Positions 1-64,000 of a stretch of 64,000 nucleotides of DNA are shown in pieces. The stretch is from assembly GCF_004341205.1 (NCBI RefSeq), contig NZ_SLUL01000007.1:1-64000 (forward strand). Direction: 5' to 3'. This stretch comes from Thermolongibacillus altinsuensis (GTDB lineage: Bacteria; Bacillota; Bacilli; Bacillales; Anoxybacillaceae). Both the position numbers and the translations under genes were made by a program. A model generated the notes under the pieces. That model did no database searches. It was not told where the DNA came from and saw only the letters and a program-made list of their open reading frames with translations. Position 1 is the first letter of the stretch. Every line of letters starts with the position of its first letter.

Positions 1-89
1 CAAAACTGTTTGCGTTCATATCCATTATGGGAAGGAATGATGGATTTTCATGCATGGGTGGGGAGTAAAATTACTCATGGATGTTTTTA

Positions 90-632
90 TTATAAAGTTG
101 CTTGACCTGGTTTCCAGTTTGCTGGGCAAAGGCCACCAGTTTGCAATGCTTGAAGAACGCGTAATACTTCATCAACGTTGCGGCCAACGTTGTTATGATG
201 AACAACCGCATATTTTAATTCGCCTTCTGGATCGATGATGAATAGACCGCGAAGCGCAATTCCTTCTTCTTCGATTAATACGCCGTAATCGCGAGAAACT
301 TGATGGTTTGTATCCGCTGCTAACGGATATTTAATTTCACCAAGTCCGTTTTCTGTGCGTGGTGTATTGATCCATGCTTTATGAGAATATACAGAGTCTG
401 TAGAAACGCCGATGACAACCGCATCTAAATCTTCAAACTCATCGTAGCGATCAGAAATCGCTGTAATTTCTGTTGGGCAAACGAACGTGAAGTCAAGCGG
501 ATAGAAGAAAAGAACTGTCCATTTTCCATTTTTCATATTCTCTTCTAATGATACTGTTCCAAATTCACCATTTGGCATAACCGCTTTCATTTCAAAGCGA
601 GGAGCTTGTTTTCCTACCATGCGCTCTGCCAT
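90..632 (-). CDS. ykuU: 2-Cys peroxiredoxin (AhpC/TSA family), YkuU-like
   Basis: A 180-residue thiol peroxidase that reduces hydrogen peroxide and organic peroxides in the cytosol. The peroxidatic cysteine is C52 in FVCPTE and the resolving cysteine is C169 in LCPANW, giving a complete typical 2-Cys enzyme of the usual length. It is the last gene of the ykuS/dapL/dapH side, but it has its own promoter (698-726) and a terminator separates it from ykuS, so it is probably transcribed alone. Synteny with the B. subtilis yku region supports the name. The electron donor is not visible; a thioredoxin is expected from the family. Confidence 0.93.
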   Translation of the reverse strand: MAERMVGKQAPRFEMKAVMPNGEFGTVSLEENMKNGKWTVLFFYPLDFTFVCPTEITAISDRYDEFEDLDAVVIGVSTDSVYSHKAWINTPRTENGLGEIKYPLAADTNHQVSRDYGVLIEEEGIALRGLFIIDPEGELKYAVVHHNNVGRNVDEVLRVLQALQTGGLCPANWKPGQATL

Positions 633-697
633 ATGTACATCCCTCCATTTTTATAATTTTCATTGAGTCTCGATGATTTAGCTTATCCGCAAGTAAA

Positions 698-726
698 ATT
701 ATACTAAAAGCAATATTTTTAGTCAA
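698..726 (-). promoter_or_regulatory. SigA-type promoter of ykuU
   Basis: On the minus strand TTGACT (721-726) and a perfect TATAAT (698-703) are separated by 17 bases, about 65 bases upstream of the peroxiredoxin start. Directly upstream (724-750) is an AT-rich partly symmetrical stretch, AAATGATAATTAATTT, resembling PerR/Fur-type boxes. The promoter is seen directly; peroxide control through PerR is only a guess. Confidence 0.75.
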
Positions 727-828
727 AATTAAATGATAATTAATTTAAATAGATAGTTGTTTTTTATTACTTACTCGTTTCATTTTTGTTATTTCCCAAT
801 ATTTTTTATCTTTCTAGAAAAATTTCTA

Positions 829-860
829 GAAAAAGACTAGGAAACGTCCTAGTCTTTTTT
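829..860 (-). terminator. Terminator after ykuS
   Basis: The stem AAAGACTAGGA / TCCTAGTCTTT with loop AACG has T-runs on both strands. It follows ykuS on the minus strand and isolates the ykuU promoter. Confidence 0.85.
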
Positions 861-867
861 TGCGTCG

Positions 868-1110
868 TTAGCGCAACTTCTCTTCAACTTTCCGACAAAC
901 CTCATCTGCTGTTAAACCGCTTGCTTCAATGACAGAAGCAGCTGTAACAATATTTTGAATGCCCATTACGTTTGAATCTTGCCCAGTGACGACACAACAA
1001 TCGCAGCCTTTCGCATCGCTTTCTTGGCGAAGCGAAACGACTTCATGTCCTCTTTCTTTCAATGCTTCTTTTACGTTTGTTAATGATGGTTCCACACCAA
1101 TTTTCGCCAT
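868..1110 (-). CDS. ykuS: UPF0180 family protein YkuS
   Basis: A small (80-residue) soluble protein of unknown function matching the UPF0180/YkuS family of Bacillaceae. Visible marks are the opening [16 protein letters not shown] and a DCC pair in the middle (KGCDCCVV), a conserved-looking cysteine cluster. A strong ribosome site (GGAGGTGG) precedes the ATG. It lies just downstream of dapL and is probably co-transcribed with dapH-dapL, ending at the terminator at 829-860. The family carries no experimental role that I can name. Confidence 0.85.
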
Positions 1111-1168
1111 CGTTCATCCACCTCCACACTTACATAATGTGTCTTAAGGGAGGTGGGAATATACAGAG

Positions 1169-2290
1169 TTAGTTGTTCCCTTTCCAAGCAATATAAGAAG
1201 TTAGCAAAGCAATCGCCTTGTCAATCGCCCGCTCATCTGGAGTGAGTTTCGCATGATGAAGACCATGCGGTGAATCAACTCCTAACCAAAACATAAATCC
1301 AGGAATTTCCGCCAACATATAGCCAAAATCCTCTCCCGTCATCGCTTCTTTGCAACGAATGACGCGAATATCTGGAAGTTGTTCCGCAAAACTCATAAAT
1401 TCAGCTGTTAACGCTTCATCATTATAGACCTGATGATACATCGAACCATAATCAATGGTGGCTTCACATTGATAGGCGGCTTCTATTCCTCGAACAATGG
1501 CTTCAATTCGCTCTTTTACTTTTTCCATCGATGCAACAGAAAGCGTGCGAATCGTCCCTTCTAGACGAGCATGTTCAGCAATGACATTTTGTACCGTTCC
1601 ACTCGTCAATTTTCCAATCGTAATCACCGCACTATCTAACGGATCGACATTTCGTGAAACGATCGATTGAAGTTGCATGACTAATGCGCAAGCAGCAACC
1701 ACCATATCGTTCGCTAAATGCGGAAAAGCTGCATGTCCACCTTTTCCCTTTAAATCAATAAATAGTTCCGATGTGTTTGCAAATAATAATCCTTCCTTCG
1801 TTGCAATCGTGCCAACAGGATATTCTGGGGCAATATGTAAAGCGACAATCATGTCTGGCATCCATTCTTTCATCGTATCGCTATGAAGCATCGGCAACGC
1901 GCCGCCCGGACCTTCCTCAGCCGGTTGAAAAATAAATAATAAATCGTCACGGATCGGATGATGAGCAAAGTGCGTTAACACACCGAGGGCGATGCTCATA
2001 TGAAAATCATGACCACACGCATGCATTTTCCCTTCATGACGAGAGCGAAACGGCACATCGGTTTCTTCTTCGATCGGCAATCCATCCATATCGGCGCGGT
2101 AAGCGATCATTTTTGTCGGTCGAACGCCATGCACTTTCACAAAAATGCCTGTCCGCCATGTTCTCACTTCTAATCGTTCCTGCGGTAAGGTTGCAATATA
2201 ATCTAACAAATATTGCTGCGTTTTAAATTCTTGAAAGCCGAGCTCAGGAATTTGATGCAAATCCCGTCGAATGGAAACAAACTTGTTCAT
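1169..2290 (-). CDS. dapL: N-acetyldiaminopimelate deacetylase
   Basis: An M20-family amidohydrolase (373 residues; B. subtilis YkuR) that removes the acetyl group from N-acetyl-LL-2,6-diaminopimelate to give LL-diaminopimelate, for lysine and peptidoglycan. The metal site is visible as HACGHDFHM and the EEGPGG motif, with the family's dimerisation-domain segment in the middle and a C-terminal GEDFGYML metal-ligand motif. It starts 45 bases after dapH, the enzyme two steps earlier; the intervening aminotransferase (patA) is at 23.4 kb. The ATG has the ribosome site GGAGAGAA. Confidence 0.93.
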
Positions 2291-2335
2291 CGAAGTTCTC
2301 TCCTTTGCAAAAAAGCGTGGAAAATATCCACGCTT

Positions 2336-3046
2336 TTATAATTGACGAAGTTCTTCTTTAATCTCTATTTTCGCTTTTGTTTTTTCGTCAATTTGTTTAA
2401 TGACCTTCGCTGGTACGCCAGCCACTACCGTATATGGAGGGACATCCTCAGTGACAACCGCACCGGCAGCCACTACCGCACCTTTTCCAACGGTTACCCC
2501 TTCTAAAATGACTGCATTAGCCCCGATTAGTACGTCATCTTCCACGATAACCGGTTTCGCTGACGGTGGTTCAATCACCCCGGCTAATACCGCACCTGCA
2601 CCAATATGGCATCTTTTACCTACCGTCGCCCGTCCGCCGAGCACCGCATTCATATCAATCATGGTTCCTTCGCCGACAACGGCGCCGATGTTAATCACCG
2701 CGCCCATCATAATAACGGCATTGTCGCCAATTTCAACTTGGTCGCGAATAATCGCCCCTGGCTCAATTCTCGCTTTAATGTTTTTCATATCTAATAGCGG
2801 AATCGCGGAATTGCGACGGTCGTTTTCAATGACATAATCTTCAATTTTATCTCGATTTGCTTCTAAAGCGGCTTGAATTTCAGACCATTCGCCAAAAACA
2901 ACGCCTGTATTGCCAGTGATGAATGTTTTGGCGCTTGGACCAAAATCAATGCCATCTAATTCACCTTTTATGTACACTTTCACTGGTGTTGTTTTTTTGC
3001 TGTTTTGAATAAAAGAAATAATTTCATGAGCATCCATCATTTTCAT
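2336..3046 (-). CDS. dapH: Tetrahydrodipicolinate N-acetyltransferase
   Basis: Acetylates tetrahydrodipicolinate with acetyl-CoA, the entry step of the acetylated branch of diaminopimelate synthesis. From about residue 85 the protein is a left-handed beta-helix of hexapeptide repeats (IGDNAV, IGAVVG, IGANAV, VGKGAV) with an N-terminal DapH cap domain. The chosen ATG ([10 protein letters not shown]) lies 8 bases after GGAGG and gives 236 residues, the length of B. subtilis DapH; an upstream in-frame GTG at 3064 lacks a ribosome site. First gene of dapH-dapL-ykuS. Confidence 0.95.
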
Positions 3047-3113
3047 CTTTTCATCCTCCTTCACTTTCCTTATTTTCTAACTGTAACAAACGAACTCATT
3101 GATGACAAGAGGG

Positions 3114-3530
3114 TTATTGCGATTGATACATTTGTCTGTTTAATCGTTTTAATATTTCTCTTCGTGTCACAATCCCTTCAAAATAGCCTTCATCGTTTTC
3201 TACGCAAACAAATGGATGATCAATTAACAACTTCAACCCTTTTAAAAAAGAATCGTGAACACGAAGTCGGGGGATATCGCGATTCATGACTTCTTCGACT
3301 TTCATCGTTTCCAAGCGTTCAAACTCAATTCGTTGCAATCCTAAAATTGCGTCCATAATCATCGTCATACTGATTAACCCTTGTAATTTATATGTGCGGT
3401 CAAGCACCGGAACAGCAGAATAACCTGTGCGCGTCAACACTAAAAGCGCGTGCTCCAAGTGATTACCAATTTGTACATGGGCCACTTTATCTGATGGAAT
3501 CATGAACTCAGAAAGATAACTTAGGTGCAT
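3114..3530 (-). CDS. ykuL: Two-CBS-domain protein YkuL
   Basis: A protein of about 138 residues consisting almost entirely of a tandem CBS pair (about residues 12-65 and 80-132), the fold that binds adenine nucleotides or other adenosyl ligands. No catalytic or DNA-binding domain is attached, so it may sense a ligand and act on a partner, as similar stand-alone CBS proteins do. B. subtilis has ykuL in the same neighbourhood. The ATG after GGCGG is preferred to a TTG one codon earlier. Confidence 0.85.
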   Translation of the reverse strand: MHLSYLSEFMIPSDKVAHVQIGNHLEHALLVLTRTGYSAVPVLDRTYKLQGLISMTMIMDAILGLQRIEFERLETMKVEEVMNRDIPRLRVHDSFLKGLKLLIDHPFVCVENDEGYFEGIVTRREILKRLNRQMYQSQ

Positions 3531-3613
3531 CAATCATTCCGCCTTTCTCGATCTGAAATCTCCCCATGTTTCATTTTAACATACTCGCAAAAAAGAAAGC
3601 GTTTACATTTTAT

Positions 3614-3642
3614 AACAAAAATACGATCGCTTGTAAGCGATC
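3614..3642 (-). terminator. Terminator of abbA
   Basis: The hairpin GATCGCTTACAAGCGATC on the minus strand, overlapping the abbA stop codon, is followed by a T-rich tract. Confidence 0.7.
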
Positions 3643-3835
3643 AACCAAACGCGCGAACCCGATCATATAAACCGATAAGCTGTTTGTAACGCTGCGCATC
3701 GACTTGCTTATAACCGCATTCAATATCGGCCAATTCAGCGCTGATTAACTCAATCGCATATTGTTGCGTAAATAAAAGATCCACAAGTAACTGCTGTTCT
3801 TCCATTGACAATTGTTGATCCATTCTTCTCTCCAT
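3641..3835 (-). CDS. abbA: AbrB anti-repressor AbbA
   Basis: A 64-residue protein whose core (QQYAIELISAELADIE, then YKQLIGLYDRVR) closely follows B. subtilis AbbA (formerly YkzF), as recalled. AbbA is known to bind the transition-state regulator AbrB and stop it binding DNA, releasing stationary-phase and sporulation genes. Length and position between ykuJ and ykuL match B. subtilis. The start is uncertain between two ATGs four codons apart. Small size and helical pattern fit a protein-binding role. The call rests on remembered family sequence, not a search. Confidence 0.85.
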   Translation of the reverse strand: MERRMDQQLSMEEQQLLVDLLFTQQYAIELISAELADIECGYKQVDAQRYKQLIGLYDRVRAFG

Positions 3836-3909
3836 TTCCTCTTGCTCCTTGACGATTTATTTTCATTTTATATATACACAAAACTTCTGAAAATATGGTT
3901 CATTTTCAT

Positions 3910-3937
3910 AAAAAAAAGCCTTCACCCATGTGAAGAC
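3910..3937 (-). terminator. Terminator of ykuJ
   Basis: On the minus strand the stem GTCTTCAC/GTGAAGGC is followed by eight T residues directly after the ykuJ stop codon. Confidence 0.85.
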
Positions 3938-4174
3938 TTAGTTTAACAGTTCAAAAATTTCTATTGCGATCATGTCAATGTTATCAAATTGATACGATTT
4001 TGGCTTTTCCCCTTTTTCATACACTTCAAGAACAAATGTATTTGTTTTTTCGTAATAGGTGACGCTACATTTTTTTTCGCCATTGACTTCAAAATTACGC
4101 TGCGGCGCTTCATTGTTCCCCATTTTCTGCTCTTGTAAACTAATTAAACGTTGAATAATTCCTAACAACTGTGA
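3938..4174 (-). CDS. ykuJ: YkuJ family protein
   Basis: A 78-residue protein of unknown function from the Bacillaceae YkuJ family. It begins MSQLLGIIQRL and ends DNIDMIAIEIFELLN, both matching B. subtilis YkuJ as recalled. The start is set by AGGAG seven bases before this ATG; an upstream in-frame extension lacks one. A fold of small helices around a beta-sheet is expected for the family. The upstream region is occupied by a repeat element (4215-4430), so its promoter must lie within the element or in the 40 bases between element and gene. Confidence 0.88.
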   Translation of the reverse strand, partial: SQLLGIIQRLISLQEQKMGNNEAPQRNFEVNGEKKCSVTYYEKTNTFVLEVYEKGEKPKSYQFDNIDMIAIEIFELLN

Positions 4175-4214
4175 CATCGCCCTTCTCCTTTCTAACACGC
4201 TTCTTCTCTATACA

Positions 4215-4430
4215 GATTCAAGTTGAGTTTCCGACTTATCTCATCATGAATAGAAAACCGCTTTTCTGCCATCGGCGGCAAGATTTTTCTTGACGCCCCG
4301 GCATGCTAGAAGCATGCCGATCCCGAACGTAAAACGCATGGCAGACAAATTCATTTGTCTGATGGCGTTTTCGTTCGGGGAAGTGGCAGAAAAGCTTGCT
4401 CATGTCGGAAAATTAAGCTTATCATATATA
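4215..4430 (+). repeat. Nested-palindrome dispersed element, copy A (full length)
   Basis: A non-coding unit of about 216 bp nearly identical, in inverse orientation, to 50204-50418. Outer arms: TTTCCGAC near the left end pairs with GTCGGAAA near the right end. Next inward, GCTTTTCTGCCA (4260-4271) pairs perfectly with its complement at 4384-4395. Inside are three hairpins: 4274-4297 (GGCGGCAAGA stem), 4299-4319 (CGGCATGC stem) and a long arm 4322-4379 carrying its own tip hairpin CAGACAAAT/ATTTGTCTG (4342-4361). It encodes no protein; short reading frames across it are products of the palindromes. Left flanks of all copies are TATA-like. Confidence 0.9.
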
Positions 4431-4505
4431 GTTTATCCGTCAAGAGGCGAAAACATTTCACAAATCGACCATTCACTACTGTACCAAGATTGTTTAGAAA
4501 AGTAA

Positions 4506-4540
4506 ACAAAAACAAAAGCCCACAAGCGAAACGTGGGCTT
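4506..4540 (-). terminator. Terminator of the small membrane gene
   Basis: On the minus strand AAGCCCACG pairs with CTTGTGGGCTT and is followed by TTTGTTTTTGTTT. The stem begins at the stop codon. Confidence 0.8.
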
Positions 4541-4769
4541 ATGCACGGATAGCGACATACAACGCATAAACAATGACTAAACCAATGCCAATGAAATAAG
4601 CAAGAAAAACGGGATTGAGGATGTATGGATGCTCCGCCACTTTTTCATCGATTTCTGTATCATATTCCCCTTGAAGCTTCTGCCTTTTACCAATCCTGTA
4701 CGTATACAATAAACCACCCGTTAGCACGAGTAACGCAATGATTAATAAAACCCATGATAATAGATCCAT
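4539..4769 (-). CDS. Small two-helix membrane protein
   Basis: A 76-residue protein with two predicted membrane segments, residues 4-22 (LLSWVLLIIALLVLTGGLL) and about 53-75 (VFLAYFIGIGLVIVYALYV), joined by a charged loop with RIGKRQKLQGEYDTEIDEKV. I do not recognise a characterised family. The start is the ATG after AGGTGA; a longer in-frame version begins within the upstream gene without a ribosome site. It lies 41 bases after ykuI on the same strand, so it is probably co-transcribed, and ends at its own terminator. Confidence 0.75.
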   Translation of the reverse strand: MDLLSWVLLIIALLVLTGGLLYTYRIGKRQKLQGEYDTEIDEKVAEHPYILNPVFLAYFIGIGLVIVYALYVAIRA

Positions 4770-4810
4770 TTTTGTCACCTCACGTTTACTTTTCCACCGT
4801 GAGGCCATTT

Positions 4811-6034
4811 TTATGACAAATGTGCATTATGTTCAAACAAATAGGCATAAGAAAGATCAATAAATAAATAATGATGCTCATCGATCGGATAAGAGTACGT
4901 TCGAATCGTCTCCCCCGTTTCGATATCGCTGTATAAGTCAGATAAAATTCCTCGTTTGCGCGAGCGCATGCGAATAATATTTTCGAGAAAATACGGACGC
5001 CAACTCCAGTTTTTCATATAATATTGCGGCTGTAATTCCCATCCTTCATCTTTTTTAAAAATATTGGCTGATCGTTGAAAACCATCTTCGTCGCAAATAT
5101 AGATGCGAAAACAGCAATCGCTCAGCTCTTTTGCAAGCAAAGAAATGAGTTCGTTAAAATCTTGAATCTTTTTATGTTTCGCCAACAGTTCCCCAATTTT
5201 TAACTGAAACTGTTCGGAAATATCGTATAATGTTTGCAGCTTCTTTTTCTCATGTTGAATAAACTGATGAAACTTCTGACGTAAACGTTCTTTTAAAAAA
5301 TCAGATGGAAGAAATTGATCCGACGGTTCAGACAAATAGTATCCTTGATAATAGCGTCCGCCGTTGCGCCAAGCATACTGCAACTGAAAAGAACTTTCAA
5401 TGTCTTCATATAACAAGGTCGCTCCGATTTTGCGCGCCAGCAATGAAATGGAATAAAGAACGTCATGATATGATAAACTCACCGACGTCGTTCGCAAAGC
5501 TTGTAAATCAATTTTTAAAATATCGGGAGACAATAAGCGAATGCGGTCTAAGTTGCTGCTTTCCTTTCCAATGTTATCGACAGCAATTTTTATTCCGTAC
5601 GTTCGAAAATATGTAAGTACATGGCCTAATTGTTGAATATCCCCTTTAAAGTTATGTTCGGTAATCTCTAATACAATCCGTTCGAGCTTCAATCCTTTTT
5701 CCTTATATCGTAAAAGCATTTGCAAAAATGCTTCGCCACGATCAAGCATAAGCAAATTTGCATCGCGATTAATAAAAATGAGCGAAGATGGGTCTTGTGC
5801 ATATAAAAATTGATCGAACGCTTTCATCGTTACCGTTTGATCGACTTCCATGCGAAATTCTTCAGGAATCGTTTCATCATGGAAAAACGAACCGAGACTA
5901 ACAATTCCATCTGCTGTTTGAAATCGACCAAGCACTTCATAGCCGATAATGCATTGTTCGTCGGCGCTGAAAATCGGTTGATAATAAGGCACGACTTGAT
6001 CTAAGTGAGTAAGAATATCTAGCGGATCCATCAT
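4811..6034 (-). CDS. ykuI: EAL-domain c-di-GMP receptor protein YkuI
   Basis: About 407 residues: an EAL domain (1-250) then a helix and a C-terminal PAS-like YkuI_C domain (280-400). It tracks B. subtilis YkuI throughout as recalled, including YRTYGIKIAVDNIGKESSN and NWSWRPYFLENI. The signature EAL is EVL here (GYEVLGRF), and the loop normally reading DFGTGYSS is DNIGKESSN. B. subtilis YkuI, with the same changes, binds c-di-GMP but showed no hydrolysis, so this is probably an effector. The start after GGGGGAA (MMDPLDIL) is preferred to an upstream one lacking a ribosome site. Confidence 0.92.
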   Translation of the reverse strand: MMDPLDILTHLDQVVPYYQPIFSADEQCIIGYEVLGRFQTADGIVSLGSFFHDETIPEEFRMEVDQTVTMKAFDQFLYAQDPSSLIFINRDANLLMLDRGEAFLQMLLRYKEKGLKLERIVLEITEHNFKGDIQQLGHVLTYFRTYGIKIAVDNIGKESSNLDRIRLLSPDILKIDLQALRTTSVSLSYHDVLYSISLLARKIGATLLYEDIESSFQLQYAWRNGGRYYQGYYLSEPSDQFLPSDFLKERLRQKFHQFIQHEKKKLQTLYDISEQFQLKIGELLAKHKKIQDFNELISLLAKELSDCCFRIYICDEDGFQRSANIFKKDEGWELQPQYYMKNWSWRPYFLENIIRMRSRKRGILSDLYSDIETGETIRTYSYPIDEHHYLFIDLSYAYLFEHNAHLS

Positions 6035-6119
6035 TGTTTCCCCCCACTTCTCCGCTTCTCCGCTACATGTTTCCAAATATTATACCATAATGAATAAACC
6101 ATGCGTATACAATAGTGAA

Positions 6120-6147
6120 GCGTGGTTTCAAATAACTGAAACCACGC
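6120..6147 (-). terminator. Hairpin after fadH
   Basis: A 10-bp stem GCGTGGTTTC/GAAACCACGC lies just downstream of fadH on the minus strand. The T-tract is weak, so termination efficiency is uncertain. Confidence 0.5.
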
Positions 6148-6158
6148 TCGCTTTGCTT

Positions 6159-6911
6159 TTAAAACGGATGCTGGTTGAGCCATTGTCCTCCATCAACTGT
6201 TATGCAAGCACCATTGATATATGCAGCATCCTCAGAAAGCAGAAACGAAGCAACCGCTGCAATTTCTTCAGGCGTTCCAAATCTTCCAAGCGGGACGCTT
6301 TCTTTTATTCGTTTGGCCATTTCGTCCGATTGGACAAGCTTATCGGCTCCTCCTGTCCGTTCAATCGGTCCAGGGGCGATCGCATTCACACGAAATCCAT
6401 ATTTTTTTCCCCATTCGACCGCTAACGTTCGCGTCATCGTTAACACTCCTGCTTTTGCACAAGCAGAATGAATGACACCAACCCCCGCATTCCATGCATA
6501 TGTAGCCACCATGTTAATAATCGAGCCTTTTTGTCCTGTTTTAATCCAATAGTTCCCTACTTCTCGACTGCAATAAAACGTTCCATTTAACACGATATCA
6601 ATCACGCTATTCCAGCCATTAATCGATAATTTCTCAGCTGGACAAATAAAGTTTCCTGCTGCATTGTTAATTAGCGCATCGATTCGTCCAAACTGTTCAT
6701 GCGTTCGTTTCACCATTTCTTCCACTAATTCAGGCTTTCGAACGTCCATCGCAATGGTCAACACATCACCGATTTCTTTTTTCGCTTCTTCTAGCGCTTC
6801 AGCTTTCCTGCCCGTGATAACGACATTCGCTCCTTCCGATACAAACCGCTTTGCCATATATTTTCCCATGCCGCTTGATCCGCCCGTGATGATGATGACT
6901 TTATCTTTCAT
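6159..6911 (-). CDS. fadH: 2,4-dienoyl-CoA reductase FadH (SDR family)
   Basis: A short-chain dehydrogenase of 250 residues (B. subtilis YkuF/FadH) that uses NADPH to reduce 2,4-dienoyl-CoA during beta-oxidation of unsaturated fatty acids. The nucleotide site [12 protein letters not shown] is at residues 8-19 and the NNAAGNF motif near 85. The usual SDR Tyr-Lys is altered ([10 protein letters not shown]: His-Ser replaces the Tyr region), which is typical of the decr/FadH subgroup. The start is the ATG 9 bases after GGGAG; a longer version is unsupported. Confidence 0.9.
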
Positions 6912-7065
6912 ACCCCCATGCTCCCTTCTATTTAATGAGTGGTTATTCATTCATTTTTATTTTACTATATATTTAGAAAATTTATAATATTTGTTTTTAC
7001 TGTTTTGTTTGTTTTTTTGCTTTATAATGAAGTAGAAACTCCAAAGAAGTGTAGGTCGTGAGTCG

Positions 7066-7932
7066 ATGAAGAGAAGAACATTTTTAAAAAAATTATTTTC
7101 CAACTTTGCAAAAGGTGCTCTATTTACATCGATCGGTTATTTTTACGCAAAATATATTGAACCGAAACGACTTGTCGTTCATTCTTATACGATTGCTCAT
7201 CCACTCATTCCTGCTCGTTTCGATGGGATCAAATTGCTACAGTTCAGCGATGTGCATTTAGGTTATTATTATGATGTTGATGAATTTCATAAAGTCGTGA
7301 AACGAATCAATTCCCTTCGCCCTCATATCGTTTTTTTTACTGGCGATTTGCTTGATGAGCCAAACAGATATGATTACACAAACGAAGTGACGATGCTTCT
7401 AAAAGAAATATCAGCACCGTTAGGGAAGTTTTGCATTTACGGAAACCATGACCATGGAGGATATGGAACGGACATTTACCGCGAAATCATGACGAAAGCA
7501 GGATTCGATTTACTTGTCAATGATCAAAAAATCATTCAGCTAGACGAACAAAATAAAATCATGATTGTTGGGCTCGATGATTTCATGCTTGGAAAACCCG
7601 ATTTTACACCGATTGCTAACCAATTATCTTCCTCTATTTACACGATTGCCTTATTGCATGAACCTGATGCAGCAGATCAAACCGCTCAATATCCAATTCA
7701 TTTGCAGCTTTCTGGGCATAGTCACGGCGGGCAAATTCAACTCCCATTCATCGGACCGCTCATTACGCCACCGCTTGCTAAAAAATATTATGAGGGATTT
7801 TATGATGTTGAAGGGATGAGGTTATACGTGAATCGCGGTCTTGGGACGACACGCATGCCGTTCCGTTTTCTCTCCCCTCCAGAATTAACAATGTTCACAT
7901 TAAAAAGCAAAAAAGTCGGTTCACAGCGCTAA
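7066..7932 (+). CDS. ykuE: Tat-exported metallophosphoesterase YkuE
   Basis: A 288-residue calcineurin-like phosphoesterase. The N-terminus KRRTFLKK followed by a hydrophobic stretch is a twin-arginine signal, as in B. subtilis YkuE, a known Tat substrate attached to the wall. Metal-ligand motifs are in order: DVHLGYY (about 63), TGDLLD (about 99), YGNHDHGG (about 130) and LSGHSHGGQ (about 220). Its physiological substrate is unknown. A TATAAT at 7023-7028 could be its -10. The last 12 bases overlap the end of the convergent crcB gene. It is divergent from fadH. Confidence 0.92.
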   Translation: MKRRTFLKKLFSNFAKGALFTSIGYFYAKYIEPKRLVVHSYTIAHPLIPARFDGIKLLQFSDVHLGYYYDVDEFHKVVKRINSLRPHIVFFTGDLLDEPNRYDYTNEVTMLLKEISAPLGKFCIYGNHDHGGYGTDIYREIMTKAGFDLLVNDQKIIQLDEQNKIMIVGLDDFMLGKPDFTPIANQLSSSIYTIALLHEPDAADQTAQYPIHLQLSGHSHGGQIQLPFIGPLITPPLAKKYYEGFYDVEGMRLYVNRGLGTTRMPFRFLSPPELTMFTLKSKKVGSQR

Positions 7933-7948
7933 TGTGAAACCGACTTTA
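7912..7948. terminator. Bidirectional terminator inside two overlapping gene ends
   Basis: The stem AAAGTCGGTT/AACCGACTTT brackets the overlapping stop codons of ykuE (plus) and crcB (minus), with A/T-rich flanks on both sides. The same hairpin can end both converging transcripts. Confidence 0.75.
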
Positions 7949-8268
7949 AACAAAACGATGCTACCGAATAACGATGCGGCCATGTAGATGCCCGCATCCA
8001 TATATTTTTTATGCACGAGAAGCTGCAACGCCTCCACGCTAAACGTAGAAAATGTTGTAAACGCTCCGAAAAAACCAACCGTCACGCCTGGCGCATCGAT
8101 TCCGTTGTGAAGAGCCAAACCGAGGCCGAGCGAACCGAGCCAATTGACAACCAGCATCGATAAAGGGAGACGGAAACGCTTCGTCCAGCGCAATAACCAA
8201 ACGCCCAACTGATAGCGGCAAAAGGCGCCAAGCGCTCCGCCGATCGCAATCGTCATCATATCATTCAC
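7921..8268 (-). CDS. crcB: Fluoride channel subunit CrcB/Fluc (second copy)
   Basis: A four-helix membrane protein of 115 residues of the Fluc/CrcB fluoride-channel family, which exports toxic fluoride. Family marks are GGALGAFCRYQLG at the start, the helix-2 Asn-containing VVNWLGSLGLGLAL and the helix-3 GFFGAFTTFSTFSVEAL, which contains the conserved TTFSTF break. It overlaps the preceding crcB by 8 bases. Paired crcB genes in Gram-positive bacteria commonly encode heterodimers; the shorter copy is usual as the second. Last gene of ppx-ppk-crcB-crcB. Confidence 0.92.
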   Translation of the reverse strand: MNDMMTIAIGGALGAFCRYQLGVWLLRWTKRFRLPLSMLVVNWLGSLGLGLALHNGIDAPGVTVGFFGAFTTFSTFSVEALQLLVHKKYMDAGIYMAASLFGSIVLFKVGFTLAL

Positions 8269-8659
8269 CTGCCAACGTCTCTTTCGTTTCCACTATCCGA
8301 GCCGCAACATTCGTCCCAAGAAAACAAAACAACAATCCGCCAACAAGCGAGCTAATGAAATAAACGAGAGCGCTTCCCTCTTTTTCAATTTGAAACATAT
8401 ATACCATCTCTTTACTAAACGTTGACATCGTCGTCAACCCGCCGCAAAATCCCGTTCCAATCGCCAGACGCACCCATTCGTTTATTCTTTTTTTCCCAGC
8501 ATATTCGGTCAACGCGCCAAGAATAAAAGAGCCTAGATAATTCACGATAAGCGTTGCCAAAGGAAATGAGACAACGGGCATCCAAATAGATAAAACATAG
8601 CGGCTGATTGCCCCAAGCGCTCCACCAACAGCCGCCGCACTTCCCATTTTTACATCCAT
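8261..8659 (-). CDS. crcB: Fluoride channel subunit CrcB/Fluc (first copy)
   Basis: About 132 residues with four membrane helices and the Fluc marks GGALGAISRYVLS, LIVNYLGSFILGAL and GFCGGLTTMSTFSKEMV. It should pair with the next crcB product in dual-topology fashion. The ATG after AGAAGGTGA is preferred to an upstream GTG that itself forms part of the ribosome site. It begins 15 bases after ppk ends, so it is translated from the ppx-ppk transcript. I looked for a fluoride riboswitch before this gene and before ppx and saw none. Confidence 0.92.
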   Translation of the reverse strand: MDVKMGSAAAVGGALGAISRYVLSIWMPVVSFPLATLIVNYLGSFILGALTEYAGKKRINEWVRLAIGTGFCGGLTTMSTFSKEMVYMFQIEKEGSALVYFISSLVGGLLFCFLGTNVAARIVETKETLAGE

Positions 8660-8674
8660 CGATTCCGTCACCTT

Positions 8675-10768
8675 CTATTCTTCATCATCTTTTACGTGAT
8701 AGGCCATGTTAAATAAAACCATTTGGCTGTCGATTTCTTCTTCGCCTTCTTTTCGCTGGACATAATGATATTCGCCATATTCGTCTTGTTCGCGCGCCTT
8801 AACATTGTCGGAGAGAAGGATGTGTAAAATTTTCATAATACGCTTTTTCAATCTCTCTGCAAAAATCGGAAATAAAATTTCAATTCGCCGATCCATATTT
8901 CGCGTCATCATATCGGCAGACGATAAAAAGACAAGATCTTCTCCGTTATGATGAAAATAGTAAATGCGACTATGTTCTAAAAAGCGCCCGACAATGCTGC
9001 GAACGCGAATATTTTCGCTTACCCCTTTGATTTGCGGACGCAAACAACAAATTCCGCGTACAATGAGATCGATTTGAACTCCCGCTTGTGAAGCTTCATA
9101 CAGCTTCATAATTAATTCTTTATCTGTTATCGAATTCATTTTGGCGATGATGCGACCATTTCCATATTGTTTATGAAAACGAATTTCTTCGTCAATCAAT
9201 TGAAGAAAACGCTGACGAAGATCAAAAGGAGCTACCGATAAATAGTGAAAATCTGGCTTTTCCATGTACCCGCTTAAATAATTAAAGAAGTTCGTTGCAT
9301 CTTCGGCAAACTTTCGATTCGACGTAATAAACCCTAAATCCGTATAAATTTTGGCGGTGACATCGTTGTAGTTTCCTGTTCCTATATGCACGAAACGTTC
9401 AATTTTCCCATTCTTCTTTCGAACGACAAGCGTAATTTTACTATGTGTTTTTAAATGGGTAAAGCCATAAATGACATGACAACCTGCTTTTTCTAATTCT
9501 TTTGCCCATTGGACGTTTTTTTCTTCATCAAACCGCGCTTTTAATTCCACAAGCACGGTTACTTGTTTTCCATTTTCAGCCGCACGTTTAAGCGCTTCAA
9601 TAATCGGTGAATCTCCGCTTACACGATATAACGTTTGCTTGATCGCCAACACATCCGGATCATCCGCTGCATCCGAGACAAAATCAATGATCGGCTCAAA
9701 TGATTCATAAGGATGATGAAAAAGAAGATCTTGTTCTTTTGCTTTTTCAAACACATCCTCTTCTCCGTCCAAATCTTTTGGCGGTTGTGGAATGAGCGTT
9801 TCATGCACAAGATGCTCTTTATATTGAGCCACTTCTTTATAAAATTGAAAAAGAAACGTCAAATCAACCGGTCCATCAATCTTATATACATCTTTTTCAT
9901 GGATCTCAAGCTTATCCAATAAATAAGACAACACCCATTCATCAAAGCCGTTTTGGCTCATTTCCAGCCGAACAGCAGCCCCCCATTTTCGCTTTTTCAA
10001 TTCTTTTTCAATTTTCTTTAATAAGTCGCGCGCGTCTTCTTCATGAATCGTCAAATCTGCGTTTCGGGTGATGCGAAACTGCGTGACAGATAAGACGGTA
10101 TATCCTTTAAATAACGTATTAATAAAGGCTGTAATCACATCTTCCAGCAAGGCATAACAATACACGCCTTCTGCTGCTGGTAAAGATATAAATCGATTTA
10201 ACACAGAAGGAACTTGAACAATCGCCAACTTGCGCCGCTTCTCTTCCTCTTCTTCCTCATCATCCAGTACGATTGCTAAATTTAAACTTTTATTTAATAA
10301 CATTGGAAACGGACGGTACGCATCGACCGCCATCGGTGTTAACACCGGAAAAATATTCTCCATAAAATAAGTTTCTAAATATGTTTTTTGTTCATCTGTC
10401 CATTCATTCATCGGCACAATAAAAATTTGTTCCTTATTTAACATCGGCAACAGCATTTTGTTATACGTTTCATATTGCAACTGAACAAGTTGATGTGTTT
10501 TTTCAGAAATTTTTGATAATTGTTGTTTCGGAGTCAGACCTGCCTTATTTTCCGGCTTATTAAATCCTGCTTTTACTTGATCCTTCAGTCCTGCTACACG
10601 CACCATGAAAAACTCATCTAAATTCGAACTGAAAATGGCTAAAAATTTTAAACGTTCTAAAAGTGGATTGCGCTCGTCCAATGCTTCCTGCAATACTCGC
10701 TCATTAAATGCAAGCCAGCTTAATTCGCGGTTATTGTAATACATCGGATTGCTCAGGTCAACGCTCAC
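8675..10768 (-). CDS. ppk: Polyphosphate kinase
   Basis: A 697-residue PPK1 that polymerises the gamma-phosphate of ATP into polyphosphate. Domains follow the family: N-terminal four-helix region with NRELSWLAFNERVLQEA, head domain, then two phospholipase-D-like catalytic domains. The phospho-histidine segment FVHIGTGNYND is near residue 430 and HHNGEDLVFLSSADMMTRN near 590. Its GTG start overlaps the ppx stop codon (GTGA), with GGGGGGAG upstream, so translation is coupled. Making and degrading enzymes are thus encoded together. Confidence 0.96.
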   Translation of the reverse strand: MSVDLSNPMYYNNRELSWLAFNERVLQEALDERNPLLERLKFLAIFSSNLDEFFMVRVAGLKDQVKAGFNKPENKAGLTPKQQLSKISEKTHQLVQLQYETYNKMLLPMLNKEQIFIVPMNEWTDEQKTYLETYFMENIFPVLTPMAVDAYRPFPMLLNKSLNLAIVLDDEEEEEEKRRKLAIVQVPSVLNRFISLPAAEGVYCYALLEDVITAFINTLFKGYTVLSVTQFRITRNADLTIHEEDARDLLKKIEKELKKRKWGAAVRLEMSQNGFDEWVLSYLLDKLEIHEKDVYKIDGPVDLTFLFQFYKEVAQYKEHLVHETLIPQPPKDLDGEEDVFEKAKEQDLLFHHPYESFEPIIDFVSDAADDPDVLAIKQTLYRVSGDSPIIEALKRAAENGKQVTVLVELKARFDEEKNVQWAKELEKAGCHVIYGFTHLKTHSKITLVVRKKNGKIERFVHIGTGNYNDVTAKIYTDLGFITSNRKFAEDATNFFNYLSGYMEKPDFHYLSVAPFDLRQRFLQLIDEEIRFHKQYGNGRIIAKMNSITDKELIMKLYEASQAGVQIDLIVRGICCLRPQIKGVSENIRVRSIVGRFLEHSRIYYFHHNGEDLVFLSSADMMTRNMDRRIEILFPIFAERLKKRIMKILHILLSDNVKAREQDEYGEYHYVQRKEGEEEIDSQMVLFNMAYHVKDDEE

Positions 10769-12312
10769 CTGACTCCCCCCAGTTCATCAAGAAAATGAAA
10801 TTTTAGTTCAATCGAACGTTTTAACATTTTTTCCAAATGCTTTTTATGTTTTTCCGCTTGATATTCTTCTGCCCGCCAACTACGATTACAAAAAAGGTGA
10901 ATCATGACATTTTCGTTTTCGATCTCGATCTTTATTTGTTGAACAATATGCCGCTTTGTATCGTTTAAACTATAAGCAAACTTTAACAACGCCCCAAGAA
11001 AGCGAAGCTGTTTTTGTTCCACACGCGAAAACCACGTTTCAAATGGTTTTACATACTGCTTAAATACCGTTTTATTTTTAAACGAAGCGATGAGAGCTAG
11101 CTTCACTCGATCGCGATGACTCAATCCATCAATCGTACGGTTTGCCAATATGTAAAACGTATGCTGGCTGCTCGCTTCTTCATCAATATATTGCCCTAAA
11201 TAAAAAACATGAGCGGCTCGTTTTAATAAAACAAGATCTTCACCTGTCAAAGGAAAAAGGGAGAGATTCCGAATTTGTTCAAATAGCTGAATGACTAATT
11301 TTGTGACATGTCGTACGTGATCCACATTCAGCTCATAATCTTGCGCAAGTTCAAAAAAGCTTTCTTCTAATACGCTTGGAAAGATCGACGTTCCCAACGT
11401 TTGAATAAACTGCTCGTAAAAAATACCATCGCGCAATCCTTTTCGACTTAAAATAAATTTTTTTGCATCAACTGTTTCATATAGAGTTTGAAACACCTCA
11501 ATGGCTGGAATGATTAAATCGGCTCGGTCTTTCGACAACCCCTCCACTTTTTGTAGCTGTTCAAATGTTAAGGACGTCAAATATTTTTTAACAGTGACAA
11601 TATCTTTCCAATCCATTTCATACTGATGAATGCCAGCAATCGGATAGTTTTTTAAAACTTGATGAATTTGAACAAGATTTCGTGCACTTCCACCGATCGC
11701 GATGATCGGCAATTTTTTATTTTTTAACCAATCGAGCGAATGAAATTGTTCAGTTACATAGGATGAGATCTTCTTCAACTCTTCTTCCGTTGGGGTATTT
11801 CCTGAAACGAACTGTCGTTTTAATGATAAAGCACCGAAGGGGAAGCTATGATAATCGATCAACTCTCGATTGCGAAAATAGGTCACTTCCGTACTTCCCC
11901 CGCCAATATCGATCGTAATTCCTTCTGACAATGATGTTGAATTGACGACGGCTAAAAAACCGTAATACGCTTCCTCATACTCAGATAAAATACGAATATG
12001 AAAATCCGTTTGCTCGGCAACGAGACGTACAATTTCATTTCGATTGCGCGCTTGGCGAAGGGTAGCGGTTGCGACACATTTGACATTCGTCAAACGATGA
12101 AAGCGAGTCACTTCTTGAAATGTGAACAATCCTTCGAGCAAAACGCGAATCCCTTCTTCTGTTAATTCGTCATCATCTGTTAAATAATTGCGCAAACGCG
12201 CTACTACTTTCACATTTTCAATTTCGCGTAATCGGCCGCTTCTGCCGCGCTTATAAATAACGAGACGCATCGTATTTGAACCGATATCGATAATCCCATA
12301 TTTTTCCGTCAA
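10765..12312 (-). CDS. ppx: Exopolyphosphatase (Ppx/GppA family)
   Basis: About 515 residues. The N-terminal half is the actin-like phosphatase of the Ppx/GppA family, with phosphate-1 motif GIIDIGSNTMRL and phosphate-2 motif ITIDIGGGSTEV; the C-terminal half has the HD-like helical domain typical of long forms. It removes terminal phosphates from polyphosphate or hydrolyses pppGpp; the neighbour ppk favours the former. The start is probably a TTG at 12312, six to seven bases after GAGGGTG; the GTG three codons upstream overlaps that ribosome site. First gene of its operon. Confidence 0.92.
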   Translation of the reverse strand: MTEKYGIIDIGSNTMRLVIYKRGRSGRLREIENVKVVARLRNYLTDDDELTEEGIRVLLEGLFTFQEVTRFHRLTNVKCVATATLRQARNRNEIVRLVAEQTDFHIRILSEYEEAYYGFLAVVNSTSLSEGITIDIGGGSTEVTYFRNRELIDYHSFPFGALSLKRQFVSGNTPTEEELKKISSYVTEQFHSLDWLKNKKLPIIAIGGSARNLVQIHQVLKNYPIAGIHQYEMDWKDIVTVKKYLTSLTFEQLQKVEGLSKDRADLIIPAIEVFQTLYETVDAKKFILSRKGLRDGIFYEQFIQTLGTSIFPSVLEESFFELAQDYELNVDHVRHVTKLVIQLFEQIRNLSLFPLTGEDLVLLKRAAHVFYLGQYIDEEASSQHTFYILANRTIDGLSHRDRVKLALIASFKNKTVFKQYVKPFETWFSRVEQKQLRFLGALLKFAYSLNDTKRHIVQQIKIEIENENVMIHLFCNRSWRAEEYQAEKHKKHLEKMLKRSIELKFHFLDELGGVR

Positions 12313-12427
12313 CTTTTTCACCCTCTTTCATTATATATCATTGGAAATTGTATTGAAAAATTTTCAAAATAGCGTAAAATCATGTATAATAAAACTATAA
12401 AAATTTTTAAAAAAGGAGCTTGTTGGA

Positions 12428-12865
12428 ATGGAAACGGTCGAATGTACCATTGAGAATTTATCGAAAGCCCTATTTACGGTGAATCGACATGCAAAAACCG
12501 CATTAAATCCCTCTTATTTATATTTGTTAAAGAAAAAAACAATCGAAAAATTAATCGAAGAAGGAAAAGCGAAAAAAGTCGGTCTTCATTTCTCGCGCAA
12601 TCCAAAAAATAGTCAGCAAAAATCAGACGTACTCGTTTCGATTGGTGATTATTACTTCCACATTCCTCCAACAAAAGAAGACTTCAAGCATCTTCCTCAT
12701 CTTGGCACATTGGATGATTCATATCGCAATCCGGTCGCCAAAATGCCTTTATCTCAAGCAAAACGATTGTTGGAATCCTATACTGGAGTTTGTCCACCAA
12801 CTCCACCGTCACAAAAACGTTACGAACGACCTATTTTTAAACGCTTAGGAAAAACGTATTGGTAA
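12428..12865 (+). CDS. ykyB: YkyB family protein
   Basis: A 145-residue soluble protein of unknown function belonging to the Bacillus YkyB family. The pattern FTVNRHAKTALNPSYLYLLKK, the basic middle KAKKVGLHFSRNPKNSQQKSDVLV and PPTKEDFKHLPHLG match B. subtilis YkyB as recalled, in the same position next to ykuE/cheV. The upstream AAAAAAGGAGCTTG supplies the ribosome site and TATAAT near 12386 a likely -10. No catalytic motif is visible. Confidence 0.85.
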   Translation: METVECTIENLSKALFTVNRHAKTALNPSYLYLLKKKTIEKLIEEGKAKKVGLHFSRNPKNSQQKSDVLVSIGDYYFHIPPTKEDFKHLPHLGTLDDSYRNPVAKMPLSQAKRLLESYTGVCPPTPPSQKRYERPIFKRLGKTYW

Positions 12866-12899
12866 ACAAAAGGGCGGCCTCTTATTGAGATCGCCCTTC
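12866..12899. terminator. Bidirectional terminator between ykyB and the GGDEF-EAL gene
   Basis: The imperfect stem AAGGGCGGCCTC/GAGATCGCCCTT lies between the convergent gene ends, with a T-run on the minus side. Confidence 0.75.
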
Positions 12900-14537
12900 T
12901 AATTTCATTTTATTTTGAAGCAGCTGTTCTAATTCTTTCGCTAAAAGAGGTTTGCTGAAATAATACCCTTGCGCTTTATCGCATCTTTCCGAACACAAGA
13001 TCTTTAGTTGCTCGCTCGTCTCGACCCCTTCAGCCACCACTTTCATATTTAAGCTATGCGCCACCTGAATGACGGCGCGAACGATCGATAAATCGTATGA
13101 ATGCTTTACCATATCTTGAATAAACGTACGATCAATTTTAATCATATCAACAGGAAGCTTCTTTAAATAGCTCAACGATGAATAGCCTGTCCCAAAATCA
13201 TCGATCGCTAATTGAATTCCTAGTTCTTTTAACGATTGCAGTTGCGCGCGAACGTAATCCATATGATGCATCGCCATGCTTTCAGTAATTTCCAATTTTA
13301 AACAAAACGGATCCAAATTGTACGTTTGTAACACATTTGAGATGCTTTGCACCAAATCCGCTTGTAAAAATTGTTTAATTGAAATATTCACAGCGATCTG
13401 GATGTGCGGCATGTTTTTCTTTTTCCATTCTTTGCTTTGCCGACATACTTCACGCAATACCCAATCGCCAATCAATTGAATTAAGTTCGTTTCTTCTGCA
13501 ATCGGAATAAACGTCGCTGGCGAAATCGGTCCTAATTTTGGATGATTCCATCGAATGAGCGCTTCGACTGCATCCACGTTTCCTGAAGAAATGTCAATAA
13601 TCGGCTGATAATAAAGGGTAAATTCATTGTTTTCAAGCGCTTTACGAATGCTGTTTTGAATGTATAACTTTTCTTCGTTCATTTTTTTGATTTCGTTCGT
13701 ATAAAAACAATAGCCGTTTCCGCCGCTTTCTTTTACTGTTTCAAGCGCAAGATCTGCAAGCGTCATCAAAGTCGTTACATTATCGCTATGCTTCGGAAAA
13801 AAGCTGATTCCGATGCTCGGCGAAACCGTTAATTCATGATGCTCAAGCTGAAAAGGTTTCATAAACAACTGCAAAATTTGTTTAGCGATCGTTTCAGCTT
13901 TTTTCTCTTCATCTGTTTCAACAATTAAAAAAAATTGATCTTGTTGATAGTGAGCTAGTATATGCGAATCAAACACATTTTTTAAGCGATTCGCCACCTG
14001 CTTTAATAGGACATCCCCATACTCATATCCCAGCAAATCGTTAATAAATTTAAAGCGATCCAAATTAATGGACAAAAGGACAAATGGGCGATTTTTTTTG
14101 ACAAGCGTACTCATTGCATGCAACAATTGCGAATAAGAAAATAAACCGGTTCGTTGATCATAAAAAGGGGAAGTATGGTGCCTCTCCATCTGCCACTGTT
14201 CTATATAATAGCCAATCCAAAGCGCCTGTTCATCAAAAGGAATGACGTTCACATAAACAGCCGCATCATCTATTTGTAACGCTCCGCGCCAAACGTTCCC
14301 ACTTCGAGTTGCTTGTAACGCTTCATGTGCATTCGAGATATATGCTGTCAATTCTTGTCCACGTGCAGCGTCAACATCAAGTCCAAATGATTTTGCAAAC
14401 ACTTCGTTCACGAACGTAATTTTTCCTTGCTCATTCGTAATGATTAAAATCGTGCTGCGTTCAAAAAGTTGACCGATCGCTTCCACCTCTTGCGCAGTCG
14501 CATCGTGGACAAGCAAACTATTTTTTTTGTCAATCAT
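12882..14537 (-). CDS. PAS-GGDEF-EAL protein, probable c-di-GMP phosphodiesterase
   Basis: 551 residues, no membrane segment. PAS domain about 18-115, a GGDEF-like domain about 125-285 and an EAL domain about 295-545. The EAL part looks active: EALIRWNHP, DDFGTGYSSLSYLK and AEGVET are intact. The GGDEF signature is gone: the position reads YQQDQFFLIV, so it should not make c-di-GMP and may instead bind GTP as a regulator, as in other tandem proteins. The PAS domain could sense redox, light or a small ligand. It lies alone between ykyB and gerC. Confidence 0.9.
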   Translation of the reverse strand: MIDKKNSLLVHDATAQEVEAIGQLFERSTILIITNEQGKITFVNEVFAKSFGLDVDAARGQELTAYISNAHEALQATRSGNVWRGALQIDDAAVYVNVIPFDEQALWIGYYIEQWQMERHHTSPFYDQRTGLFSYSQLLHAMSTLVKKNRPFVLLSINLDRFKFINDLLGYEYGDVLLKQVANRLKNVFDSHILAHYQQDQFFLIVETDEEKKAETIAKQILQLFMKPFQLEHHELTVSPSIGISFFPKHSDNVTTLMTLADLALETVKESGGNGYCFYTNEIKKMNEEKLYIQNSIRKALENNEFTLYYQPIIDISSGNVDAVEALIRWNHPKLGPISPATFIPIAEETNLIQLIGDWVLREVCRQSKEWKKKNMPHIQIAVNISIKQFLQADLVQSISNVLQTYNLDPFCLKLEITESMAMHHMDYVRAQLQSLKELGIQLAIDDFGTGYSSLSYLKKLPVDMIKIDRTFIQDMVKHSYDLSIVRAVIQVAHSLNMKVVAEGVETSEQLKILCSERCDKAQGYYFSKPLLAKELEQLLQNKMKLEGRSQ

Positions 14538-14636
14538 GTTGATTTCCTCACCTATTTGTCAAATTTATATCCTCCTTCCTTAATTAAACCATATCGGTAA
14601 AACAATTGAAATACATAATTTTTCGTTAACTTGACC

Positions 14637-15761
14637 TCAGTCAATCGTTCCCGTCCGTAAAATATTGATGTCGACGCGAACATCGATTTTTGCTTTTTTA
14701 TATCGTTCATCCCACTTTTGATTCGTCAATTCATAACGTCGAAGGGAGTGATCATATATTTGCCCAAACCCGATTGGATCGGCGTTATGCTTCTTTAGTT
14801 TTTTAAGAAGGCGATCAATTTCATGCTTCATTTGTTTTTCAATCGCTTTTTCTAACATGTTGATATTTTTCTTCGTAAAGGGTTTAATTTTCTCGGAAAT
14901 TTCCAATATTTCAGCGTCCATTTTTACATGGATGCGAAAAGATGGAACAGGTTCGGCGGAAACAAGTTTGATTTTGCTATCCGAGCGAATTTCATTTAAC
15001 ACAAATTTGATGTTTTTTTCGAGTTCGTCTTTATTCAATAGAATCGGAGCAATGTTTTTTCGGGGGATTATAATATTTTTCATTCCGGCATTATATTTTT
15101 TAGAAAGCAATTTGATGTAAAAGCTTTCATCTAAACGAATTTTTCCTACAAAGCGGTCTCGATGAAATAAAGCGACGTACTTAATAATGGGTTTTCCATC
15201 TTGCAAAGAAAGATAAGGAAGAATAGGATCCTTTCCTACATCATAATAACTGGCAATAAATTCGTGAAGCGTGGCAGCTAAAAGCGACTCGCTTTTTAGA
15301 TTTTTTTCAATAAGCCGATACAAATACGTACCGATATCGGGAACATCTTCAAGTTTTTTGCTTTTTACGATCTCTTCCGCACTCGATTCAGCTACTGCCA
15401 AGTAAACGAGTGAACCAATGTTAGCATCACGCCGAAACGTGTCGGTGAACAGAAAAATCCCTTCTTTTTCTGCTAATTCTTTGCCGTATAAAACGACACG
15501 TAACTGTCCGGATCCTAAATTGTGGCTTGTTTGAGCTTCTAAATCTTGCCTTGTTCCTTTACTTGTCACATTCGTTGCCTGAATGACTTCGGACCTTGAT
15601 GAGCGTTGCGAACGAAATGAAAGCATCACCGAAGAGGCTTTATACCGCTCCCCCACTTTATCAAATCCTACTGCAGTAAAAATCCCTTGCTCTTCCAAAA
15701 TGCGCGGTTCAACACATCCAGCCAACATCATCCATATCACAATCCACCATTTCATGATCAT
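14637..15761 (-). CDS. Spore germinant receptor C subunit (GerC lipoprotein)
   Basis: A 374-residue Ger(x)C family lipoprotein: a short signal MKWWIVIWMMLAGC with lipobox LAGC, then the GerAC N-terminal domain (EEQGIFTAVGFDK) and C-terminal mixed domain. It is anchored on the outer face of the inner spore membrane and completes the A-B-C nutrient receptor. Its ATG follows the gerB stop by one base. The operon order A-B-C is canonical; which germinant it senses cannot be read from the sequence, so I give no paralogue name. Confidence 0.93.
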   Translation of the reverse strand: MIMKWWIVIWMMLAGCVEPRILEEQGIFTAVGFDKVGERYKASSVMLSFRSQRSSRSEVIQATNVTSKGTRQDLEAQTSHNLGSGQLRVVLYGKELAEKEGIFLFTDTFRRDANIGSLVYLAVAESSAEEIVKSKKLEDVPDIGTYLYRLIEKNLKSESLLAATLHEFIASYYDVGKDPILPYLSLQDGKPIIKYVALFHRDRFVGKIRLDESFYIKLLSKKYNAGMKNIIIPRKNIAPILLNKDELEKNIKFVLNEIRSDSKIKLVSAEPVPSFRIHVKMDAEILEISEKIKPFTKKNINMLEKAIEKQMKHEIDRLLKKLKKHNADPIGFGQIYDHSLRRYELTNQKWDERYKKAKIDVRVDINILRTGTID

Positions 15762-15762
15762 T

Positions 15763-16857
15763 TCACCTTTTTCGAAAGCGCTTCTTTATTTTTACGAACG
15801 TGTAAAGAAAAAACGGATAGACAAAACTAAAACCGAAACCGTAATAACCGACCTGATCAATGAATTCGTTAATCGTCGCTCTTTTTGCAAAAGAAATCGC
15901 AATGAAAAAGGCAAGAGCACTAAAAAAAAACAACCCATATTTTTGCTTTAAATGAAACACTGCCTTGCCTCCGCGCGTCACCGCCCACATAAATAGCACT
16001 AAATTCGGAAAAATAACAAGCAGCCAAAGAGGGATCAATACATACTCAAATCGTTCAATAAACGAAAATTTGACGATCGTAAACATCGACAATGAAGCCC
16101 AAATCGTCACTTCGAGCTGTTTTGGACTAAAAAAAACAATGGCAAAGACGGTAGCAGCCGTTATGAGAAACGTCGTAAAAAAGACGCCGATTTGCGCAAA
16201 TTTTAACACCTTTTCTTTCTCTTTAATAAATGGGTACACCACATACAAAATTTCAAATCCAAGCATCGTATACGTTGTTTTGAATACACCTCTTGCCATT
16301 TGAGATGGCGTCGCTTCCAATATCGGCAATAAATGAATCCATTCCGCATACTTAAGCGGTGCAAACATCAAAACGACAATCCAAATCGTTAAAAAAAACG
16401 TAATAAAACTAACTCCAGCCGCGAGACGAATGCCTCCTCCGTATAATGCATAGATCGTTAAAACAATTAAAATAAGCACGCCGCCTGATAGCGGAAAGTC
16501 AGGATACATCCATGTCAGCACCATTTCAACATATCCGAGCGCAATCGATGTGTATGCCAACAATAAGTATGCAATGAAAAGAAGATTCATAACAGCTCCG
16601 ATCGTTTTTCCATAGACAAACGTATGAAGCGAAAAAATATCATCATGTTCGGTCGCTTGCAATGTTTTGCAAATGATCCAGATGATCAAGTGGACAAGCA
16701 AACCGCTAATGATGACAGCAATCCATGCGTCTTGTTTCGCTTCAACGAAAATGACGCGTTGCACGCCGATGATGCCGAGACCAATTTGCGACGTATGAAC
16801 AAGAAACATGACTAAATAAACGTTAAGGAGCGTTCGTTCCTTCGCTATGCCCATCAC
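15763..16857 (-). CDS. Spore germinant receptor B subunit (GerB, APC-like permease)
   Basis: 364 residues with about ten membrane helices, of the GerAB/amino-acid permease (APC) superfamily; the B subunit is the likely germinant-binding component. The opening AKERTLLNVYLVMFLVHTSQ and the first-helix GLGIIGVQRVIF fit the family. The GTG start overlaps the gerA stop codon (GTGA); an ATG one codon later is an alternative. Middle gene of the receptor operon. Confidence 0.92.
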   Translation of the reverse strand: MMGIAKERTLLNVYLVMFLVHTSQIGLGIIGVQRVIFVEAKQDAWIAVIISGLLVHLIIWIICKTLQATEHDDIFSLHTFVYGKTIGAVMNLLFIAYLLLAYTSIALGYVEMVLTWMYPDFPLSGGVLILIVLTIYALYGGGIRLAAGVSFITFFLTIWIVVLMFAPLKYAEWIHLLPILEATPSQMARGVFKTTYTMLGFEILYVVYPFIKEKEKVLKFAQIGVFFTTFLITAATVFAIVFFSPKQLEVTIWASLSMFTIVKFSFIERFEYVLIPLWLLVIFPNLVLFMWAVTRGGKAVFHLKQKYGLFFFSALAFFIAISFAKRATINEFIDQVGYYGFGFSFVYPFFLYTFVKIKKRFRKR

Positions 16858-18320
16858 TCATCGAGATCCTTTCTCTTTTTGCTATCTTTCCACGAAAAAC
16901 GATATTTGTTTTGAACGCGGTTCGAAATCGGACGCTTATAATAAAATTGTTGCGGCAAACGAACGAGTGAATATTTCAAATCAGCAAAGCGAAACGGATA
17001 GATCGGCGATAAATACGGACGACCTAGCGATGTTAACTTTAATAAATGAACAATGAGCACACAGATCCCAATTATGATGCCGATTAATCCCCACATTGCC
17101 GCAAGAATAATGATCGGAAAACGAAGAATGCGAATCGCCGTTCCCATTTCGTAGCTCGGTGCCGTAAACGAACCAAGTGCACTTAATGAGACGATGATAA
17201 TTAATAAATTGCTCGTAAATCCTGCATCGACTGCTGCTTGGCCGAGGACAATCCCGCCGACGATGCCCATCGTTTGGCCAACTTTTGTCGGCAAGCGAGC
17301 GCCCGCTTCGCGTAAAAGCTCGATCATAAATTCAAGCAAAAGCGCTTCTAGTACAGGAGGAAACGGCACGCGAGAGCGTGATTCGCCGATCGTTAATAAC
17401 AAATCGGACGGGATGAGTTCATAATGATACGTAATGACGGCTACATAAATCGGTGATAAAAAAATCGATGTTAAAATGCCAAGCATGCGCATCACGCGTA
17501 GCACCGTACTCATCGTCCAGCGCAAATAAATGTCCTCTGTCGTTTCAAAAAAACTAAAAAACGTTGTCGGGCAGATGATCACAGTCGGACTGCGATCAAC
17601 CAAAATGCCAATTCTCCCCTTTAATAAGCTATACGAAAGGCGATCGGGCAATTCAGTCATTAAATATTGCGGAAAAATGGAAAATGAATGATCATCCAAC
17701 ATTTGCGCTAATACCGAACTGTCGGTCACATCGTCGACATCTAATTCGCTCAATCGTTGTTTCACCGTTTGAACGTTGTCAGGATCCGCAATATCTTGAA
17801 TATATACAATGCGCACAGGCAATTTATTTCGTTTACCGATAATCATCTCTTCTGTAACGAGCTGTTCATCGTTCACATTATTGCGCAAAATGCGAATGTT
17901 CGTCGAAAGCGATTCCGTAAACGAAATTTTCGGACCGAAGACAAGCGATTCCGTTTCCGCCTTTTCTAGCGAACGTTCCACTTTCTCGGAAACGTTGAGC
18001 AATACCCCATTTTGCTCCTGCTCCACACATACATACACCCATCCTTCAATTAAATGGGCAGTAATGATGTCAACATCTTGACAAATGTGAACTTGACCGA
18101 TTGGAATCGTTTTGGCGATGGTCGCCGCCGTTAACGGCAATTCAATATTTTGAATCGATTGCAACACGCTTTGTTGCAATTGCGTAGGATTCACTAAATT
18201 TTTTAAAAACAATAGTGAAATTTTTTGTCCATTTCTCTCGATACGGCGACGCGTTAAGTCCGGAGAGCGATAAAGTTTTTCGATTACTTCATCCACGATT
18301 TTCTTTTTTTTCAAAAACAT
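16854..18320 (-). CDS. Spore germinant receptor A subunit (GerA family)
   Basis: 488 residues: cytosolic N-terminal domain (1-245) and a membrane domain with about five helices from residue 280, ending in a charged tail. The family hallmark PFPPVLEALLLEFMIELLREAG is present (about residue 323), followed by GIVGGIVLGQAAVDAGF. First gene of the A-B-C receptor operon. The start is the ATG after AAAGGTG; an upstream ATG at 18347 lacks a ribosome site. A CACTATA about 30 bases upstream could be a SigG-type -10, expected for forespore expression, but its -35 is not convincing. Confidence 0.93.
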   Translation of the reverse strand: MFLKKKKIVDEVIEKLYRSPDLTRRRIERNGQKISLLFLKNLVNPTQLQQSVLQSIQNIELPLTAATIAKTIPIGQVHICQDVDIITAHLIEGWVYVCVEQEQNGVLLNVSEKVERSLEKAETESLVFGPKISFTESLSTNIRILRNNVNDEQLVTEEMIIGKRNKLPVRIVYIQDIADPDNVQTVKQRLSELDVDDVTDSSVLAQMLDDHSFSIFPQYLMTELPDRLSYSLLKGRIGILVDRSPTVIICPTTFFSFFETTEDIYLRWTMSTVLRVMRMLGILTSIFLSPIYVAVITYHYELIPSDLLLTIGESRSRVPFPPVLEALLLEFMIELLREAGARLPTKVGQTMGIVGGIVLGQAAVDAGFTSNLLIIIVSLSALGSFTAPSYEMGTAIRILRFPIIILAAMWGLIGIIIGICVLIVHLLKLTSLGRPYLSPIYPFRFADLKYSLVRLPQQFYYKRPISNRVQNKYRFSWKDSKKRKDLDE

Positions 18321-18387
18321 CGTTTTCACCTTTTCCACCGATGCCATTTTTTATAGTGTGTAACGATTTTGTTCATTTATTCCAACA

Positions 18388-18423
18388 AAAAAAAGAGGCT
18401 GTCCTCTCGACAACCTCTTTTCC
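18388..18423 (-). terminator. Terminator between the receiver gene and gerA
   Basis: On the minus strand AAAAGAGGTTGTC pairs with GGACAGCCTCTTTT, followed by more T residues. It isolates the gerA promoter region from the signalling genes upstream. Confidence 0.85.
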
Positions 18424-18451
18424 TCATCTTCCATCGGCCGCTGTCTTTTAA

Positions 18452-18541
18452 TTAAACTCTCCCTACGAAAAAAAACCCGATAAAAATGCTCATCAATCCG
18501 ACAAACCGCCGCGCTAAGCTTTCGCGAAAATAATTACGCAT
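18452..18541 (-). CDS. Possible 29-residue membrane peptide or gene remnant
   Basis: A short frame overlapping the last codons of the receiver gene, starting at an ATG three bases after GGAG. It reads MRNYFRESLARRFVGLMSIF and continues with a hydrophobic tail. The pattern (basic start, ARRFVGLM, one membrane helix) resembles the first helix of a chemoreceptor or sensor kinase cut short by a stop. It may be a true small peptide, a remnant, or chance. Confidence 0.25.
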   Translation of the reverse strand: MRNYFRESLARRFVGLMSIFIGFFFVGRV

Positions 18542-18908
18542 CTTCTCCATTTAAAATCGCCTCGATTTGTTTTACCAACTCAAGTGGGCTATACGGCTTT
18601 GCCATAAAATAATTCGCCCCTGCCTCGAGAACGCGCTGTTGATCCGCTTGCTGACTTTTTGTCGACAGCATCATAATTTTTACATCTTTTTTTTCAAGGA
18701 TTTGCCTTATGTATTGAATCACTTCAAGCCCCGTATAAATCGGCATCATATAATCAAGCAAAATAAGATCGTAATCGTTTTGCTTAATGAGTTTGATCGC
18801 TTCCTCTCCATCACAAGCCTCATCAATTTCATGCCCTTCATCTTCAAGCGTATCGACAACAAGCATGCGTAACACTTCTTCATCCTCTGCCAATAAAATT
18901 TTTGCCAT
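18534..18908 (-). CDS. Single-domain response regulator (CheY-like receiver)
   Basis: 124 residues, just a REC domain: acidic pocket AEDEE near residue 9, phospho-acceptor Asp in LILLDYMMPIYTG (about 52), Thr/Ser switch MMLSTKS and the conserved Lys in FMAKPYS. No output domain is attached, so it must pass its signal to another protein. It lies downstream of the HPt-REC-GGDEF-REC gene and cheV on the same strand. The chosen ATG follows GGGGAGAAAGGAAGG; an upstream in-frame start is not supported. Confidence 0.9.
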   Translation of the reverse strand: MAKILLAEDEEVLRMLVVDTLEDEGHEIDEACDGEEAIKLIKQNDYDLILLDYMMPIYTGLEVIQYIRQILEKKDVKIMMLSTKSQQADQQRVLEAGANYFMAKPYSPLELVKQIEAILNGEDA

Positions 18909-18961
18909 CCTTCCTTTCTCCCCTTTACTCGCTATTTGCACACAATTCTTTCACCATATAA

Positions 18962-19204
18962 TCAGTTGCTCGGAATCGTTCCAACTTGCAACTTGCGAAT
19001 ATCCAAAAACTTTTTCTCATGTTCTTGGCACACCCCGATCAATTTCAATCCATGCCGTCGAGGCGCACCGAATTCAGCAACTAAAATCAGCTTCGTATGC
19101 GCTTGTTTCATATCATGCAAATAGCCAGTTTCTTGTCCGATTTTGCTTGCAAATGACGCATGAAAAAAGAATAAGTACGAACATGGCGAAATCGATCGTC
19201 TCAT
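18962..19204 (-). CDS. Unassigned 80-residue reading frame
   Basis: Fills the gap between the receiver gene and the HPt-REC-GGDEF-REC gene on the same strand. The second half (KLILVAEFGAPRRHGLKLIG onward, ending EHEKKFLDIRKLQVGTIPSN) has a composition that could be coding, but neither this start nor an internal ATG (MKQAHTKL) has a ribosome site, and I recognise no family. It could be a remnant of a further domain. Confidence 0.25.
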   Translation of the reverse strand: MRRSISPCSYLFFFHASFASKIGQETGYLHDMKQAHTKLILVAEFGAPRRHGLKLIGVCQEHEKKFLDIRKLQVGTIPSN

Positions 19205-19214
19205 TTCGTACTAC

Positions 19215-20831
19215 TTAATTCATTCTCTTTAACATATGTCGAATTCTCGCTTCTAGTTCAAGCCAGTTAAACGGTTTTGTAATATAGTCATCTGCTCCGA
19301 ACTCGAGCGCACGCGCGATATCTTTCTCGCTGTTTCGTGATGTCAACATGATAATCTTGTAACGCGCAGAATCTTTTTGGTTACGCAACAATTGTAATAC
19401 TTCCAAGCCGTCCATCTTCGGCATGACCCCATCTAAAATGACAAGGCATGGAAAATCGCCTCGATGCCAATCGGAGCCAATAAATTCTGCCCCATCTTTA
19501 AACGTCTGAATATCATAAGCGAATTTTCCGTTTGTTGGCAATTTTTGCAGAAGATCAGTCATAATGGCACGAATAATGGCATCATCATCAACAACAGCAA
19601 TTTTGATTACTTTGCGATAAGAAGGTAAATCTGTCGTTTTGGATAATTTAATGCAATTTCTTCCGCTATTTTTGGCGTCATATAAAGCCGAATCAGCTAA
19701 GCTTAACCAATGCTCAAGCGGCTCTGTCGGCTTCGTCACTTCAACAATTCCACATGAAAATGTGCATGAGAACGTTTCATCTTCACTTTGAAATGTTTGT
19801 TTACTAAACGTCGCCTTCAATCGTTCTAAAATCGAAAACGCCACATCTAGCTCCGTCTTCGGAAAGACGATGATAAATTCTTCACCACCAAAGCGAACGA
19901 CAACATCGCTAGCACGTGTGCTTGTTTTTAAAAAATGAGCAAATTGTTTTAAAACAACATCTCCCATTAAGTGTCCGTAACGATCATTGATCTGTTTGAA
20001 ATAATCGAGATCTAACACCGCAAGACAAAATGTCTCTCCTGAACGAAGCCATTCGTTTTTCAGTTGTTCATAAATTTGTTTTAAATATTTTCGATTGTAT
20101 ACATGTGTTAGTTCATCGAGCAGCAACAATTCGTCGATTAATTTTTTTCGCTCTAGTTGACGACGAATGCGGACAATAAATTCATCCATGTCAAACGGTT
20201 TTGGAATAAAGTCATCCGCACCCATTTCGTAACTTTTCATTCTTGTTTCTTTTTCACAATCGACGCTCACCATCACCATAGGAACAAACTGCTGTTTTAG
20301 TTTTTCTTTTAGAAATGTAAGAATTTCGAATCCCGTTTTTTTATTCATATGAATATCGATCACGACACAATCAGGCCGAACATCATAAAAAGAAACAATG
20401 GCTTTCATCGGATCAGCAATGGCCACAACATACCAACCAATTTGTTCCAAATATTCTTTCACATACATTAAAAAAGAGAGATCGTCATCAATGAGAAGAA
20501 TGGTCGGTTCTTCTCCCTTTTTCACATAGTGTTCAGCCGAAATAAGCGATGGCCCCTCTTCATTTTCATAACATAGCTTTAAAAGATGAGCTAAATATTG
20601 CTTTACCTCGCCTCTTGTCCACTGCTTATCGTCATGTTCCGACCATTCATTCATTAATTTGCGGGCATATTCCCCTACTTCGGTTAAACCGATCATCGTT
20701 GCTGTTCCTGCAATCGAATGCAGCAGACGATACACATCTTGATGCGGGATTGTTTCAACATTTTCCCATTCTTCTAATCGCTTACGAATGTTTCTTAAGA
20801 AATGGACCTTATATTTGCTGTATTTATCCAT
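19215..20831 (-). CDS. HPt-REC-GGDEF-REC signalling protein (diguanylate cyclase)
   Basis: 538 residues, soluble. In order: an HPt domain (about 1-95) with the acceptor histidine in RLLHSIAGTATMIGL (His ~38); REC1 (about 108-225) with LLIDDD, VVIDIHM and the KPFD lysine; GGDEF (about 240-400) with an intact RFGGEEF active site and an RASD inhibitory site five residues before it; and REC2 (about 410-535) with VVDDD, VILDGVMPKMDG and TKPFN. It can therefore take part in a phosphorelay and make c-di-GMP from two GTP with product feedback. The ATG is set by GGGG six bases upstream. cheV lies just upstream and a lone receiver downstream. Confidence 0.92.
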   Translation of the reverse strand: MDKYSKYKVHFLRNIRKRLEEWENVETIPHQDVYRLLHSIAGTATMIGLTEVGEYARKLMNEWSEHDDKQWTRGEVKQYLAHLLKLCYENEEGPSLISAEHYVKKGEEPTILLIDDDLSFLMYVKEYLEQIGWYVVAIADPMKAIVSFYDVRPDCVVIDIHMNKKTGFEILTFLKEKLKQQFVPMVMVSVDCEKETRMKSYEMGADDFIPKPFDMDEFIVRIRRQLERKKLIDELLLLDELTHVYNRKYLKQIYEQLKNEWLRSGETFCLAVLDLDYFKQINDRYGHLMGDVVLKQFAHFLKTSTRASDVVVRFGGEEFIIVFPKTELDVAFSILERLKATFSKQTFQSEDETFSCTFSCGIVEVTKPTEPLEHWLSLADSALYDAKNSGRNCIKLSKTTDLPSYRKVIKIAVVDDDAIIRAIMTDLLQKLPTNGKFAYDIQTFKDGAEFIGSDWHRGDFPCLVILDGVMPKMDGLEVLQLLRNQKDSARYKIIMLTSRNSEKDIARALEFGADDYITKPFNWLELEARIRHMLKRMN

Positions 20832-20855
20832 TTGCATCCCCTGCTACATAGTATT

Positions 20856-21764
20856 TTATAAAATATATTGGTCAATCACTTTCACAAGTTCCGCAATTTC
20901 TGGCTTGCTCACTTGCGCGGTTGCTCCTACTCTTTCACCTTTATGACGAAGATCATCCGTAATTAACGACGAGAAAATGATAACAGGTAATTTTTGCAAC
21001 CGTTCATCTTCACGAATGCGCTTCGTTAAATGGTGGCCATCCATTTGTGGCATTTCAATATCCGTAATGACCAGTTGCACTTCGCTTTCAATCGATTTTC
21101 CTTCTTCAACAATAGAATGCAAATAGCGAAGCGCATCTTCCCCATTTTCGAAAAATTCGATGTACACATATCCTGCTTCCCCAAGCGTATCATGAAGCAG
21201 TTTTCTTAATAAAGGAGAATCTTCCGCAACGACAATTTTTTTATTCGAACGTTCACGCTTTCCTAATTTTTTTACTTGGTTCACGTTAATTCCTGACTCT
21301 GGATTAATATCAACCACAATTTTTTCAAAATCTAACAATAAAATCATCTGTCCATTTAACTTAATCACACCGATAATTTGGCTATCTAGCCCTTGGTACA
21401 TTTGTGAAGGTTTTTCAATTTGCTTCCATGAAATGCGATGAATTTGCGTAACGCTGTGTACATGAAAGACAACTTTTTGCTGATTAAACTCCGCAACAAT
21501 ATATTTATCATGCTCTGGATTTTCCGAAGGCGGAAAACCAAGCGCTTTCGCAATATCAATAAGCGGTAACACCTCACCACGAAGCTCAATGATTCCCTCA
21601 ATATACGGATGAGCGTGCGGTACTTTCGTTGGCGGCACCGGATTAATAATTTCTTTTACTTTAATGACATTGATCGCAAAGCGATTATTCCCTATTCCGA
21701 ATTCAACGATTTCCAGTTCATTTGTTCCACTTTCCAATAAAATCCCATTTTTATTGTCTAACAT
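20856..21764 (-). CDS. cheV: Chemotaxis coupling protein CheV
   Basis: 302 residues: a CheW-like domain (about 10-155, with GIIELRGEVLPLIDI) fused to a receiver (about 175-300, AEDSP, phospho-acceptor in LVITDIEMPQMDG, KP loop). It couples chemoreceptors to CheA and serves in adaptation when phosphorylated. The ATG seven bases after GGGGGA is used; an upstream start is weaker. Position beside patA/ykyB matches B. subtilis. It heads the run cheV, HPt-REC-GGDEF-REC, lone receiver, only 24 bases from the next gene. Confidence 0.93.
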   Translation of the reverse strand: MLDNKNGILLESGTNELEIVEFGIGNNRFAINVIKVKEIINPVPPTKVPHAHPYIEGIIELRGEVLPLIDIAKALGFPPSENPEHDKYIVAEFNQQKVVFHVHSVTQIHRISWKQIEKPSQMYQGLDSQIIGVIKLNGQMILLLDFEKIVVDINPESGINVNQVKKLGKRERSNKKIVVAEDSPLLRKLLHDTLGEAGYVYIEFFENGEDALRYLHSIVEEGKSIESEVQLVITDIEMPQMDGHHLTKRIREDERLQKLPVIIFSSLITDDLRHKGERVGATAQVSKPEIAELVKVIDQYIL

Positions 21765-21837
21765 TGACAAATCCCCCAATACCATCGACATTTTACTGTT
21801 ATTTTATCATATAAAAAATAGAAAGGATGAAAAAATT

Positions 21838-22488
21838 TTAATATAGATAGTCCAACACACGACGATCCGCAACATTTGTATCAATTGGACATTCTTGTGC
21901 ATCTCTCCCATATTGCCAAATCCATACGTTGGATCGACAATTTGGCGCGTTCGGCCGATACGCGGGCGCTTTTTCTTCTTTTGTCGTCCCAGGACGGGGA
22001 GAAGAACTCCAAAGAACAGTTTGTTGGGAGACACGTTCGCTTTTCTTTACCGCTTCACAATACGCACCTGCAAAATCACCTTTCACCATATCCGCATAAA
22101 TTCCAGGGCGATAGCCGCTCGTATAAAACGTATCCACCCATCCACGAATCCACGACTCATCAACAGAAAAATAATCTTCAATATTAGCAAAGATCGCTTT
22201 ATTTTTTGGAATTCCGAGCCGTTGTGCATGAAAAATCGCATTGCGAGCAGCTATTTTACCTTTTTCATATTCCGTCGCTTCACGAATCACGTTATAAATT
22301 GGCGCCACTTTCATACCGTATCGCCGAATAAGCGCAATTTCTTCTTTCGTTAACCCATCGGACACATTCGGAACATACGTTAAATACCTCCCCCAAAACT
22401 TCGGATACCCCAATTCATTTTTTACGCAAAAAAACAATGCCTCCGTCACTTTCGCTGCTGAATCAACACCCCAAATCGCTCTTGCCAT
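21838..22488 (-). CDS. DUF1906 (glycoside-hydrolase-like) protein
   Basis: 216 residues matching the DUF1906/Rv2525c-like glycoside-hydrolase-fold family: WGVDSAAKV at the start, then GYPKFWGRYLT, APIYNVI, an acidic ANIEDYFSVD barrel strand, YRPGIYADM and a C-terminal WIWQYGRDA. Members have a TIM-barrel like GH25 lysozymes and occur near wall-active proteins in Gram-positive bacteria; substrates are unknown. There is no signal peptide with this start, which follows GAGGAGG by eight bases, so it may act inside the cell or spore. Confidence 0.8.
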   Translation of the reverse strand: MARAIWGVDSAAKVTEALFFCVKNELGYPKFWGRYLTYVPNVSDGLTKEEIALIRRYGMKVAPIYNVIREATEYEKGKIAARNAIFHAQRLGIPKNKAIFANIEDYFSVDESWIRGWVDTFYTSGYRPGIYADMVKGDFAGAYCEAVKKSERVSQQTVLWSSSPRPGTTKEEKAPAYRPNAPNCRSNVWIWQYGRDAQECPIDTNVADRRVLDYLY

Positions 22489-22747
22489 ATTCCCATCCTC
22501 CTCATTATCCATTTCTCTTCTATGTATATGGCAAAAGCGCCTGTCTAATAAAAATTTTGATTTTTTGATGACTGATCTCATCATAATGGTTCTTCGTCCA
22601 CTTTTTTAAAGGCTATATCCCCAACAAATTTCGAAAATACAGAAATGTTGACGGATTTATGAATTTTCCGAGGCGTATCTAGACGTTGAAAGAAAATAAG
22701 AATAGAATACGATTGTTGATAAAATCATGAAAAGAGAAGGGGTAACG

Positions 22748-22897
22748 ATGAAAGGCTTAGCCATTCTTTTCAACGAAGATCATACCATCACCGTTATCGA
22801 AGACGTTGAAAAAGAAGAACTAGACTCGCTTTGTAAGGATGAAAAAACAGCCGTTTTTTGGCGTGAAGAAGATATCGATTGGGATTATGGATATTGA
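22748..22897 (+). CDS. Small acidic 49-residue protein
   Basis: An ATG five bases after AAGGGG opens a 49-codon frame beginning MKGLAILFNEDHTITVIEDV and ending DIDWDYGY, followed six bases later by a strong terminator. The ribosome site, clean coding frame and dedicated terminator support a real gene despite its size. It is rich in Glu/Asp with three aromatic residues at the end. I do not recognise a family. Transcription is alone, toward the IDEAL-domain gene. Confidence 0.7.
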   Translation: MKGLAILFNEDHTITVIEDVEKEELDSLCKDEKTAVFWREEDIDWDYGY

Positions 22898-22902
22898 AAT
22901 CT

Positions 22903-22934
22903 TCTCGGTCTTTTGACCGAGATTTTTTATTTTT
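22903..22934 (+). terminator. Terminator of the 49-residue protein gene
   Basis: The stem TCTCGGTC/GACCGAGA with loop TTTT is followed by TTTTTTATTTTTTT. Confidence 0.92.
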
Positions 22935-23027
22935 TTATTTATCTAAATTTTATTTACAATTTACAAAAAAGTAATTATAATGTAGAAAAGGGAGAAGAGT
23001 ATTCTTCTCGCTAAGGGGGAATGAAAG

Positions 23028-23267
23028 ATGTATGAAAAATACAACGAAATGACTCTCATTTCTCAGCCAAATGAGCAGAAAAATCCTTATGAACAAGCAG
23101 CACAACTCGTGATTGAGCAAGCGCTGTTTCGCTATGAAAAGGAACAATTAATGAAAAAAATTGATAAGGCGCTCATTTCAAAAGATGAATCCTTATTTTT
23201 AACGCTCTCGACACAATATAATGAATTGCGATCACGCTATCGCCATCTGGAGGACGTTCGTTCATGA
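23028..23267 (+). CDS. IDEAL-domain protein
   Basis: A 79-residue protein whose C-terminal half carries an IDEAL domain, named for its motif: here KIDKALISKDESLFLTLSTQ. In Firmicutes this short module is found alone or at the end of other proteins and its function is not established. The N-terminal part is polar (SQPNEQKNPYEQAAQLVIEQ). It has the ribosome site GGGGGA seven bases before the ATG and a long terminator at 23301-23348, so it is monocistronic. Confidence 0.82.
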   Translation: MYEKYNEMTLISQPNEQKNPYEQAAQLVIEQALFRYEKEQLMKKIDKALISKDESLFLTLSTQYNELRSRYRHLEDVRS

Positions 23268-23300
23268 TCGAATGTGAAGATGAATGGTTTAAGGAGATAA

Positions 23301-23348
23301 GGTGAACGTTTTTTGCAAACTTGTCTGCAAAACGTTCACCTTTTTTAT
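23301..23348 (+). terminator. Terminator after the IDEAL gene
   Basis: The stem GGTGAACGTTTT/AAAACGTTCACC, extended by TGCA pairing, is followed by TTTTTT. Confidence 0.92.
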
Positions 23349-23400
23349 CGGATCATGTAAAATGAATAACATCATTATTTTTCAGAAAGGTGTGCAACAA

Positions 23401-24555
23401 ATGAAGCTGTCAATCAATCCGCGCGTTCAAGAAATTGAAATTTCTGGAATAAGAAAATTTTTTAACCTTGTCGCGAACGATCCAAACATGATTTCACTCA
23501 CAATTGGACAGCCAGACTTCCCAACTCCCCATCATATTAAAGAGGCAACAAAACAAGCGCTTGACGAAAACTTTACAACATATACACATAACGCAGGTTT
23601 TCCCGAACTAAGAAAGGCCGCTTGCCGCTTCGTTCAAACAAAATACGACTTGCATTATAACGAAGATGAAGTCATTGTAACCGTCGGTGCAAGTGAAGCG
23701 ATCGATGTGGCCTTTCGCACCATTTTAGAAGAAGGAACAGAAGTAATTTTACCAGCTCCTGTATATCCGGGATACGAACCGATTATTAAACTATGTGGTG
23801 CAAAACCTGTATATGTGGATACGCGACAAAATGGATTTCGCCTTTCTGCTGAATTATTAAAACCTTTTATTAACGAAAAGACGCGTTGTATCGTTTTACC
23901 TTACCCATCCAATCCAACTGGAGCAACATTATCAGAGGAAGAGCTGAAAGAAATTGCGTTACTACTGCAGCATAAGCCAATCTGGGTGTTATCCGATGAA
24001 ATTTATAGCGAACTCGTGTTTACTGGTACACATCAATCGATTGCAAAATGGCTGCGCGAACAAACAATTGTCGTCAACGGATTAAGCAAATCCCATTCAA
24101 TGACCGGTTTTCGCATCGGATTTGTATTTGCGCCTGCATGGTTGAGCAAAGAAATGTTAAAAGTTCATCAATATAACGTTTCTTGCAGCGCATCGATTTC
24201 ACAAAAAGCGGCGCTTGCTGCCTTAACGACAGGAATGAATGATGCAGCCGAAATGAAAAAAGAATATAAACAGCGCATGAATTATGTATATGAACGATTA
24301 ATCGACATCGGCTTTGAAGTCGAAAAACCAAACGGAGCGTTTTACATCTTTCCTTCCATTCGTCCATTTCATGAATCATCTTTCGCGTTTGCTTTACAAC
24401 TAGCGAAAGAAGCAAAAGTCGCAGTCGTCCCTGGCAGCGCTTTTTCATCATACGGAGAAGGATACATTCGCATCTCTTATGCATATTCGCTTGATACGTT
24501 AAAAGAAGGATTAGATCGTTTAGAACGATACATAAAAAAAGGTGTCGCACATTGA
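23401..24555 (+). CDS. patA: Class I/II aminotransferase PatA (N-acetyl-LL-diaminopimelate aminotransferase)
   Basis: 384 residues, PLP-dependent fold type I. Visible marks: TIGQPDFPTP near residue 40, ASEAIDVAFRTI, PSNPTGATLS, LSDEIYSEL and the PLP lysine in NGLSKSHSMTGFRIGF. B. subtilis PatA is the N-acetyl-LL-diaminopimelate aminotransferase that joins DapH and DapL in the acetylated lysine route; both are encoded at 1.2-3.0 kb. The start is the ATG after AGAAAGGTG; an upstream ATG 33 codons earlier lies in the preceding terminator. Related aromatic aminotransferases cannot be excluded by sequence alone. Confidence 0.88.
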   Translation: MKLSINPRVQEIEISGIRKFFNLVANDPNMISLTIGQPDFPTPHHIKEATKQALDENFTTYTHNAGFPELRKAACRFVQTKYDLHYNEDEVIVTVGASEAIDVAFRTILEEGTEVILPAPVYPGYEPIIKLCGAKPVYVDTRQNGFRLSAELLKPFINEKTRCIVLPYPSNPTGATLSEEELKEIALLLQHKPIWVLSDEIYSELVFTGTHQSIAKWLREQTIVVNGLSKSHSMTGFRIGFVFAPAWLSKEMLKVHQYNVSCSASISQKAALAALTTGMNDAAEMKKEYKQRMNYVYERLIDIGFEVEKPNGAFYIFPSIRPFHESSFAFALQLAKEAKVAVVPGSAFSSYGEGYIRISYAYSLDTLKEGLDRLERYIKKGVAH

Positions 24556-24564
24556 CACCTTTTT
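24536..24564. terminator. Bidirectional terminator at the patA end
   Basis: The stem AAAAAGGTGTC/GACACCTTTTT overlaps the patA stop codon and separates it from the convergent dehydrogenase gene. Confidence 0.9.
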
Positions 24565-25429
24565 ACCATTCCACATAAAGCTTATATAATGCTTGTGTTC
24601 CGCTTTTTTCTTCCCCGCGCTCAGCCAATTGTTCGTACAGTTTTTTCGCGAGCGCTAAACCAGGAAGATTTAATTGCAACGCTTCAGCTTCTGCCAACGC
24701 GATGCCCATATCTTTAATGAAATGCTTAACGTAAAAACCTGGCGAAAAGTCGCCCGCCAACATGCGCGGAGCCAAATGAGTAAGCGACCAGCTTCCTGCC
24801 GCGCCCGTAGAGATCGTCTCGAGCACACGTTTAGCATCCAATCCAGTGCGTTGCGCATAGGCTAGCGCTTCACACACGCCGATCATATTCGTTGCAATGG
24901 CGATTTGATTGCACATTTTTGTATGCTGCCCTGCACCCGCTTTTCCTTGCCATACAATGTTTGTACCCATGCATGAAAAAAGCGGATAGCACGCATGAAA
25001 TGCTTCTTCATCGCCGCCAACCATAATGGTAAGTTTTCCTTCCCGTGCCCCAATATCACCACCCGATACAGGAGCATCAAGCGCAAATAAACTTCTTTCT
25101 TTTGCCGCTTCATAAATTTGAACAGCCAAAGAGGGTTTGGATGTCGTCATATCGATCAAGTACGTACCTTCTCGCGCATGAGCAATTAATCCGCTCGCAC
25201 CAAAATACACCTCTTCCACATCATGCGGATCTCCAACCATTGTAATAACCGCATCCGCTTCTTTGGCAACGTCCGCAACGGTGTCTTTCCAAATCGCACC
25301 TTCTTGTAAAAGGTCCACCGCCTTCTCCTTCGTGCGCGTATAAACAAGAAGAGAATAGCCTGCTTTTAACAAATGGCGCGCCATGCTCTTTCCCATCACA
25401 CCAAGGCCGATAAACCCGATGGTTCTCAT
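24563..25429 (-). CDS. 3-hydroxyisobutyrate dehydrogenase-like oxidoreductase (YkwC type)
   Basis: 288 residues of the beta-hydroxyacid dehydrogenase family. NAD(P)-binding GFIGLGVMGKSMARHLL is at the N-terminus, the substrate motif DAPVSGGDIGAREG near 120 and the catalytic lysine in GAGQHTKMCNQI near 170. It should oxidise a small 3-hydroxyacid such as 3-hydroxyisobutyrate or tartronate semialdehyde; the substrate is unknown. B. subtilis has ykwC of this type between mcpC and patA, the same position. An SDR gene lies 15 bases upstream and is probably in the same operon. Confidence 0.85.
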   Translation of the reverse strand: MRTIGFIGLGVMGKSMARHLLKAGYSLLVYTRTKEKAVDLLQEGAIWKDTVADVAKEADAVITMVGDPHDVEEVYFGASGLIAHAREGTYLIDMTTSKPSLAVQIYEAAKERSLFALDAPVSGGDIGAREGKLTIMVGGDEEAFHACYPLFSCMGTNIVWQGKAGAGQHTKMCNQIAIATNMIGVCEALAYAQRTGLDAKRVLETISTGAAGSWSLTHLAPRMLAGDFSPGFYVKHFIKDMGIALAEAEALQLNLPGLALAKKLYEQLAERGEEKSGTQALYKLYVEW

Positions 25430-25444
25430 TCACTGTTCTCCTTT

Positions 25445-26218
25445 CTAAATCGCTTTCACCATGCCGCCGTCCACTAAAAATGACTGCCCTGTCATATATG
25501 TATTGGCATCTGAAAGCAAAAATGTAACGACGTTCGCAAACTCTTCTGGCGTACCGTATCTGCCAAGCGGAATCATCGCTTTCATGCGCGCTTCCATCTC
25601 TTCTTTTGTGATGCCAAGTTTTTTTGCGTTTTGCTCATCTAAAAAAGCGACGCGCTCTGTCGCAATTCTGCCTGGAGCGACCGTATTAATTAAAATGCCG
25701 TACGGTGCTAATTCTTGGGCAAGCGTTTTTGTGAGCCCAACGATTCCCATTCGAAACGTATTGGAAAGAATAAGTCCTGGAATCGGCTCTTTAATGGACG
25801 AAGAAGCAATATTAATGATTTTACCTTTTGTCTTTTTTAAATGCGGCAATGCTTCACGAATCATGCGCACATAACTAAGTAAATTTAACTCAAACGCTTG
25901 TTGCCAGTTTTCGTCCGTTAATGTTGTAATCGTTCCTGGCGGCGGTCCTCCCGCATTATTCACTAAAAAATGAATGTTACCAAACATTTCGACCGTCTGA
26001 TTAACAAGATGCTCGATCATTTCTTTTTTCGTTACATCGGTCACGACATAAGCCGCTCGCCCTTTAGAAAGCGCATTTAACTCTTCGACTGCTTTTCGTA
26101 ATTTCTCTTCATTTCGACTTGCTAACATCACATTTGCTCCTTGAGACACAAGCTGACGAGCAATCGCTTTGCCAAGTCCTTGACTTGATGCAACGACAAT
26201 CGCTGTTTTTCCTTTCAT
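25445..26218 (-). CDS. Atypical short-chain dehydrogenase/reductase
   Basis: 257 residues with an SDR fold. The cofactor loop is ASSQGLGKAIA rather than TGxxxGxG, and NNAGGPPPG is present. The catalytic Tyr-x-x-x-Lys is absent: the position aligned with YxxSK reads LSNTF in PGLILSNTFRMGIVGLTK. This matches a known subgroup of BKR-like SDRs without the catalytic tetrad, so reductase activity should not be assumed. It is 15 bases upstream of the hydroxyacid dehydrogenase on the same strand. Confidence 0.85.
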   Translation of the reverse strand: MKGKTAIVVASSQGLGKAIARQLVSQGANVMLASRNEEKLRKAVEELNALSKGRAAYVVTDVTKKEMIEHLVNQTVEMFGNIHFLVNNAGGPPPGTITTLTDENWQQAFELNLLSYVRMIREALPHLKKTKGKIINIASSSIKEPIPGLILSNTFRMGIVGLTKTLAQELAPYGILINTVAPGRIATERVAFLDEQNAKKLGITKEEMEARMKAMIPLGRYGTPEEFANVVTFLLSDANTYMTGQSFLVDGGMVKAI

Positions 26219-26330
26219 TTTCCTCTCTCCTTTCTTCCTTATTTATTCGCTAATGACCACTCGATTCCTTCTGCTTTATTTGTTCTTTCATTATTCCTTT
26301 TTTATTTACAATTTACCTCCCAAATAAAAC

Positions 26331-26357
26331 AATCGTCAATCTCACTGGATTGACGAT
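26331..26357 (-). terminator. Terminator of the small membrane gene
   Basis: The stem CGTCAATC/GATTGACG overlaps the stop codon and is followed by a T-rich stretch on the minus strand. Confidence 0.7.
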
Positions 26358-26659
26358 GAAGTAGAAATTTTCTTGCGAGTTTGATACGCGCTCACGAATA
26401 ACGCGATCGATGTTAAGCCATGAAAGAGCCATCCAACCACAGGAATCCACGCAATCAAAGATGTGATCATTCCTAAAACACTGGATTTAAACGAATGTTT
26501 CGCTGCGACACAAATGATTAATGTCGTTAAATGAAGGAAAAACACGATCGTTAAAGGGAGATATCCGTTCCCTATAACGATTAATCCTCCAATGATCGGA
26601 ATCGCTAAAATCAATTCAAACAATCCTGAAACCACTTTTGCCCATACGGATAATTTCAT
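26342..26659 (-). CDS. Small integral membrane protein
   Basis: 105 residues with about three hydrophobic helices (residues 8-28, 33-52 and 63-90) and a short basic, serine-rich C-terminal tail (TRKKISTSSSIQ). It has a strong ribosome site (AGGAGGTG). No family is recognised; the pattern of Gly/Pro-containing helices (AIPIIGGL, AWIPVVGWL) is seen in many small Bacillus membrane proteins of unknown role. Monocistronic by position. Confidence 0.75.
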   Translation of the reverse strand: MKLSVWAKVVSGLFELILAIPIIGGLIVIGNGYLPLTIVFFLHLTTLIICVAAKHSFKSSVLGMITSLIAWIPVVGWLFHGLTSIALFVSAYQTRKKISTSSSIQ

Positions 26660-26800
26660 TTGACACCTCCTTGATTATTTCTGAATCGTAGTGTTATTAT
26701 ATGAGACAATTGAATAGAATTGCTTGTGCTCAAAAATACTGAAAGAAGAAAAATATGAATAGTGAATAAATCATTTCATCGAGCGATATTAGCGATAAAA

Positions 26801-26830
26801 AAAAATCGGGCATATGCGCCCGATTTTTTT
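26801..26830 (-). terminator. Terminator of the mcpC-like gene
   Basis: The stem AAAAATCGGGC/GCCCGATTTTT lies beside the stop codon; symmetrical, so it may work both ways. Confidence 0.92.
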
Positions 26831-28808
26831 AAAGTTGAAAGCGTTGAATGAGCTGCTGCAACGTTTTGCTCATGCTGTTTAGGCGTTCTACCGCCTCCGC
26901 CACCGTGCTTAGCGCTTTTAACTGCTCATCGGAAGAAGCGGATACTTCTTCAGCGGCAGCTGCTGATTGTTCAGAAATTGCTGCAAGGTTTTGCAATGCA
27001 GCCATCATTTGCTCTTTATTATTATTAACATCATGAATTTGTGTAAAAATGTTTTCAATCGCTTCTGCCAATTGTTCCATCATCGTTGCAATTTTCATAA
27101 AGGACTCAGCTGTTTCATGAACAGCCGCTTGTTGTTGATCGTTCATTGTTTTCGTTTTACTAACCGCTTCGGTTGCCATCGCTGCCTGCTGTTGAATGGA
27201 CATAATTGTTTGGCGAATTTGTTCAGTCGCTTGCGCAGATTGTTCAGCTAACTTGCGCACTTCCTCGGCCACAACAGCAAATCCTTTTCCATGCTCCCCC
27301 GCGCGCGCCGCCTCGATGCTCGCATTAAGCGCAAGCAAGTTCGTTTGCGCGGAAATATCGGTAATGGTTTGAATAACGGCGTCAATTTTCTTCATTTTTT
27401 CGTCTAAATCATCGATGACCGCTTCAACAGAACGCAGTTCACTTTGCGCTTCAGTCGATTTCGATTGCAATACATTTAATTTCTCCAATCCTTCATAACT
27501 CGCTTCTTTCGTCTCAGACGATAATCCTTTCACACGCTCCGCTGACTGTGTGACCGTTTCCATTTTTTTTGATAAATCATTCATTTGGTTATTTATCTCA
27601 TCTAAGTCGCTCGCTTGTTCGGAAACTCCTTTCGCAATATCATTCACGGCTGTCGTCACTTGTTCGCTCGTCGCCATCGTCTCTTCGGATACAGCATTTA
27701 AATGATTAGCTGCTTCCCCTAAATGCGAAACGGAACGATTGACTTCTCCGATAAGCGCGCGCATTTCTTTCACCATCTCATTAAAATGATGGGTCAGTTC
27801 ACCCACTTCGTCGTTCGTTTTCTTTTCAACGGTCACCGTTAAATCTCCTGAAGCGACTTGTTGCACCCTTTGTTTCAAATGAATGATCGGCTTCACAATC
27901 GAACGAGCAACGAGATAAATCAACATCGAAGCGAGCAGTGTCACTATAATAACAATCGTCCATGATGTTTTAGCTATTTTCTTTAACGTTGCAAATAAAT
28001 CTTGTTCTTTATAAATGGCAGCAACTTTCCAATTTAATTGCGGAATAGTCGCAAAGTAAAGCATCCGTCTTTCGCCATCAAACGTAAATTCATATGCTCC
28101 GTTTTCATTTTCAAACATTTTTTTTACGGTTGGATTATCTGACATATCTTTTCCTTTATACTGTGGATGAACAATGGCGACTTTGTTTTGGTCAAATACA
28201 ACAGGATACCCTTTATAACCGACATCAAACTGCTCAATCATTTCAGTCAAGGCATTTAGTGATAAATCTATGCCGATGACCCCTAAAACTTGGCCATTTT
28301 CAACAATCGCTTTAGCCAACGTGACGATATAGTCCTTCGTCACCACATCAACATAAGACTCCGTCCAAATAACGTTGTCTGGATGTTGAATCGCTTTTTT
28401 ATACCAAGGACGAGAAGTCGGATCATAATCAGGCGGAAAATCGGTAAATGGCGTTGCATACATCTTCCCTTTTGGCGTGCCGATATAAATGAGCTGCACT
28501 TTCGAATGAACCTTTAAAAACGTCTCGAATTGCCGATCGATGTCACTCCAAGCTTTGTCATTTCCTTCCTTTAAAAAGGTATGTAATAAATGCGACTGAC
28601 TAAATTGTTTGAGCGCGTCTTCTTGACTATCAAAGCTATGTTCGACATCATCTACTAGATTGTTAACAAGCAATTCTGCGTTCGCTTTTGCATCTTTTTT
28701 TATTGTCGATGCCATTTGCATATAATTGACTGTTTGAGAAATCATTAATGCGCCAATGAGTAATAACCCCATTAATAACGTTAATTTTACTCTTAGTGAG
28801 CGAAACAA
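26829..28808 (-). CDS. mcpC: Methyl-accepting chemotaxis protein, McpC-like
   Basis: About 659 residues: membrane helix near 8-28, an extracellular double-Cache ligand-binding domain (30-275) with the typical [12 protein letters not shown] motif, second helix near 285-305, HAMP (305-358) and a methyl-accepting signalling domain with the hairpin tip [20 protein letters not shown]. It senses amino acids or similar ligands outside the cell and signals to CheA through CheW/CheV. B. subtilis mcpC is next to ptsI/ykwC, as here. The TTG start seven bases after GGAGG is used; another TTG further upstream precedes the ribosome site. Confidence 0.88.
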
Positions 28809-28931
28809 TGTAGATCCTCCTTTTTTTGTCAAAGATGATCGATTATTGCCAAAGTTGCACGTTTATTATAAATTTTTTTGCTTTTACTTGTCTATCACTC
28901 AATTTATTTTTTTATCATTGAAAATTTTTAC

Positions 28932-28962
28932 AAAAAAGGAGAACCGAAACTGGTTCTCCTTT
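28932..28962 (-). terminator. Terminator of ptsI
   Basis: The stem AAAGGAGAACC/GGTTCTCCTTT is followed by TTT on the minus strand, at the end of the pts operon. Confidence 0.92.
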
Positions 28963-30682
28963 AATTAAGATCAAATGTTTTTTTCACAAAATTAACGACT
29001 TCTTCCGCTGTACCCATCGCTAAAATTTGCTCTTTCAAACGAGATGCTTCTTGTTTCGAAAGTTTTTTCAACTGAGAACGAACGCGTAAAATTGACGTTG
29101 CGCTCATGCTAAACTCATCCAGACCGAACGCCAATAAAATCGGCACCGCAAGCTCTTCGCCCGCCATTTCGCCGCACATGCCGACCCATTTTCCTTCTTT
29201 GTGCGCTGCATCGATGACGTTGCTAATGAGTCGCAAAATCGCCGGGTTGTACGGTTGATACAAATAAGAGACGCGCTCATTCATCCGATCGGCAGCCATC
29301 GTATATTGAATTAAGTCATTGGTGCCGATGCTGAAGAAATCCACTTCTTTCGCAAATTGGTCAGCTAATACGGCGGCCGCTGGAATTTCCACCATCATTC
29401 CGACCTCAATGTCATCAGATACGGCAATCCCTTCAGCGATGAGCTTTTCTTTTTCTTCTAATAAAATTGCTTTCGCTTGACGGAATTCATCGAGCGTCGC
29501 AATCATCGGGAACATAATTTTTAAATTTCCATACACGCTCGCTCTAAGTAGCGCCCGCAATTGTGTACGGAACATGTCCTGCATATCTAAGCAAAGACGG
29601 ATGGCACGGAAGCCTAGGAATGGATTCATTTCTTTCGGAAGATCTAAATAAGGGAGCTCTTTGTCGCCACCGATATCAAGAGTGCGCACAACAACCGGTT
29701 TTCCTTCCATGCGCTCTAAAACCGTTTTATATGCTTCAAACTGTTCTTCTTCTGTCGGCAATTGTTCGCGTCCCATGTATAAAAACTCTGTGCGGTATAA
29801 ACCGATTCCTTCTGCCCCGTTGTTCAAAACTCCTTCAACATCGTTTGGCGTCCCAATATTTGCCGCCAATTCAACATGGTGGCCGTCGCTTGTCATAGTC
29901 GGCTCATTGACCAATTTCGCCCACTCTGCTTTTTGCGCAGCAAATTTGTCGCGTTTCTTTTCATATTCCGCAATCACTTCAGCAGATGGGTTGACGATCA
30001 CTTCCCCATCTAATCCATCAATGATGACGATATCGCCATTTTGGATTTCGGCTGTTACCGCTTTTGTTCCAACGACAGCTGGAATTTCCATTGAGCGAGC
30101 CATAATCGCCGAATGAGAAGTTCGGCCGCCAATATCTGTTGTAAAACCTTTCACATATTTTCGATTCAATTGAGCTGTATCCGATGGTGTTAAATCTTCA
30201 GCAACAATAATGACTTCTTCGGAAATCATGCTCGGATTCGAAATCGTTACACCGAGCAAATGAGCAAGCACACGTTTTGTTACATCGCGAATATCCGCGG
30301 CGCGCTCTTTCATATACTCATTGTCCATCGCTTCAAACATCGCAACGAACATCGTCGCCACTTCATGAAGAGCGTACTCCGCATTTATTTGCTCATTTTC
30401 AATTTTTTCTTTCACGGCATTTAATAACTCTGGATCGCTTAAAACGAGAAGATGAGCAGAAAAGATGGCTGCTTTATCTTCTCCTAATTCTTTTAATGCA
30501 TGAGCTTTAATCGCCTCTAATTCCTCTTTCGCTTTCGCGATCGCTGCTTCAAAACGTGCAACTTCTTCAGCAGGTTCTGCAATTGTTTTCTTTTCTACCG
30601 TTAAATCAGGATGTTCTAAGCGGTACGCCTTCGCAATGGCGATTCCACTCGATGCAGCAATACCTTGAATTCGTTTCATCAT
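28961..30682 (-). CDS. ptsI: Phosphoenolpyruvate-protein phosphotransferase (Enzyme I)
   Basis: 573 residues, full length. Enzyme I takes phosphate from PEP and passes it to HPr. The N-terminal part holds the HPr-binding domain and the phospho-histidine segment [16 protein letters not shown] (His near residue 190); the C-terminal barrel holds the PEP site with [19 protein letters not shown] and the catalytic Cys in GMCGEMAG (near 502). Its ATG overlaps the ptsH stop (TAATG), so the two are translationally linked. Confidence 0.97.
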
Positions 30683-30945
30683 TATTGCGCTAAACCCTCT
30701 TTTGTTAAAGTTTCGGTTAAAGCATTCATTGCTTCTGCTGCATCGCTACCTTCCGCTGAAATTTTAATTTGCGCACCTTTCGGAATTCCTAAAGACATAA
30801 CACCCATAATGGATTTTAAGTTTACCTTTTTGCCGTTATACTCTAAGCTAATTTCGCTATCAAATTTGCTAGCTGTTTGGACTAACATTGTTGCAGGACG
30901 AGCATGAATGCCAGATTCAGCTGTTACTGTAAATACTTTTTCCAT
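30682..30945 (-). CDS. ptsH: Phosphocarrier protein HPr
   Basis: 87 residues. His15 (GIHARPATM), phosphorylated by Enzyme I, and Ser46 ([11 protein letters not shown]), the HPr-kinase site, are both present. As in other Firmicutes, P-Ser-HPr should act with CcpA in carbon catabolite repression, and P-His-HPr controls GlcT. The start (MEKVFTV) gives the family's normal length. A hairpin separates it from ptsG. Confidence 0.97.
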
Positions 30946-30985
30946 CTTTTTCAATCCCCTTCTCATTTTATTTTAGTTTATTTGG

Positions 30986-31017
30986 AAACATAGGGGGATT
31001 CCCCCTATGTTTTTTTA
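30986..31017. terminator. Hairpin between ptsG and ptsH
   Basis: A near-perfect palindrome AACATAGGGGGATTCCCCCTATGTT. The long T-run is on the plus strand; on the minus strand it may only partly terminate or mark an mRNA end between ptsG and ptsHI. Confidence 0.6.
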
Positions 31018-31067
31018 CTGAAAAACTCTCCTCTTTTCAAGCAACTTGCTCTTGAACATTATGTGAA

Positions 31068-33086
31068 TTATTTTTTAATGACGACAATACGGTCTTCGCC
31101 TTTTGTTACTGTACCTGTTTTTTCAATGCTTACAGATTCTCCTGATTGTAAGTTTGTGAAAATAATTGGCGTAATAATTGAAGGAGCATGATTTTTCACA
31201 TAGTCAAGGTCGACTTTTAAAAGCGGTTGTCCTTTTTTCACTTCGTCCCCTTGAGCGACAAGCGCTTCGAAGCCCTCTCCGTTCAATTTGACCGTGTCAA
31301 TTCCAAAGTGAATTAACACTTCACGACCTGTTGTTGACTGAAGACCGATCGCATGTTTAGTTGGGAACACGTTTACGATTTTTCCGTCTACAGGTGAAAC
31401 AACTGTTCCATCTGTCGGCATAATCGCAAAGCCGTCTCCCATCATTTTTTGTGAAAACACTTGATCTGGCACCTCAGAAAGTGGAAGCACTTCACCTGTT
31501 AATGGCGAAGCAATTGCTTCTGTTCCAGCTTCCACTTGAGGAGTTGATTCCTTTGGTTCCTCTTTTGCTTTTGCTGGAACGCGTCCTTCCATAATATCTT
31601 TAATTTGCGTTTTTAACGTGTCTGATTTCGGACCGAAAATCGCTTGAATGTTGTTGCCAACCTCAAGAACGCCCGCAGCACCTAACTCTTTTAAGCGGTC
31701 TTTATTCACATTTTTAATGTCATGAACAGATACACGTAAACGAGTAATGCACGCATCTAAATGAGCGATATTCTCTTTGCCACCAAGCGCAGCTAATACT
31801 TCATATGGAAGATCTCCCGCATCCGCTGCTGAAGTTGTATCTTCTGTCGCTTCTTCACGGCCCGGTGTCGCTAAATTCCATTTGCGGATCGCAAAGCGGA
31901 AACCGAAATAGTAAATCACCGCAAACACTAATCCAACAGGAATGACGAGCCACCAAGCTGTACGGTTCGGCAATACACCGAATAGCAAGTAGTCGATGAC
32001 ACCACCTGAGAATGTCATTCCGATTTTAACATTTAAAATATGCATAAGCATGAATGATAAACCAGCGAAAATTGTATGAATCGCAAACAATACCGGCGCA
32101 ACGAATAAGAATGAGAACTCAATTGGTTCTGTAATTCCTGTTAAGAAAGATGTTAATGCCGCTGAAGCCATGATTCCGGCAACCACTTTCTTGTTTTCTG
32201 GACGCGCTTCATGATAAATCGCAAGCGCTGCTGCTGGAAGACCAAACATCATGAACGGGAATTTACCTGTCATGAACGTACCAGCTGTTAACTCTACACC
32301 ATCTTTAATTTGCTCGAAGAAAATGCGTTGGTCACCGCGAACAACTTCACCTGCTTTATTGACATACTCGCCAAACTCAAACCAGAACGGCGAATAGAAA
32401 ATATGGTGCAATCCGAACGGAATTAATGCGCGTTCAATAACACCGAAAATAAACGCTGCTAACGTTTTATTTGCATCAATCATATTGTGTGAGAATGCGT
32501 TTAATGCATGTTGAACAGGTGGCCATACCCATGTCATCACAATTCCAAGCACAAGCGCAGATACCGCTGTCACAATTGGGACGAAACGCTTTCCAGCAAA
32601 GAAACCTAAATAGGACGGCAATTCAATATTAAAGTATTTATTGTACATATAAGCTGCCAAAATACCGACGATAATACCGCCGAATACCCCTGTTTGTAGC
32701 GTTGGGATGCCGAGAACGTTTGCAAAAGAAGGATCCGTACCGATTTGATCAGCTGTTACCCCTAAAATAACGCTCATCGTAACGTTCATCACAAGATAGC
32801 CGATGATCGCTGCAAGACCAGCAACCCCTTCACCGCCAGCTAAACCGATCGCTACTCCAACCGCGAATAAAAGCGAAAGGTTTGCAAAGACAATTCCACC
32901 TGATTGCTCCATGACTTTCGCAACCATTTTGACCCAGCCAGCGTCTAATGCAGGAATTTTTTCAATAAGAGCTGGGTTTTGCAACGCGTTACCAAAAGCG
33001 AGTAAAATACCTGCTGCCGGTAAAATCGCAACTGGAAGCATGAGCGCTTTACCGACTTTTTGCAACGTACCAAATGCTTTTTTCAT
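31068..33086 (-). CDS. ptsG: Glucose-specific PTS permease EIICBA
   Basis: 672 residues with domains in order IIC (1-400, ten or so membrane segments), IIB (about 430-500, phospho-cysteine in [11 protein letters not shown]) and IIA (about 525-665, phospho-histidine in [10 protein letters not shown]). It imports and phosphorylates glucose using HPr-P. The ATG has GGAGGGG; an upstream in-frame start is discarded. Expression depends on the RAT/terminator leader and GlcT just upstream. Confidence 0.97.
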
Positions 33087-33202
33087 GTTAACCCCTCCTT
33101 CATACATGTAAGATTTGCAACAAACACCGTTTTCATGTATAGATGGTGGATGAAGTTTTACTCATCTGACGTCCGACAAGTGTAAGCATTTGCAAACAAC
33201 TG

Positions 33203-33321
33203 AAAACAAAAAGGCATGAGCAAAGAAAGACAGAAATAGGGGATAACAGACGAAACAAATGTTCCGCCTTCCTACCTTTTTCGTCCTTCTTTACTCATGC
33301 CTGATCGAATCAGTAACACGT
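33203..33321 (-). promoter_or_regulatory. RAT antiterminator site and terminator in the ptsG leader
   Basis: On the minus strand 33321-33293 carries a sequence beginning ACGTGTTACTGATTCG that matches, as recalled, the B. subtilis ptsG RNA antiterminator (RAT). Its last part (AGGCATGAGTAAAG) is also the 5-prime arm of a terminator whose other arm CTTTGCTCATGCCT lies at 33211-33224, followed by TTTTTGTTTTC. The two structures exclude each other: GlcT bound to RAT stops the terminator forming and allows ptsG transcription when glucose is present. The loop between the arms, about 65 bases, is long. Confidence 0.92.
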
Positions 33322-33336
33322 AAAGAATAAGACCGA

Positions 33337-34182
33337 TTATTCACTTTTTTCGGAAAATCTTTGTAAATGCATCGTCAAATAAACAGCTTCTGCTTCATCC
33401 ACCGGAAGCTGCAATGTTTGTTGCATAATCTTTATCAATTTCCACGACAAATTATAGCATATAGGATACGTTTCTTTCAAGATTTTCGACAATTTTTTTG
33501 GTTCTTCGACTTTTTCACCTTTTTTCACGCGTTCGATTGCATAGCGCAAATGACGAACAAAACGTAAATAGTGAATGCTGTTACGATCGATTTGAATCTG
33601 AAGTTGCTCTTCGACAACAGCGACTAATCGAGCAATCAATTGCGAATGCTGATTCACTTCGGAAAGGTGATGGTTGGTGAGTGCACTATGAATATGGAGC
33701 GCAATAAAGCCGATTTCTCCTTCTGGCAGTTTCGTCTCTAATCGCTCATTTAACATTTGAACAACTTCGGTGGCAATTTCATACTCGAGAGGATATAAAC
33801 TTTTCGTTTCAATTAAAAACGGATTTTTTAAATCCATTCCTTGCTCTAAGCGCTTAAGCGCAAACAAAATATGGTCCGTCAACGCTACATGAATATGTTC
33901 GTTCAATGGACTGTTTGTCCGTTTGCGAATGTGATGAATGACATCGTTCATTATTTCAATAAACTCTTCATTAAGGTGAGGCAATAACTTTTTATATTCC
34001 TCTTGTTCGTGTTCATTTTTTAAGATGAACCATTTTTCAACCCCCTTTTGTTCAATGATATCTCCTTTCTTTTTGCCAAATCCGATGCCCTTTCCAATTA
34101 AAACAACTTCATCATACGTCGGATGCGAGGCAATCAAAACATTGTTGTTTAGTACTTTTTCAATGCGAAAGGACTGTTGCAC
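33337..34182 (-). CDS. glcT: Transcriptional antiterminator GlcT (BglG family)
   Basis: 281 residues: RNA-binding CAT domain (1-60, FRIEKVLNNNVLIASHP) and two PTS regulation domains, PRD1 (about 65-170, conserved His in NEHIHVALTDH) and PRD2 (about 175-280, with FVRHLRYAIERV). It binds the RAT site just downstream and prevents termination before ptsG; phosphorylation by EIIGlc switches it off and by HPr adjusts it. The start is a GTG after GGAG. Length and position match B. subtilis. Confidence 0.94.
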   Translation of the reverse strand: MQQSFRIEKVLNNNVLIASHPTYDEVVLIGKGIGFGKKKGDIIEQKGVEKWFILKNEHEQEEYKKLLPHLNEEFIEIMNDVIHHIRKRTNSPLNEHIHVALTDHILFALKRLEQGMDLKNPFLIETKSLYPLEYEIATEVVQMLNERLETKLPEGEIGFIALHIHSALTNHHLSEVNQHSQLIARLVAVVEEQLQIQIDRNSIHYLRFVRHLRYAIERVKKGEKVEEPKKLSKILKETYPICYNLSWKLIKIMQQTLQLPVDEAEAVYLTMHLQRFSEKSE

Positions 34183-34379
34183 AAGGCGTCCGCTCCTTTA
34201 ACTAAAACGGTTACATTACTTTCAATGTTACGCAACGCTCTGAAGCGAGTCAATGGCAGAAAAAATAATTTTTCAAGACAAATTTGACTAATTTTTAAAA
34301 AAAGGACATTTTCGTTGCACAAAAGGAAATATTTCGTTAAACTTTTGTTCATCGACCATGAACGGAAGGAGCAAAGAGG

Positions 34380-35171
34380 ATGATTAAATTAATTGTAAGC
34401 GATTTAGACGGAACGTTGCTTGGCTACGATCGGCGTGTAAAACAGGAAGATAAAGAAGCCGTTGAACGCGCCGTCAAAAGCGGAATTGATTTTGCCGTTG
34501 CTTCGGGACGAATGGATAACGAAATTTTAGAAGTATTAAAAGAATTGGGGCAAAAAGCACATCGAGTGAGCCAAAACGGTGCTTACATTTATACTAATGC
34601 TGATGTTCATCTCCATTCCGTCGCCTTTGAAACAAACGTAGCTCGTGAAATTTATAAAGAAGCGCGCAAACTCGAAGCGATTGTCATGGTATGCAATGAA
34701 CATACCAATTTCGTTGAAAAGAAAACAGAGCATGTCGAGCAAATACGCGCACGCCTTTTCCATGATATTATCGAGGAGCCAAATATGTTAGAGGCCATCG
34801 GTACAACAATCATTCCGTCAAAAATTACCGTAATCGGTGAAGAAGAAGTTGTGCTTGCATTTCAGCAAAAAGTGAATGAACAATGGCAAGAACATGCGGA
34901 TACATTCATTTCAGAGCCGCGTTGTCTCGACATTATGCCAAAGCATATCAGCAAAGGTAACGCCATTCGTTCATTAATTAAACATTTACATTTAAAAGAA
35001 GATGAAATTGCTTGCTTTGGCGACTCATTCAATGATATTCCGATGTTCCGCCTCACCCCTTATAGCTTTGTTATGTCGCATGCGCATCCAGATGTGCAAA
35101 AAGAGGCACGCTACGTCGTCCATTCTGTTCATGAAGCAATTGATATCATCTTGACGAAAATTAATGCATAA
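34380..35171 (+). CDS. HAD-superfamily (Cof-type) phosphatase
   Basis: 263 residues of HAD subfamily IIB. Motif I is VSDLDGTLLG at the start, motif II AVASGRMDNE, motif III lysine in KHISKGNAIRSL and motif IV CFGDSFNDIPMF. Such enzymes dephosphorylate sugar phosphates or flavin/pyridoxal precursors; the substrate is not readable. B. subtilis YkrA is a similar protein. TTGCAC and TAAACT near 34314-34342, 17 bases apart, could form its promoter. It is divergent from glcT, and a bidirectional terminator follows. Confidence 0.85.
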   Translation: MIKLIVSDLDGTLLGYDRRVKQEDKEAVERAVKSGIDFAVASGRMDNEILEVLKELGQKAHRVSQNGAYIYTNADVHLHSVAFETNVAREIYKEARKLEAIVMVCNEHTNFVEKKTEHVEQIRARLFHDIIEEPNMLEAIGTTIIPSKITVIGEEEVVLAFQQKVNEQWQEHADTFISEPRCLDIMPKHISKGNAIRSLIKHLHLKEDEIACFGDSFNDIPMFRLTPYSFVMSHAHPDVQKEARYVVHSVHEAIDIILTKINA

Positions 35172-35204
35172 AAAAGGACGTCTCTTCCAATGAGACGTCC
35201 TTTT
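35170..35204. terminator. Bidirectional terminator
   Basis: The stem AAAAGGACGTCTC/GAGACGTCCTTTT lies between the convergent HAD and LysM-NlpC/P60 genes. Confidence 0.92.
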
Positions 35205-35207
35205 GTG

Positions 35208-36218
35208 TTAAAACACCCGAACCGCTTTGACCGCTCGCGGCGCCCAGTATGGCTTCATATTGCTAAACGCGACACCTGTGCTCGTCGCTGCATGAAGCAA
35301 TGTTTCTGAATCAACGACAATCGATACATGGTTAATGATTCCGTCTCCATTTGTATCAAAGAAAATTAAATCTCCTGTGCGGATATCGGACAACGGAATT
35401 TCCGTTCCAATCATTGCTTGCTCGCGAGACGTTCTTGGAAGAGCAATTCCGTTTTCCTGATACACGCGATACGTAAACGAAGAACAATCAAACACATCCG
35501 TCCGCGTCACAGGCGCTCCAAATAAGTATTTCGCACCTAAATATTTTTTCCCTGTTTCAATAATCGCATTTGCTTTTTGTTGCCACGACATTGGAACGGT
35601 TAATACTTGTCCAACGCGAACGATATTCGGATTTGTAATGGCCGGGTTCATTGCCAATAGCTCATTTAATGTCAAGCCGAATTTTTTTGCAATTAACGAA
35701 AGACTATCACCTGATTGAACAATATACGTTCCGTTCCCGCTTGCTGTATTCTTTGGCTCTGTCGCAGAAATACGCTGCGACGACGAAGACGAACTTGAAA
35801 CAGATGGAACTTTAATGACTTGTCCAACATAAATACGATGTTCATTCGTAATGGTTGGATTTAACTCTAGCAATCTTGTAACAGTCGTGTTAAATTTACG
35901 AGCAATCACAGATAACGAGTCCCCTGACTGGATTTTATACGTTGTCGTTGCAGCCGTCGGTTGAACAGCAGTGGCAGCCTTTGGCACACTAGAAGATAAT
36001 GTTATTTTAGAATCTGGAAGCTGCAATACTTGTCCAACAAAAATCGTATCGCTCGTTAGTTTGTTATATGTTTTTAATTCACTAATGGACAATTGAAATG
36101 TTTTCGCAATTTTCCATAATGAATCGCCTGGTTTTACCGTATATTCAGCGGCAGAAGCTGCCTTCTCTCCTAAAAAGAGCGAAGTTAAAATCGTTCCAGC
36201 AACAATGGTCTTTTTCAT
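35208..36218 (-). CDS. Peptidoglycan D,L-endopeptidase with three LysM and NlpC/P60 domains (LytE/CwlS type)
   Basis: 336 residues: signal peptide (1-23, ending ASAAEY), three LysM modules (about 25-70, 92-138 and 165-210; each begins Y-x-V/I-x-x-GDSL) separated by Ser/Thr-rich linkers, and a C-terminal NlpC/P60 domain. Catalytic Cys is in VFDCSSFTYRVY and the His in GIINHVSIVVD. It cuts gamma-D-Glu-meso-DAP links in wall peptides during growth or separation. Domain count and length match B. subtilis LytE best, but LytF/CwlS relatives are close. Confidence 0.92.
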   Translation of the reverse strand: MKKTIVAGTILTSLFLGEKAASAAEYTVKPGDSLWKIAKTFQLSISELKTYNKLTSDTIFVGQVLQLPDSKITLSSSVPKAATAVQPTAATTTYKIQSGDSLSVIARKFNTTVTRLLELNPTITNEHRIYVGQVIKVPSVSSSSSSSQRISATEPKNTASGNGTYIVQSGDSLSLIAKKFGLTLNELLAMNPAITNPNIVRVGQVLTVPMSWQQKANAIIETGKKYLGAKYLFGAPVTRTDVFDCSSFTYRVYQENGIALPRTSREQAMIGTEIPLSDIRTGDLIFFDTNGDGIINHVSIVVDSETLLHAATSTGVAFSNMKPYWAPRAVKAVRVF

Positions 36219-36391
36219 GATGAAGAACCCCTTTTCTTTTTTTGAAACGCTTCTTCGTCCTTATCATACCATTATTCTTTTAATCTATTAACCCCCTACT
36301 TATACACTTTCTTTCCATTATATTACAAAAGAATAGCATGCGGGTCTTTTTTCACATACTATATGTACTAAATTCGTAGAGGGGTTGTTTT

Positions 36392-37150
36392 ATGGCTTAC
36401 ATATATGTTGAAAAATTAGTTCCTTTGTACTATGAAGAAAAAGGATCAGGAACACCCATTGTATTTATTCACCCACCTGGAATGGGAAGCGTTACATTTC
36501 ATCGTCAACATGCTCTTTCATCTTCGTTTCGCATCATTACGTATGATTTACGAGGAAACGGAAAAAGCGGAAAAGGAATAAAGAAAATCACAATGGATTT
36601 GCTGGCAAGCGATTTGCATCAACTATTGAATGAGCTGCAAATTGAGCGAGCCATTGTTTGTGGTTACTCAAACGGAGGCTCCATTGCTCAACATTTTGCT
36701 CTTTCTTATCCGCATCAAGTCGAAAAATTAATATTAATTGGGGGCTTTTCGGAAGTTTGCACCCATTTGCTTTACCTAGAATTTTTGCTCGGAATTTATA
36801 CGGTCAAATATCGCAGCATTCCTTTGTTAGCAAAAGTGCTTGGAAAAGCTCACGGAAAAACAAAAGATGAGAAGAAAATGATTGAACATTACGCTCGATT
36901 ATGCGATCAAGATCGCTTGTATGAAATGTATGTGGAAGGGCTTCATTACCGATCCACTCATCGGCTCTATGAGCTAAATATACCGATTTTGCTCATTTAT
37001 GGCGCTCTTGACTATTATGTTCATGAGTATGGGCGCATTTTCCAAAAGCACGCTCACCATGTTGATATTGTTTATGTCGAAAATGCAAAGCATCAAATTC
37101 CAACGAAACACGCTGATGAATTAAATGCTATTATTCGCGCCTATCATTAA
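36392..37150 (+). CDS. Alpha/beta-fold hydrolase
   Basis: 252 residues. Oxyanion loop FIHPPGMGS, nucleophile elbow CGYSNGGS (Ser near 92), acid GALDYYV and a late histidine in VENAKHQIP. A complete triad suggests an active esterase or other hydrolase; the substrate is not predictable. No signal peptide. GAGGGG is seven bases before the ATG. Monocistronic, ending before two hairpins. Confidence 0.85.
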   Translation: MAYIYVEKLVPLYYEEKGSGTPIVFIHPPGMGSVTFHRQHALSSSFRIITYDLRGNGKSGKGIKKITMDLLASDLHQLLNELQIERAIVCGYSNGGSIAQHFALSYPHQVEKLILIGGFSEVCTHLLYLEFLLGIYTVKYRSIPLLAKVLGKAHGKTKDEKKMIEHYARLCDQDRLYEMYVEGLHYRSTHRLYELNIPILLIYGALDYYVHEYGRIFQKHAHHVDIVYVENAKHQIPTKHADELNAIIRAYH

Positions 37151-37189
37151 GAATCTTCATTTTTTCACATTTAGGCTCTTTTTTCATCA

Positions 37190-37224
37190 AAACAGGGTTC
37201 AGACTCAGTGTCTGAACCCTGTTT
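37190..37224 (+). terminator. Long perfect hairpin after the hydrolase gene
   Basis: A 15-bp perfect stem AAACAGGGTTCAGAC/GTCTGAACCCTGTTT with loop TCAGT. It is the likely end of the plus-strand hydrolase transcript. Confidence 0.85.
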
Positions 37225-37236
37225 GTCTACAGTCTG

Positions 37237-37268
37237 AAACAACCGTCGGAAGTGACCGACGGTTGTTT
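37237..37268 (-). terminator. Terminator of the antiporter gene
   Basis: The stem AAACAACCGTCGG/CCGACGGTTGTTT directly follows the antiporter stop on the minus strand. Confidence 0.8.
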
Positions 37269-38416
37269 TACGCTGCTTTTTCAACAGTTCCTTTCCCTTT
37301 AAAAATGAATTTCATTAACGGTGGCGTCACAATCGTCGTCACAAGGACAACAACGACAATGACCGCAAATAAGTCGCTCGAAATGAGTGCTTGATCCAAA
37401 CCGATTCCCGCAATAATTAAAGCAACTTCCCCACGCGACACCATTCCTGCACCGACAGCGAGCGAGCTGCGCCAGCCAAATCCGCCAAGTTTAGCTCCTG
37501 CTGCACATCCGACTAGCTTCGTTAACACAGCTAAAACACTTAAACCAAAAATAAGCCAAATATGATCACCAATTCCAATAATTTCTACAGTCACCCCGAT
37601 CGATGTAAAGAAAACAGGAACAAAAATGGAATAACTAATAGTCTCCACTTTTTCAAATACTTCATGTTTGTAATTGGTTAAGCTAACCGCTAAGCCAGCG
37701 ATATAAGAACCGATAATGGCCGCAACCCCCGCATATTCAGCTAAGTAAGCGAAAAAGAAACAAATAATGAGCGCAGCCGAGATGACCGTCTCAGTCACAC
37801 GAAGCGGTGCAAATTTTTTCAAAACAATCGGAACGACTTTCCAAGCTAATAAAACAGCAATTGCAAAGAATGCAACTTTCTTTAAAACCACTTGCGTAAT
37901 ATTCACATCTCCACCTGCAAAACTCATTAAAAACGCAAGCGCGATAATAACAAGAATGTCATCAATGACCGCAGCTCCCAAAATGGTCGCCCCTTCTTTT
38001 GATTTTAATTGATCCATTTCTTTTAACGCTTGAACAGAAATACTCACGCTTGTTGCTGATAGCAACAATCCGAGGAACATTGCTTGCATTGGCGATAAAC
38101 CAATCGATATACCAGCTAAATAACCAAGCAACATCGGCATGGCAATTCCGAGCACACCGACATACGTAGCCGCTTTTCCTGATCGCTTAAATTCATCGAT
38201 ATCGGTTTCTAATCCAGCAATAAACATGAGCAAAATAACTCCGATTTGACTAATTTCTTTTAAAATGTCGGTATTGTCAACAATCCCTAGCACAGAAGGA
38301 CCGAGTACGATTCCGATCAACAATTTCCCAAGAACGGCAGGTTGGCCAAGACGCACGCTAATATCTCCTGCTACCTTTGCGGCGAATAAAATCGCTGCCA
38401 ATTCTAAAATAAGCAT
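37268..38416 (-). CDS. CPA2-family monovalent cation/proton antiporter (NapA/GerN type)
   Basis: 382 residues with about 12 membrane helices and no RCK/TrkA domain, the size of NapA/GerN. The double-aspartate motif of electrogenic antiporters is present (GAAVIDDILVI, helix 5), with LGKLLIGIVLGP near the start and MVSRGEVALIIAG in the C-terminal half. It should exchange Na+ or K+ for protons at the cell membrane. The ribosome site GGAGAG precedes the ATG. The exact ion cannot be told; GerN-like germination roles exist but are not implied here. Confidence 0.88.
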   Translation of the reverse strand: MLILELAAILFAAKVAGDISVRLGQPAVLGKLLIGIVLGPSVLGIVDNTDILKEISQIGVILLMFIAGLETDIDEFKRSGKAATYVGVLGIAMPMLLGYLAGISIGLSPMQAMFLGLLLSATSVSISVQALKEMDQLKSKEGATILGAAVIDDILVIIALAFLMSFAGGDVNITQVVLKKVAFFAIAVLLAWKVVPIVLKKFAPLRVTETVISAALIICFFFAYLAEYAGVAAIIGSYIAGLAVSLTNYKHEVFEKVETISYSIFVPVFFTSIGVTVEIIGIGDHIWLIFGLSVLAVLTKLVGCAAGAKLGGFGWRSSLAVGAGMVSRGEVALIIAGIGLDQALISSDLFAVIVVVVLVTTIVTPPLMKFIFKGKGTVEKAA

Positions 38417-38501
38417 CTCTCACTCTCCTTTCCATTATTCAAAAACGAAATATGACCTTCATTAACTACGTTTATAGTGTGCAAAAAGTTTCAACTTCTA
38501 T

Positions 38502-38547
38502 AAAAAAACACTTCCGATCATCTCCTCAAGGCAGATGATCGGAAGTG
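38502..38547 (-). terminator. Terminator after hemAT
   Basis: The stem CACTTCCGATCATCT/AGATGATCGGAAGTG is followed by TTTTTTT on the minus strand. Confidence 0.93.
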
Positions 38548-38568
38548 CTCATCTTCTTACATCCATTT

Positions 38569-38634
38569 TCACAAAAAAGCAATCATTCCCATCAAAAGAG
38601 CTAATTTTTTCTCTTGTTGATCAAAACGTTTCAT
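38569..38634 (-). CDS. Candidate 21-residue peptide downstream of hemAT
   Basis: A frame starting at an ATG that directly follows the hemAT TAA, seven bases after AGGGGA. It reads KRFDQQEKKLALLMGMIAFL after Met and lies before the shared terminator. Coupling to hemAT translation and the well-placed ribosome site make it more than chance, but the size prevents certainty. A polar start and hydrophobic end would suit membrane or receptor association. Confidence 0.4.
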   Translation of the reverse strand: MKRFDQQEKKLALLMGMIAFL

Positions 38635-39936
38635 TTACAGTTCCCCTGCCATTGCTTCGAGCTCCTCAGTCGAGGCCGAAACGTGGGAAATCGCTTCATG
38701 AATTTCAGATACAACGTTTACACATGTTTTCATTTCTTGGTCAATGCGCAAATTTTTTTCGCGAATGCGTTGTAGAGATGCCGCAAGCTCATCAAAAAAT
38801 GCATTAATATCGCGCATATTGTTTGCGCCATTGGCCACTAAATGTGAAACAACCTGCAATGATTCAGAAATGTGATTAATTTTTTCATTAATCTCTGTCA
38901 AAATGTCCACAACATCTGATACAGACTGTTTTGTCTGAAAAGCAAGCTTTCGCACTTCGTCAGCAACGACAGCAAATCCTTTCCCATGCTCTCCCGCGCG
39001 CGCTGCTTCAATCGATGCATTTAAAGAAAGCATATTCGTTTGATCGGCGATGGCTGTAACCAGATTTGTAATGTTTTCAATTTTATTTGCTGATTGCTTT
39101 AAGTTTGTCATATCCGTTTGGATTTGCTTCATTTTCGTATCAATGTCGCACATCTCCATTAACTGGGATTGCAGCTGATCTTTTCCTTTTTCGGATTTGT
39201 GAGCACTCGTTTCAGCGATCGACGATGCCTCGTGCGCAAACGATAAAATTTCATTGGCTTGCATGTTCAAGGAAGAAACGGAAGCGCTTACTTCTTCCGA
39301 AACATTGCCGAGATTATAAATGGCCTCTTTTAATTGCTGTTTCATTTCATTTTTAATTCGCTCGATTTGTAGGCGCAGCTTTTCATTTTCCTTTTCATAT
39401 TGCTCCAACACGAGTTGCTGTTCAAAATTTAACATTTTCGAAATGGATTTCATCACCGCAAATAAATGAGCCGGCTCATTGAAATATCGAGAGATGACAG
39501 CAAAAAGGGATTCAAATAAATGTTGGAACGAAGCGATATACCACTTCGGTTCAAGACCGATTCGCAAATGCGCCAGCGCAATTCGTCGTCTTTTTTCAAT
39601 AAACGCTTCGTCGATTTTTCCATTAAACATTTCAATAACATGAATCGTTAATGTTTTTTTTAGCCGTTCAATCGAACTATGCGCTTCAATGATCTCAAGC
39701 ATTTCGCTTTCTTTTTGCAACGCGCTATAAAATTGGTCGATAATATCATGAACATTTGCTTCTATGTAACGTTTCGCGGAAGCTAAAATGGCTAAATCCC
39801 GCTCGGTAAAATCAATGAGCGAAAGCTGTCTCTCGATCATTTCATGTCCGAAACGAATCGATTTGGCTTGTGTATTCAATACACGCTCAAATTGTTCGTC
39901 TACTTCTTCTCGTTTTTTTAATGCAAAAAACCGCAT
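38635..39936 (-). CDS. hemAT: Heme-based aerotactic transducer HemAT
   Basis: 433 residues: an N-terminal globin-coupled sensor (about 25-180) and a C-terminal methyl-accepting signalling domain with the tip [20 protein letters not shown]. The proximal heme histidine is H123 in [18 protein letters not shown], the same number as in B. subtilis HemAT. It is soluble, with no membrane helix, and binds O2 to direct aerotaxis through CheA. Strong ribosome site GGAGG. Monocistronic apart from a possible small peptide frame. Confidence 0.95.
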
Positions 39937-40028
39937 GATGTGTCCTCCTTAATTAGTAAAAACAACGTGGTTACAATATTTTTATATTAACGGAAAGATT
40001 TGAAAAATAAAAGATAATTTTTTCCTAA

Positions 40029-40060
40029 AAAAATAAAAACACCCATTTGAATCTATGGGT
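40029..40060 (-). terminator. Terminator of the YvrJ-family gene
   Basis: The stem ACACCCAT/ATGGGTGT is followed by TTTTATTTTTTT on the minus strand and overlaps the gene end. Confidence 0.88.
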
Positions 40061-40199
40061 GTTCTTCTTTCCATTGTTCCGCTAACATATGAATGGAGGC
40101 AATGACGGAATCAAGTTTTGCTTCAATTCGATGCAGTAAGTAAAACGTCACAACGACTGGAAAACCGACATCGGAAATGAGCGAAAGATACGTATCCAT
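40053..40199 (-). CDS. YvrJ family small protein
   Basis: 48 residues: MDTYLSLISDVGFPVVVTFY, then LLHRIEAKLDSVIASIHMLA and a charged tail. The GFPVVVTFYLLHRIE core matches the YvrJ family, short single-helix membrane proteins of Bacillaceae with no known function. The ribosome site AAAGGAG is eight bases before the ATG. It follows the DUF1659 and DUF2922 genes, a grouping seen repeatedly in this family of organisms, with a hairpin in between. Confidence 0.85.
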   Translation of the reverse strand: MDTYLSLISDVGFPVVVTFYLLHRIEAKLDSVIASIHMLAEQWKEEHP

Positions 40200-40220
40200 T
40201 GACTTCTCTCCTTTTTATAA

Positions 40221-40247
40221 GAGAGCTGGCTCAAAAAGAACCAGCTC
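40221..40247 (-). terminator. Hairpin between the DUF2922 and YvrJ genes
   Basis: The stem GAGCTGGTTC/GAGCCAGCTC with loop TTTTT is followed by TCTTATAAAAAGG. Probably a partial terminator. Confidence 0.7.
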
Positions 40248-40254
40248 TTTCTGT

Positions 40255-40473
40255 TTAAGCAAATGCCCACTCTAAAACTTCTTTTGACACGATGCGGGCT
40301 CCTTTTTTTGCTACCAAATCACCGCCGCTTGAAGTAAAAACGTTTGCTGCGATGATCAAATCCATGACGTTGGCCACCTGTGTGTCCGTAAGTGATTCAA
40401 GCGGCTGATCAATCGTTAAACGAACAACTTTTCCTTCCTGATTGACAAATTGCAACTCCAACGTTTTTTCCAC
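40255..40473 (-). CDS. DUF2922 family protein
   Basis: 72 residues: KTLELQFVNQEGKVVRLTID, a two-strand start, then a helix (TDTQVANVMDLIIAANVF) and a glycine turn, the DUF2922 pattern. Function unknown. A GTG start seven bases after GGAGGG. It follows the DUF1659 gene by 12 bases, so the two are co-transcribed; their products are similar in size and may form a complex. Confidence 0.85.
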   Translation of the reverse strand: MEKTLELQFVNQEGKVVRLTIDQPLESLTDTQVANVMDLIIAANVFTSSGGDLVAKKGARIVSKEVLEWAFA

Positions 40474-40485
40474 TGTTCATCCCTC

Positions 40486-40692
40486 CTATTCACCTAATAC
40501 ATGGAAATCCGTACGCTGTACGTGAGCAAGTGAAGCACTTTGTAAAGATGCAAGCGCCTGAGCGACTGAAAAAAGGGAACTTTCCGTTGCTGTCGGCTTA
40601 ATGTTGCTGTAATTTTTGTTTTTATAAAGCGGCTTGCCGTCTTCCGTCATACCGTTTTCAAATACAAGACGCAGTTGTGAGCGCTGAATCAT
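40486..40692 (-). CDS. DUF1659 family protein
   Basis: 68 residues: IQRSQLRLVFENGMTEDGKP, LYKNKNYSNIKPTATE, then a helix SLFSVAQALASLQS, the DUF1659 pattern. Function unknown. The ATG six bases after AGGAGGTG is preferred to a GTG three codons upstream, which is part of the ribosome site. First gene of the DUF1659-DUF2922-YvrJ group. Confidence 0.85.
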   Translation of the reverse strand: MIQRSQLRLVFENGMTEDGKPLYKNKNYSNIKPTATESSLFSVAQALASLQSASLAHVQRTDFHVLGE

Positions 40693-40760
40693 TTCCTCCA
40701 CCTCCTTTCACCTCTACTATCGCAAAAAAAGGTGAAAAGGTTAGGTGGCATGAAAATTTT

Positions 40761-41072
40761 TTAGTTCATCCACTTTTCCGCCCACTTTTGTACTTCGTTC
40801 ATCGCTTTTTGCAATTCTTTTCCTTTGTCTGTAAGTTCATATTCGATACGCACAGGCGTTTCTGGATACACATGCCGAACGACAATTCCTTCTTCTTCAA
40901 GCTCCTTTAATCGTTCCGTTAACATTTTTTGACTAATATGCGGAATGGTTTCAGCTAATTCCTTAAAACGAAGCGGACCGCGAAGCAATACATGAATGAT
41001 TAAACCATTCCACCGCTTTCCTAATAACGCAAAAGCAGCTTCGAATTTTGGGCATAAATGAAGATTTTTCAT
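40761..41072 (-). CDS. yodB: HxlR-family redox-sensing repressor YodB
   Basis: About 103 residues, a winged-helix HxlR/DUF24 regulator. The redox cysteine is the only one near the N-terminus (NLHLCPKFEAAF), equivalent to Cys6 of B. subtilis YodB; LLGKRWNGLIIHVLL and ISQKMLTERLKELEEEG match YodB closely as recalled. YodB represses a nitroreductase gene and an azoreductase gene and is released by quinones and diamide. Here the divergent neighbour is that nitroreductase (yodC). The C-terminal cysteines of the B. subtilis protein are absent, so a mixed intra-protein disulfide is unlikely. Confidence 0.88.
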   Translation of the reverse strand: MKNLHLCPKFEAAFALLGKRWNGLIIHVLLRGPLRFKELAETIPHISQKMLTERLKELEEEGIVVRHVYPETPVRIEYELTDKGKELQKAMNEVQKWAEKWMN

Positions 41073-41140
41073 CATCATCACCTATTCTTTTTACATAATT
41101 AAACGCGCTTTGTTACATACCAAATGAGACCCCGAAAAAC

Positions 41141-41169
41141 TTGACAGATCTATATATTCATCTTATCAT
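41141..41169 (+). promoter_or_regulatory. Strong SigA promoter of yodC
   Basis: TTGACA (41141-41146) and TATCAT (41164-41169) are 17 bases apart, about 80 bases before the yodC start. The region 41177-41200 (AACTAACAAAAAGTAAGTAA) between promoter and gene is the likely YodB operator, by position only. Confidence 0.8.
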
Positions 41170-41248
41170 AGCCTCATGAAACATTTAACTAACAAAAAGT
41201 AAGTAACTTTATTTTTGTAATAAAAAATAAAAAATGGAGGAATTTACC

Positions 41249-41875
41249 ATGAATGTCAAACAAGAGTTATCCTTTTTTTCGTTGATTGAAGAACGGAAAT
41301 CTGTACGTAAATACGATCCAACTGTATCCATTTCTAAGGAAGAGTTAATTGAGATTTTAGAAGCAGCCGGAAAAGCTCCTTCTGCATGGAATTTGCAACA
41401 TTGGCATTTCGTCATTATTCAAGGTAAAGAAGCACAGCAACGTCTTCTTCCAATCGCCTATAACCAACAACAAATCGTCGATGCTTCCGCTGTTGTTGCT
41501 GTTTTAGGCGATTTAAAAGCAAATGAAAATACAGATCTAGTATACAATCCGCTTGTCGAACAAGGATTTATGACACAAGAAATAAAAGAAACACTCGCAA
41601 ACCAAATCGCTCAAGCTTATAAAAATAAACAATACGCTCGCGATGCAGCATTCAGCAATGCCTCTTTAGCAGCGATGCAACTCATGTTGGCAGCAAAAGC
41701 AAAAGGATGGGACACATGCCCAATCGGCGGGTTTGACACAGAACAATTCGTCAAACAATTCAACATCTCTGACCGTTACGTGCCAGTAATGTTGATTACA
41801 ATTGGAAAAGCAGCCGCTCCTGCTCATAAATCATTGCGCCTTCCTGTGACAAAACTAACAACATGGGTAGAATAA
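41249..41875 (+). CDS. yodC: FMN-dependent nitroreductase YodC
   Basis: 208 residues of the nitroreductase family: ERKSVRKYD and KAPSAWNLQHWHF (FMN binding) near the start, GGFDTEQF late. It closely follows B. subtilis YodC as recalled. It should reduce quinones and nitroaromatics with NAD(P)H to avoid thiol damage. The ATG eight bases after GGAGG is used. Divergent to yodB and followed by a bidirectional terminator. Confidence 0.92.
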   Translation: MNVKQELSFFSLIEERKSVRKYDPTVSISKEELIEILEAAGKAPSAWNLQHWHFVIIQGKEAQQRLLPIAYNQQQIVDASAVVAVLGDLKANENTDLVYNPLVEQGFMTQEIKETLANQIAQAYKNKQYARDAAFSNASLAAMQLMLAAKAKGWDTCPIGGFDTEQFVKQFNISDRYVPVMLITIGKAAAPAHKSLRLPVTKLTTWVE

Positions 41876-41876
41876 G

Positions 41877-41911
41877 AAAAAAGGTCCGTCTCACTGATTA
41901 GACGGACCTTC
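41877..41911. terminator. Bidirectional terminator yodC/kinase
   Basis: The stem AAGGTCCGTCT/AGACGGACCTT lies between convergent genes with A/T runs on both sides. Confidence 0.92.
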
Positions 41912-43183
41912 TTCATGTTTGCCGGCTTCTTTATAAAGCGGAAGAATAATATGCACATTCGTCCCTTTCCCAACTTCGCTTTCGATTTGTAACGATCCTT
42001 TATGTTCGTGAATGATTTTTGTACTAATGGTCAAGCCTAATCCCATTCCTTTTTCCTTTAATGTATAAAATGGTTCGCCAAGTCTTTTTAATCGCTCTTG
42101 TTCAATTCCTTTTCCCGTATCAGAAATGGTAATTTTTATTCGATCTTGCTCCATATAAGCGACTTCGATTCGAATGGTTCCTCCTTTTGGCATTGCCTCT
42201 AACGCATTTTTAAGAATATTAATAAACACTTGGATCAGTTCATTCCGTTCCCCATAGATAAATGGATTCACCCATCGATTTGAATATTCAATCGTTACAT
42301 TTTGCAAAAGTGCTTGATGGGCGACAAGACTCGTTACATAATCGAGCACCTCGTTTAATCGAAAAGCTCGGTACGATTTCATTTGCGGTTTTGAAAGAAC
42401 GAGCAGTTCTCCAACAATTTGATCGATTCTTTCTAATTCTTGTAAAATAATCAACACGTATGAATCGTTTACTTGCTTCGTTTTCTTCATGATCTGCATA
42501 AACCCTTTAATGGATGTTAATGGATTGCGAATTTCATGAGCAATTCCCGCAGCGAGTTGTCCGACAACGGAAAGTTTTTCACGTTTTAACAACAGTGCTT
42601 CTGCCGTTTTTTGTTGCGTAATATCCCGTCCAATCGCGACTAATCCTTTTCGTTTCCCATTTTCATGAAAAAGCGGAACCTTAATAACATCGAACGTTTT
42701 TACTTCCCCGCTTGGCACAGAAAAAGATTCTTCAGAACGCGTGATTGTTTTTGCCTTCCATGCCTCTTCATCCGAACGCTCACAATATAAAAACACCTCT
42801 TTAAAATAAGGGGAATATTCGGCTAACTCCCGATCTGTTTTTCCTTTGTAATCGACATGTTCCAATTGATACAATTTCCGGCCAAATTCATTGACCTTCA
42901 ACCATCTTCCTTGTCCATCTTTAAAACAAACAAAGTCAGGCATCGCATTAATAAGCGTTGAAAGCTCTTGCTCGCTCTCAGCCATTCGTTTCAATTCTTG
43001 GCGATTTTTTAACGCCATATGAAAGAAAAAGGCCGAAAGAGCAACAAAAATCCATCCTTTTACCGTTTGAATAAACGTAACTGTTTGCTGTGAAAGCGAT
43101 AAATGGGAAATATATAAGTCTGTAAGTGTAATCCAACATAAACTAGCAAAAATATATAGAGGAACAATATATTTCATAGACAA
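41891..43183 (-). CDS. PAS-containing sensor histidine kinase
   Basis: 430 residues: two membrane helices (about 5-22 and 40-60) with almost no outer loop, a PAS domain (70-195), HisKA with AAGIAHEIRNPLTSIKG (His near 218) and an ATPase domain with N-box NALEAMPKGG, DTGKGI and GLGLTIS. The phosphorylation-site sequence and the lack of an adjacent regulator fit the sporulation-kinase type that feeds Spo0F, but this is inference. The likely start is TTG after AAAGGA; an ATG two codons on is the alternative. Confidence 0.88.
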   Translation of the reverse strand: MSMKYIVPLYIFASLCWITLTDLYISHLSLSQQTVTFIQTVKGWIFVALSAFFFHMALKNRQELKRMAESEQELSTLINAMPDFVCFKDGQGRWLKVNEFGRKLYQLEHVDYKGKTDRELAEYSPYFKEVFLYCERSDEEAWKAKTITRSEESFSVPSGEVKTFDVIKVPLFHENGKRKGLVAIGRDITQQKTAEALLLKREKLSVVGQLAAGIAHEIRNPLTSIKGFMQIMKKTKQVNDSYVLIILQELERIDQIVGELLVLSKPQMKSYRAFRLNEVLDYVTSLVAHQALLQNVTIEYSNRWVNPFIYGERNELIQVFINILKNALEAMPKGGTIRIEVAYMEQDRIKITISDTGKGIEQERLKRLGEPFYTLKEKGMGLGLTISTKIIHEHKGSLQIESEVGKGTNVHIILPLYKEAGKHEEGPSNQ

Positions 43184-43204
43184 ATGAACGATTTCCTTTC
43201 TTTT

Positions 43205-43450
43205 TCACATTTCTCGAATCCACTGAACAATCTTCGCTGTCAATGATGAAGCCTTTTCAGCTTCTAACACTTTTCTTAACGATTGCTCAATTCGTTTTTG
43301 CACATCTTTCGTTTCTTCTTCATAGCGCACACATATCGACCATTCAAGATCCGGAATGGAAACGACGATATATTCTTCTTTTTTGTTTTCATAAATGTAA
43401 ACGTTTTGCTGTTGATGTTCGTCATGAATCGGTGCTTTACGTATTTTCAT
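43205..43450 (-). CDS. Uncharacterised 81-residue protein
   Basis: A soluble protein with a beta-rich first half (VYIYENKKEEYIVVSIPDLE, then WSICVRY) and a helical second half (KDVQKRIEQSLRKVLEAEKA). No family recognised. It starts after GGCGGGAACGAG and lies 21 bases upstream of the kinase gene on the same strand, so it is probably in that operon. Confidence 0.7.
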   Translation of the reverse strand: MKIRKAPIHDEHQQQNVYIYENKKEEYIVVSIPDLEWSICVRYEEETKDVQKRIEQSLRKVLEAEKASSLTAKIVQWIREM

Positions 43451-43521
43451 CTCGTTCCCGCCTTTCGCTTTTTTTATTTTAACTATATCACGACTATTTT
43501 ACTTTATTCAAAAGAGATTTT

Positions 43522-43577
43522 CACAAAAAGAGGCTGGCTCAAAACATCGCCTCTAGGCAATGTTGAGTCAGCCTTCT
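43522..43577 (-). terminator. Terminator of the SleB/CwlJ-family gene
   Basis: A long imperfect stem AGGCTGACTCAACAT pairs with ATGTTTTGAGCCAGCCT, followed by CTTTTTGTG on the minus strand. Confidence 0.85.
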
Positions 43578-43584
43578 ATTTCTT

Positions 43585-44175
43585 CTATTTCGCAAATACA
43601 TGGTTTCCAATCACGACTGTCACTTGTTTCGAACGAACCCAGTTGCTTTTCGCCGTTTTTGGATTATAAAAATACAATGAACCGCTTCCTAAACCGCGAA
43701 AAGCAAGGGCTTCTTCAACTGCGCGATACGCCTCTGCACTCGGTGGTTGGTTGATCGTTCCGTTTTGTACAGGCGTGAAAGCATAATAACCGCCTGATCG
43801 ATCATAAATCACTTCCTTAATGCTATCCGGAAAATGCGGATGATCGACACGATTTAATACAACCGTTGCTACCGCCACTTTTCCTGCAAACGGTTCGCCT
43901 TTTGCTTCGGCATGAACAAGCCTCGCTAATAAATCTTTTTCATAGGCAGAAATGGATGGTGGAATGGTAAGCCTTTCGCCGACATACAAAACATCGTTCG
44001 TTCGCTTATTGATTTTCTTTAATTCTAGCAACGAAACTCCGTATTGTTTACCGATCTTCCATAACGTGTCCCCTTTTCGAACGGTATGAATCGTTGTTTG
44101 TGCCGACGCCTTTTCATGACAAAACGATAGCATCAAAAATAGCGAGGCAAATGCTAGTACCATTTTTCTCAACAT
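43585..44175 (-). CDS. ykvT: LysM plus SleB-type cell-wall hydrolase YkvT
   Basis: 196 residues: signal peptide (1-25, ending ASAQT), one LysM (28-73, VRKGDTLWKIGKQYG) and a Hydrolase_2 domain (83-196) of the SleB/CwlJ family with the catalytic glutamate in VHAEAKGEPFAGKVAVA, then VLNRVDHPHFPDS. These enzymes are lytic transglycosylase-like and act on cortex or wall glycan. B. subtilis ykvT has the same architecture and neighbourhood. Strong ribosome site AGGAGGG. Confidence 0.9.
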   Translation of the reverse strand: MLRKMVLAFASLFLMLSFCHEKASAQTTIHTVRKGDTLWKIGKQYGVSLLELKKINKRTNDVLYVGERLTIPPSISAYEKDLLARLVHAEAKGEPFAGKVAVATVVLNRVDHPHFPDSIKEVIYDRSGGYYAFTPVQNGTINQPPSAEAYRAVEEALAFRGLGSGSLYFYNPKTAKSNWVRSKQVTVVIGNHVFAK

Positions 44176-44498
44176 GAATCCCTCCTAGTCATTTGCTCGC
44201 TATTAGACTACCAAGAGTTTATTACTCTATCATTATCTAATTGTTGGAAAACGAAAAAAGCGCTTGATATCATGCGGTTTATAAAAGCACTAGCAATTTT
44301 TTCATTTCTACGAAAATCCCCTGTTTCTTCCTTTTCTAGCGAATGATTCATTATAAACGGTCTGCTTTTTTAAGCAATTTTCTAGCTTTCGATCTCTTCT
44401 ATTTATACTGTTTATCGCTTCGACAAACGCGGCATCATTTTTTATTTTACTATTACCGCGGAAAAAACGATGGCGCGCCTTCGGAAAGGAAAAAAAGA

Positions 44499-44984
44499 AT
44501 GAAAGAATCGTTTGAATCCATCGTTGAGCAATATCATTTGCTCATCTATCACGTTATGAAAAAGTTGAACATTTACACAAATGTAGACGAATACTATCAA
44601 ATTGGGCTAATCGCCTTATGGGAAGCTCATGAACATTATGACAAAGCGAAAGGGAAATTTTCATCATTTGCTTTTAAAAAAATATATTGGTCAATGATTT
44701 CAGAAATGCGGCGACAGATCAAGACAAAAAGCGCTCAATATTCTCTCACCGATGAGCTGCTTCATACGTTGCAAACGGAAGGCAAAGACATCCCCATTTC
44801 CAACGAAATGTACGAAGAATGGCTCGCACATTTATCTCCTTGTCAACGAAAGTGGCTCATTGGTTATATCGTAAACGAAAAGACATTAAAAGAAATTGCC
44901 GAGGAAGAAGGGGTGTCTGTCAATACGGTCAAACAATGGCGAATAACAGCGATCAAAAAACTAAAAAAAATAATGCCGCTCTAA
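44499..44984 (+). CDS. Small sigma-70 family sigma factor
   Basis: 161 residues. Region 2 lies in residues 8-70 (EYYQIGLIALWEAHEHYDKA, then KFSSFAFKKIYWSMISEMRR), region 4 in 105-155 with a clear helix-turn-helix (LKEIAEEEGVSVNTVKQW). There is no region 1 or 3, so it resembles small ECF-like or YvrI/Xpf-type factors. No anti-sigma gene adjoins it. The ATG eight bases after AAAGGA is used, not the longer frame. Its regulon is unknown. The final four bases overlap the convergent small gene. Confidence 0.82.
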   Translation: MKESFESIVEQYHLLIYHVMKKLNIYTNVDEYYQIGLIALWEAHEHYDKAKGKFSSFAFKKIYWSMISEMRRQIKTKSAQYSLTDELLHTLQTEGKDIPISNEMYEEWLAHLSPCQRKWLIGYIVNEKTLKEIAEEEGVSVNTVKQWRITAIKKLKKIMPL

Positions 44985-45175
44985 CTGCGCGGCTCTTTCA
45001 TGTAGTAATAAATGACGTCTCCTCCTCGCTGCGCAACGCCACGAAAATGTTTGAAATCTTCTCGGTTTACAAGAACGTTACGAAAAGTTAAAAAATCTTC
45101 TTTTTTCACGAGGAGTTCATGAATTTCACCATCACGCAATTGATTTAACAACTCTGTTGCTTCCTTTTCATTCAT
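44981..45175 (-). CDS. Uncharacterised 64-residue protein
   Basis: A charged soluble protein: NEKEATELLNQLRDGEIHEL, then VKKEDFLTFRNVLVNREDFK, HFRGVAQRGGDVIYYYMKEP. Strong ribosome site GGAGGGG seven bases before the ATG. The sequence looks familiar from small Bacillus proteins but I cannot name a function. It converges on and overlaps the sigma factor gene by four bases, so antisense effects are possible. Confidence 0.72.
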   Translation of the reverse strand: MNEKEATELLNQLRDGEIHELLVKKEDFLTFRNVLVNREDFKHFRGVAQRGGDVIYYYMKEPRS

Positions 45176-45258
45176 GATTTTTCCCCTCCTATTTTTGTTT
45201 TATCGCCTTGCCTGCTCGTTTGTCAATCATGGTCAAACACCTAATTTTGTTGCATTTA

Positions 45259-45287
45259 CACACCTTCTAAAACAATAGGCATACAAT
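45259..45287 (+). promoter_or_regulatory. SigK/SigE-like sporulation promoter
   Basis: CATACAAT (45280-45287) is a perfect mother-cell type -10, with ACAC 16 bases upstream fitting the short SigK -35. It is about 42 bases before the coat-like gene. The match is by recalled consensus. Confidence 0.6.
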
Positions 45288-45328
45288 GATGATGGGTATC
45301 ATCCTAAAACAAAGAAAGGAAGATGGAC

Positions 45329-45697
45329 ATGAATCAATGGAATCCATATACAACAGAAGAAAATAGTTATGAGGATTACGAATGGCGAGATGACAATCTA
45401 CAACCTCCGATGAATATAATGCCTGCTGCCGTTCCCACGATGCCCCAACCAACGACGATGGCAACCATGATGCCAATGCCAACAGGACCAATGGATTGTG
45501 GTTGTTCGCCGATGCCAATGCCAACAGGACCAATGGATTGTGGTTGTTCGCCGATGCCATTTCCAATGACAATGGCTCCAGGTATGCCATACGGAACCAT
45601 GCCATATGGAGCAATGCCACACGGAGCAATGCCATACGGGGCAATGCCATATGGAACGATGCCGATGATGCCTTCTCCTTACTGGCCATATCGCTAA
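45329..45697 (+). CDS. Pro/Met-rich repeat protein, probable spore coat component
   Basis: 122 residues. An acidic, aromatic start (MNQWNPYTTEENSYEDYEWR) is followed by low-complexity repeats: two exact copies of a 14-residue unit PMPTGPMDCGCSPM (encoded at 45473-45556), then short PYGAM/PYGTM/PHGAM repeats and an ending PSPYWPYR. Such Pro/Met/Gly/Tyr repeats with paired cysteines suit a cross-linked coat or crust protein. A sporulation-type promoter lies upstream. The ATG at 45329 fits the ribosome site AAAGGAAG better than the one two codons earlier. Confidence 0.7.
   Translation: MNQWNPYTTEENSYEDYEWRDDNLQPPMNIMPAAVPTMPQPTTMATMMPMPTGPMDCGCSPMPMPTGPMDCGCSPMPFPMTMAPGMPYGTMPYGAMPHGAMPYGAMPYGTMPMMPSPYWPYR
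45473..45556 (+). repeat. Exact tandem duplication of 42 bp in the coat-like gene
   Basis: 45473-45514 and 45515-45556 are identical, encoding PMPTGPMDCGCSPM twice. Identity at every base, including third positions, implies a recent or gene-converted duplication. Confidence 0.97.
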
Positions 45698-45786
45698 AGT
45701 GAGAAAATAATTGAAAATTCCCTTTACGAATCAGGAAAAATAAAGCAAAATAAGAAAAAGAAACTTAAAAGTAAAGGAGATTTTCA

Positions 45787-45963
45787 ATGAAAAAAGCACA
45801 AATCGGCGACATTATTGAATTTAAAAATGGATTGCGCGGGATCGTTGAAAAAGTGAATGAAAATTCGGTGATTGTGGACTTAACGTACATGGAAAATTAT
45901 AAAGAACTCGACTTACAAGAGCGAACCGTCGTCAATCACAAAAATTACAAAATCGTCGAGTAA
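45787..45963 (+). CDS. ykvS: DUF2187 (KOW-like) protein YkvS
   Basis: 58 residues: MKKAQIGDIIEFKNGLRGIV then EKVNENSVIVDLTYMENYKE, matching B. subtilis YkvS as recalled. The fold should be a small SH3/KOW-like barrel. Function unknown. AAAGGAG precedes the ATG. It is followed at once by a bidirectional terminator. Confidence 0.88.
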   Translation: MKKAQIGDIIEFKNGLRGIVEKVNENSVIVDLTYMENYKELDLQERTVVNHKNYKIVE

Positions 45964-45965
45964 AT

Positions 45966-46002
45966 GAACAGGGCTGTCTTATCGTTGATGAGACAGCCCT
46001 TT
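45966..46002. terminator. Bidirectional terminator after ykvS
   Basis: The stem GGGCTGTCTTATC/GATGAGACAGCCC is followed by TTTTT on the plus strand and lies between convergent genes. Confidence 0.9.
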
Positions 46003-46668
46003 TTCCTTTTTCAATTGCTCTCTAATTTCATTGCACTCATAAATGTGTACACCTTGTTGATCCGAAAGAGCCGCATTGTACATCGCCTGTGCGACTTCTT
46101 TTGCTTCAATCGGTTTATATTTTTCTAGCTTTCCAACCATCGCAAACGAAAGACCGTTACACAACCATTCCGCTGTTTTTTCGCCCAACCGAAACTCGTT
46201 TCGCTCTCCTAAAAGCAAAGAAGGGCGGAAAATGTGTAACGATTTAATCGTTAAACGTTGCAATGCTTCTTCTGTTTCTCCTTTTACGCGATTGTAAAAA
46301 AACATGGACTCAGGATCTGCCCCGACAGCCGAAACAAATAAAAAGCTTTTTACGTGGCATTTCTCCGCTAATGTTGCTGCCCGAAGCGTATACTCATAAT
46401 CTACTTTAATAAATTGTTGTTTGGTTTTCGCTTTTTTCATCGTTGTTCCTAAACAGCTAAACACATCATCTACATGAAAGTAATCTTCATACTTTTCGAT
46501 CTGTTCAAAATCAATAATCATTTGCTGCAATTTTTCATGATTATACATTAAAGGACGACGTACAAATGCTGTCACTCGTTCATAATGCTCTGAACGAAGC
46601 AATAGCTGTAGAAGTTCGCCCCCTACTAGCCCGCTCGCCCCTATTAAAAGAGCGGTTCTCTTTTTCAA
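45979..46668 (-). CDS. NAD(P)H-binding atypical SDR (TIP30/HTATIP2-like)
   Basis: About 229 residues: Rossmann start LLIGASGLVGGELLQLLL, then VFSCLGTTMKKAKTKQQFIK, VSAVGADPESMFFYNRVKGE (Tyr-x-x-x-Lys) and FRPSLLLGERNEFR. This is the TIP30/YraR-type atypical SDR group, predicted to bind NADPH; substrates are unknown. The probable start is a TTG seven bases after GGGGGG; an earlier TTG lies in front of that ribosome site. Confidence 0.85.
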   Translation of the reverse strand: MKKRTALLIGASGLVGGELLQLLLRSEHYERVTAFVRRPLMYNHEKLQQMIIDFEQIEKYEDYFHVDDVFSCLGTTMKKAKTKQQFIKVDYEYTLRAATLAEKCHVKSFLFVSAVGADPESMFFYNRVKGETEEALQRLTIKSLHIFRPSLLLGERNEFRLGEKTAEWLCNGLSFAMVGKLEKYKPIEAKEVAQAMYNAALSDQQGVHIYECNEIREQLKKEKGLSHQR

Positions 46669-46759
46669 AATTAGACCCCCCAAACAAAATAGGCTTATAA
46701 CAATTGGTCATTATATACTCGTTTACGCAAAAAAACTACTCCATATTTATGAATTTTTT

Positions 46760-46797
46760 AAGGCTGCCTCGCTTTTTGCTTGAGGCAGCCTTTTTTT
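46760..46797. terminator. Hairpin at the queF end
   Basis: The stem AAGGCTGCCTC/GAGGCAGCCTT abuts the queF stop. The long T-run is on the plus strand; on the minus strand the tail is TTAAAAAATTC, so it may be weak for queF. Confidence 0.65.
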
Positions 46798-47293
46798 AAC
46801 GATTATCTACTTTTTCAGGATATAAATCATGATTCATGAGACGATATTCAGCCATTTTCTCGTATTTCGTGCCCGGACGTCCCCAGTTGCAGTACGGATC
46901 AATCGAAATTCCGCCGCGCGGCGTAAATTTTCCCCACACTTCAATATAGCGCGGATTCATCACGCGAATTAAATCATTCATAATGATGTTGACGCAATCT
47001 TCATGGAAGTCGCCATGATTGCGAAAACTAAATAAATAGAGCTTTAACGATTTGCTTTCCACGCATTTTTTGTCCGGAATATAGCTAATATAAATCGTCG
47101 CAAAATCCGGCTGCCCTGTTTTCGGACACAGGCTCGTAAATTCAGGACAGTTAAACTTCACAAAGTAATCACGATCTGGATGTTTGTTGTCAAATACTTC
47201 GAGAATATCCGGATTATATTCAAAAACGTATTTCGTTCCTTGGTTGCCAAGAAGCGTACAACCTTTTAGTTCCTCATCTTTTCTTCCAACCAT
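46796..47293 (-). CDS. queF: NADPH-dependent preQ0 reductase QueF
   Basis: 165 residues, the short (type I) QueF. It reduces the nitrile of preQ0 to the amine preQ1 in queuosine synthesis. Catalytic Cys is in [13 protein letters not shown] and the Asp/His/Glu region in [26 protein letters not shown] binds NADPH. Last gene of queC-D-E-F, 17 bases after queE, ribosome site GGAAGTGG. Confidence 0.96.
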
Positions 47294-47310
47294 TTTTCCA
47301 CTTCCTTTCT

Positions 47311-48039
47311 TTATACTCCTCGTTTATTTCCCCACAATAACGTATGAAGCTGCGGAAGCACACGAACATCGTTCATGTCTTTCGATTGCACTGTTTTTTC
47401 AACCAACCAGTTCAATTTGTCAAGCAACGCTGTCCGTAACATTGACTCATCGTTTGAAGAAATCGCATCATTGCCGACTTGCAAATAAAACGGAATATGG
47501 GGATATCGTTTATGCACCATTTCGGCATACGAAAAATCTGCATCATCAAAGACAACCACTTTTAAACTGACGCCTTGTTTTTCTTTTTTCGTTAAGCGAA
47601 AAATGATGTCATCTAACACGTGAAAATCTGTCTTCATTCCCGAACTTGGAGGCTTTGGTGAAATCGTCAAGTCATCAATCTCATAAAACCATTCTTGCCA
47701 GCGGCTTCCTTGCGTTTCAAGGGCAACGCGAATGCCGTTTTGTTTTAAAAGGCTAACGAGCTCTCCCAACGCTTGAATAAGCGCAGGATTCCCGCCAGAA
47801 ATCGTTACATGATTAAAACGATCTCCACCTAATTGTTGAAGCTCCCGCCAAATATTGAGCGCGGTTAATTGCCTGATTTCTTTTTTCGCGGATCCATCCC
47901 ATGTGAAGGCAGAATCGCACCAACGGCATGAATAATCGCATCCTGCCGTACGAACAAACATTGTTTTTTGACCAATCAACATCCCCTCACCTTGGATGGT
48001 CGGACCAAATATTTCGATAACAGGAATTTTTTTCATCAT
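47311..48039 (-). CDS. queE: 7-carboxy-7-deazaguanine synthase QueE
   Basis: About 242 residues, a small radical-SAM enzyme that contracts carboxytetrahydropterin to 7-carboxy-7-deazaguanine. The cluster motif [14 protein letters not shown] has the normal C-x3-C-x2-C spacing, and TISGGNPAL is the SAM GGE-like motif. The ATG overlaps the queD stop (ATGA), with GGGAG upstream; an in-frame ATG four codons earlier lies inside queD. Confidence 0.95.
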
Positions 48040-48473
48040 TTTTTCTCCCATTTTGGTCGATATACAGCATAGCTTGTTGGTGTTTCACGAACGAATACTT
48101 GTAAGCATTTCGGACGATTCGGCAACGTGTCAAGATGTTCTTGAACGATCTCACATACTTTTCGAGCAATAGATTCAGCCGTTGGAAAATCATAGCTATT
48201 TTTTTCGTTAAATAATTCACCATGATCATTGATTAATGTGTGATCAAAACGGTCATGAATAAGGCGTTTTAACTGTTGGAAGTTGACTAAAAATCCTGTT
48301 TCATCTAATTCGTCTCCGGCAACTGTAATATTGATAATATACGTATGTCCATGAAGGTGCGCACATTTTCCAGCTGCTTCATGCGGAATAAAGTGTGCGG
48401 CCGCAAGCGACATGTCTTTATTTATTTCATATTGAAACGAATGGGCGACCTGTGGGTATATTTGATGAATCAT
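48036..48473 (-). CDS. queD: 6-carboxytetrahydropterin synthase QueD
   Basis: 145 residues, tunnelling fold. Zn-binding histidines are in [18 protein letters not shown], which also holds the catalytic cysteine; the late Glu lies in [13 protein letters not shown]. It converts dihydroneopterin triphosphate to 6-carboxytetrahydropterin, the first dedicated step after FolE. Overlaps queC by four bases. Confidence 0.95.
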
Positions 48474-49135
48474 TTCTTTTCCACTCCTTCTTTTTCAGCT
48501 AAATATTGTTCAAGACCTCGTCTTCTTAAATGGCAAGCCGGGCATTCTCCACATCCATCCGCAATGATGCCGTTGTAACATGTAAGCGTTTTTTCGCGTA
48601 TAAACGAAAATGCGCCAAGTTCATCCGCTAATTTCCATGTTTCTGCTTTATTCAACCACATTAACGGTGTATGGATGACAAATTGATAATCCATCGCCAA
48701 ATTTAACGTAACATTTAACGACTTAATAAAAATATCGCGACAATCTGGATAGCCGCTAAAATCGGTTTCACACACGCCTGTTACAAGATGGCGAGCACCA
48801 CGCTGTTTGGCAAAGACAGCCGCAAACGATAAAAACAACAAATTGCGTCCATCAACAAACGTGGACGGCAATTCTCCTTCTTTATGTTCAATCGCAATAT
48901 CTTTCCGCGTCAATGCATTCGGAGCTAACTGATTTAATAACGATAAATCAAGAATCGTATGGTTGATGTTTAACTCCCGAGCAATCGAAGAAGCTACTTC
49001 AATTTCCAGCTTATGACGCTGATTGTAATTAAAAGTAACCGCTTCGACTTCAGCGAAATGCTTTAATGCCCAAAATAAACAAGTTGTGCTGTCTTGGCCA
49101 CCGCTAAAAACAACGACGGCTTTTTCATTTTTCAT
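48470..49135 (-). CDS. queC: 7-cyano-7-deazaguanine synthase QueC
   Basis: 221 residues. The PP-loop [15 protein letters not shown] activates with ATP; the C-terminal four-cysteine zinc site is [20 protein letters not shown]. It converts 7-carboxy-7-deazaguanine to preQ0 using ammonia. First gene of the operon, directly downstream of a preQ1 riboswitch, so the pathway is shut off by its product. Confidence 0.96.
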
Positions 49136-49183
49136 CGCTCTCTATCTCCTTTCATGATTTTAAAGAAGAAAAGAGCGTTCTAA

Positions 49184-49254
49184 AACAAAAAAACTATACC
49201 CTCTAAGGATATAGTTTTCCCTAGTTTTTTATAGAGGGTTGTTCTAGAACCTCT
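49184..49254 (-). promoter_or_regulatory. preQ1-I riboswitch with intrinsic terminator controlling queCDEF
   Basis: On the minus strand 49254-49221 reads AGAGGTTCTAGAACAACCCT then CTATAAAAAACTAG: the P1 stem AGAGG/CCTCT, loop and A-rich tail match the class I preQ1 aptamer. It is followed by a terminator, AAACTATATCC/GGGTATAGTTT then TTTTTTG (49218-49184). Bound preQ1 docks the A-rich tail and should favour termination before queC. Confidence 0.94.
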
Positions 49255-49345
49255 CCCACGTCAAAGACGTGGAATTCTTCTTCAATTGTCCGTTTGATAA
49301 TATATCATAAAATATTTATTTATACTATAAAAAAATTATGCTTTA

Positions 49346-49379
49346 TTTGTGAACAATTTTCATTTGTGAACAATTTTCA
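49346..49379 (+). repeat. Exact 17-bp tandem repeat in the phoU promoter region
   Basis: TTTGTGAACAATTTTCA occurs twice head to tail (49346-49362 and 49363-49379), immediately before TATAAT (49383-49388). Each unit contains TTGTGAACAA, whose TTGT/ACAA arms are inverted, so it may be a doubled operator. No clear -35 lies at the expected place, suggesting activator dependence. Confidence 0.9.
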
Positions 49380-49421
49380 GGATATAATAACTAAAAATAA
49401 CGTAAAGTCAGGTGGTCTAAC

Positions 49422-50081
49422 ATGACGAAACGGTCAACGTTTGATGCAGCATTGCAGGAATTGAAAGAAAAACTGATGGCGATGGTCTCCGTCTCTCAGA
49501 AGGCGTTAAACGATGCGATAGACGCATTAAAAAAACAAGACCTTGAAAAAGCGGACCAAATTATTGAAAATGATAAACACATTAATGAAATGGAAAGAGA
49601 CATTAATGAGTTAGCCATTATAACCATTTTAAAGCAACAGCCTGTCGCTTCCGACTTACGCCGACTCATTGTTGCGCTCAAAATTTCTTCTGATGTTGAA
49701 CGAATTGGTGACATCGCTGTCAACATTGCGAAATCCGTAAAATTTATCGGCACGGAACCGCATGTTAAACCGATTGTTCACATCCCGGAAATGGCAGCGG
49801 TCGTCAATGAAATGTTAAACAATTCCCTTCACGCTTTCCATAACGACGATATCGAAGAAGCGAAACGCATCGCCCAAACAGATGATCGCGTCGATGAACT
49901 GCAAGGTCAAATTATTCAAGAACTCGTCACGCTTATGGGAGAAAAGCCAGAATATACAAATCAAATTACACAATTGTCTTTCATTACACGCAACCTCGAA
50001 CGCGCAGGCGACCATATTACAAACATTGCTGAAAATATTTTATATAGCGTAAAAGGGGTGCGAGTCGATTTAAATTATTAA
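49422..50081 (+). CDS. phoU: Phosphate transport regulator PhoU
   Basis: 219 residues in two repeated three-helix PhoU domains (about 10-100 and 115-210). The metal-binding EXXXD-type motifs are seen in each half (ALKISSDVERIGDIAVNIAK and ITRNLERAGDHITNIAEN). PhoU links Pst-type phosphate uptake to PhoR signalling. No pst genes adjoin it here, unlike many genomes. Ribosome site AGGTGG. It ends in a clear terminator. Confidence 0.93.
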   Translation: MTKRSTFDAALQELKEKLMAMVSVSQKALNDAIDALKKQDLEKADQIIENDKHINEMERDINELAIITILKQQPVASDLRRLIVALKISSDVERIGDIAVNIAKSVKFIGTEPHVKPIVHIPEMAAVVNEMLNNSLHAFHNDDIEEAKRIAQTDDRVDELQGQIIQELVTLMGEKPEYTNQITQLSFITRNLERAGDHITNIAENILYSVKGVRVDLNY

Positions 50082-50108
50082 AAAGCTGACGCAATGACGT
50101 CAGCTTTT
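50081..50108 (+). terminator. Terminator of phoU
   Basis: The stem AAAAGCTGACG/CGTCAGCTTTT starts at the phoU stop codon. It also contains the stop of the converging ferritin-like pseudogene. Confidence 0.9.
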
Positions 50109-50584
50109 CGCTTGCCCAAACAGCAAAATAGCAAATCGAAGCGCATGTTCCATTTCATCGGTCATCGCCCGAAAAAACACATCACGAACGTTCTCATCCT
50201 TCATATATATGATAAGCTTAATTTTCCGACATAAACAAGCTTTTCTGCCACTTCCCCGAACGAAAACGCCATCAGACAAATGAATTTGTCTGCCACGCGT
50301 TTTACGTTCGGGATCGGCATGCTAGAAGCATGCCGGTCGGCAAGATTTTTCTTGCCGCCTATGGCAGAAAAGCGGCCTTCTATTCATGATGAGATATGTC
50401 GGAAACTCAACTTGAATCTATTAGATCAATAAACATTTCGATCATCCTCGCATGCTTCCCATTCATCTTCACGCTCCAACTTCAATCCTTCGGCAAACGA
50501 CGAAAACACTTTTTTCTGATAAGCCGGCTGCTTCCCGAATAAAGAGACATATAATCGGTAAACTCCTTCTATCTTCGTTCCATC
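50100..50584 (-). pseudogene. Ferritin-like (rubrerythrin-type) gene interrupted by the repeat element
   Basis: Two coding pieces in the same direction flank repeat copy B. The upstream piece (50584-50426) reads without stops from a TAA to a TGA: EGVYRLYVSLFGKQPAYQKK, then a helix GLKLEREDEWEACEDDRNVY. The downstream piece (50204-50100) reads MKDENVRDVFFRAMTDEMEH then ALRFAILLFGQAKS and stops. Together they form the last two helices of a ferritin-like four-helix protein, with EDE and DEMEH as expected metal ligands. The 5-prime end is also missing (stop codon, no start). A one-base loss next to the insertion would explain the TGA. No function can remain. Confidence 0.75.
50204..50418 (-). repeat. 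Nested-palindrome dispersed element, copy B (full length)
   Basis: Inverse orientation to copy A and nearly identical over 215 bp, with the same outer arms, the GCTTTTCTGCCA/TGGCAGAAAAGC pair and three internal hairpins. Differences include the two loop inversions described under findings. It splits the ferritin-like coding sequence. Flanks on the element strand are TCTAATA at the left and TATATGAAGG at the right; a TA or TATA target is plausible but a clean duplication is not seen. Confidence 0.9.
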
Positions 50585-50606
50585 TTATGCACAAAGGAGA
50601 AGATCA

Positions 50607-50792
50607 GTGTATATAGCTATTCTCTCCCTTCTTCTTTCGCTAATTCTTCAAACGATTTCACTTTTCCATGCGGGTTTTGCGACTGTTTTCGCACTTTCCA
50701 CTGGCGTTCTTTTTGTCGTTTCGACTGTGTCAAATGGATCACCTCCCTCTCTCTTTATCATTTCGTTCCTTCTTCTTTTTATGTCTTTTTAA
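50607..50792 (+). CDS. Small membrane protein
   Basis: 61 residues beginning at a GTG seven bases after AAAGGAG. Two hydrophobic segments: residues 2-35 (IAILSLLLSLILQTISLFHA onward) and 45-61 (PPSLFIISFLLLFMSF), separated by a polar turn STVSNGS. No family recognised. The strong ribosome site supports it; the promoter may lie in the upstream decayed region. A chemoreceptor gene follows after 52 bases. Confidence 0.6.
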   Translation: MYIAILSLLLSLILQTISLFHAGFATVFALSTGVLFVVSTVSNGSPPSLFIISFLLLFMSF

Positions 50793-50844
50793 TAGTTTGA
50801 AAATTGTGTATATTATTAGGTAAGGGGAAAAGGGGGAGAAAAAA

Positions 50845-52470
50845 TTGGAAAATTTATTAAAGAAAAAAACAGCACAAAAAGCGTTGCACAAAGTTCAGCG
50901 AGTCGCAGAAGAAATTCAACGAACCATTCGTCCGAACGTTTCCATTTCACAGCAACTTGACACGTTGCGCCGTATTTTAGATCAACGGTTAGAACGTGAC
51001 GAATATTTTCTTATTGTCGATGAATCGGGATGCGCCATCATTCATACAAACCGATTGCGTGAAGGAATCACTTTTGACGATGAGGTAGGAAAAAAAGCCG
51101 CAACAACCACCGCTCCTCTTCTGCAAGTTTACGAACGAAATACAGGAGAGGTTTTAATTGATGCATCGTGTCCATTGCTCACCGACCAAAACGGAAAACG
51201 CTTTAATTTGCGCATGGGAAGGCTTGTTCATCGCCCTTATTTAGAAACATGGTTTAGTTCCATCGCTTTACTTCCGAGCATCACAGTCGCAATCGCTTCG
51301 TTCTTATTAGATTTATCTCTTTTTCATATCTTTCTTTTAACATTGAGCACTTTTTTGGTTAGCTTCGTTTGTTCGTTTTGTTTTTATCGCATCCTTGTTA
51401 CACGTTTACGCAATTGGTACCATGTGACTCGAACCGTTTCATCCGGAAACTTGCATACGGAAGTACGTACCGTTGGTAAACGAAATGAATTTCATCAAAT
51501 TGGTTATGAAATCAATAAAGTCATTCTTGGCATGCGCTCCATTTTAAATGAGTTTGCTAAAGCGACGCACTCTGTTGACCGAGTGAGCAAGGAGCAAAAA
51601 GAAGAATCCAAAAGATTATCGGAAGCATTTGATGAAGTATCCGCCACAATGGAAACATTTCGTGAGGGTGCACAAAAACAAACGACATTTATCCAACAAG
51701 CAAAAATGCGGATCGAAACGATGATGGAGAACATTTTGAGCATTCAGAAGGAAATTGAACGAGTTGTTCAACGAGCACAATCGACCCTTCATTCTGCTCA
51801 AATTGGAAATGAACAAATTCAAAAAACAGAACAACAAATGCGCACCATTCAAAACAAAATTAAAGAAACGTCTCAACTCATCCAAACCGTCGCAAAAGAA
51901 GCCGATCTCGCGATGAAAAAAGTTTCTGCGATTACAGCGATTGCAGAGCAAACAAATATGCTTGCCTTAAATGCATCCATTGAAGCGGCTCGAGCGGGAG
52001 AAGCAGGAAAAGGTTTTGCCGTCGTCGCTACAGAAGTTCGAAAGCTAGCAGAGGATACAAATAGTTTCGCATCTGAAATTTTATCTTCGCTCGGCAAAAC
52101 GCAAAAAGATTTAATAACAGCTGTACAGGCAGTCGATGAAAATGTCGGCGCAATTGAAGCAACGACTTCTTTCCTTTCTGAAACGAGTCAAAGTATTGCT
52201 GAATTCCAAGAAATGTCCAAAGAAATGAATGCACTCATTAGCCATAGCCGTTCTTATGTCGAAAGGGCGACAGCAGAAGGAGAAGATTTACAACAGTTAA
52301 TCGAAGACGTTCACTACATCGCCGAAGATTTTACAAATGTCGTCCACGAAACAGCAACAGGACTAGAGCAACAAGTCTCAGGGGTTCACATGTTAGCGAA
52401 AGAAGCCGCCACTCTTGCAGAAGAAGTCCATCGACTAAAGCAAATATTAAAACGTTTCCAATTCGATTAA
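50845..52470 (+). CDS. Methyl-accepting chemotaxis protein with N-terminal cytosolic sensor and membrane hairpin
   Basis: 541 residues. Residues 1-125 are hydrophilic and have no signal or membrane helix; about 45-120 ([20 protein letters not shown] onward) looks like a single Cache/PAS-type domain. Then two adjacent membrane helices (about 136-156 and 158-180) with a very short outer loop, HAMP (180-235) and a signalling domain with tip [20 protein letters not shown]. The sensor therefore should lie inside the cell, unlike usual chemoreceptors. The TTG start follows GGGGGAG by six bases. Confidence 0.87.
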
Positions 52471-52479
52471 AAAACGAAA

Positions 52480-52518
52480 GCGAGCCTATTCATTGAACAT
52501 CGGCTCGCTCATTTTTTA
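52480..52518. terminator. Bidirectional terminator
   Basis: The stem GCGAGCC/GGCTCGC extended by nearby pairing, followed by ATTTTTT, between the chemoreceptor gene and the convergent membrane gene. Confidence 0.75.
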
Positions 52519-52969
52519 ACAATCGATAACGAAAAATATAAAAAACAAGAAAAACAACCGCAATAAAGAAAAGATAAATGAGAGAAACAGCACTTTCAAT
52601 AAACAATGATAAGCTATAAGAAGCGAAAAGAATCATTGGCACTTTCAATTCTTGTTGCTTTCCAAACACCCACCATTCAAATAAACCGAACGCGAATGCG
52701 AGTAAGTAGGAAGCGATGATGAACAAAGGATCGCGAACATTTAAAAAGAAAGTTCCCGCCATCATGACAAAAATGCCGCCTGGGAGCAATAAAAAAGCCT
52801 CTTCCTCGTTTGCTCCTCTTTTAAAAAACAATAAATGAATCATGATTCCAAAAATAAAAAGAAGCAACGGCCACCAATCGGCACGATATACATCAATCAA
52901 ATGGAACGTTTCCAAAGCAAAAAAGATCAACACAGTCACCGAGACTATACCAATCATTCGCTTTGACAC
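52490..52969 (-). CDS. Five-helix membrane protein of unknown function
   Basis: About 159 residues, five predicted membrane helices. The start FFALETFHLIDVYRADWWPL LLFIFG resembles the opening of LiaF/DUF5668-type membrane domains (WPLLLIxxG), but the C-terminal part is different. The C-terminal tail is basic (FRYRLLKNERADVQ). The start is uncertain: GTG at 52969 has GGGGGTGG close by; ATG at 52957 and a GTG at 52993 are alternatives. Confidence 0.7.
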   Translation of the reverse strand: MSKRMIGIVSVTVLIFFALETFHLIDVYRADWWPLLLFIFGIMIHLLFFKRGANEEEAFLLLPGGIFVMMAGTFFLNVRDPLFIIASYLLAFAFGLFEWWVFGKQQELKVPMILFASYSLSLFIESAVSLIYLFFIAVVFLVFYIFRYRLLKNERADVQ

Positions 52970-53028
52970 GACATCCACCCCCAATCCCCTCACGCTCTAT
53001 ATTTACAATTTACTACATCAAAACCGTC

Positions 53029-54048
53029 CTATCTAGGAATTTTTCGATAGAATAATAAAAAAATAAAAAGAAGACTGATGTAGCCAAACAGGGGATATAA
53101 CACGCTCAGTAAAGCATGATAACCAAACAAGCTGATCATATACAATCCGCACAAAACAATGAATAAAAGAACGGTCTTTGGCAAACGGATCCAAGCTTCT
53201 AGCTGCCGTTGCAGACCGAAAATTCCGGCCACTAATGAAGTGAAAATTTCACCATAAATGATGACAAGATAAAAAGAATAAAGCGGTGCGAACGATGTTT
53301 TTACAATTTCCGCCATCGGAATGCTGTATGTAAGCAAATTCGGCAAAGTTAATAAAGAAATGTGGCTGCTTAACAAAATCAAACATAAGAAAGCTCCGCC
53401 AAGCATGCCGCCTAAACGAATCACTCGTTCATCTTTCACCTCATTAGCCAGCGGCACGAGAACCACTTGAGCCATCGCCAAGTTAAAGGCAACATAAGAA
53501 AGCGGCGAAAGAAACGCTGGAAACGTCGGAAGCGAAAAAGAAATTCCTTCAATATATTTAAACACTATAGCTGTTAATGAAAAGCTAAAAAAAATCATCA
53601 TTGGAACAACAATGGTATTGATGCTTAAGATCCCTTTCAACCCAAAAAGCATCGTCAAAAATGCAAAAACGATCGTCAATAAAATTCCTAATTGACTCGA
53701 CCAACCTAATTGTTCATCAAAAACCGCTCCCGCCCCCGATAACATGACAGACGTGACGCCAAATAAAACAAAAAACATCACACCGCTGACAATCGAACCG
53801 GCTGTCCTTCCAAATAAGTAATCATTTAATTGTTTGTACGAACTGGCTCCTAGCCGGCTTGCCATCACCATCATTCTTGTTCCAAGCAAAATAAATAATA
53901 TTCCGCTTAACAAAATCGTAATCGCTCCAAATACGCCATATTGAGTAAAAAATTGAACAATCTCTTTTCCAGTCGCAAACCCTGCACCGACGACCGTCCC
54001 GACATAAACAAAGGCAATTTGCATGACTCGGCTCCACTTTTCCATCAT
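53029..54048 (-). CDS. ykvI: YkvI family membrane transporter-like protein
   Basis: About 339 residues, ten or so membrane helices of an APC/GerB-like fold. YVGTVVGAGFATGKEIVQFF at the start, VMLSGAGAVFDEQLG and VVLVPLANEVKDE match B. subtilis YkvI as recalled. It is probably a transporter of amines or amino acids; no substrate is established that I know. In B. subtilis it neighbours queC; here it lies 4 kb from it. The start is ATG at 54048 or the next codon, after GGGGGG. Confidence 0.88.
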   Translation of the reverse strand: MMEKWSRVMQIAFVYVGTVVGAGFATGKEIVQFFTQYGVFGAITILLSGILFILLGTRMMVMASRLGASSYKQLNDYLFGRTAGSIVSGVMFFVLFGVTSVMLSGAGAVFDEQLGWSSQLGILLTIVFAFLTMLFGLKGILSINTIVVPMMIFFSFSLTAIVFKYIEGISFSLPTFPAFLSPLSYVAFNLAMAQVVLVPLANEVKDERVIRLGGMLGGAFLCLILLSSHISLLTLPNLLTYSIPMAEIVKTSFAPLYSFYLVIIYGEIFTSLVAGIFGLQRQLEAWIRLPKTVLLFIVLCGLYMISLFGYHALLSVLYPLFGYISLLFIFLLFYRKIPR

Positions 54049-54109
54049 CCTTCCCCCCACTTGTCCATTTTGTTCATATATATGAGTAAAAGGGGGTAAA
54101 AAAGAAGAA

Positions 54110-54133
54110 AAACAGCGAGAAATCTCGCTGCTT
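54110..54133 (-). terminator. Terminator of the YtkA-like lipoprotein gene
   Basis: The stem CAGCGAGA/TCTCGCTG is followed by TTTTTCTTCTTTTTT on the minus strand. Confidence 0.85.
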
Positions 54134-54509
54134 ATTCGACCGTCACTTCCACTTTCGGCATATTATGCATACTGCGAGCGGTAACATGTGCAACAATGGA
54201 ATAGGTCCCCGCCTCTGTAAACGTTTTACGAATGACGTATTTTCCTCCTCCTGCATGCTTCCCCTCGATCATTTCATGATTTTCCGTTCCGTTTTTCCAA
54301 ACTTCAAATTTCACTTCATCCGCATCTGTCACTTTTTCGTTTCCATACGTGACAAGACAAGCAATTTCCACCTCTTTATTCAGCGGCACTTTTTCGTCCG
54401 CCACGATTTTTACATCAAGAAAAGGAAGTTCTTCTTCCGTTTCATTTTGCGATGCACATCCCGCAAGAAAAACAATAAGCAATCCAAAAAGAAATAACCA
54501 CTTTTTCAT
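54132..54509 (-). CDS. YtkA/FixH-like lipoprotein
   Basis: 125 residues: lipoprotein signal (1-18) with lipobox LAGC, then an immunoglobulin-like YtkA domain (33-125): DVKIVADEKVPLNKEVEIAC, GKYVIRKTFTEAGTYSIVAH and a final VEVTVE. YtkA-like domains often sit with copper or respiratory proteins, but the HxxxM residues here are few (HNMPK). Attached to the outer face of the membrane. The ATG eight bases after AAAGGAG is used. Divergent to the propeller lipoprotein gene. Confidence 0.82.
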   Translation of the reverse strand: MKKWLFLFGLLIVFLAGCASQNETEEELPFLDVKIVADEKVPLNKEVEIACLVTYGNEKVTDADEVKFEVWKNGTENHEMIEGKHAGGGKYVIRKTFTEAGTYSIVAHVTARSMHNMPKVEVTVE

Positions 54510-54630
54510 CGGATAGACTCCTTTCATGCTACAATAGAAATGTGTTTATTTTTGACATTTCACAAATCATTCACAATTGTTTTGTACGATAGAGATCGTA
54601 TCGATGTTGCTTATTGAAGGAGGAAAGGCC

Positions 54631-55617
54631 GTGAGCATCCGCTTTCTATCCATCGTTTTGACGCTCATCCTTTTTTTGCAAGGATGCACGACCCAAACAT
54701 ACGAACCGATCGAACGGGATGTGCCGATTCTCGGTGTCGTTAATTTAAAAGAACATAGCTTATCGTTTATTAATCATATCACAAAACAACCATTAGCGAA
54801 ATGGAGTATGGATGAACCGTTTACAAAAGTTCAACTGTTACCTGATCACGATACGCTTTTATTATATGGCCAAGAGATGGAACACATTTCTGTCTACAAA
54901 CTATCCAGCGGAAAAAAGATCGCGGATTGGCCTGTTACAAAAGGAATTGCGCATATTGCTTTATCGCATGACAACAACCATTTATTGCTCGTCAACGAAA
55001 AAAATGCGACCATTTCGATCATGACTCTAAAAGGAAAAATCGTTGACGAAATTCATGTTCCCCCTTCCCCTTTTTCCATCGTTGAAGATGTCAATCACAA
55101 ACGATGGATTGTCATTCATTTTAAAGGCGGCATCATTTCGGTCATTGACCAAAAAACAAAAAAAGTGATTCAAACCATCAACACATTTGAATCAGCCGTC
55201 AGCGGTTTAGTCGTAACAAAAACGAACGAATTATGGGTCGGTGGACACGGCGGCGGAGAAACGATGCAACAAGATGTATGCATCTACTCGTTAAATAATG
55301 GACAACTTCTTGAAAAAGTGCGAACGGAAACGATGCCGATTCAGCTTTTGCAAATGAATGACTTTATTTACGTTCTTAGTCACGGAACGAATATGCTCTA
55401 TAAAATTGAACCCGTAAGTAAAAAAAGAGTTCGTTCTATTGAAATTGGCGCTAATCCGTTTGCGATGATCAAAACAGACCAAGAAATCGTTGTCGCGAGC
55501 TACGATAGCAGCGAAATTATTTATGTCGACCCAACAGCATTAACGATGAAGCAAAAAATAAAAGTCGGAAAAGGTCCATTTTACTTATTTTTCCGTCCAG
55601 CGGAGGGAAAACGATGA
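54631..55617 (+). CDS. Lipoprotein with YVTN/WD40-like beta-propeller
   Basis: 328 residues from a GTG seven bases after GGAGG. Signal peptide with lipobox LQGC (Cys about 19), then repeated beta-blades typical of YVTN propellers: DTLLLYGQEMEHISVYKLSS, NHLLLVNEKNATISIMTL, KGGIISVIDQKTKKVIQTIN, EIIYVDPTALTMKQKIKVGK. Such proteins bind ligands or partner proteins outside the membrane. Its stop overlaps the start of a response regulator gene and a kinase follows, so it is probably an accessory sensor for that system. Confidence 0.85.
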   Translation: MSIRFLSIVLTLILFLQGCTTQTYEPIERDVPILGVVNLKEHSLSFINHITKQPLAKWSMDEPFTKVQLLPDHDTLLLYGQEMEHISVYKLSSGKKIADWPVTKGIAHIALSHDNNHLLLVNEKNATISIMTLKGKIVDEIHVPPSPFSIVEDVNHKRWIVIHFKGGIISVIDQKTKKVIQTINTFESAVSGLVVTKTNELWVGGHGGGETMQQDVCIYSLNNGQLLEKVRTETMPIQLLQMNDFIYVLSHGTNMLYKIEPVSKKRVRSIEIGANPFAMIKTDQEIVVASYDSSEIIYVDPTALTMKQKIKVGKGPFYLFFRPAEGKR

Positions 55618-56291
55618 TGAGAGGAACCATTTTAATCATTGACGATGAAAAAGAAATGCGTGAACTCATTCGCTTATATTTATCGGCTGAAGGATTTACA
55701 TGCATCGAAGCCAAAGATGGCGAAGAAGGATTGGAATTGCTTCGAACGACACATGTTGATTTAATTTTGCTCGATATTATGATGCCTCGTTTAGATGGCT
55801 ATCGCTTTTGTATGAAAGTTCGCGAACAATCACAAGTTCCAATCATCTTCTTAACTGCCCGAAGCGATGAATGGGATCGCGTCTACGGATTGAAAATTGG
55901 CGCTGACGACTACATCGTCAAACCGTTCAGCCCGAACGAAGTGGTCGCTCGCGTTCAAGCCGTGCTGCGCCGAACAAAAACGATGGAAACATCTCCTTAC
56001 TTACACATCGGTTCCATTGAAATCGATGAACGCGGACGAAAAGTTCTCGTCCATGGACAACCCGTCGTTTTGACATTAAAAGAGTTTGAACTGCTCGTTC
56101 TTTTAGCAAAACATCGCGGACAAGTGTTTACGCGCGAACAATTGCTCGATCGCGTTTGGGGCATTCATTATGTTGGCAGCACGCGCACCGTCGATACGCA
56201 TATTAAAACGTTGCGTATTAAACTCGGAGAAGCAGGAAACATCATTCAAACCGTTTGGGGAGTGGGATATAAAATTGATGAAACGAATTAA
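55614..56291 (+). CDS. OmpR/PhoB-family response regulator
   Basis: 225 residues: receiver (1-120; IIDDEKE, phospho-acceptor in LILLDIMMPRLDG, VKPFSP) and winged-helix DNA-binding domain (125-222; LTLKEFELLVLLAKHRGQVF, then TVDTHIKTLRIKLG). The ATG overlaps the previous stop and follows GGAGGG. Partner of the overlapping kinase. Resembles ResD/YclJ types; its regulon is unknown. Confidence 0.93.
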   Translation: MMRGTILIIDDEKEMRELIRLYLSAEGFTCIEAKDGEEGLELLRTTHVDLILLDIMMPRLDGYRFCMKVREQSQVPIIFLTARSDEWDRVYGLKIGADDYIVKPFSPNEVVARVQAVLRRTKTMETSPYLHIGSIEIDERGRKVLVHGQPVVLTLKEFELLVLLAKHRGQVFTREQLLDRVWGIHYVGSTRTVDTHIKTLRIKLGEAGNIIQTVWGVGYKIDETN

Positions 56292-57687
56292 AGCCCTCTC
56301 CCTTCAAAAAAAATTGTGGCTAACGATCAGCTTGTTTCTCGGTGCGGCTGTTTTGTTCTCATATATGATGATCGTTTATATATATGAAAATATTTATATT
56401 GCCAACATTGAACAAAATTTGCTGAGCGAAGGAATGAATCTCGCTAAACAATATGAAGGCGGTCCGATTGATGAATCGTTTAAACAAAAAGTAGAATGGC
56501 TAAGCGAAATCTCGAATGCTGAAATTGTCCTTGTCAACAATCCGCGCGAGTTAAGTGCTTGTTTACCATTTGAAATCGACCATCATTCGATCATTAACGA
56601 AAAAGAGCGCGAACAATTGCTTGAAGGGAAAACGATTACCAAAAAAGGTTATGAACAAACATTTGCCCGCAACATTCTCGGAATCATCATTCCGTTATTA
56701 GACAAACATCGTTTGATGGGCATTTTATATTTATACATTCCGCTCGCTTCGATTGAAGAAGTGTTTCAACAAATTCAAATATTCGTATTAAGCGGCGGCG
56801 CCATTTTTTTGTTTGTCACCGTCTTTGTCGGTCGCAAAATTATTATCCATTTAACAAATCCGCTCAAGCATATGGAACATGTTGCTTATAAAGTCTCTCA
56901 AGGAGATTTTAGCGAAAAAGTCGCCGTTTTCACCGAAGATGAAATCGGTCAACTTGCGAAAGCATTTAATCAAATGTCAAGTGCCCTTGCCGAAGAAGAC
57001 CAGCGAAAGAAAGAGTTTTTAGCGAACGTTTCGCACGAACTGCGCACCCCTTTAAGCTATGTAAAAGGATATAGCGAGGCTCTTCTCGATGGAGTGGTCC
57101 GAGAAGAAGAACAAAAACAAAAATATTTAAAACTCATTCATCGCGAAGCAAGCCGCATGCAGCGCCTTGTCCGCGATTTGCTCGATCTTGCACAGTTGGA
57201 AGGAACCTATCCGCTTCATCAAACGCCTTTTTCCATCGCGCAGTTAGCCGAAGAAACGATCGAAAAATACGAACCATTTCTTCACGAAAAAAACATTCAT
57301 ATTGAAATGAATGTCGATCATGACCTTATTGTCGTTGGTGATCCCGATCGCATCGAACAAGTGCTGCAAAACTTAATCGACAATGCGTTGCGTTACACCG
57401 AAGACGGCGGAACCATTCGTTTAGAAATCGCTGAAAAGCAAGGGAAATGCCAAATGGTCATCGCCGATACAGGCAAAGGCATCTCCCCGCATGACCTTGA
57501 ACGGTTGGGCGAACGATTTTTCCGCGCTGATCGCTCTCGTTCACGCGAACATGGCGGCACAGGACTTGGACTCGCAATCGTGAAACAAATTATCAAACTG
57601 CATAACGGATCGATTCATTTTGAAAGCGAACTTGGGAAAGGAACAACCGTTTCGATCTTATTGCCTCTCTATCAAGAAATCCGATGA
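56278..57687 (+). CDS. Two-component sensor histidine kinase
   Basis: 469 residues: membrane helix 14-37, an extracellular domain (38-163), second helix 165-187, HAMP (188-240), HisKA with FLANVSHELRTPLSYVKGYS (His near 251) and ATPase with N-box QNLIDNALRYTEDGG, DTGKGIS and GTGLGLAIV. It starts inside the response regulator gene (14-base overlap). The preceding propeller lipoprotein may present the signal to its outer domain. Confidence 0.92.
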   Translation: MKRIKALSLQKKLWLTISLFLGAAVLFSYMMIVYIYENIYIANIEQNLLSEGMNLAKQYEGGPIDESFKQKVEWLSEISNAEIVLVNNPRELSACLPFEIDHHSIINEKEREQLLEGKTITKKGYEQTFARNILGIIIPLLDKHRLMGILYLYIPLASIEEVFQQIQIFVLSGGAIFLFVTVFVGRKIIIHLTNPLKHMEHVAYKVSQGDFSEKVAVFTEDEIGQLAKAFNQMSSALAEEDQRKKEFLANVSHELRTPLSYVKGYSEALLDGVVREEEQKQKYLKLIHREASRMQRLVRDLLDLAQLEGTYPLHQTPFSIAQLAEETIEKYEPFLHEKNIHIEMNVDHDLIVVGDPDRIEQVLQNLIDNALRYTEDGGTIRLEIAEKQGKCQMVIADTGKGISPHDLERLGERFFRADRSRSREHGGTGLGLAIVKQIIKLHNGSIHFESELGKGTTVSILLPLYQEIR

Positions 57688-57720
57688 CGCTCGTTCATCG
57701 GAAATTTTTTATTTTTTTTT
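57676..57720 (+). terminator. Terminator of the kinase operon
   Basis: The stem TCCGATGA/TCATCGGA directly at the kinase stop codon, followed by a long T-run (TTTTTTATTTTTTTTT). Confidence 0.9.
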
Positions 57721-57730
57721 AAAAAAGCAC

Positions 57731-57787
57731 TTGAAAGTCAAAAAAGGTCAAATTATAATAAAAGCAGAAAGGTCAAATATAGTCAAA
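57731..57787 (+). promoter_or_regulatory. clpE promoter with two CtsR operators
   Basis: TTGAAA (57731-57736) and TATAAT (57754-57759) are 17 bases apart. Two perfect matches to the CtsR heptad repeat (RGTCAAA-N3-RGTCAAA) are present: 57736-57752, filling the space between -35 and -10, and 57771-57787, just downstream of the expected transcription start. Binding of both would fully block transcription until heat or protein stress removes CtsR. Confidence 0.93.
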
Positions 57788-57809
57788 GTAAAAAAGGAGG
57801 TTGATGCCT

Positions 57810-59927
57810 ATGATGTGCCAAGCGTGCCAAAAAAATAAAGCTTCTGTATTTATGAAATTCCAATTTAACGATGAACAAAAACAATGGCACCTTTGCCATG
57901 AGTGCTACGAAAAACAAAAACAACAATTGCACATCCCATCCATCCCATCTGGTTTCGGCTTCGATCATTTCGAACAACTCTTCACAGACTTCTTCAAACC
58001 GTTTGTCGAACCGACAGCTTCCCCATTCGAACATGCTGAACAAATGATCAAAAATGAACCTGTTCAAAAACGAAACGGCTTGCTCGATAAATTTGGTCGT
58101 AATTTAACACAACTTGCGAAAGCAGGATTAATTGACCCTGTCATCGGCCGTGACAAAGAGATTGAACGTGTGATCGAAATTTTAAACCGCCGCACGAAAA
58201 ACAACCCTGTTCTGATCGGTGAGCCAGGCGTCGGTAAAACAGCCATCGTTGAAGGGTTGGCATTAAAAATTGCCGAAGGAAAAGTGCCAACAAAATTATT
58301 AAATAAAGAGGTATATTTGCTCGATGTCGCTTCCCTTGTTGCAAACACAGGTATTCGCGGTCAATTTGAAGAACGCATGAAACAATTAATCGCTGAGCTG
58401 CAACAACGAAAAAATGTCATCTTATTCATCGATGAAATTCATTTACTTGTCGGTGCTGGTTCTGCTGAAGGTTCGATGGATGCAAGCAACATCTTAAAAC
58501 CAATATTAGCCCGTGGCGAACTCCAAGTGGTTGGTGCAACAACATTAAAAGAATATCGCCAAATTGAAAAAGATCCTGCGCTTGAACGTCGCTTCCAACC
58601 AGTCATGATTCATGAACCAACGATCGAACAAGCAATCGAAATTTTAAAAGGCATTCAAGAAAAATACGAACAATTCCACCAAGTGAAATATACAGATGAA
58701 GCAATCAAAGCTTGCGTCACATTATCTCATCGTTACATTCAAGACCGCTTCCTTCCAGACAAAGCGATTGACTTGCTAGATGAAGCGGGTTCAAAAGTAA
58801 GCTTGCGTGCGATTCCAACCGATGAACAAGCCATCCACGAGCGGCTCGAACAAATTAGAAAAGAAAAAGAAAAAGCTGCGCAAGAAGAAAACTATGAATT
58901 GGCAGCGAAATTGCGCACAGAAGAATTGAGATTAGAGAAACAACTTGAAAATAAAGGCGAGCAACAAAAACCGATTGTCGATGTCATTCATATTCAACAA
59001 ATTATTGAAGAGAAAACAGGGATTCCTGTAGGAAAATTACAAGCAGACGAACAAACAAAAATGAAACATTTAGAAGAAAACTTAGCGAAAAAAGTCATTG
59101 GTCAAGAAGAAGCGGTACGAAAAGTGGCAAAAGCGATTCGTCGCAGCCGTGCTGGCTTGAAAGCAAAAAATCGTCCGATTGGTTCCTTCTTGTTCGTCGG
59201 TCCAACAGGTGTTGGTAAAACAGAATTGTCCAAAACGCTCGCTGAAGAATTATTCGGCTCAAAAGACGCGATGATTCGCTTAGATATGAGCGAATATATG
59301 GAGAAACACGCTGTAGCGAAATTAATCGGCTCTCCTCCTGGTTATGTCGGCTATGAAGAAGCGGGACAATTAACGGAAAAAGTGCGCCGAAATCCTTACA
59401 GCATCATTTTGCTCGATGAAATTGAAAAAGCGCATCCAGACGTACAACATATATTCCTACAAATTTTAGAAGATGGACGCTTAACAGACAGCCAAGGACG
59501 TACAGTGAGCTTTAAAGACACGGTCATCATTATGACATCAAACGCAGGAACTAATCAGCCAGGAAACTTGCTTGATAAATTGGGCATGTACTTTAAACCT
59601 GAGTTCTTAAACCGTCTCGATGCAATCATTGAATTTAAACCACTTGAAAAAGAACATATGTTACAAATTGTCGACTTGATGCTAGAAGAATTACAAAACA
59701 CATTAAAAGAACAAAACATCACATTAACCGTCACACAAGAAGCGAAAGAAAAATTAGCTGAACTCGGATATCATCCAGAATTTGGCGCTCGTCCGCTTCG
59801 CCGCGTCATCCAAGAACATGTTGAAGATCAAATCGCCGACTTGCTTCTTGACGAAACAGAACACGTCAAGCACATCCAGATTGATGTGGAAAACGGCAAC
59901 ATCGTTGCCAAACCATTGAACAAATAA
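57810..59927 (+). CDS. clpE: ATP-dependent Clp protease ATPase ClpE
   Basis: 705 residues. N-terminal zinc finger (CQAC near residue 3 and CHEC near 30), first AAA module with GEPGVGKT and [12 protein letters not shown], a UVR-type coiled segment ([20 protein letters not shown]), second AAA module with GPTGVGKT and [12 protein letters not shown], and a ClpB-type C-terminal domain. The ATG used is nine bases after AAAGGAGG; a TTG and an ATG just upstream are too close. The segment after IIMTSNAG is shorter than in B. subtilis ClpE as recalled. It unfolds proteins for ClpP. Confidence 0.96.
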
Positions 59928-59967
59928 AACGCCTAAATCCGATTGATGCGGATTAGGCGTTTCTTTT
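59928..59967 (+). terminator. Terminator of clpE
   Basis: The stem AACGCCTAAATCCG/CGGATTAGGCGTT is followed by TCTTTTT. Confidence 0.93.
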
Positions 59968-60022
59968 TCTCACTCATGATCGATATAAAATTTGCGTCAT
60001 TTTGATAATAAATTTATATATA

Positions 60023-60080
60023 GACTCAAGTTGAGTTTCCGACATATCTCATCATGAATAGAAGACCGCTTTTCTGCCAT
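60023..60080 (+). repeat. Nested-palindrome element, truncated copy C (left end only)
   Basis: 58 bp match the left end of copies A and B, from GACTCAAGTTGAGTTTCCGA to GCTTTTCTGCCAT, with two or three base changes. The match stops exactly after the inner arm GCTTTTCTGCCA, before the internal hairpins. It is preceded by TATATATA. It lies between the clpE and exporter terminators. Confidence 0.88.
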
Positions 60081-60084
60081 TATA

Positions 60085-60110
60085 CAAGAAACCTTTCATC
60101 TGGTTTCTTA
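60085..60110 (-). terminator. Hairpin at the end of the RND exporter gene
   Basis: The stem AAGAAACC/GGTTTCTT on the minus strand has a short, weak T-tract. Confidence 0.55.
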
Positions 60111-60120
60111 CTTATCTACT

Positions 60121-63100
60121 TTAATACTTTACCGTGCGTTCAAGTCCAATTTCACTTTTTTTCTTAGCAGAATGCAACAAACTGTAAAGTACGGGTACGA
60201 TAATCAACGTTAACAACGTTGATGTTGTTAGTCCGCCGATCACAACCACCGCTAACGATTGTGAAACTAAGCCGGCATGGTTGGAAAATGCCATTGGAAT
60301 TAATGCTCCTACTGTCGCAATCGCTGTCATTAAGATGGGACGAAGCCGAACAACACCTGCTTCGAGCAATGCATGATGTTTTTCCATTCCGACTTTTTCG
60401 TTTTGTTTTACCCGATCAATTAAGACAATCGCGTTTGTCACAACAATTCCGTTAAGCATGAGCAAACCAATCATCGCCGGCATACCGATTGGTTCTTGGA
60501 CCACCCATAAACCAAGCAATGCTCCAATGACCGAGAAAGGGATGGCAAACAGAATAACGAAAGGTGCTTTCCCCTCCCCAAATGCAATGACCATGACCAT
60601 ATATACAAGCAATATACTAACGGCAATGGCAATCGACATATTGCGGAAGCCTTCTTCCATCGCCGCTGATGCCCCTTCTTTATACCAAGAAACACCGCTA
60701 GGAAGGTCTAATTTGTTTAGTGCCTCATCTGCTTTTTTACTGATTTCTCCTGTATTTGATTCAATAATCGTTGCCTGCAATGATACAAAATCTTTACCGT
60801 TCAAGTGGTTGACAGTCACACGGCTTTTTACTCGTTCAAGCGTTCCGACCTCTTTTAAAGCTACTGGTTGACCGAGCATGTTCGTTACTGTTTGCTCACC
60901 AAGCGCTTCAAGTGAAGCAACATCATCCAGTTTTATACTGACAAGAAGTTCTGTCGTTGTATCATCAATAACCATTTTTGTCACAACATCTCCGGCAATA
61001 TAGCTGCGCAAGCTTTGTGCTACTGTAGCTGGAAGAAGATGATGCTCAGCAAGTTTTTCATCATCTAAATTGATTTTGATTTCCGGCTTTTCTCCTTCAA
61101 GCGTTGTCTTTATATTCGCAAGCCCCTCAACATCTTTTAAAGCATCCACCATTTGTTCACTTGCTTCTTCGATTTTTTTGATGTTTGGTCCATTTACGAT
61201 AAATTGAAGCTGTGAAGAAGCACCGCCAGTCATATCTCCTACCCCATTCATCGTAATATCTTTTGCCCCATTCACCTCTGCCAATTCTTCGCGAATTTCC
61301 TTAATGAGAGAATCTACATCCTCGATGGATTTTTTTACGGAAAAAGAAATTTTTGCGCTTCCCTCGCCAACAGATGTGGAAATTTGTTCAATTTCTTCTT
61401 GAGTAAGTAAAATACTTTCAATGTCTGTTGCGATTTTATTCGTTTTCTCAACGCTTGTTCCCTGTTCCATCGTTACATGAATGCGATAAGAACGAGAGGT
61501 CTCTGTCGGCAAAAATGTCGTGCCAAGCTGTGGCGCAATAAAAGCGACGCTGCTCACTAAAAGAGCAAAGGCAACGGCAAGCGTCAACCAGCGATGTGCA
61601 AGTGCCCAGTTCAACACTTTTCGATAAAAGTGCTGCAAAATGCTTTCACGATGTTCTTTTGTTTCAAGTTTTAATAAGAAAATTCTTGCGAATAACGGAA
61701 CAACTGTAATGGCTACTAATAGCGAGAACAATAACGAGGTCACAATTGTCCATGCAAGCGGGGCAAAGAATCGGCCAATAATTCCAGGGACAAATGCCAT
61801 TGGTAAAAATACCGCAACCGTCGTAATCGTAGAAGAGGTAATCGCTGAAGCAACTTCTCTTGTTGATTGCTCCACTAGCTCGTCATTCCGTTCTTTCGCT
61901 GCGCGGATGCGGCGAAAAATATTTTCGATAACGACAATGGAATCGTCCACAACACGTCCGACAGCGACTGCAATTCCCGAAAGTGTCATAATATTTAACG
62001 TGTAACCTAAGAAGAAATGAAGAACTAAAAACGATGTAAAGATGGAAAGCGGAATCGAGATAATCGCAATAATCGTAGAACGAACATTTCTTAAAAATAA
62101 TAAGGTTACAATGACTGCCATTACCGCACCTAAAATGGCTTCCCGCAGCATAGCATAGACAGACTCTTTAATGGTCGTTGACTGATCTAACAATGTTTCA
62201 ATCTTATATCCTTTTGGCAGTTCTAAGTCTTCCAATTTTTCCTTTGCTTCTTTTACAATTGCAACTATATTGGCGCCACTTTCCGGAACTAACCCAAACG
62301 TTACTGCTTCTTTCCCGTTCATTCGTGTATAGTTCTTTTCTTTGCGATCAAAAACGACTTCTGCGATATCTCCTAATTTGACAGATGTTACTGGAATTTC
62401 ACCAGGATTTGTAGGCAACTTAGGTTTTGGCAGTAAAATGCGGATATTTTTTACGCTATCGAGCGAAGTTAGTTCTTTATTAACACGCACGGGCAAAATT
62501 TCATCGTTCATGGTCAAATTCCCCGTCGGGATTGACAGATTGTTAGCCATAATTATTTGCTTTACATGGTCAACGGTTAATCCGTATTCTGTTAATTGTT
62601 CCGGCTTCAGGCGAACATACACTTTTTTATCTTCTAATCCCGATGTTTCTACTTTATCTACACCGTCAATTCCTTCTAATGCCGGCACGACTTCATTTTT
62701 TACAAACGTTTGCAATTCTTGGGCATTGCCAGTTCCATACACCCCTGCTAAATAGATGACCGGATTATCGGGAGTTTGCCGGAAAAACTCAGGTTCCTCT
62801 GCTCCCTCCGGCAATTTTACTTTGTCAACCGCTTGACGCATGAGCGCTTCTCCTTCATCCATATCAATACTCATCTCATATTCAGCAGTAATCCAAGCTC
62901 CCCACGGTGTTCCATCCGTATACACATTCTTTACCCCATCAATATTCATAACTTCCTTTTCAATCGGCTCCCCGATCTCTTTCATTGCTTGTTCCGGAGA
63001 CGCCCCTGGATAAGCTACAAAAACGGACAAATATGGAATATCGACGCTCGGATATTTTTCGATATTCATATTCATTACCGAATAAATCCCACCGCCGATT

Positions 63101-63165
63101 AGTATGACAACCATTAGGCATAAAGCAACCGTATTTTTCATGCTAAAACGGATAATCGATTTCAT
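60121..63165 (-). CDS. RND-family efflux transporter (AcrB/SwrC type)
   Basis: 1014 residues with 12 membrane helices: helix 1 at 10-30, a large outer loop (porter domain), helices 2-7 about 330-545, a second outer loop, helices 8-12 near 850-1000. The proton-relay aspartates are present in GRVVDDSIVVIENIFRR. It is the Gram-positive HAE-1-type exporter; B. subtilis SwrC (YerP) is the known example, needed for swarming and surfactin resistance. No membrane-fusion partner gene lies downstream; upstream on the same strand is only the peptidase gene. Ribosome site GGGG before the ATG. Confidence 0.92.
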   Translation of the reverse strand: MKSIIRFSMKNTVALCLMVVILIGGGIYSVMNMNIEKYPSVDIPYLSVFVAYPGASPEQAMKEIGEPIEKEVMNIDGVKNVYTDGTPWGAWITAEYEMSIDMDEGEALMRQAVDKVKLPEGAEEPEFFRQTPDNPVIYLAGVYGTGNAQELQTFVKNEVVPALEGIDGVDKVETSGLEDKKVYVRLKPEQLTEYGLTVDHVKQIIMANNLSIPTGNLTMNDEILPVRVNKELTSLDSVKNIRILLPKPKLPTNPGEIPVTSVKLGDIAEVVFDRKEKNYTRMNGKEAVTFGLVPESGANIVAIVKEAKEKLEDLELPKGYKIETLLDQSTTIKESVYAMLREAILGAVMAVIVTLLFLRNVRSTIIAIISIPLSIFTSFLVLHFFLGYTLNIMTLSGIAVAVGRVVDDSIVVIENIFRRIRAAKERNDELVEQSTREVASAITSSTITTVAVFLPMAFVPGIIGRFFAPLAWTIVTSLLFSLLVAITVVPLFARIFLLKLETKEHRESILQHFYRKVLNWALAHRWLTLAVAFALLVSSVAFIAPQLGTTFLPTETSRSYRIHVTMEQGTSVEKTNKIATDIESILLTQEEIEQISTSVGEGSAKISFSVKKSIEDVDSLIKEIREELAEVNGAKDITMNGVGDMTGGASSQLQFIVNGPNIKKIEEASEQMVDALKDVEGLANIKTTLEGEKPEIKINLDDEKLAEHHLLPATVAQSLRSYIAGDVVTKMVIDDTTTELLVSIKLDDVASLEALGEQTVTNMLGQPVALKEVGTLERVKSRVTVNHLNGKDFVSLQATIIESNTGEISKKADEALNKLDLPSGVSWYKEGASAAMEEGFRNMSIAIAVSILLVYMVMVIAFGEGKAPFVILFAIPFSVIGALLGLWVVQEPIGMPAMIGLLMLNGIVVTNAIVLIDRVKQNEKVGMEKHHALLEAGVVRLRPILMTAIATVGALIPMAFSNHAGLVSQSLAVVVIGGLTTSTLLTLIIVPVLYSLLHSAKKKSEIGLERTVKY

Positions 63166-63378
63166 AAAATCCCCTTTCGATAATTTTACACATTTTTCAA
63201 TTTTACTGTGTACGATTCGCTGTAAATTTTGTTTTTGTTCGGGAAATAGTGCAGGATTGGATGGTATAGTGAGGAGGAATGTCTCGTTGCTGGTTGATTT
63301 GATACGTTTTAGCCTGGGGAATTGGATAGATCAATTCATTTTTATTAAAGTTTTAGACTGCACCTTACCGAAATTCAT

Positions 63379-63427
63379 CTCCCACTTAGCGCGTTTGACG
63401 ACTCCCTTCACACGCTTGAAGTGGGAG
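63379..63427. repeat. Isolated inverted repeat resembling an IS200/IS605 element end
   Basis: CTCCCACTT (63379-63387) pairs with AAGTGGGAG (63419-63427), extended by GCG/CGC-type pairing, around a loop containing TTGACGACTCCCTTCA. Stem-loops of this CTCCCACTT form are found at the ends of Bacillaceae IS605/TnpB elements as I recall. No transposase or TnpB frame is present, so it would be a lone remnant. The whole gap 63166-63434 holds no convincing gene. Confidence 0.4.
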
Positions 63428-63434
63428 AATTATG

Positions 63435-64000
63435 TTAAAGTTGCTTATCATCAACACTATTAAGCCAACATTCAATCTCACCGACAACCGATTGAACGCA
63501 ACCGTCTTCAAACGGCGAAATAAGGTTAGCGACACGAACTAATTCTGTAAACGGCTTGCTTCCGCCTTCACGACATAGTTTGACATAATCGTTCCACGCT
63601 TCTTTATAGTTTTCACGCGAACGTTTCCAAAATTGGAAAGCGCAAATTTGTGCTAACGTGTAGTCAATGTAATAAAACGCCGTCGTGTAAATATGGCTTT
63701 GGCGCTGCCAAAAGCCGCCGCGTTCCAAATAATCGTTTCCATCATAGTCCCTTGTCGGCATATATTTCTTCTCAATTTCGCGCCATGCCTGCTTTCGTTC
63801 CGCCGGCGTTATATCCGGATTCTCATAGACAAAATGTTGAAACTCATCGACAGCTACTCCATACGGTAAAAACAGCAATGCGGAGCTTAAATGGTTAAAC
63901 TTATATTTTTCTGTATCCTCTTTAAAAAACAATTCCATCCACGGCCATGTAAAAAATTCCATGCTCATCGAATGAATTTCGCACGCTTCTAAAGTCGGCC
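63435..64000 (-). CDS. M3-family oligoendopeptidase (PepF type), C-terminal part
   Basis: The frame is open to the window edge; the true start lies beyond 64000. The visible 188 residues begin (after two edge bases) PTLEACEIHSMSMEFFTWPW, then LPYGVAVDEFQHFVYENPD, MPTRDYDGNDYLERGGFWQR and YYIDYTLAQICAFQFWKRSR, all characteristic of the C-terminal half of M3B oligoendopeptidases. The HExxH zinc motif would be just upstream, outside the window. It cuts short peptides in the cytosol. The first in-window ATG is not the start. Confidence 0.92.
   Translation of the reverse strand, partial: PTLEACEIHSMSMEFFTWPWMELFFKEDTEKYKFNHLSSALLFLPYGVAVDEFQHFVYENPDITPAERKQAWREIEKKYMPTRDYDGNDYLERGGFWQRQSHIYTTAFYYIDYTLAQICAFQFWKRSRENYKEAWNDYVKLCREGGSKPFTELVRVANLISPFEDGCVQSVVGEIECWLNSVDDKQL

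Follow-up and report, generated by a model that had tools for sequence, protein, structure and literature searches.

What is the short non-coding unit that occupies positions 4209-4430 (+) of a 64,000-nucleotide stretch (hereafter, the window) from the genome of Thermolongibacillus altinsuensis, a member of the Anoxybacillus-Geobacillus group, and why does so small a repeat carry so elaborate an interior? The original prediction, made from the letters of the window, left three answers side by side: a MITE-like element moved in trans, an element processed as single-stranded DNA, or a mobile structured RNA. The answer depends on three things that can be read separately, namely the number and state of the copies, the ends, and the folded core between them.

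Copies in the Window and in the Genome

Two complete copies of the unit, which we call type A, are found in the window. Copy 1 (4209-4430, +) measures 222 bp, both TATATA-like ends counted in, and copy 2 lies on the opposite strand at 50204-50424. A truncated copy at 60017-60080 (+) runs from the left terminal repeat through the 5' arm of the closing stem. All three had been located in the original prediction, and each is now longer by the TATATA-like ends that had escaped it.

It had also expected tens of copies per genome, which is what the assembly (2.9 Mb in 39 contigs) holds. When 40 of 113 first-look candidates were scored, at least 40 near-full copies at 90-100% identity were counted, of which the window copy is one. 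With one mismatch or none, the left end has 68 sites; a left-end 14-mer at up to two mismatches gave 98 matches against 13 for its reversed control, and a right-end 22-mer at up to three mismatches gave 61 against 0. Among the 70 sources from this genome that were read, 54 copies have both ends. Older copies are the more diverged ones, and truncation occurs both on the left and on the right, a comparison made with target-primed reverse transcription in mind.

Can such a unit move by itself? The only frames that overlap the two complete window copies are short, the longest being 71 aa, so that they are without coding capacity for a transposase; none was seen inside the truncated copies of this genome in the stretches inspected. 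Truncated copies at three loci (L069, L075, and L057) adjoin remnants that, we presume, resemble IS200/IS605-type ends, with AAGTCTCCCACCTC...GTGTAGGTGGGAGAGGTTCA in L069 and L075. Positions 1136-1997 of L069 are 99% identical to positions 1-863 of L077, which belongs to another genus (G007), a truncated type A copy included, and such identity across genera suggests a recent transfer.

As for the wider family, the element finds matches in 26 of 41 genomes, or 25 of 40 when its own is set aside. At the gathering threshold, no Rfam family matches the element, whether in the window or at eight related loci; in permissive mode the window element drew only weak matches, far below gathering scores. 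A collection of phages searched with the element gave no match, and the open-access literature searched yielded no recognisable report of the type A element or of IS5377 MITEs. The earlier statement that no named family fits holds for the element as a whole; it fails for the shell, which belongs with a named IS family, and for a sister element, type B, which belongs with IS5377. Elsewhere in the window, at 49215-49259 (-), a PreQ1 riboswitch scores above the Rfam gathering score.

The Ends and the IS630 Connection

The left terminal repeat (4209-4238, +; consensus of the copies TATATAGATTCAAGTTGAGTTTCCGACATA) resembles an IS630-family insertion sequence at its right end. The right terminal repeat (4401-4430, +) contains ATGTCGGAAAATTAA, the string that closes the IS630 transposase gene in relatives (MSEN-stop). 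In consensus, the left end reads TATATA-GATTCAAGTTGAGTTTCCGACATA and the right end, once reverse-complemented, TATATATGATAAGCTTAATTTTCCGACATA. They are alike at 22 of 30 bases. Several copies have a degenerate left TATATA, and the flanks outside it are unrelated from copy to copy. In 40 copies TATATA stands on both sides with no further duplication, as expected for a family with a TA target; a TA duplication would be indistinguishable from the TATATA of the ends themselves. For type A, no empty site came to light.

Which transposon do these ends belong to? In a relative (L077/L225), an IS630-family element adjoins a type A end, and the TATATA is common to both. Kin of this insertion sequence, also with TATATA ends, are present in the genomes of five relatives (L227-L231); the transposase in L227, of 357 aa, scores 267 bits against the NCBIfam model transpos_IS630, for which the cut-off is 100. 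Comparison of the type A ends with IS families, proposed in the original prediction, gave a partner: the right ends of these five elements agree with the left end of the repeat at 25-26 of 30 bases and with its right end again at 25-26 of 30, a level reached by none of 20,000 shuffles in which TATATA was kept. Their left ends agree at 23-24 and 20-21 of 30 bases, respectively.

The repeat and the IS630-family elements thus have terminal sequences and the last transposase codons in common, whereas the repeat is without the transposase and has a foreign core. Because its TATATA ends match this insertion sequence and its right end repeats the last transposase codons, a MITE with IS630-family ends is the best reading of the 222-bp unit, and its shell appears to derive from an insertion sequence of that family. 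The proposal of a MITE moved in trans has therefore gained a partner with matching ends; movement itself we infer from end similarity and copy number, both of which are observed. An active IS630 driver was not found in the T. altinsuensis genome, where the one closely related copy (L226) is split over two frames.

The ends also lend no support to the idea of an element processed as single-stranded DNA, since they are the terminal inverted repeats of a DDE transposon. Elements derived from IS200/IS605 have subterminal hairpins, no terminal inverted repeats, and asymmetric cleavage sites. This class was rejected for type A, which has imperfect terminal inverted repeats that match a DDE transposon.

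The Cloverleaf Core

Between the ends of copy 1 lies a 136-bp cloverleaf core (4260-4395, +), the part that is common to type B elements. It is closed by a stem whose 5' arm is GCTTTTCTGCC (4260-4270) and whose 3' arm is GGCAGAAAAGC (4385-4395). Within the stem come hairpin 1 (4274-4297), with the loop TTTT here and AAAA in other copies, hairpin 2 (4299-4319), with AGA here and TCT in other copies, and hairpin 3 (4322-4379), a long arm that has an asymmetric internal loop and the tip hairpin GACAAAT-TC-ATTTGTC; all are given on the + strand. The core of copy 2 is at 50239-50373 (-), and the loops of its hairpins 1 and 2 are inverted with respect to copy 1.

The branched structure first drawn for one strand is recovered: the closing stem encloses two simple hairpins and, beside them, a long arm that ends in a tip hairpin. 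RNA folding of copy 1 gives z values of -9.9 (+) and -8.6 (-), and DNA folding gives -10.9 (+), with none of 200 shuffles as good in any of the three cases. The core is a nested palindrome that is predicted to fold into a four-way junction.

The covariance of the copies, another check proposed at the outset, speaks for the same architecture: core pairing is preserved through compensatory changes. In the core alignment, 97.8% of cells are paired, the near-invariance of the closing stem being partly by construction as cores were selected by that stem, and 14 of 53 pairs have changed on both sides. Covariation is 0.172 against 0.090 in shuffles that ignore relatedness; none of 500 such shuffles is as high, and the value is far above slid controls. 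The number of further pair types was matched by 41 of 500 shuffles.

The Same Core in Other Shells

Is the core a private feature of type A? Among the matches listed, nearly all those in other genomes fall within query positions 49-188, which correspond to the closing stem and the three hairpins; full-length matches are about 69-76% identical. Around this common core, type B elements have ends of their own (left CAGGCGTGTTGATTAACCA, right TGGATAATCAACACTCGTG), unrelated to those of type A. With one genome per species, the first 23 bp of the core gave 82 matches in at least 80 loci. Of these, 79 pass a loose motif test for type B ends, which is what the label means in that scan, and one is a chance match in a Bacteroidales record; the other records are named Anoxybacillus, Geobacillus, or Parageobacillus.

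For type B a probable driver can be named. The flanking 9-mers of 69 two-ended elements are identical in 40 cases and differ by one base in 8, that is, 48 of 69 against 0.15 expected. The same terminal inverted repeats and 9-bp duplications also bound an insertion sequence with a transposase of about 380 aa, assigned by NCBIfam to the IS4 family, and this insertion sequence is 100% identical to the IS5377 annotated in a public plasmid of Geobacillus stearothermophilus. With IS5377 inverted repeats and a 9-bp target duplication, type B has the marks of an IS5377 (IS4-family) MITE. Type A has the core of type B but not the ends of IS5377; it was considered as an IS5377 MITE and rejected, given its TATATA ends and no target duplication. 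The T. altinsuensis genome has no match to a 78-aa query taken from a deleted copy of the IS5377 transposase.

Several further observations concern type B. One element is conserved between hisZ and hisG at four loci (L078, L085, L090, and L269; the gene names were tested for L078, and hisG also for L085), and its end appears, by eye, to provide the ribosome-binding site of hisG. At L152 (1182-1234), the core is reduced to hairpin 1 inside the closing stem, a near-perfect palindrome. The plasmids searched contain one copy (L348, CP128455.1). It lies on a Geobacillus plasmid for which conjugative transfer is predicted, and nothing is annotated beneath the match.

In six cases, one intergenic region has type A in the T. 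altinsuensis genome and type B or C elsewhere (L114/L308, L058/L309, L012/L172, L076/L148, L068/L096, and L074/L199). The insertion points differ in all six, so these are read as independent insertions and not as an exchange of shells in place. Perhaps the shared regions are common hot spots.

Beyond the family, a covariance model of 37 cores was run, under strict filters, on 397 genomes of the order; 17 of these have matches, 11 from the same family and 6 from others. Some genomes have dozens of core-bearing copies. Divergent cores occur in G168 and G340, and G170 has type B elements together with a second, divergent lineage of cores. The cores of G168, of G340, and of this second lineage are enclosed by yet another shell, type C (left GGCTCTTTTCTAAAAGATTGTTGC, right GCAACAAAGTTTACGAAAACAGCC). 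At 19 of the 22 type C loci the flanking 8-mers were measured: 7 are identical and 7 differ by one base, 14 of 19 in all, against 0.22 expected from other partners. Three more loci (L266, L267, and L268) have single divergent cores with no recognised shell.

Where do the type C ends come from? No transposase was found for them. We had guessed at the ISL3 family, which was then rejected as a driver: its transposase occurs in one of the three type C genomes, without type C ends, and no matching pair of terminal inverted repeats was present in 30 ISL3 loci of the order. Nor was there anything usable for a long pair of terminal inverted repeats among the sites listed for G168. In that 4.9 Mb genome, type C end-like sites at up to three mismatches number 445 (control, 2), far more than the 63 core matches on both strands; many type C elements there probably hold a different interior.

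Overall, the core is also found inside repeats whose ends belong to one further Bacillales transposon family at the least, and probably to two. In a tree of 39 cores, those with one kind of shell fall together at modest support (77 for type A; for type C, 95 in G168, 98 in G340, and 88 in G170), type B reaching only 47 and one divergent second match in L148 falling outside it. As the cores follow their shells, changes of shell would have been few or rare.

Arms That Meet as DNA

Another question is whether the arms of this structure ever meet, and in which nucleic acid. The loops give a first answer. Among the 54 type A copies, loop 1 reads ATTTTT in 28 and AAAAAT in 14, loop 2 reads TAGAA in 30 and TTCTA in 10, and all four combinations of the two orientations are seen. 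In type B, flipped loop pairs occur in all three hairpins.

The whole core can be reversed as well. In the orthologous insertions between hisZ and hisG, it points one way in L078 and the opposite way in L085 and L090; it is also reversed in L189 and, by eye, in L153. Of 69 type B cores, 60 were scored in the common orientation and 5 as inverted; of the latter, two rows represent one and the same element (L085), and L102, with a rearranged right shell, is doubtful. The case for inversion is built on L085, L090, L189, and, by eye, L153.

A study of chloroplast DNA describes a parallel, loops between inverted repeats that flip as one event (PMC6005162). There it is the loop that flips, whereas here three hairpins and the entire core do so, and in a bacterial mobile element. 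Flipped loops and flipped cores indicate that, in vivo, the arms of the hairpins come together as DNA.

What the Core May Do

How, then, might shell and core work together? The reading that we prefer, at a probability of roughly 0.6, is a two-part MITE, in which an IS630-derived shell encloses a separable folding core that brings the ends together. An IS630 transposase acting in trans would cut and join the outer shell (about 50 bp on the left and 35 bp on the right) at TATATA-like targets, and IS5377 would move type B, also in trans. Core and shell would be separable parts, the same architecture being present within IS5377 (IS4-family) ends and a third type of end. The arms may meet when a cruciform is extruded, or while the strands are single at the replication fork. 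The core would then be a portable folding device, one that collapses the interior and joins the two ends for whichever transposase recognises them. Our best guess is that a folded core, by helping any transposase that recognises the ends, would be retained and passed between shells.

A serious competitor, to which we give about half as much credence, treats the core as a neutral passenger: chance would have produced chimeric MITEs on two or three occasions, and the palindromes would owe their survival solely to hairpin-templated repair, which corrects one arm against the other. The loop inversions do reveal exchange between arms. Moreover, wobble pairs are about as frequent as A.C mismatches (92 G.U against 73 A.C, p 0.16, with five pair columns at the foot of hairpin 3 dropped as mis-registered), and there is no bias in context or orientation. 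Several copies also have shortened cores that recur: the tip of hairpin 3 is missing in five copies of the T. altinsuensis genome, and L060 and L105 have a larger core deletion in common. The full core is thus probably not needed for movement.

Rates of change point the other way, at least in part. In four orthologous type B pairs (hisG, L083-L086, L087-L262, and L088-L170; the hisG left shell was omitted because an indel broke the alignment), the core has about 2.7 times fewer changes per base than the inner shells, 24 of 550 positions against 41 of 344 (p 3e-5, pairs that are not independent being left out of the count). The pair L083-L280 shows the opposite, with a core (20/136) that changes faster than the shell (10/99), as a passenger might; over all five pairs the figures are 44/686 and 51/443 (p 0.003). 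This hints at selection on the core, from few loci. Two further points weigh against a passenger: arm-to-arm repair alone cannot hold the arms equal to those of another species, and one four-arm layout across several shells and families would require repeated coincidence. The core may be a helper or a mere passenger.

A bolder version of the two-part MITE can be put forward only tentatively: the core may be a transferable DNA module selected for its shape, one that moves between IS630, IS5377/IS4, and 8-bp-duplication shells across several Bacillales families and either helps any of them transpose or serves the host on supercoiled or single-stranded DNA.

It is improbable that the copies are mainly regulatory sites or terminators, like repeats proposed to act in mRNA 3' ends. 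They are intergenic, it is true, since a mechanical test placed none of 45 type A elements and only 2 of 42 of type B within an ORF, and several type B insertions sit at one place across species, one of them between hisZ and hisG. Against this, convergent, divergent, and tandem gaps are occupied like other gaps of at least 100 bp (p 0.45-0.68 for type A and 0.27-1.0 for type B, in small samples). No bias was found in gap type or gene orientation, type A lying 14 times in the same and 15 times in the opposite orientation as genes and type B 9 and 18 times (p 0.12). The flips of loops and core, together with this indifference to gene context, favor folding as DNA over a role as RNA, and a role of the core as RNA is not supported.

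Least credible of all is a mobile structured RNA acting or moving via its transcript, for instance a retron-like one with the closing stem as a1/a2, the short hairpins as msr, and the long hairpin as msd: the topology, a closing stem with two short arms and one long arm, does in our judgment resemble that of a retron ncRNA, the RNA fold is very stable and covaries, and raw G.U counts exceed A.C counts (207 against 81, most of the excess in the five columns judged mis-registered), but the loops vary and invert, the core is inverted against the shell in some copies, Rfam has no match at the element, 0 of 942 ORFs of at least 200 aa in the fetched loci has an RT-like motif pair by a crude test, so that no linked reverse transcriptase came to light, and tests of strand, gene orientation, and G.U excess gave this third proposal of the original prediction no clear signal.

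Relation to Known Repeats

The nearest case in the literature searched is RUP of Streptococcus pneumoniae, proposed as a 107-bp MITE of IS630-Spn1 (PMC2229807). RUP resembles type A in being a short intergenic MITE of about a hundred copies with IS630-family-like ends and TA-containing targets (PMC2229807). Type A, at 222 bp, differs in its length and in a four-arm core that is also found within other transposon ends, a distinction drawn from the description of RUP.

Among the Bacillales, bcr1 of the Bacillus cereus group (147-167 bp) is treated as group-specific in two sources (PMC2267715, PMC3733652). It is likewise a mobile, structured, non-coding repeat, a likeness of description. REP/RAYT elements are palindromes of 20-40 bp tagged with GTAG or CGTC (PMC3733652). 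This class was rejected, the element being a 222-bp unit with terminal inverted repeats. GTAG does stand beside hairpin 1 in many type B copies; most type A rows have ATAG at this place, and others have GGAG or GAAG.

Outlook

MITEs are usually regarded as shrunken copies of one transposon. In the repeats described here, a conserved, structured interior within the ends of different transposases implies that interior and ends evolve as separable parts. This sharing of an interior makes it possible to test whether a folded interior helps DDE transposases to pair their ends. In addition, the independent flips of the loops and of the whole core leave a natural trace of hairpins forming in living cells.
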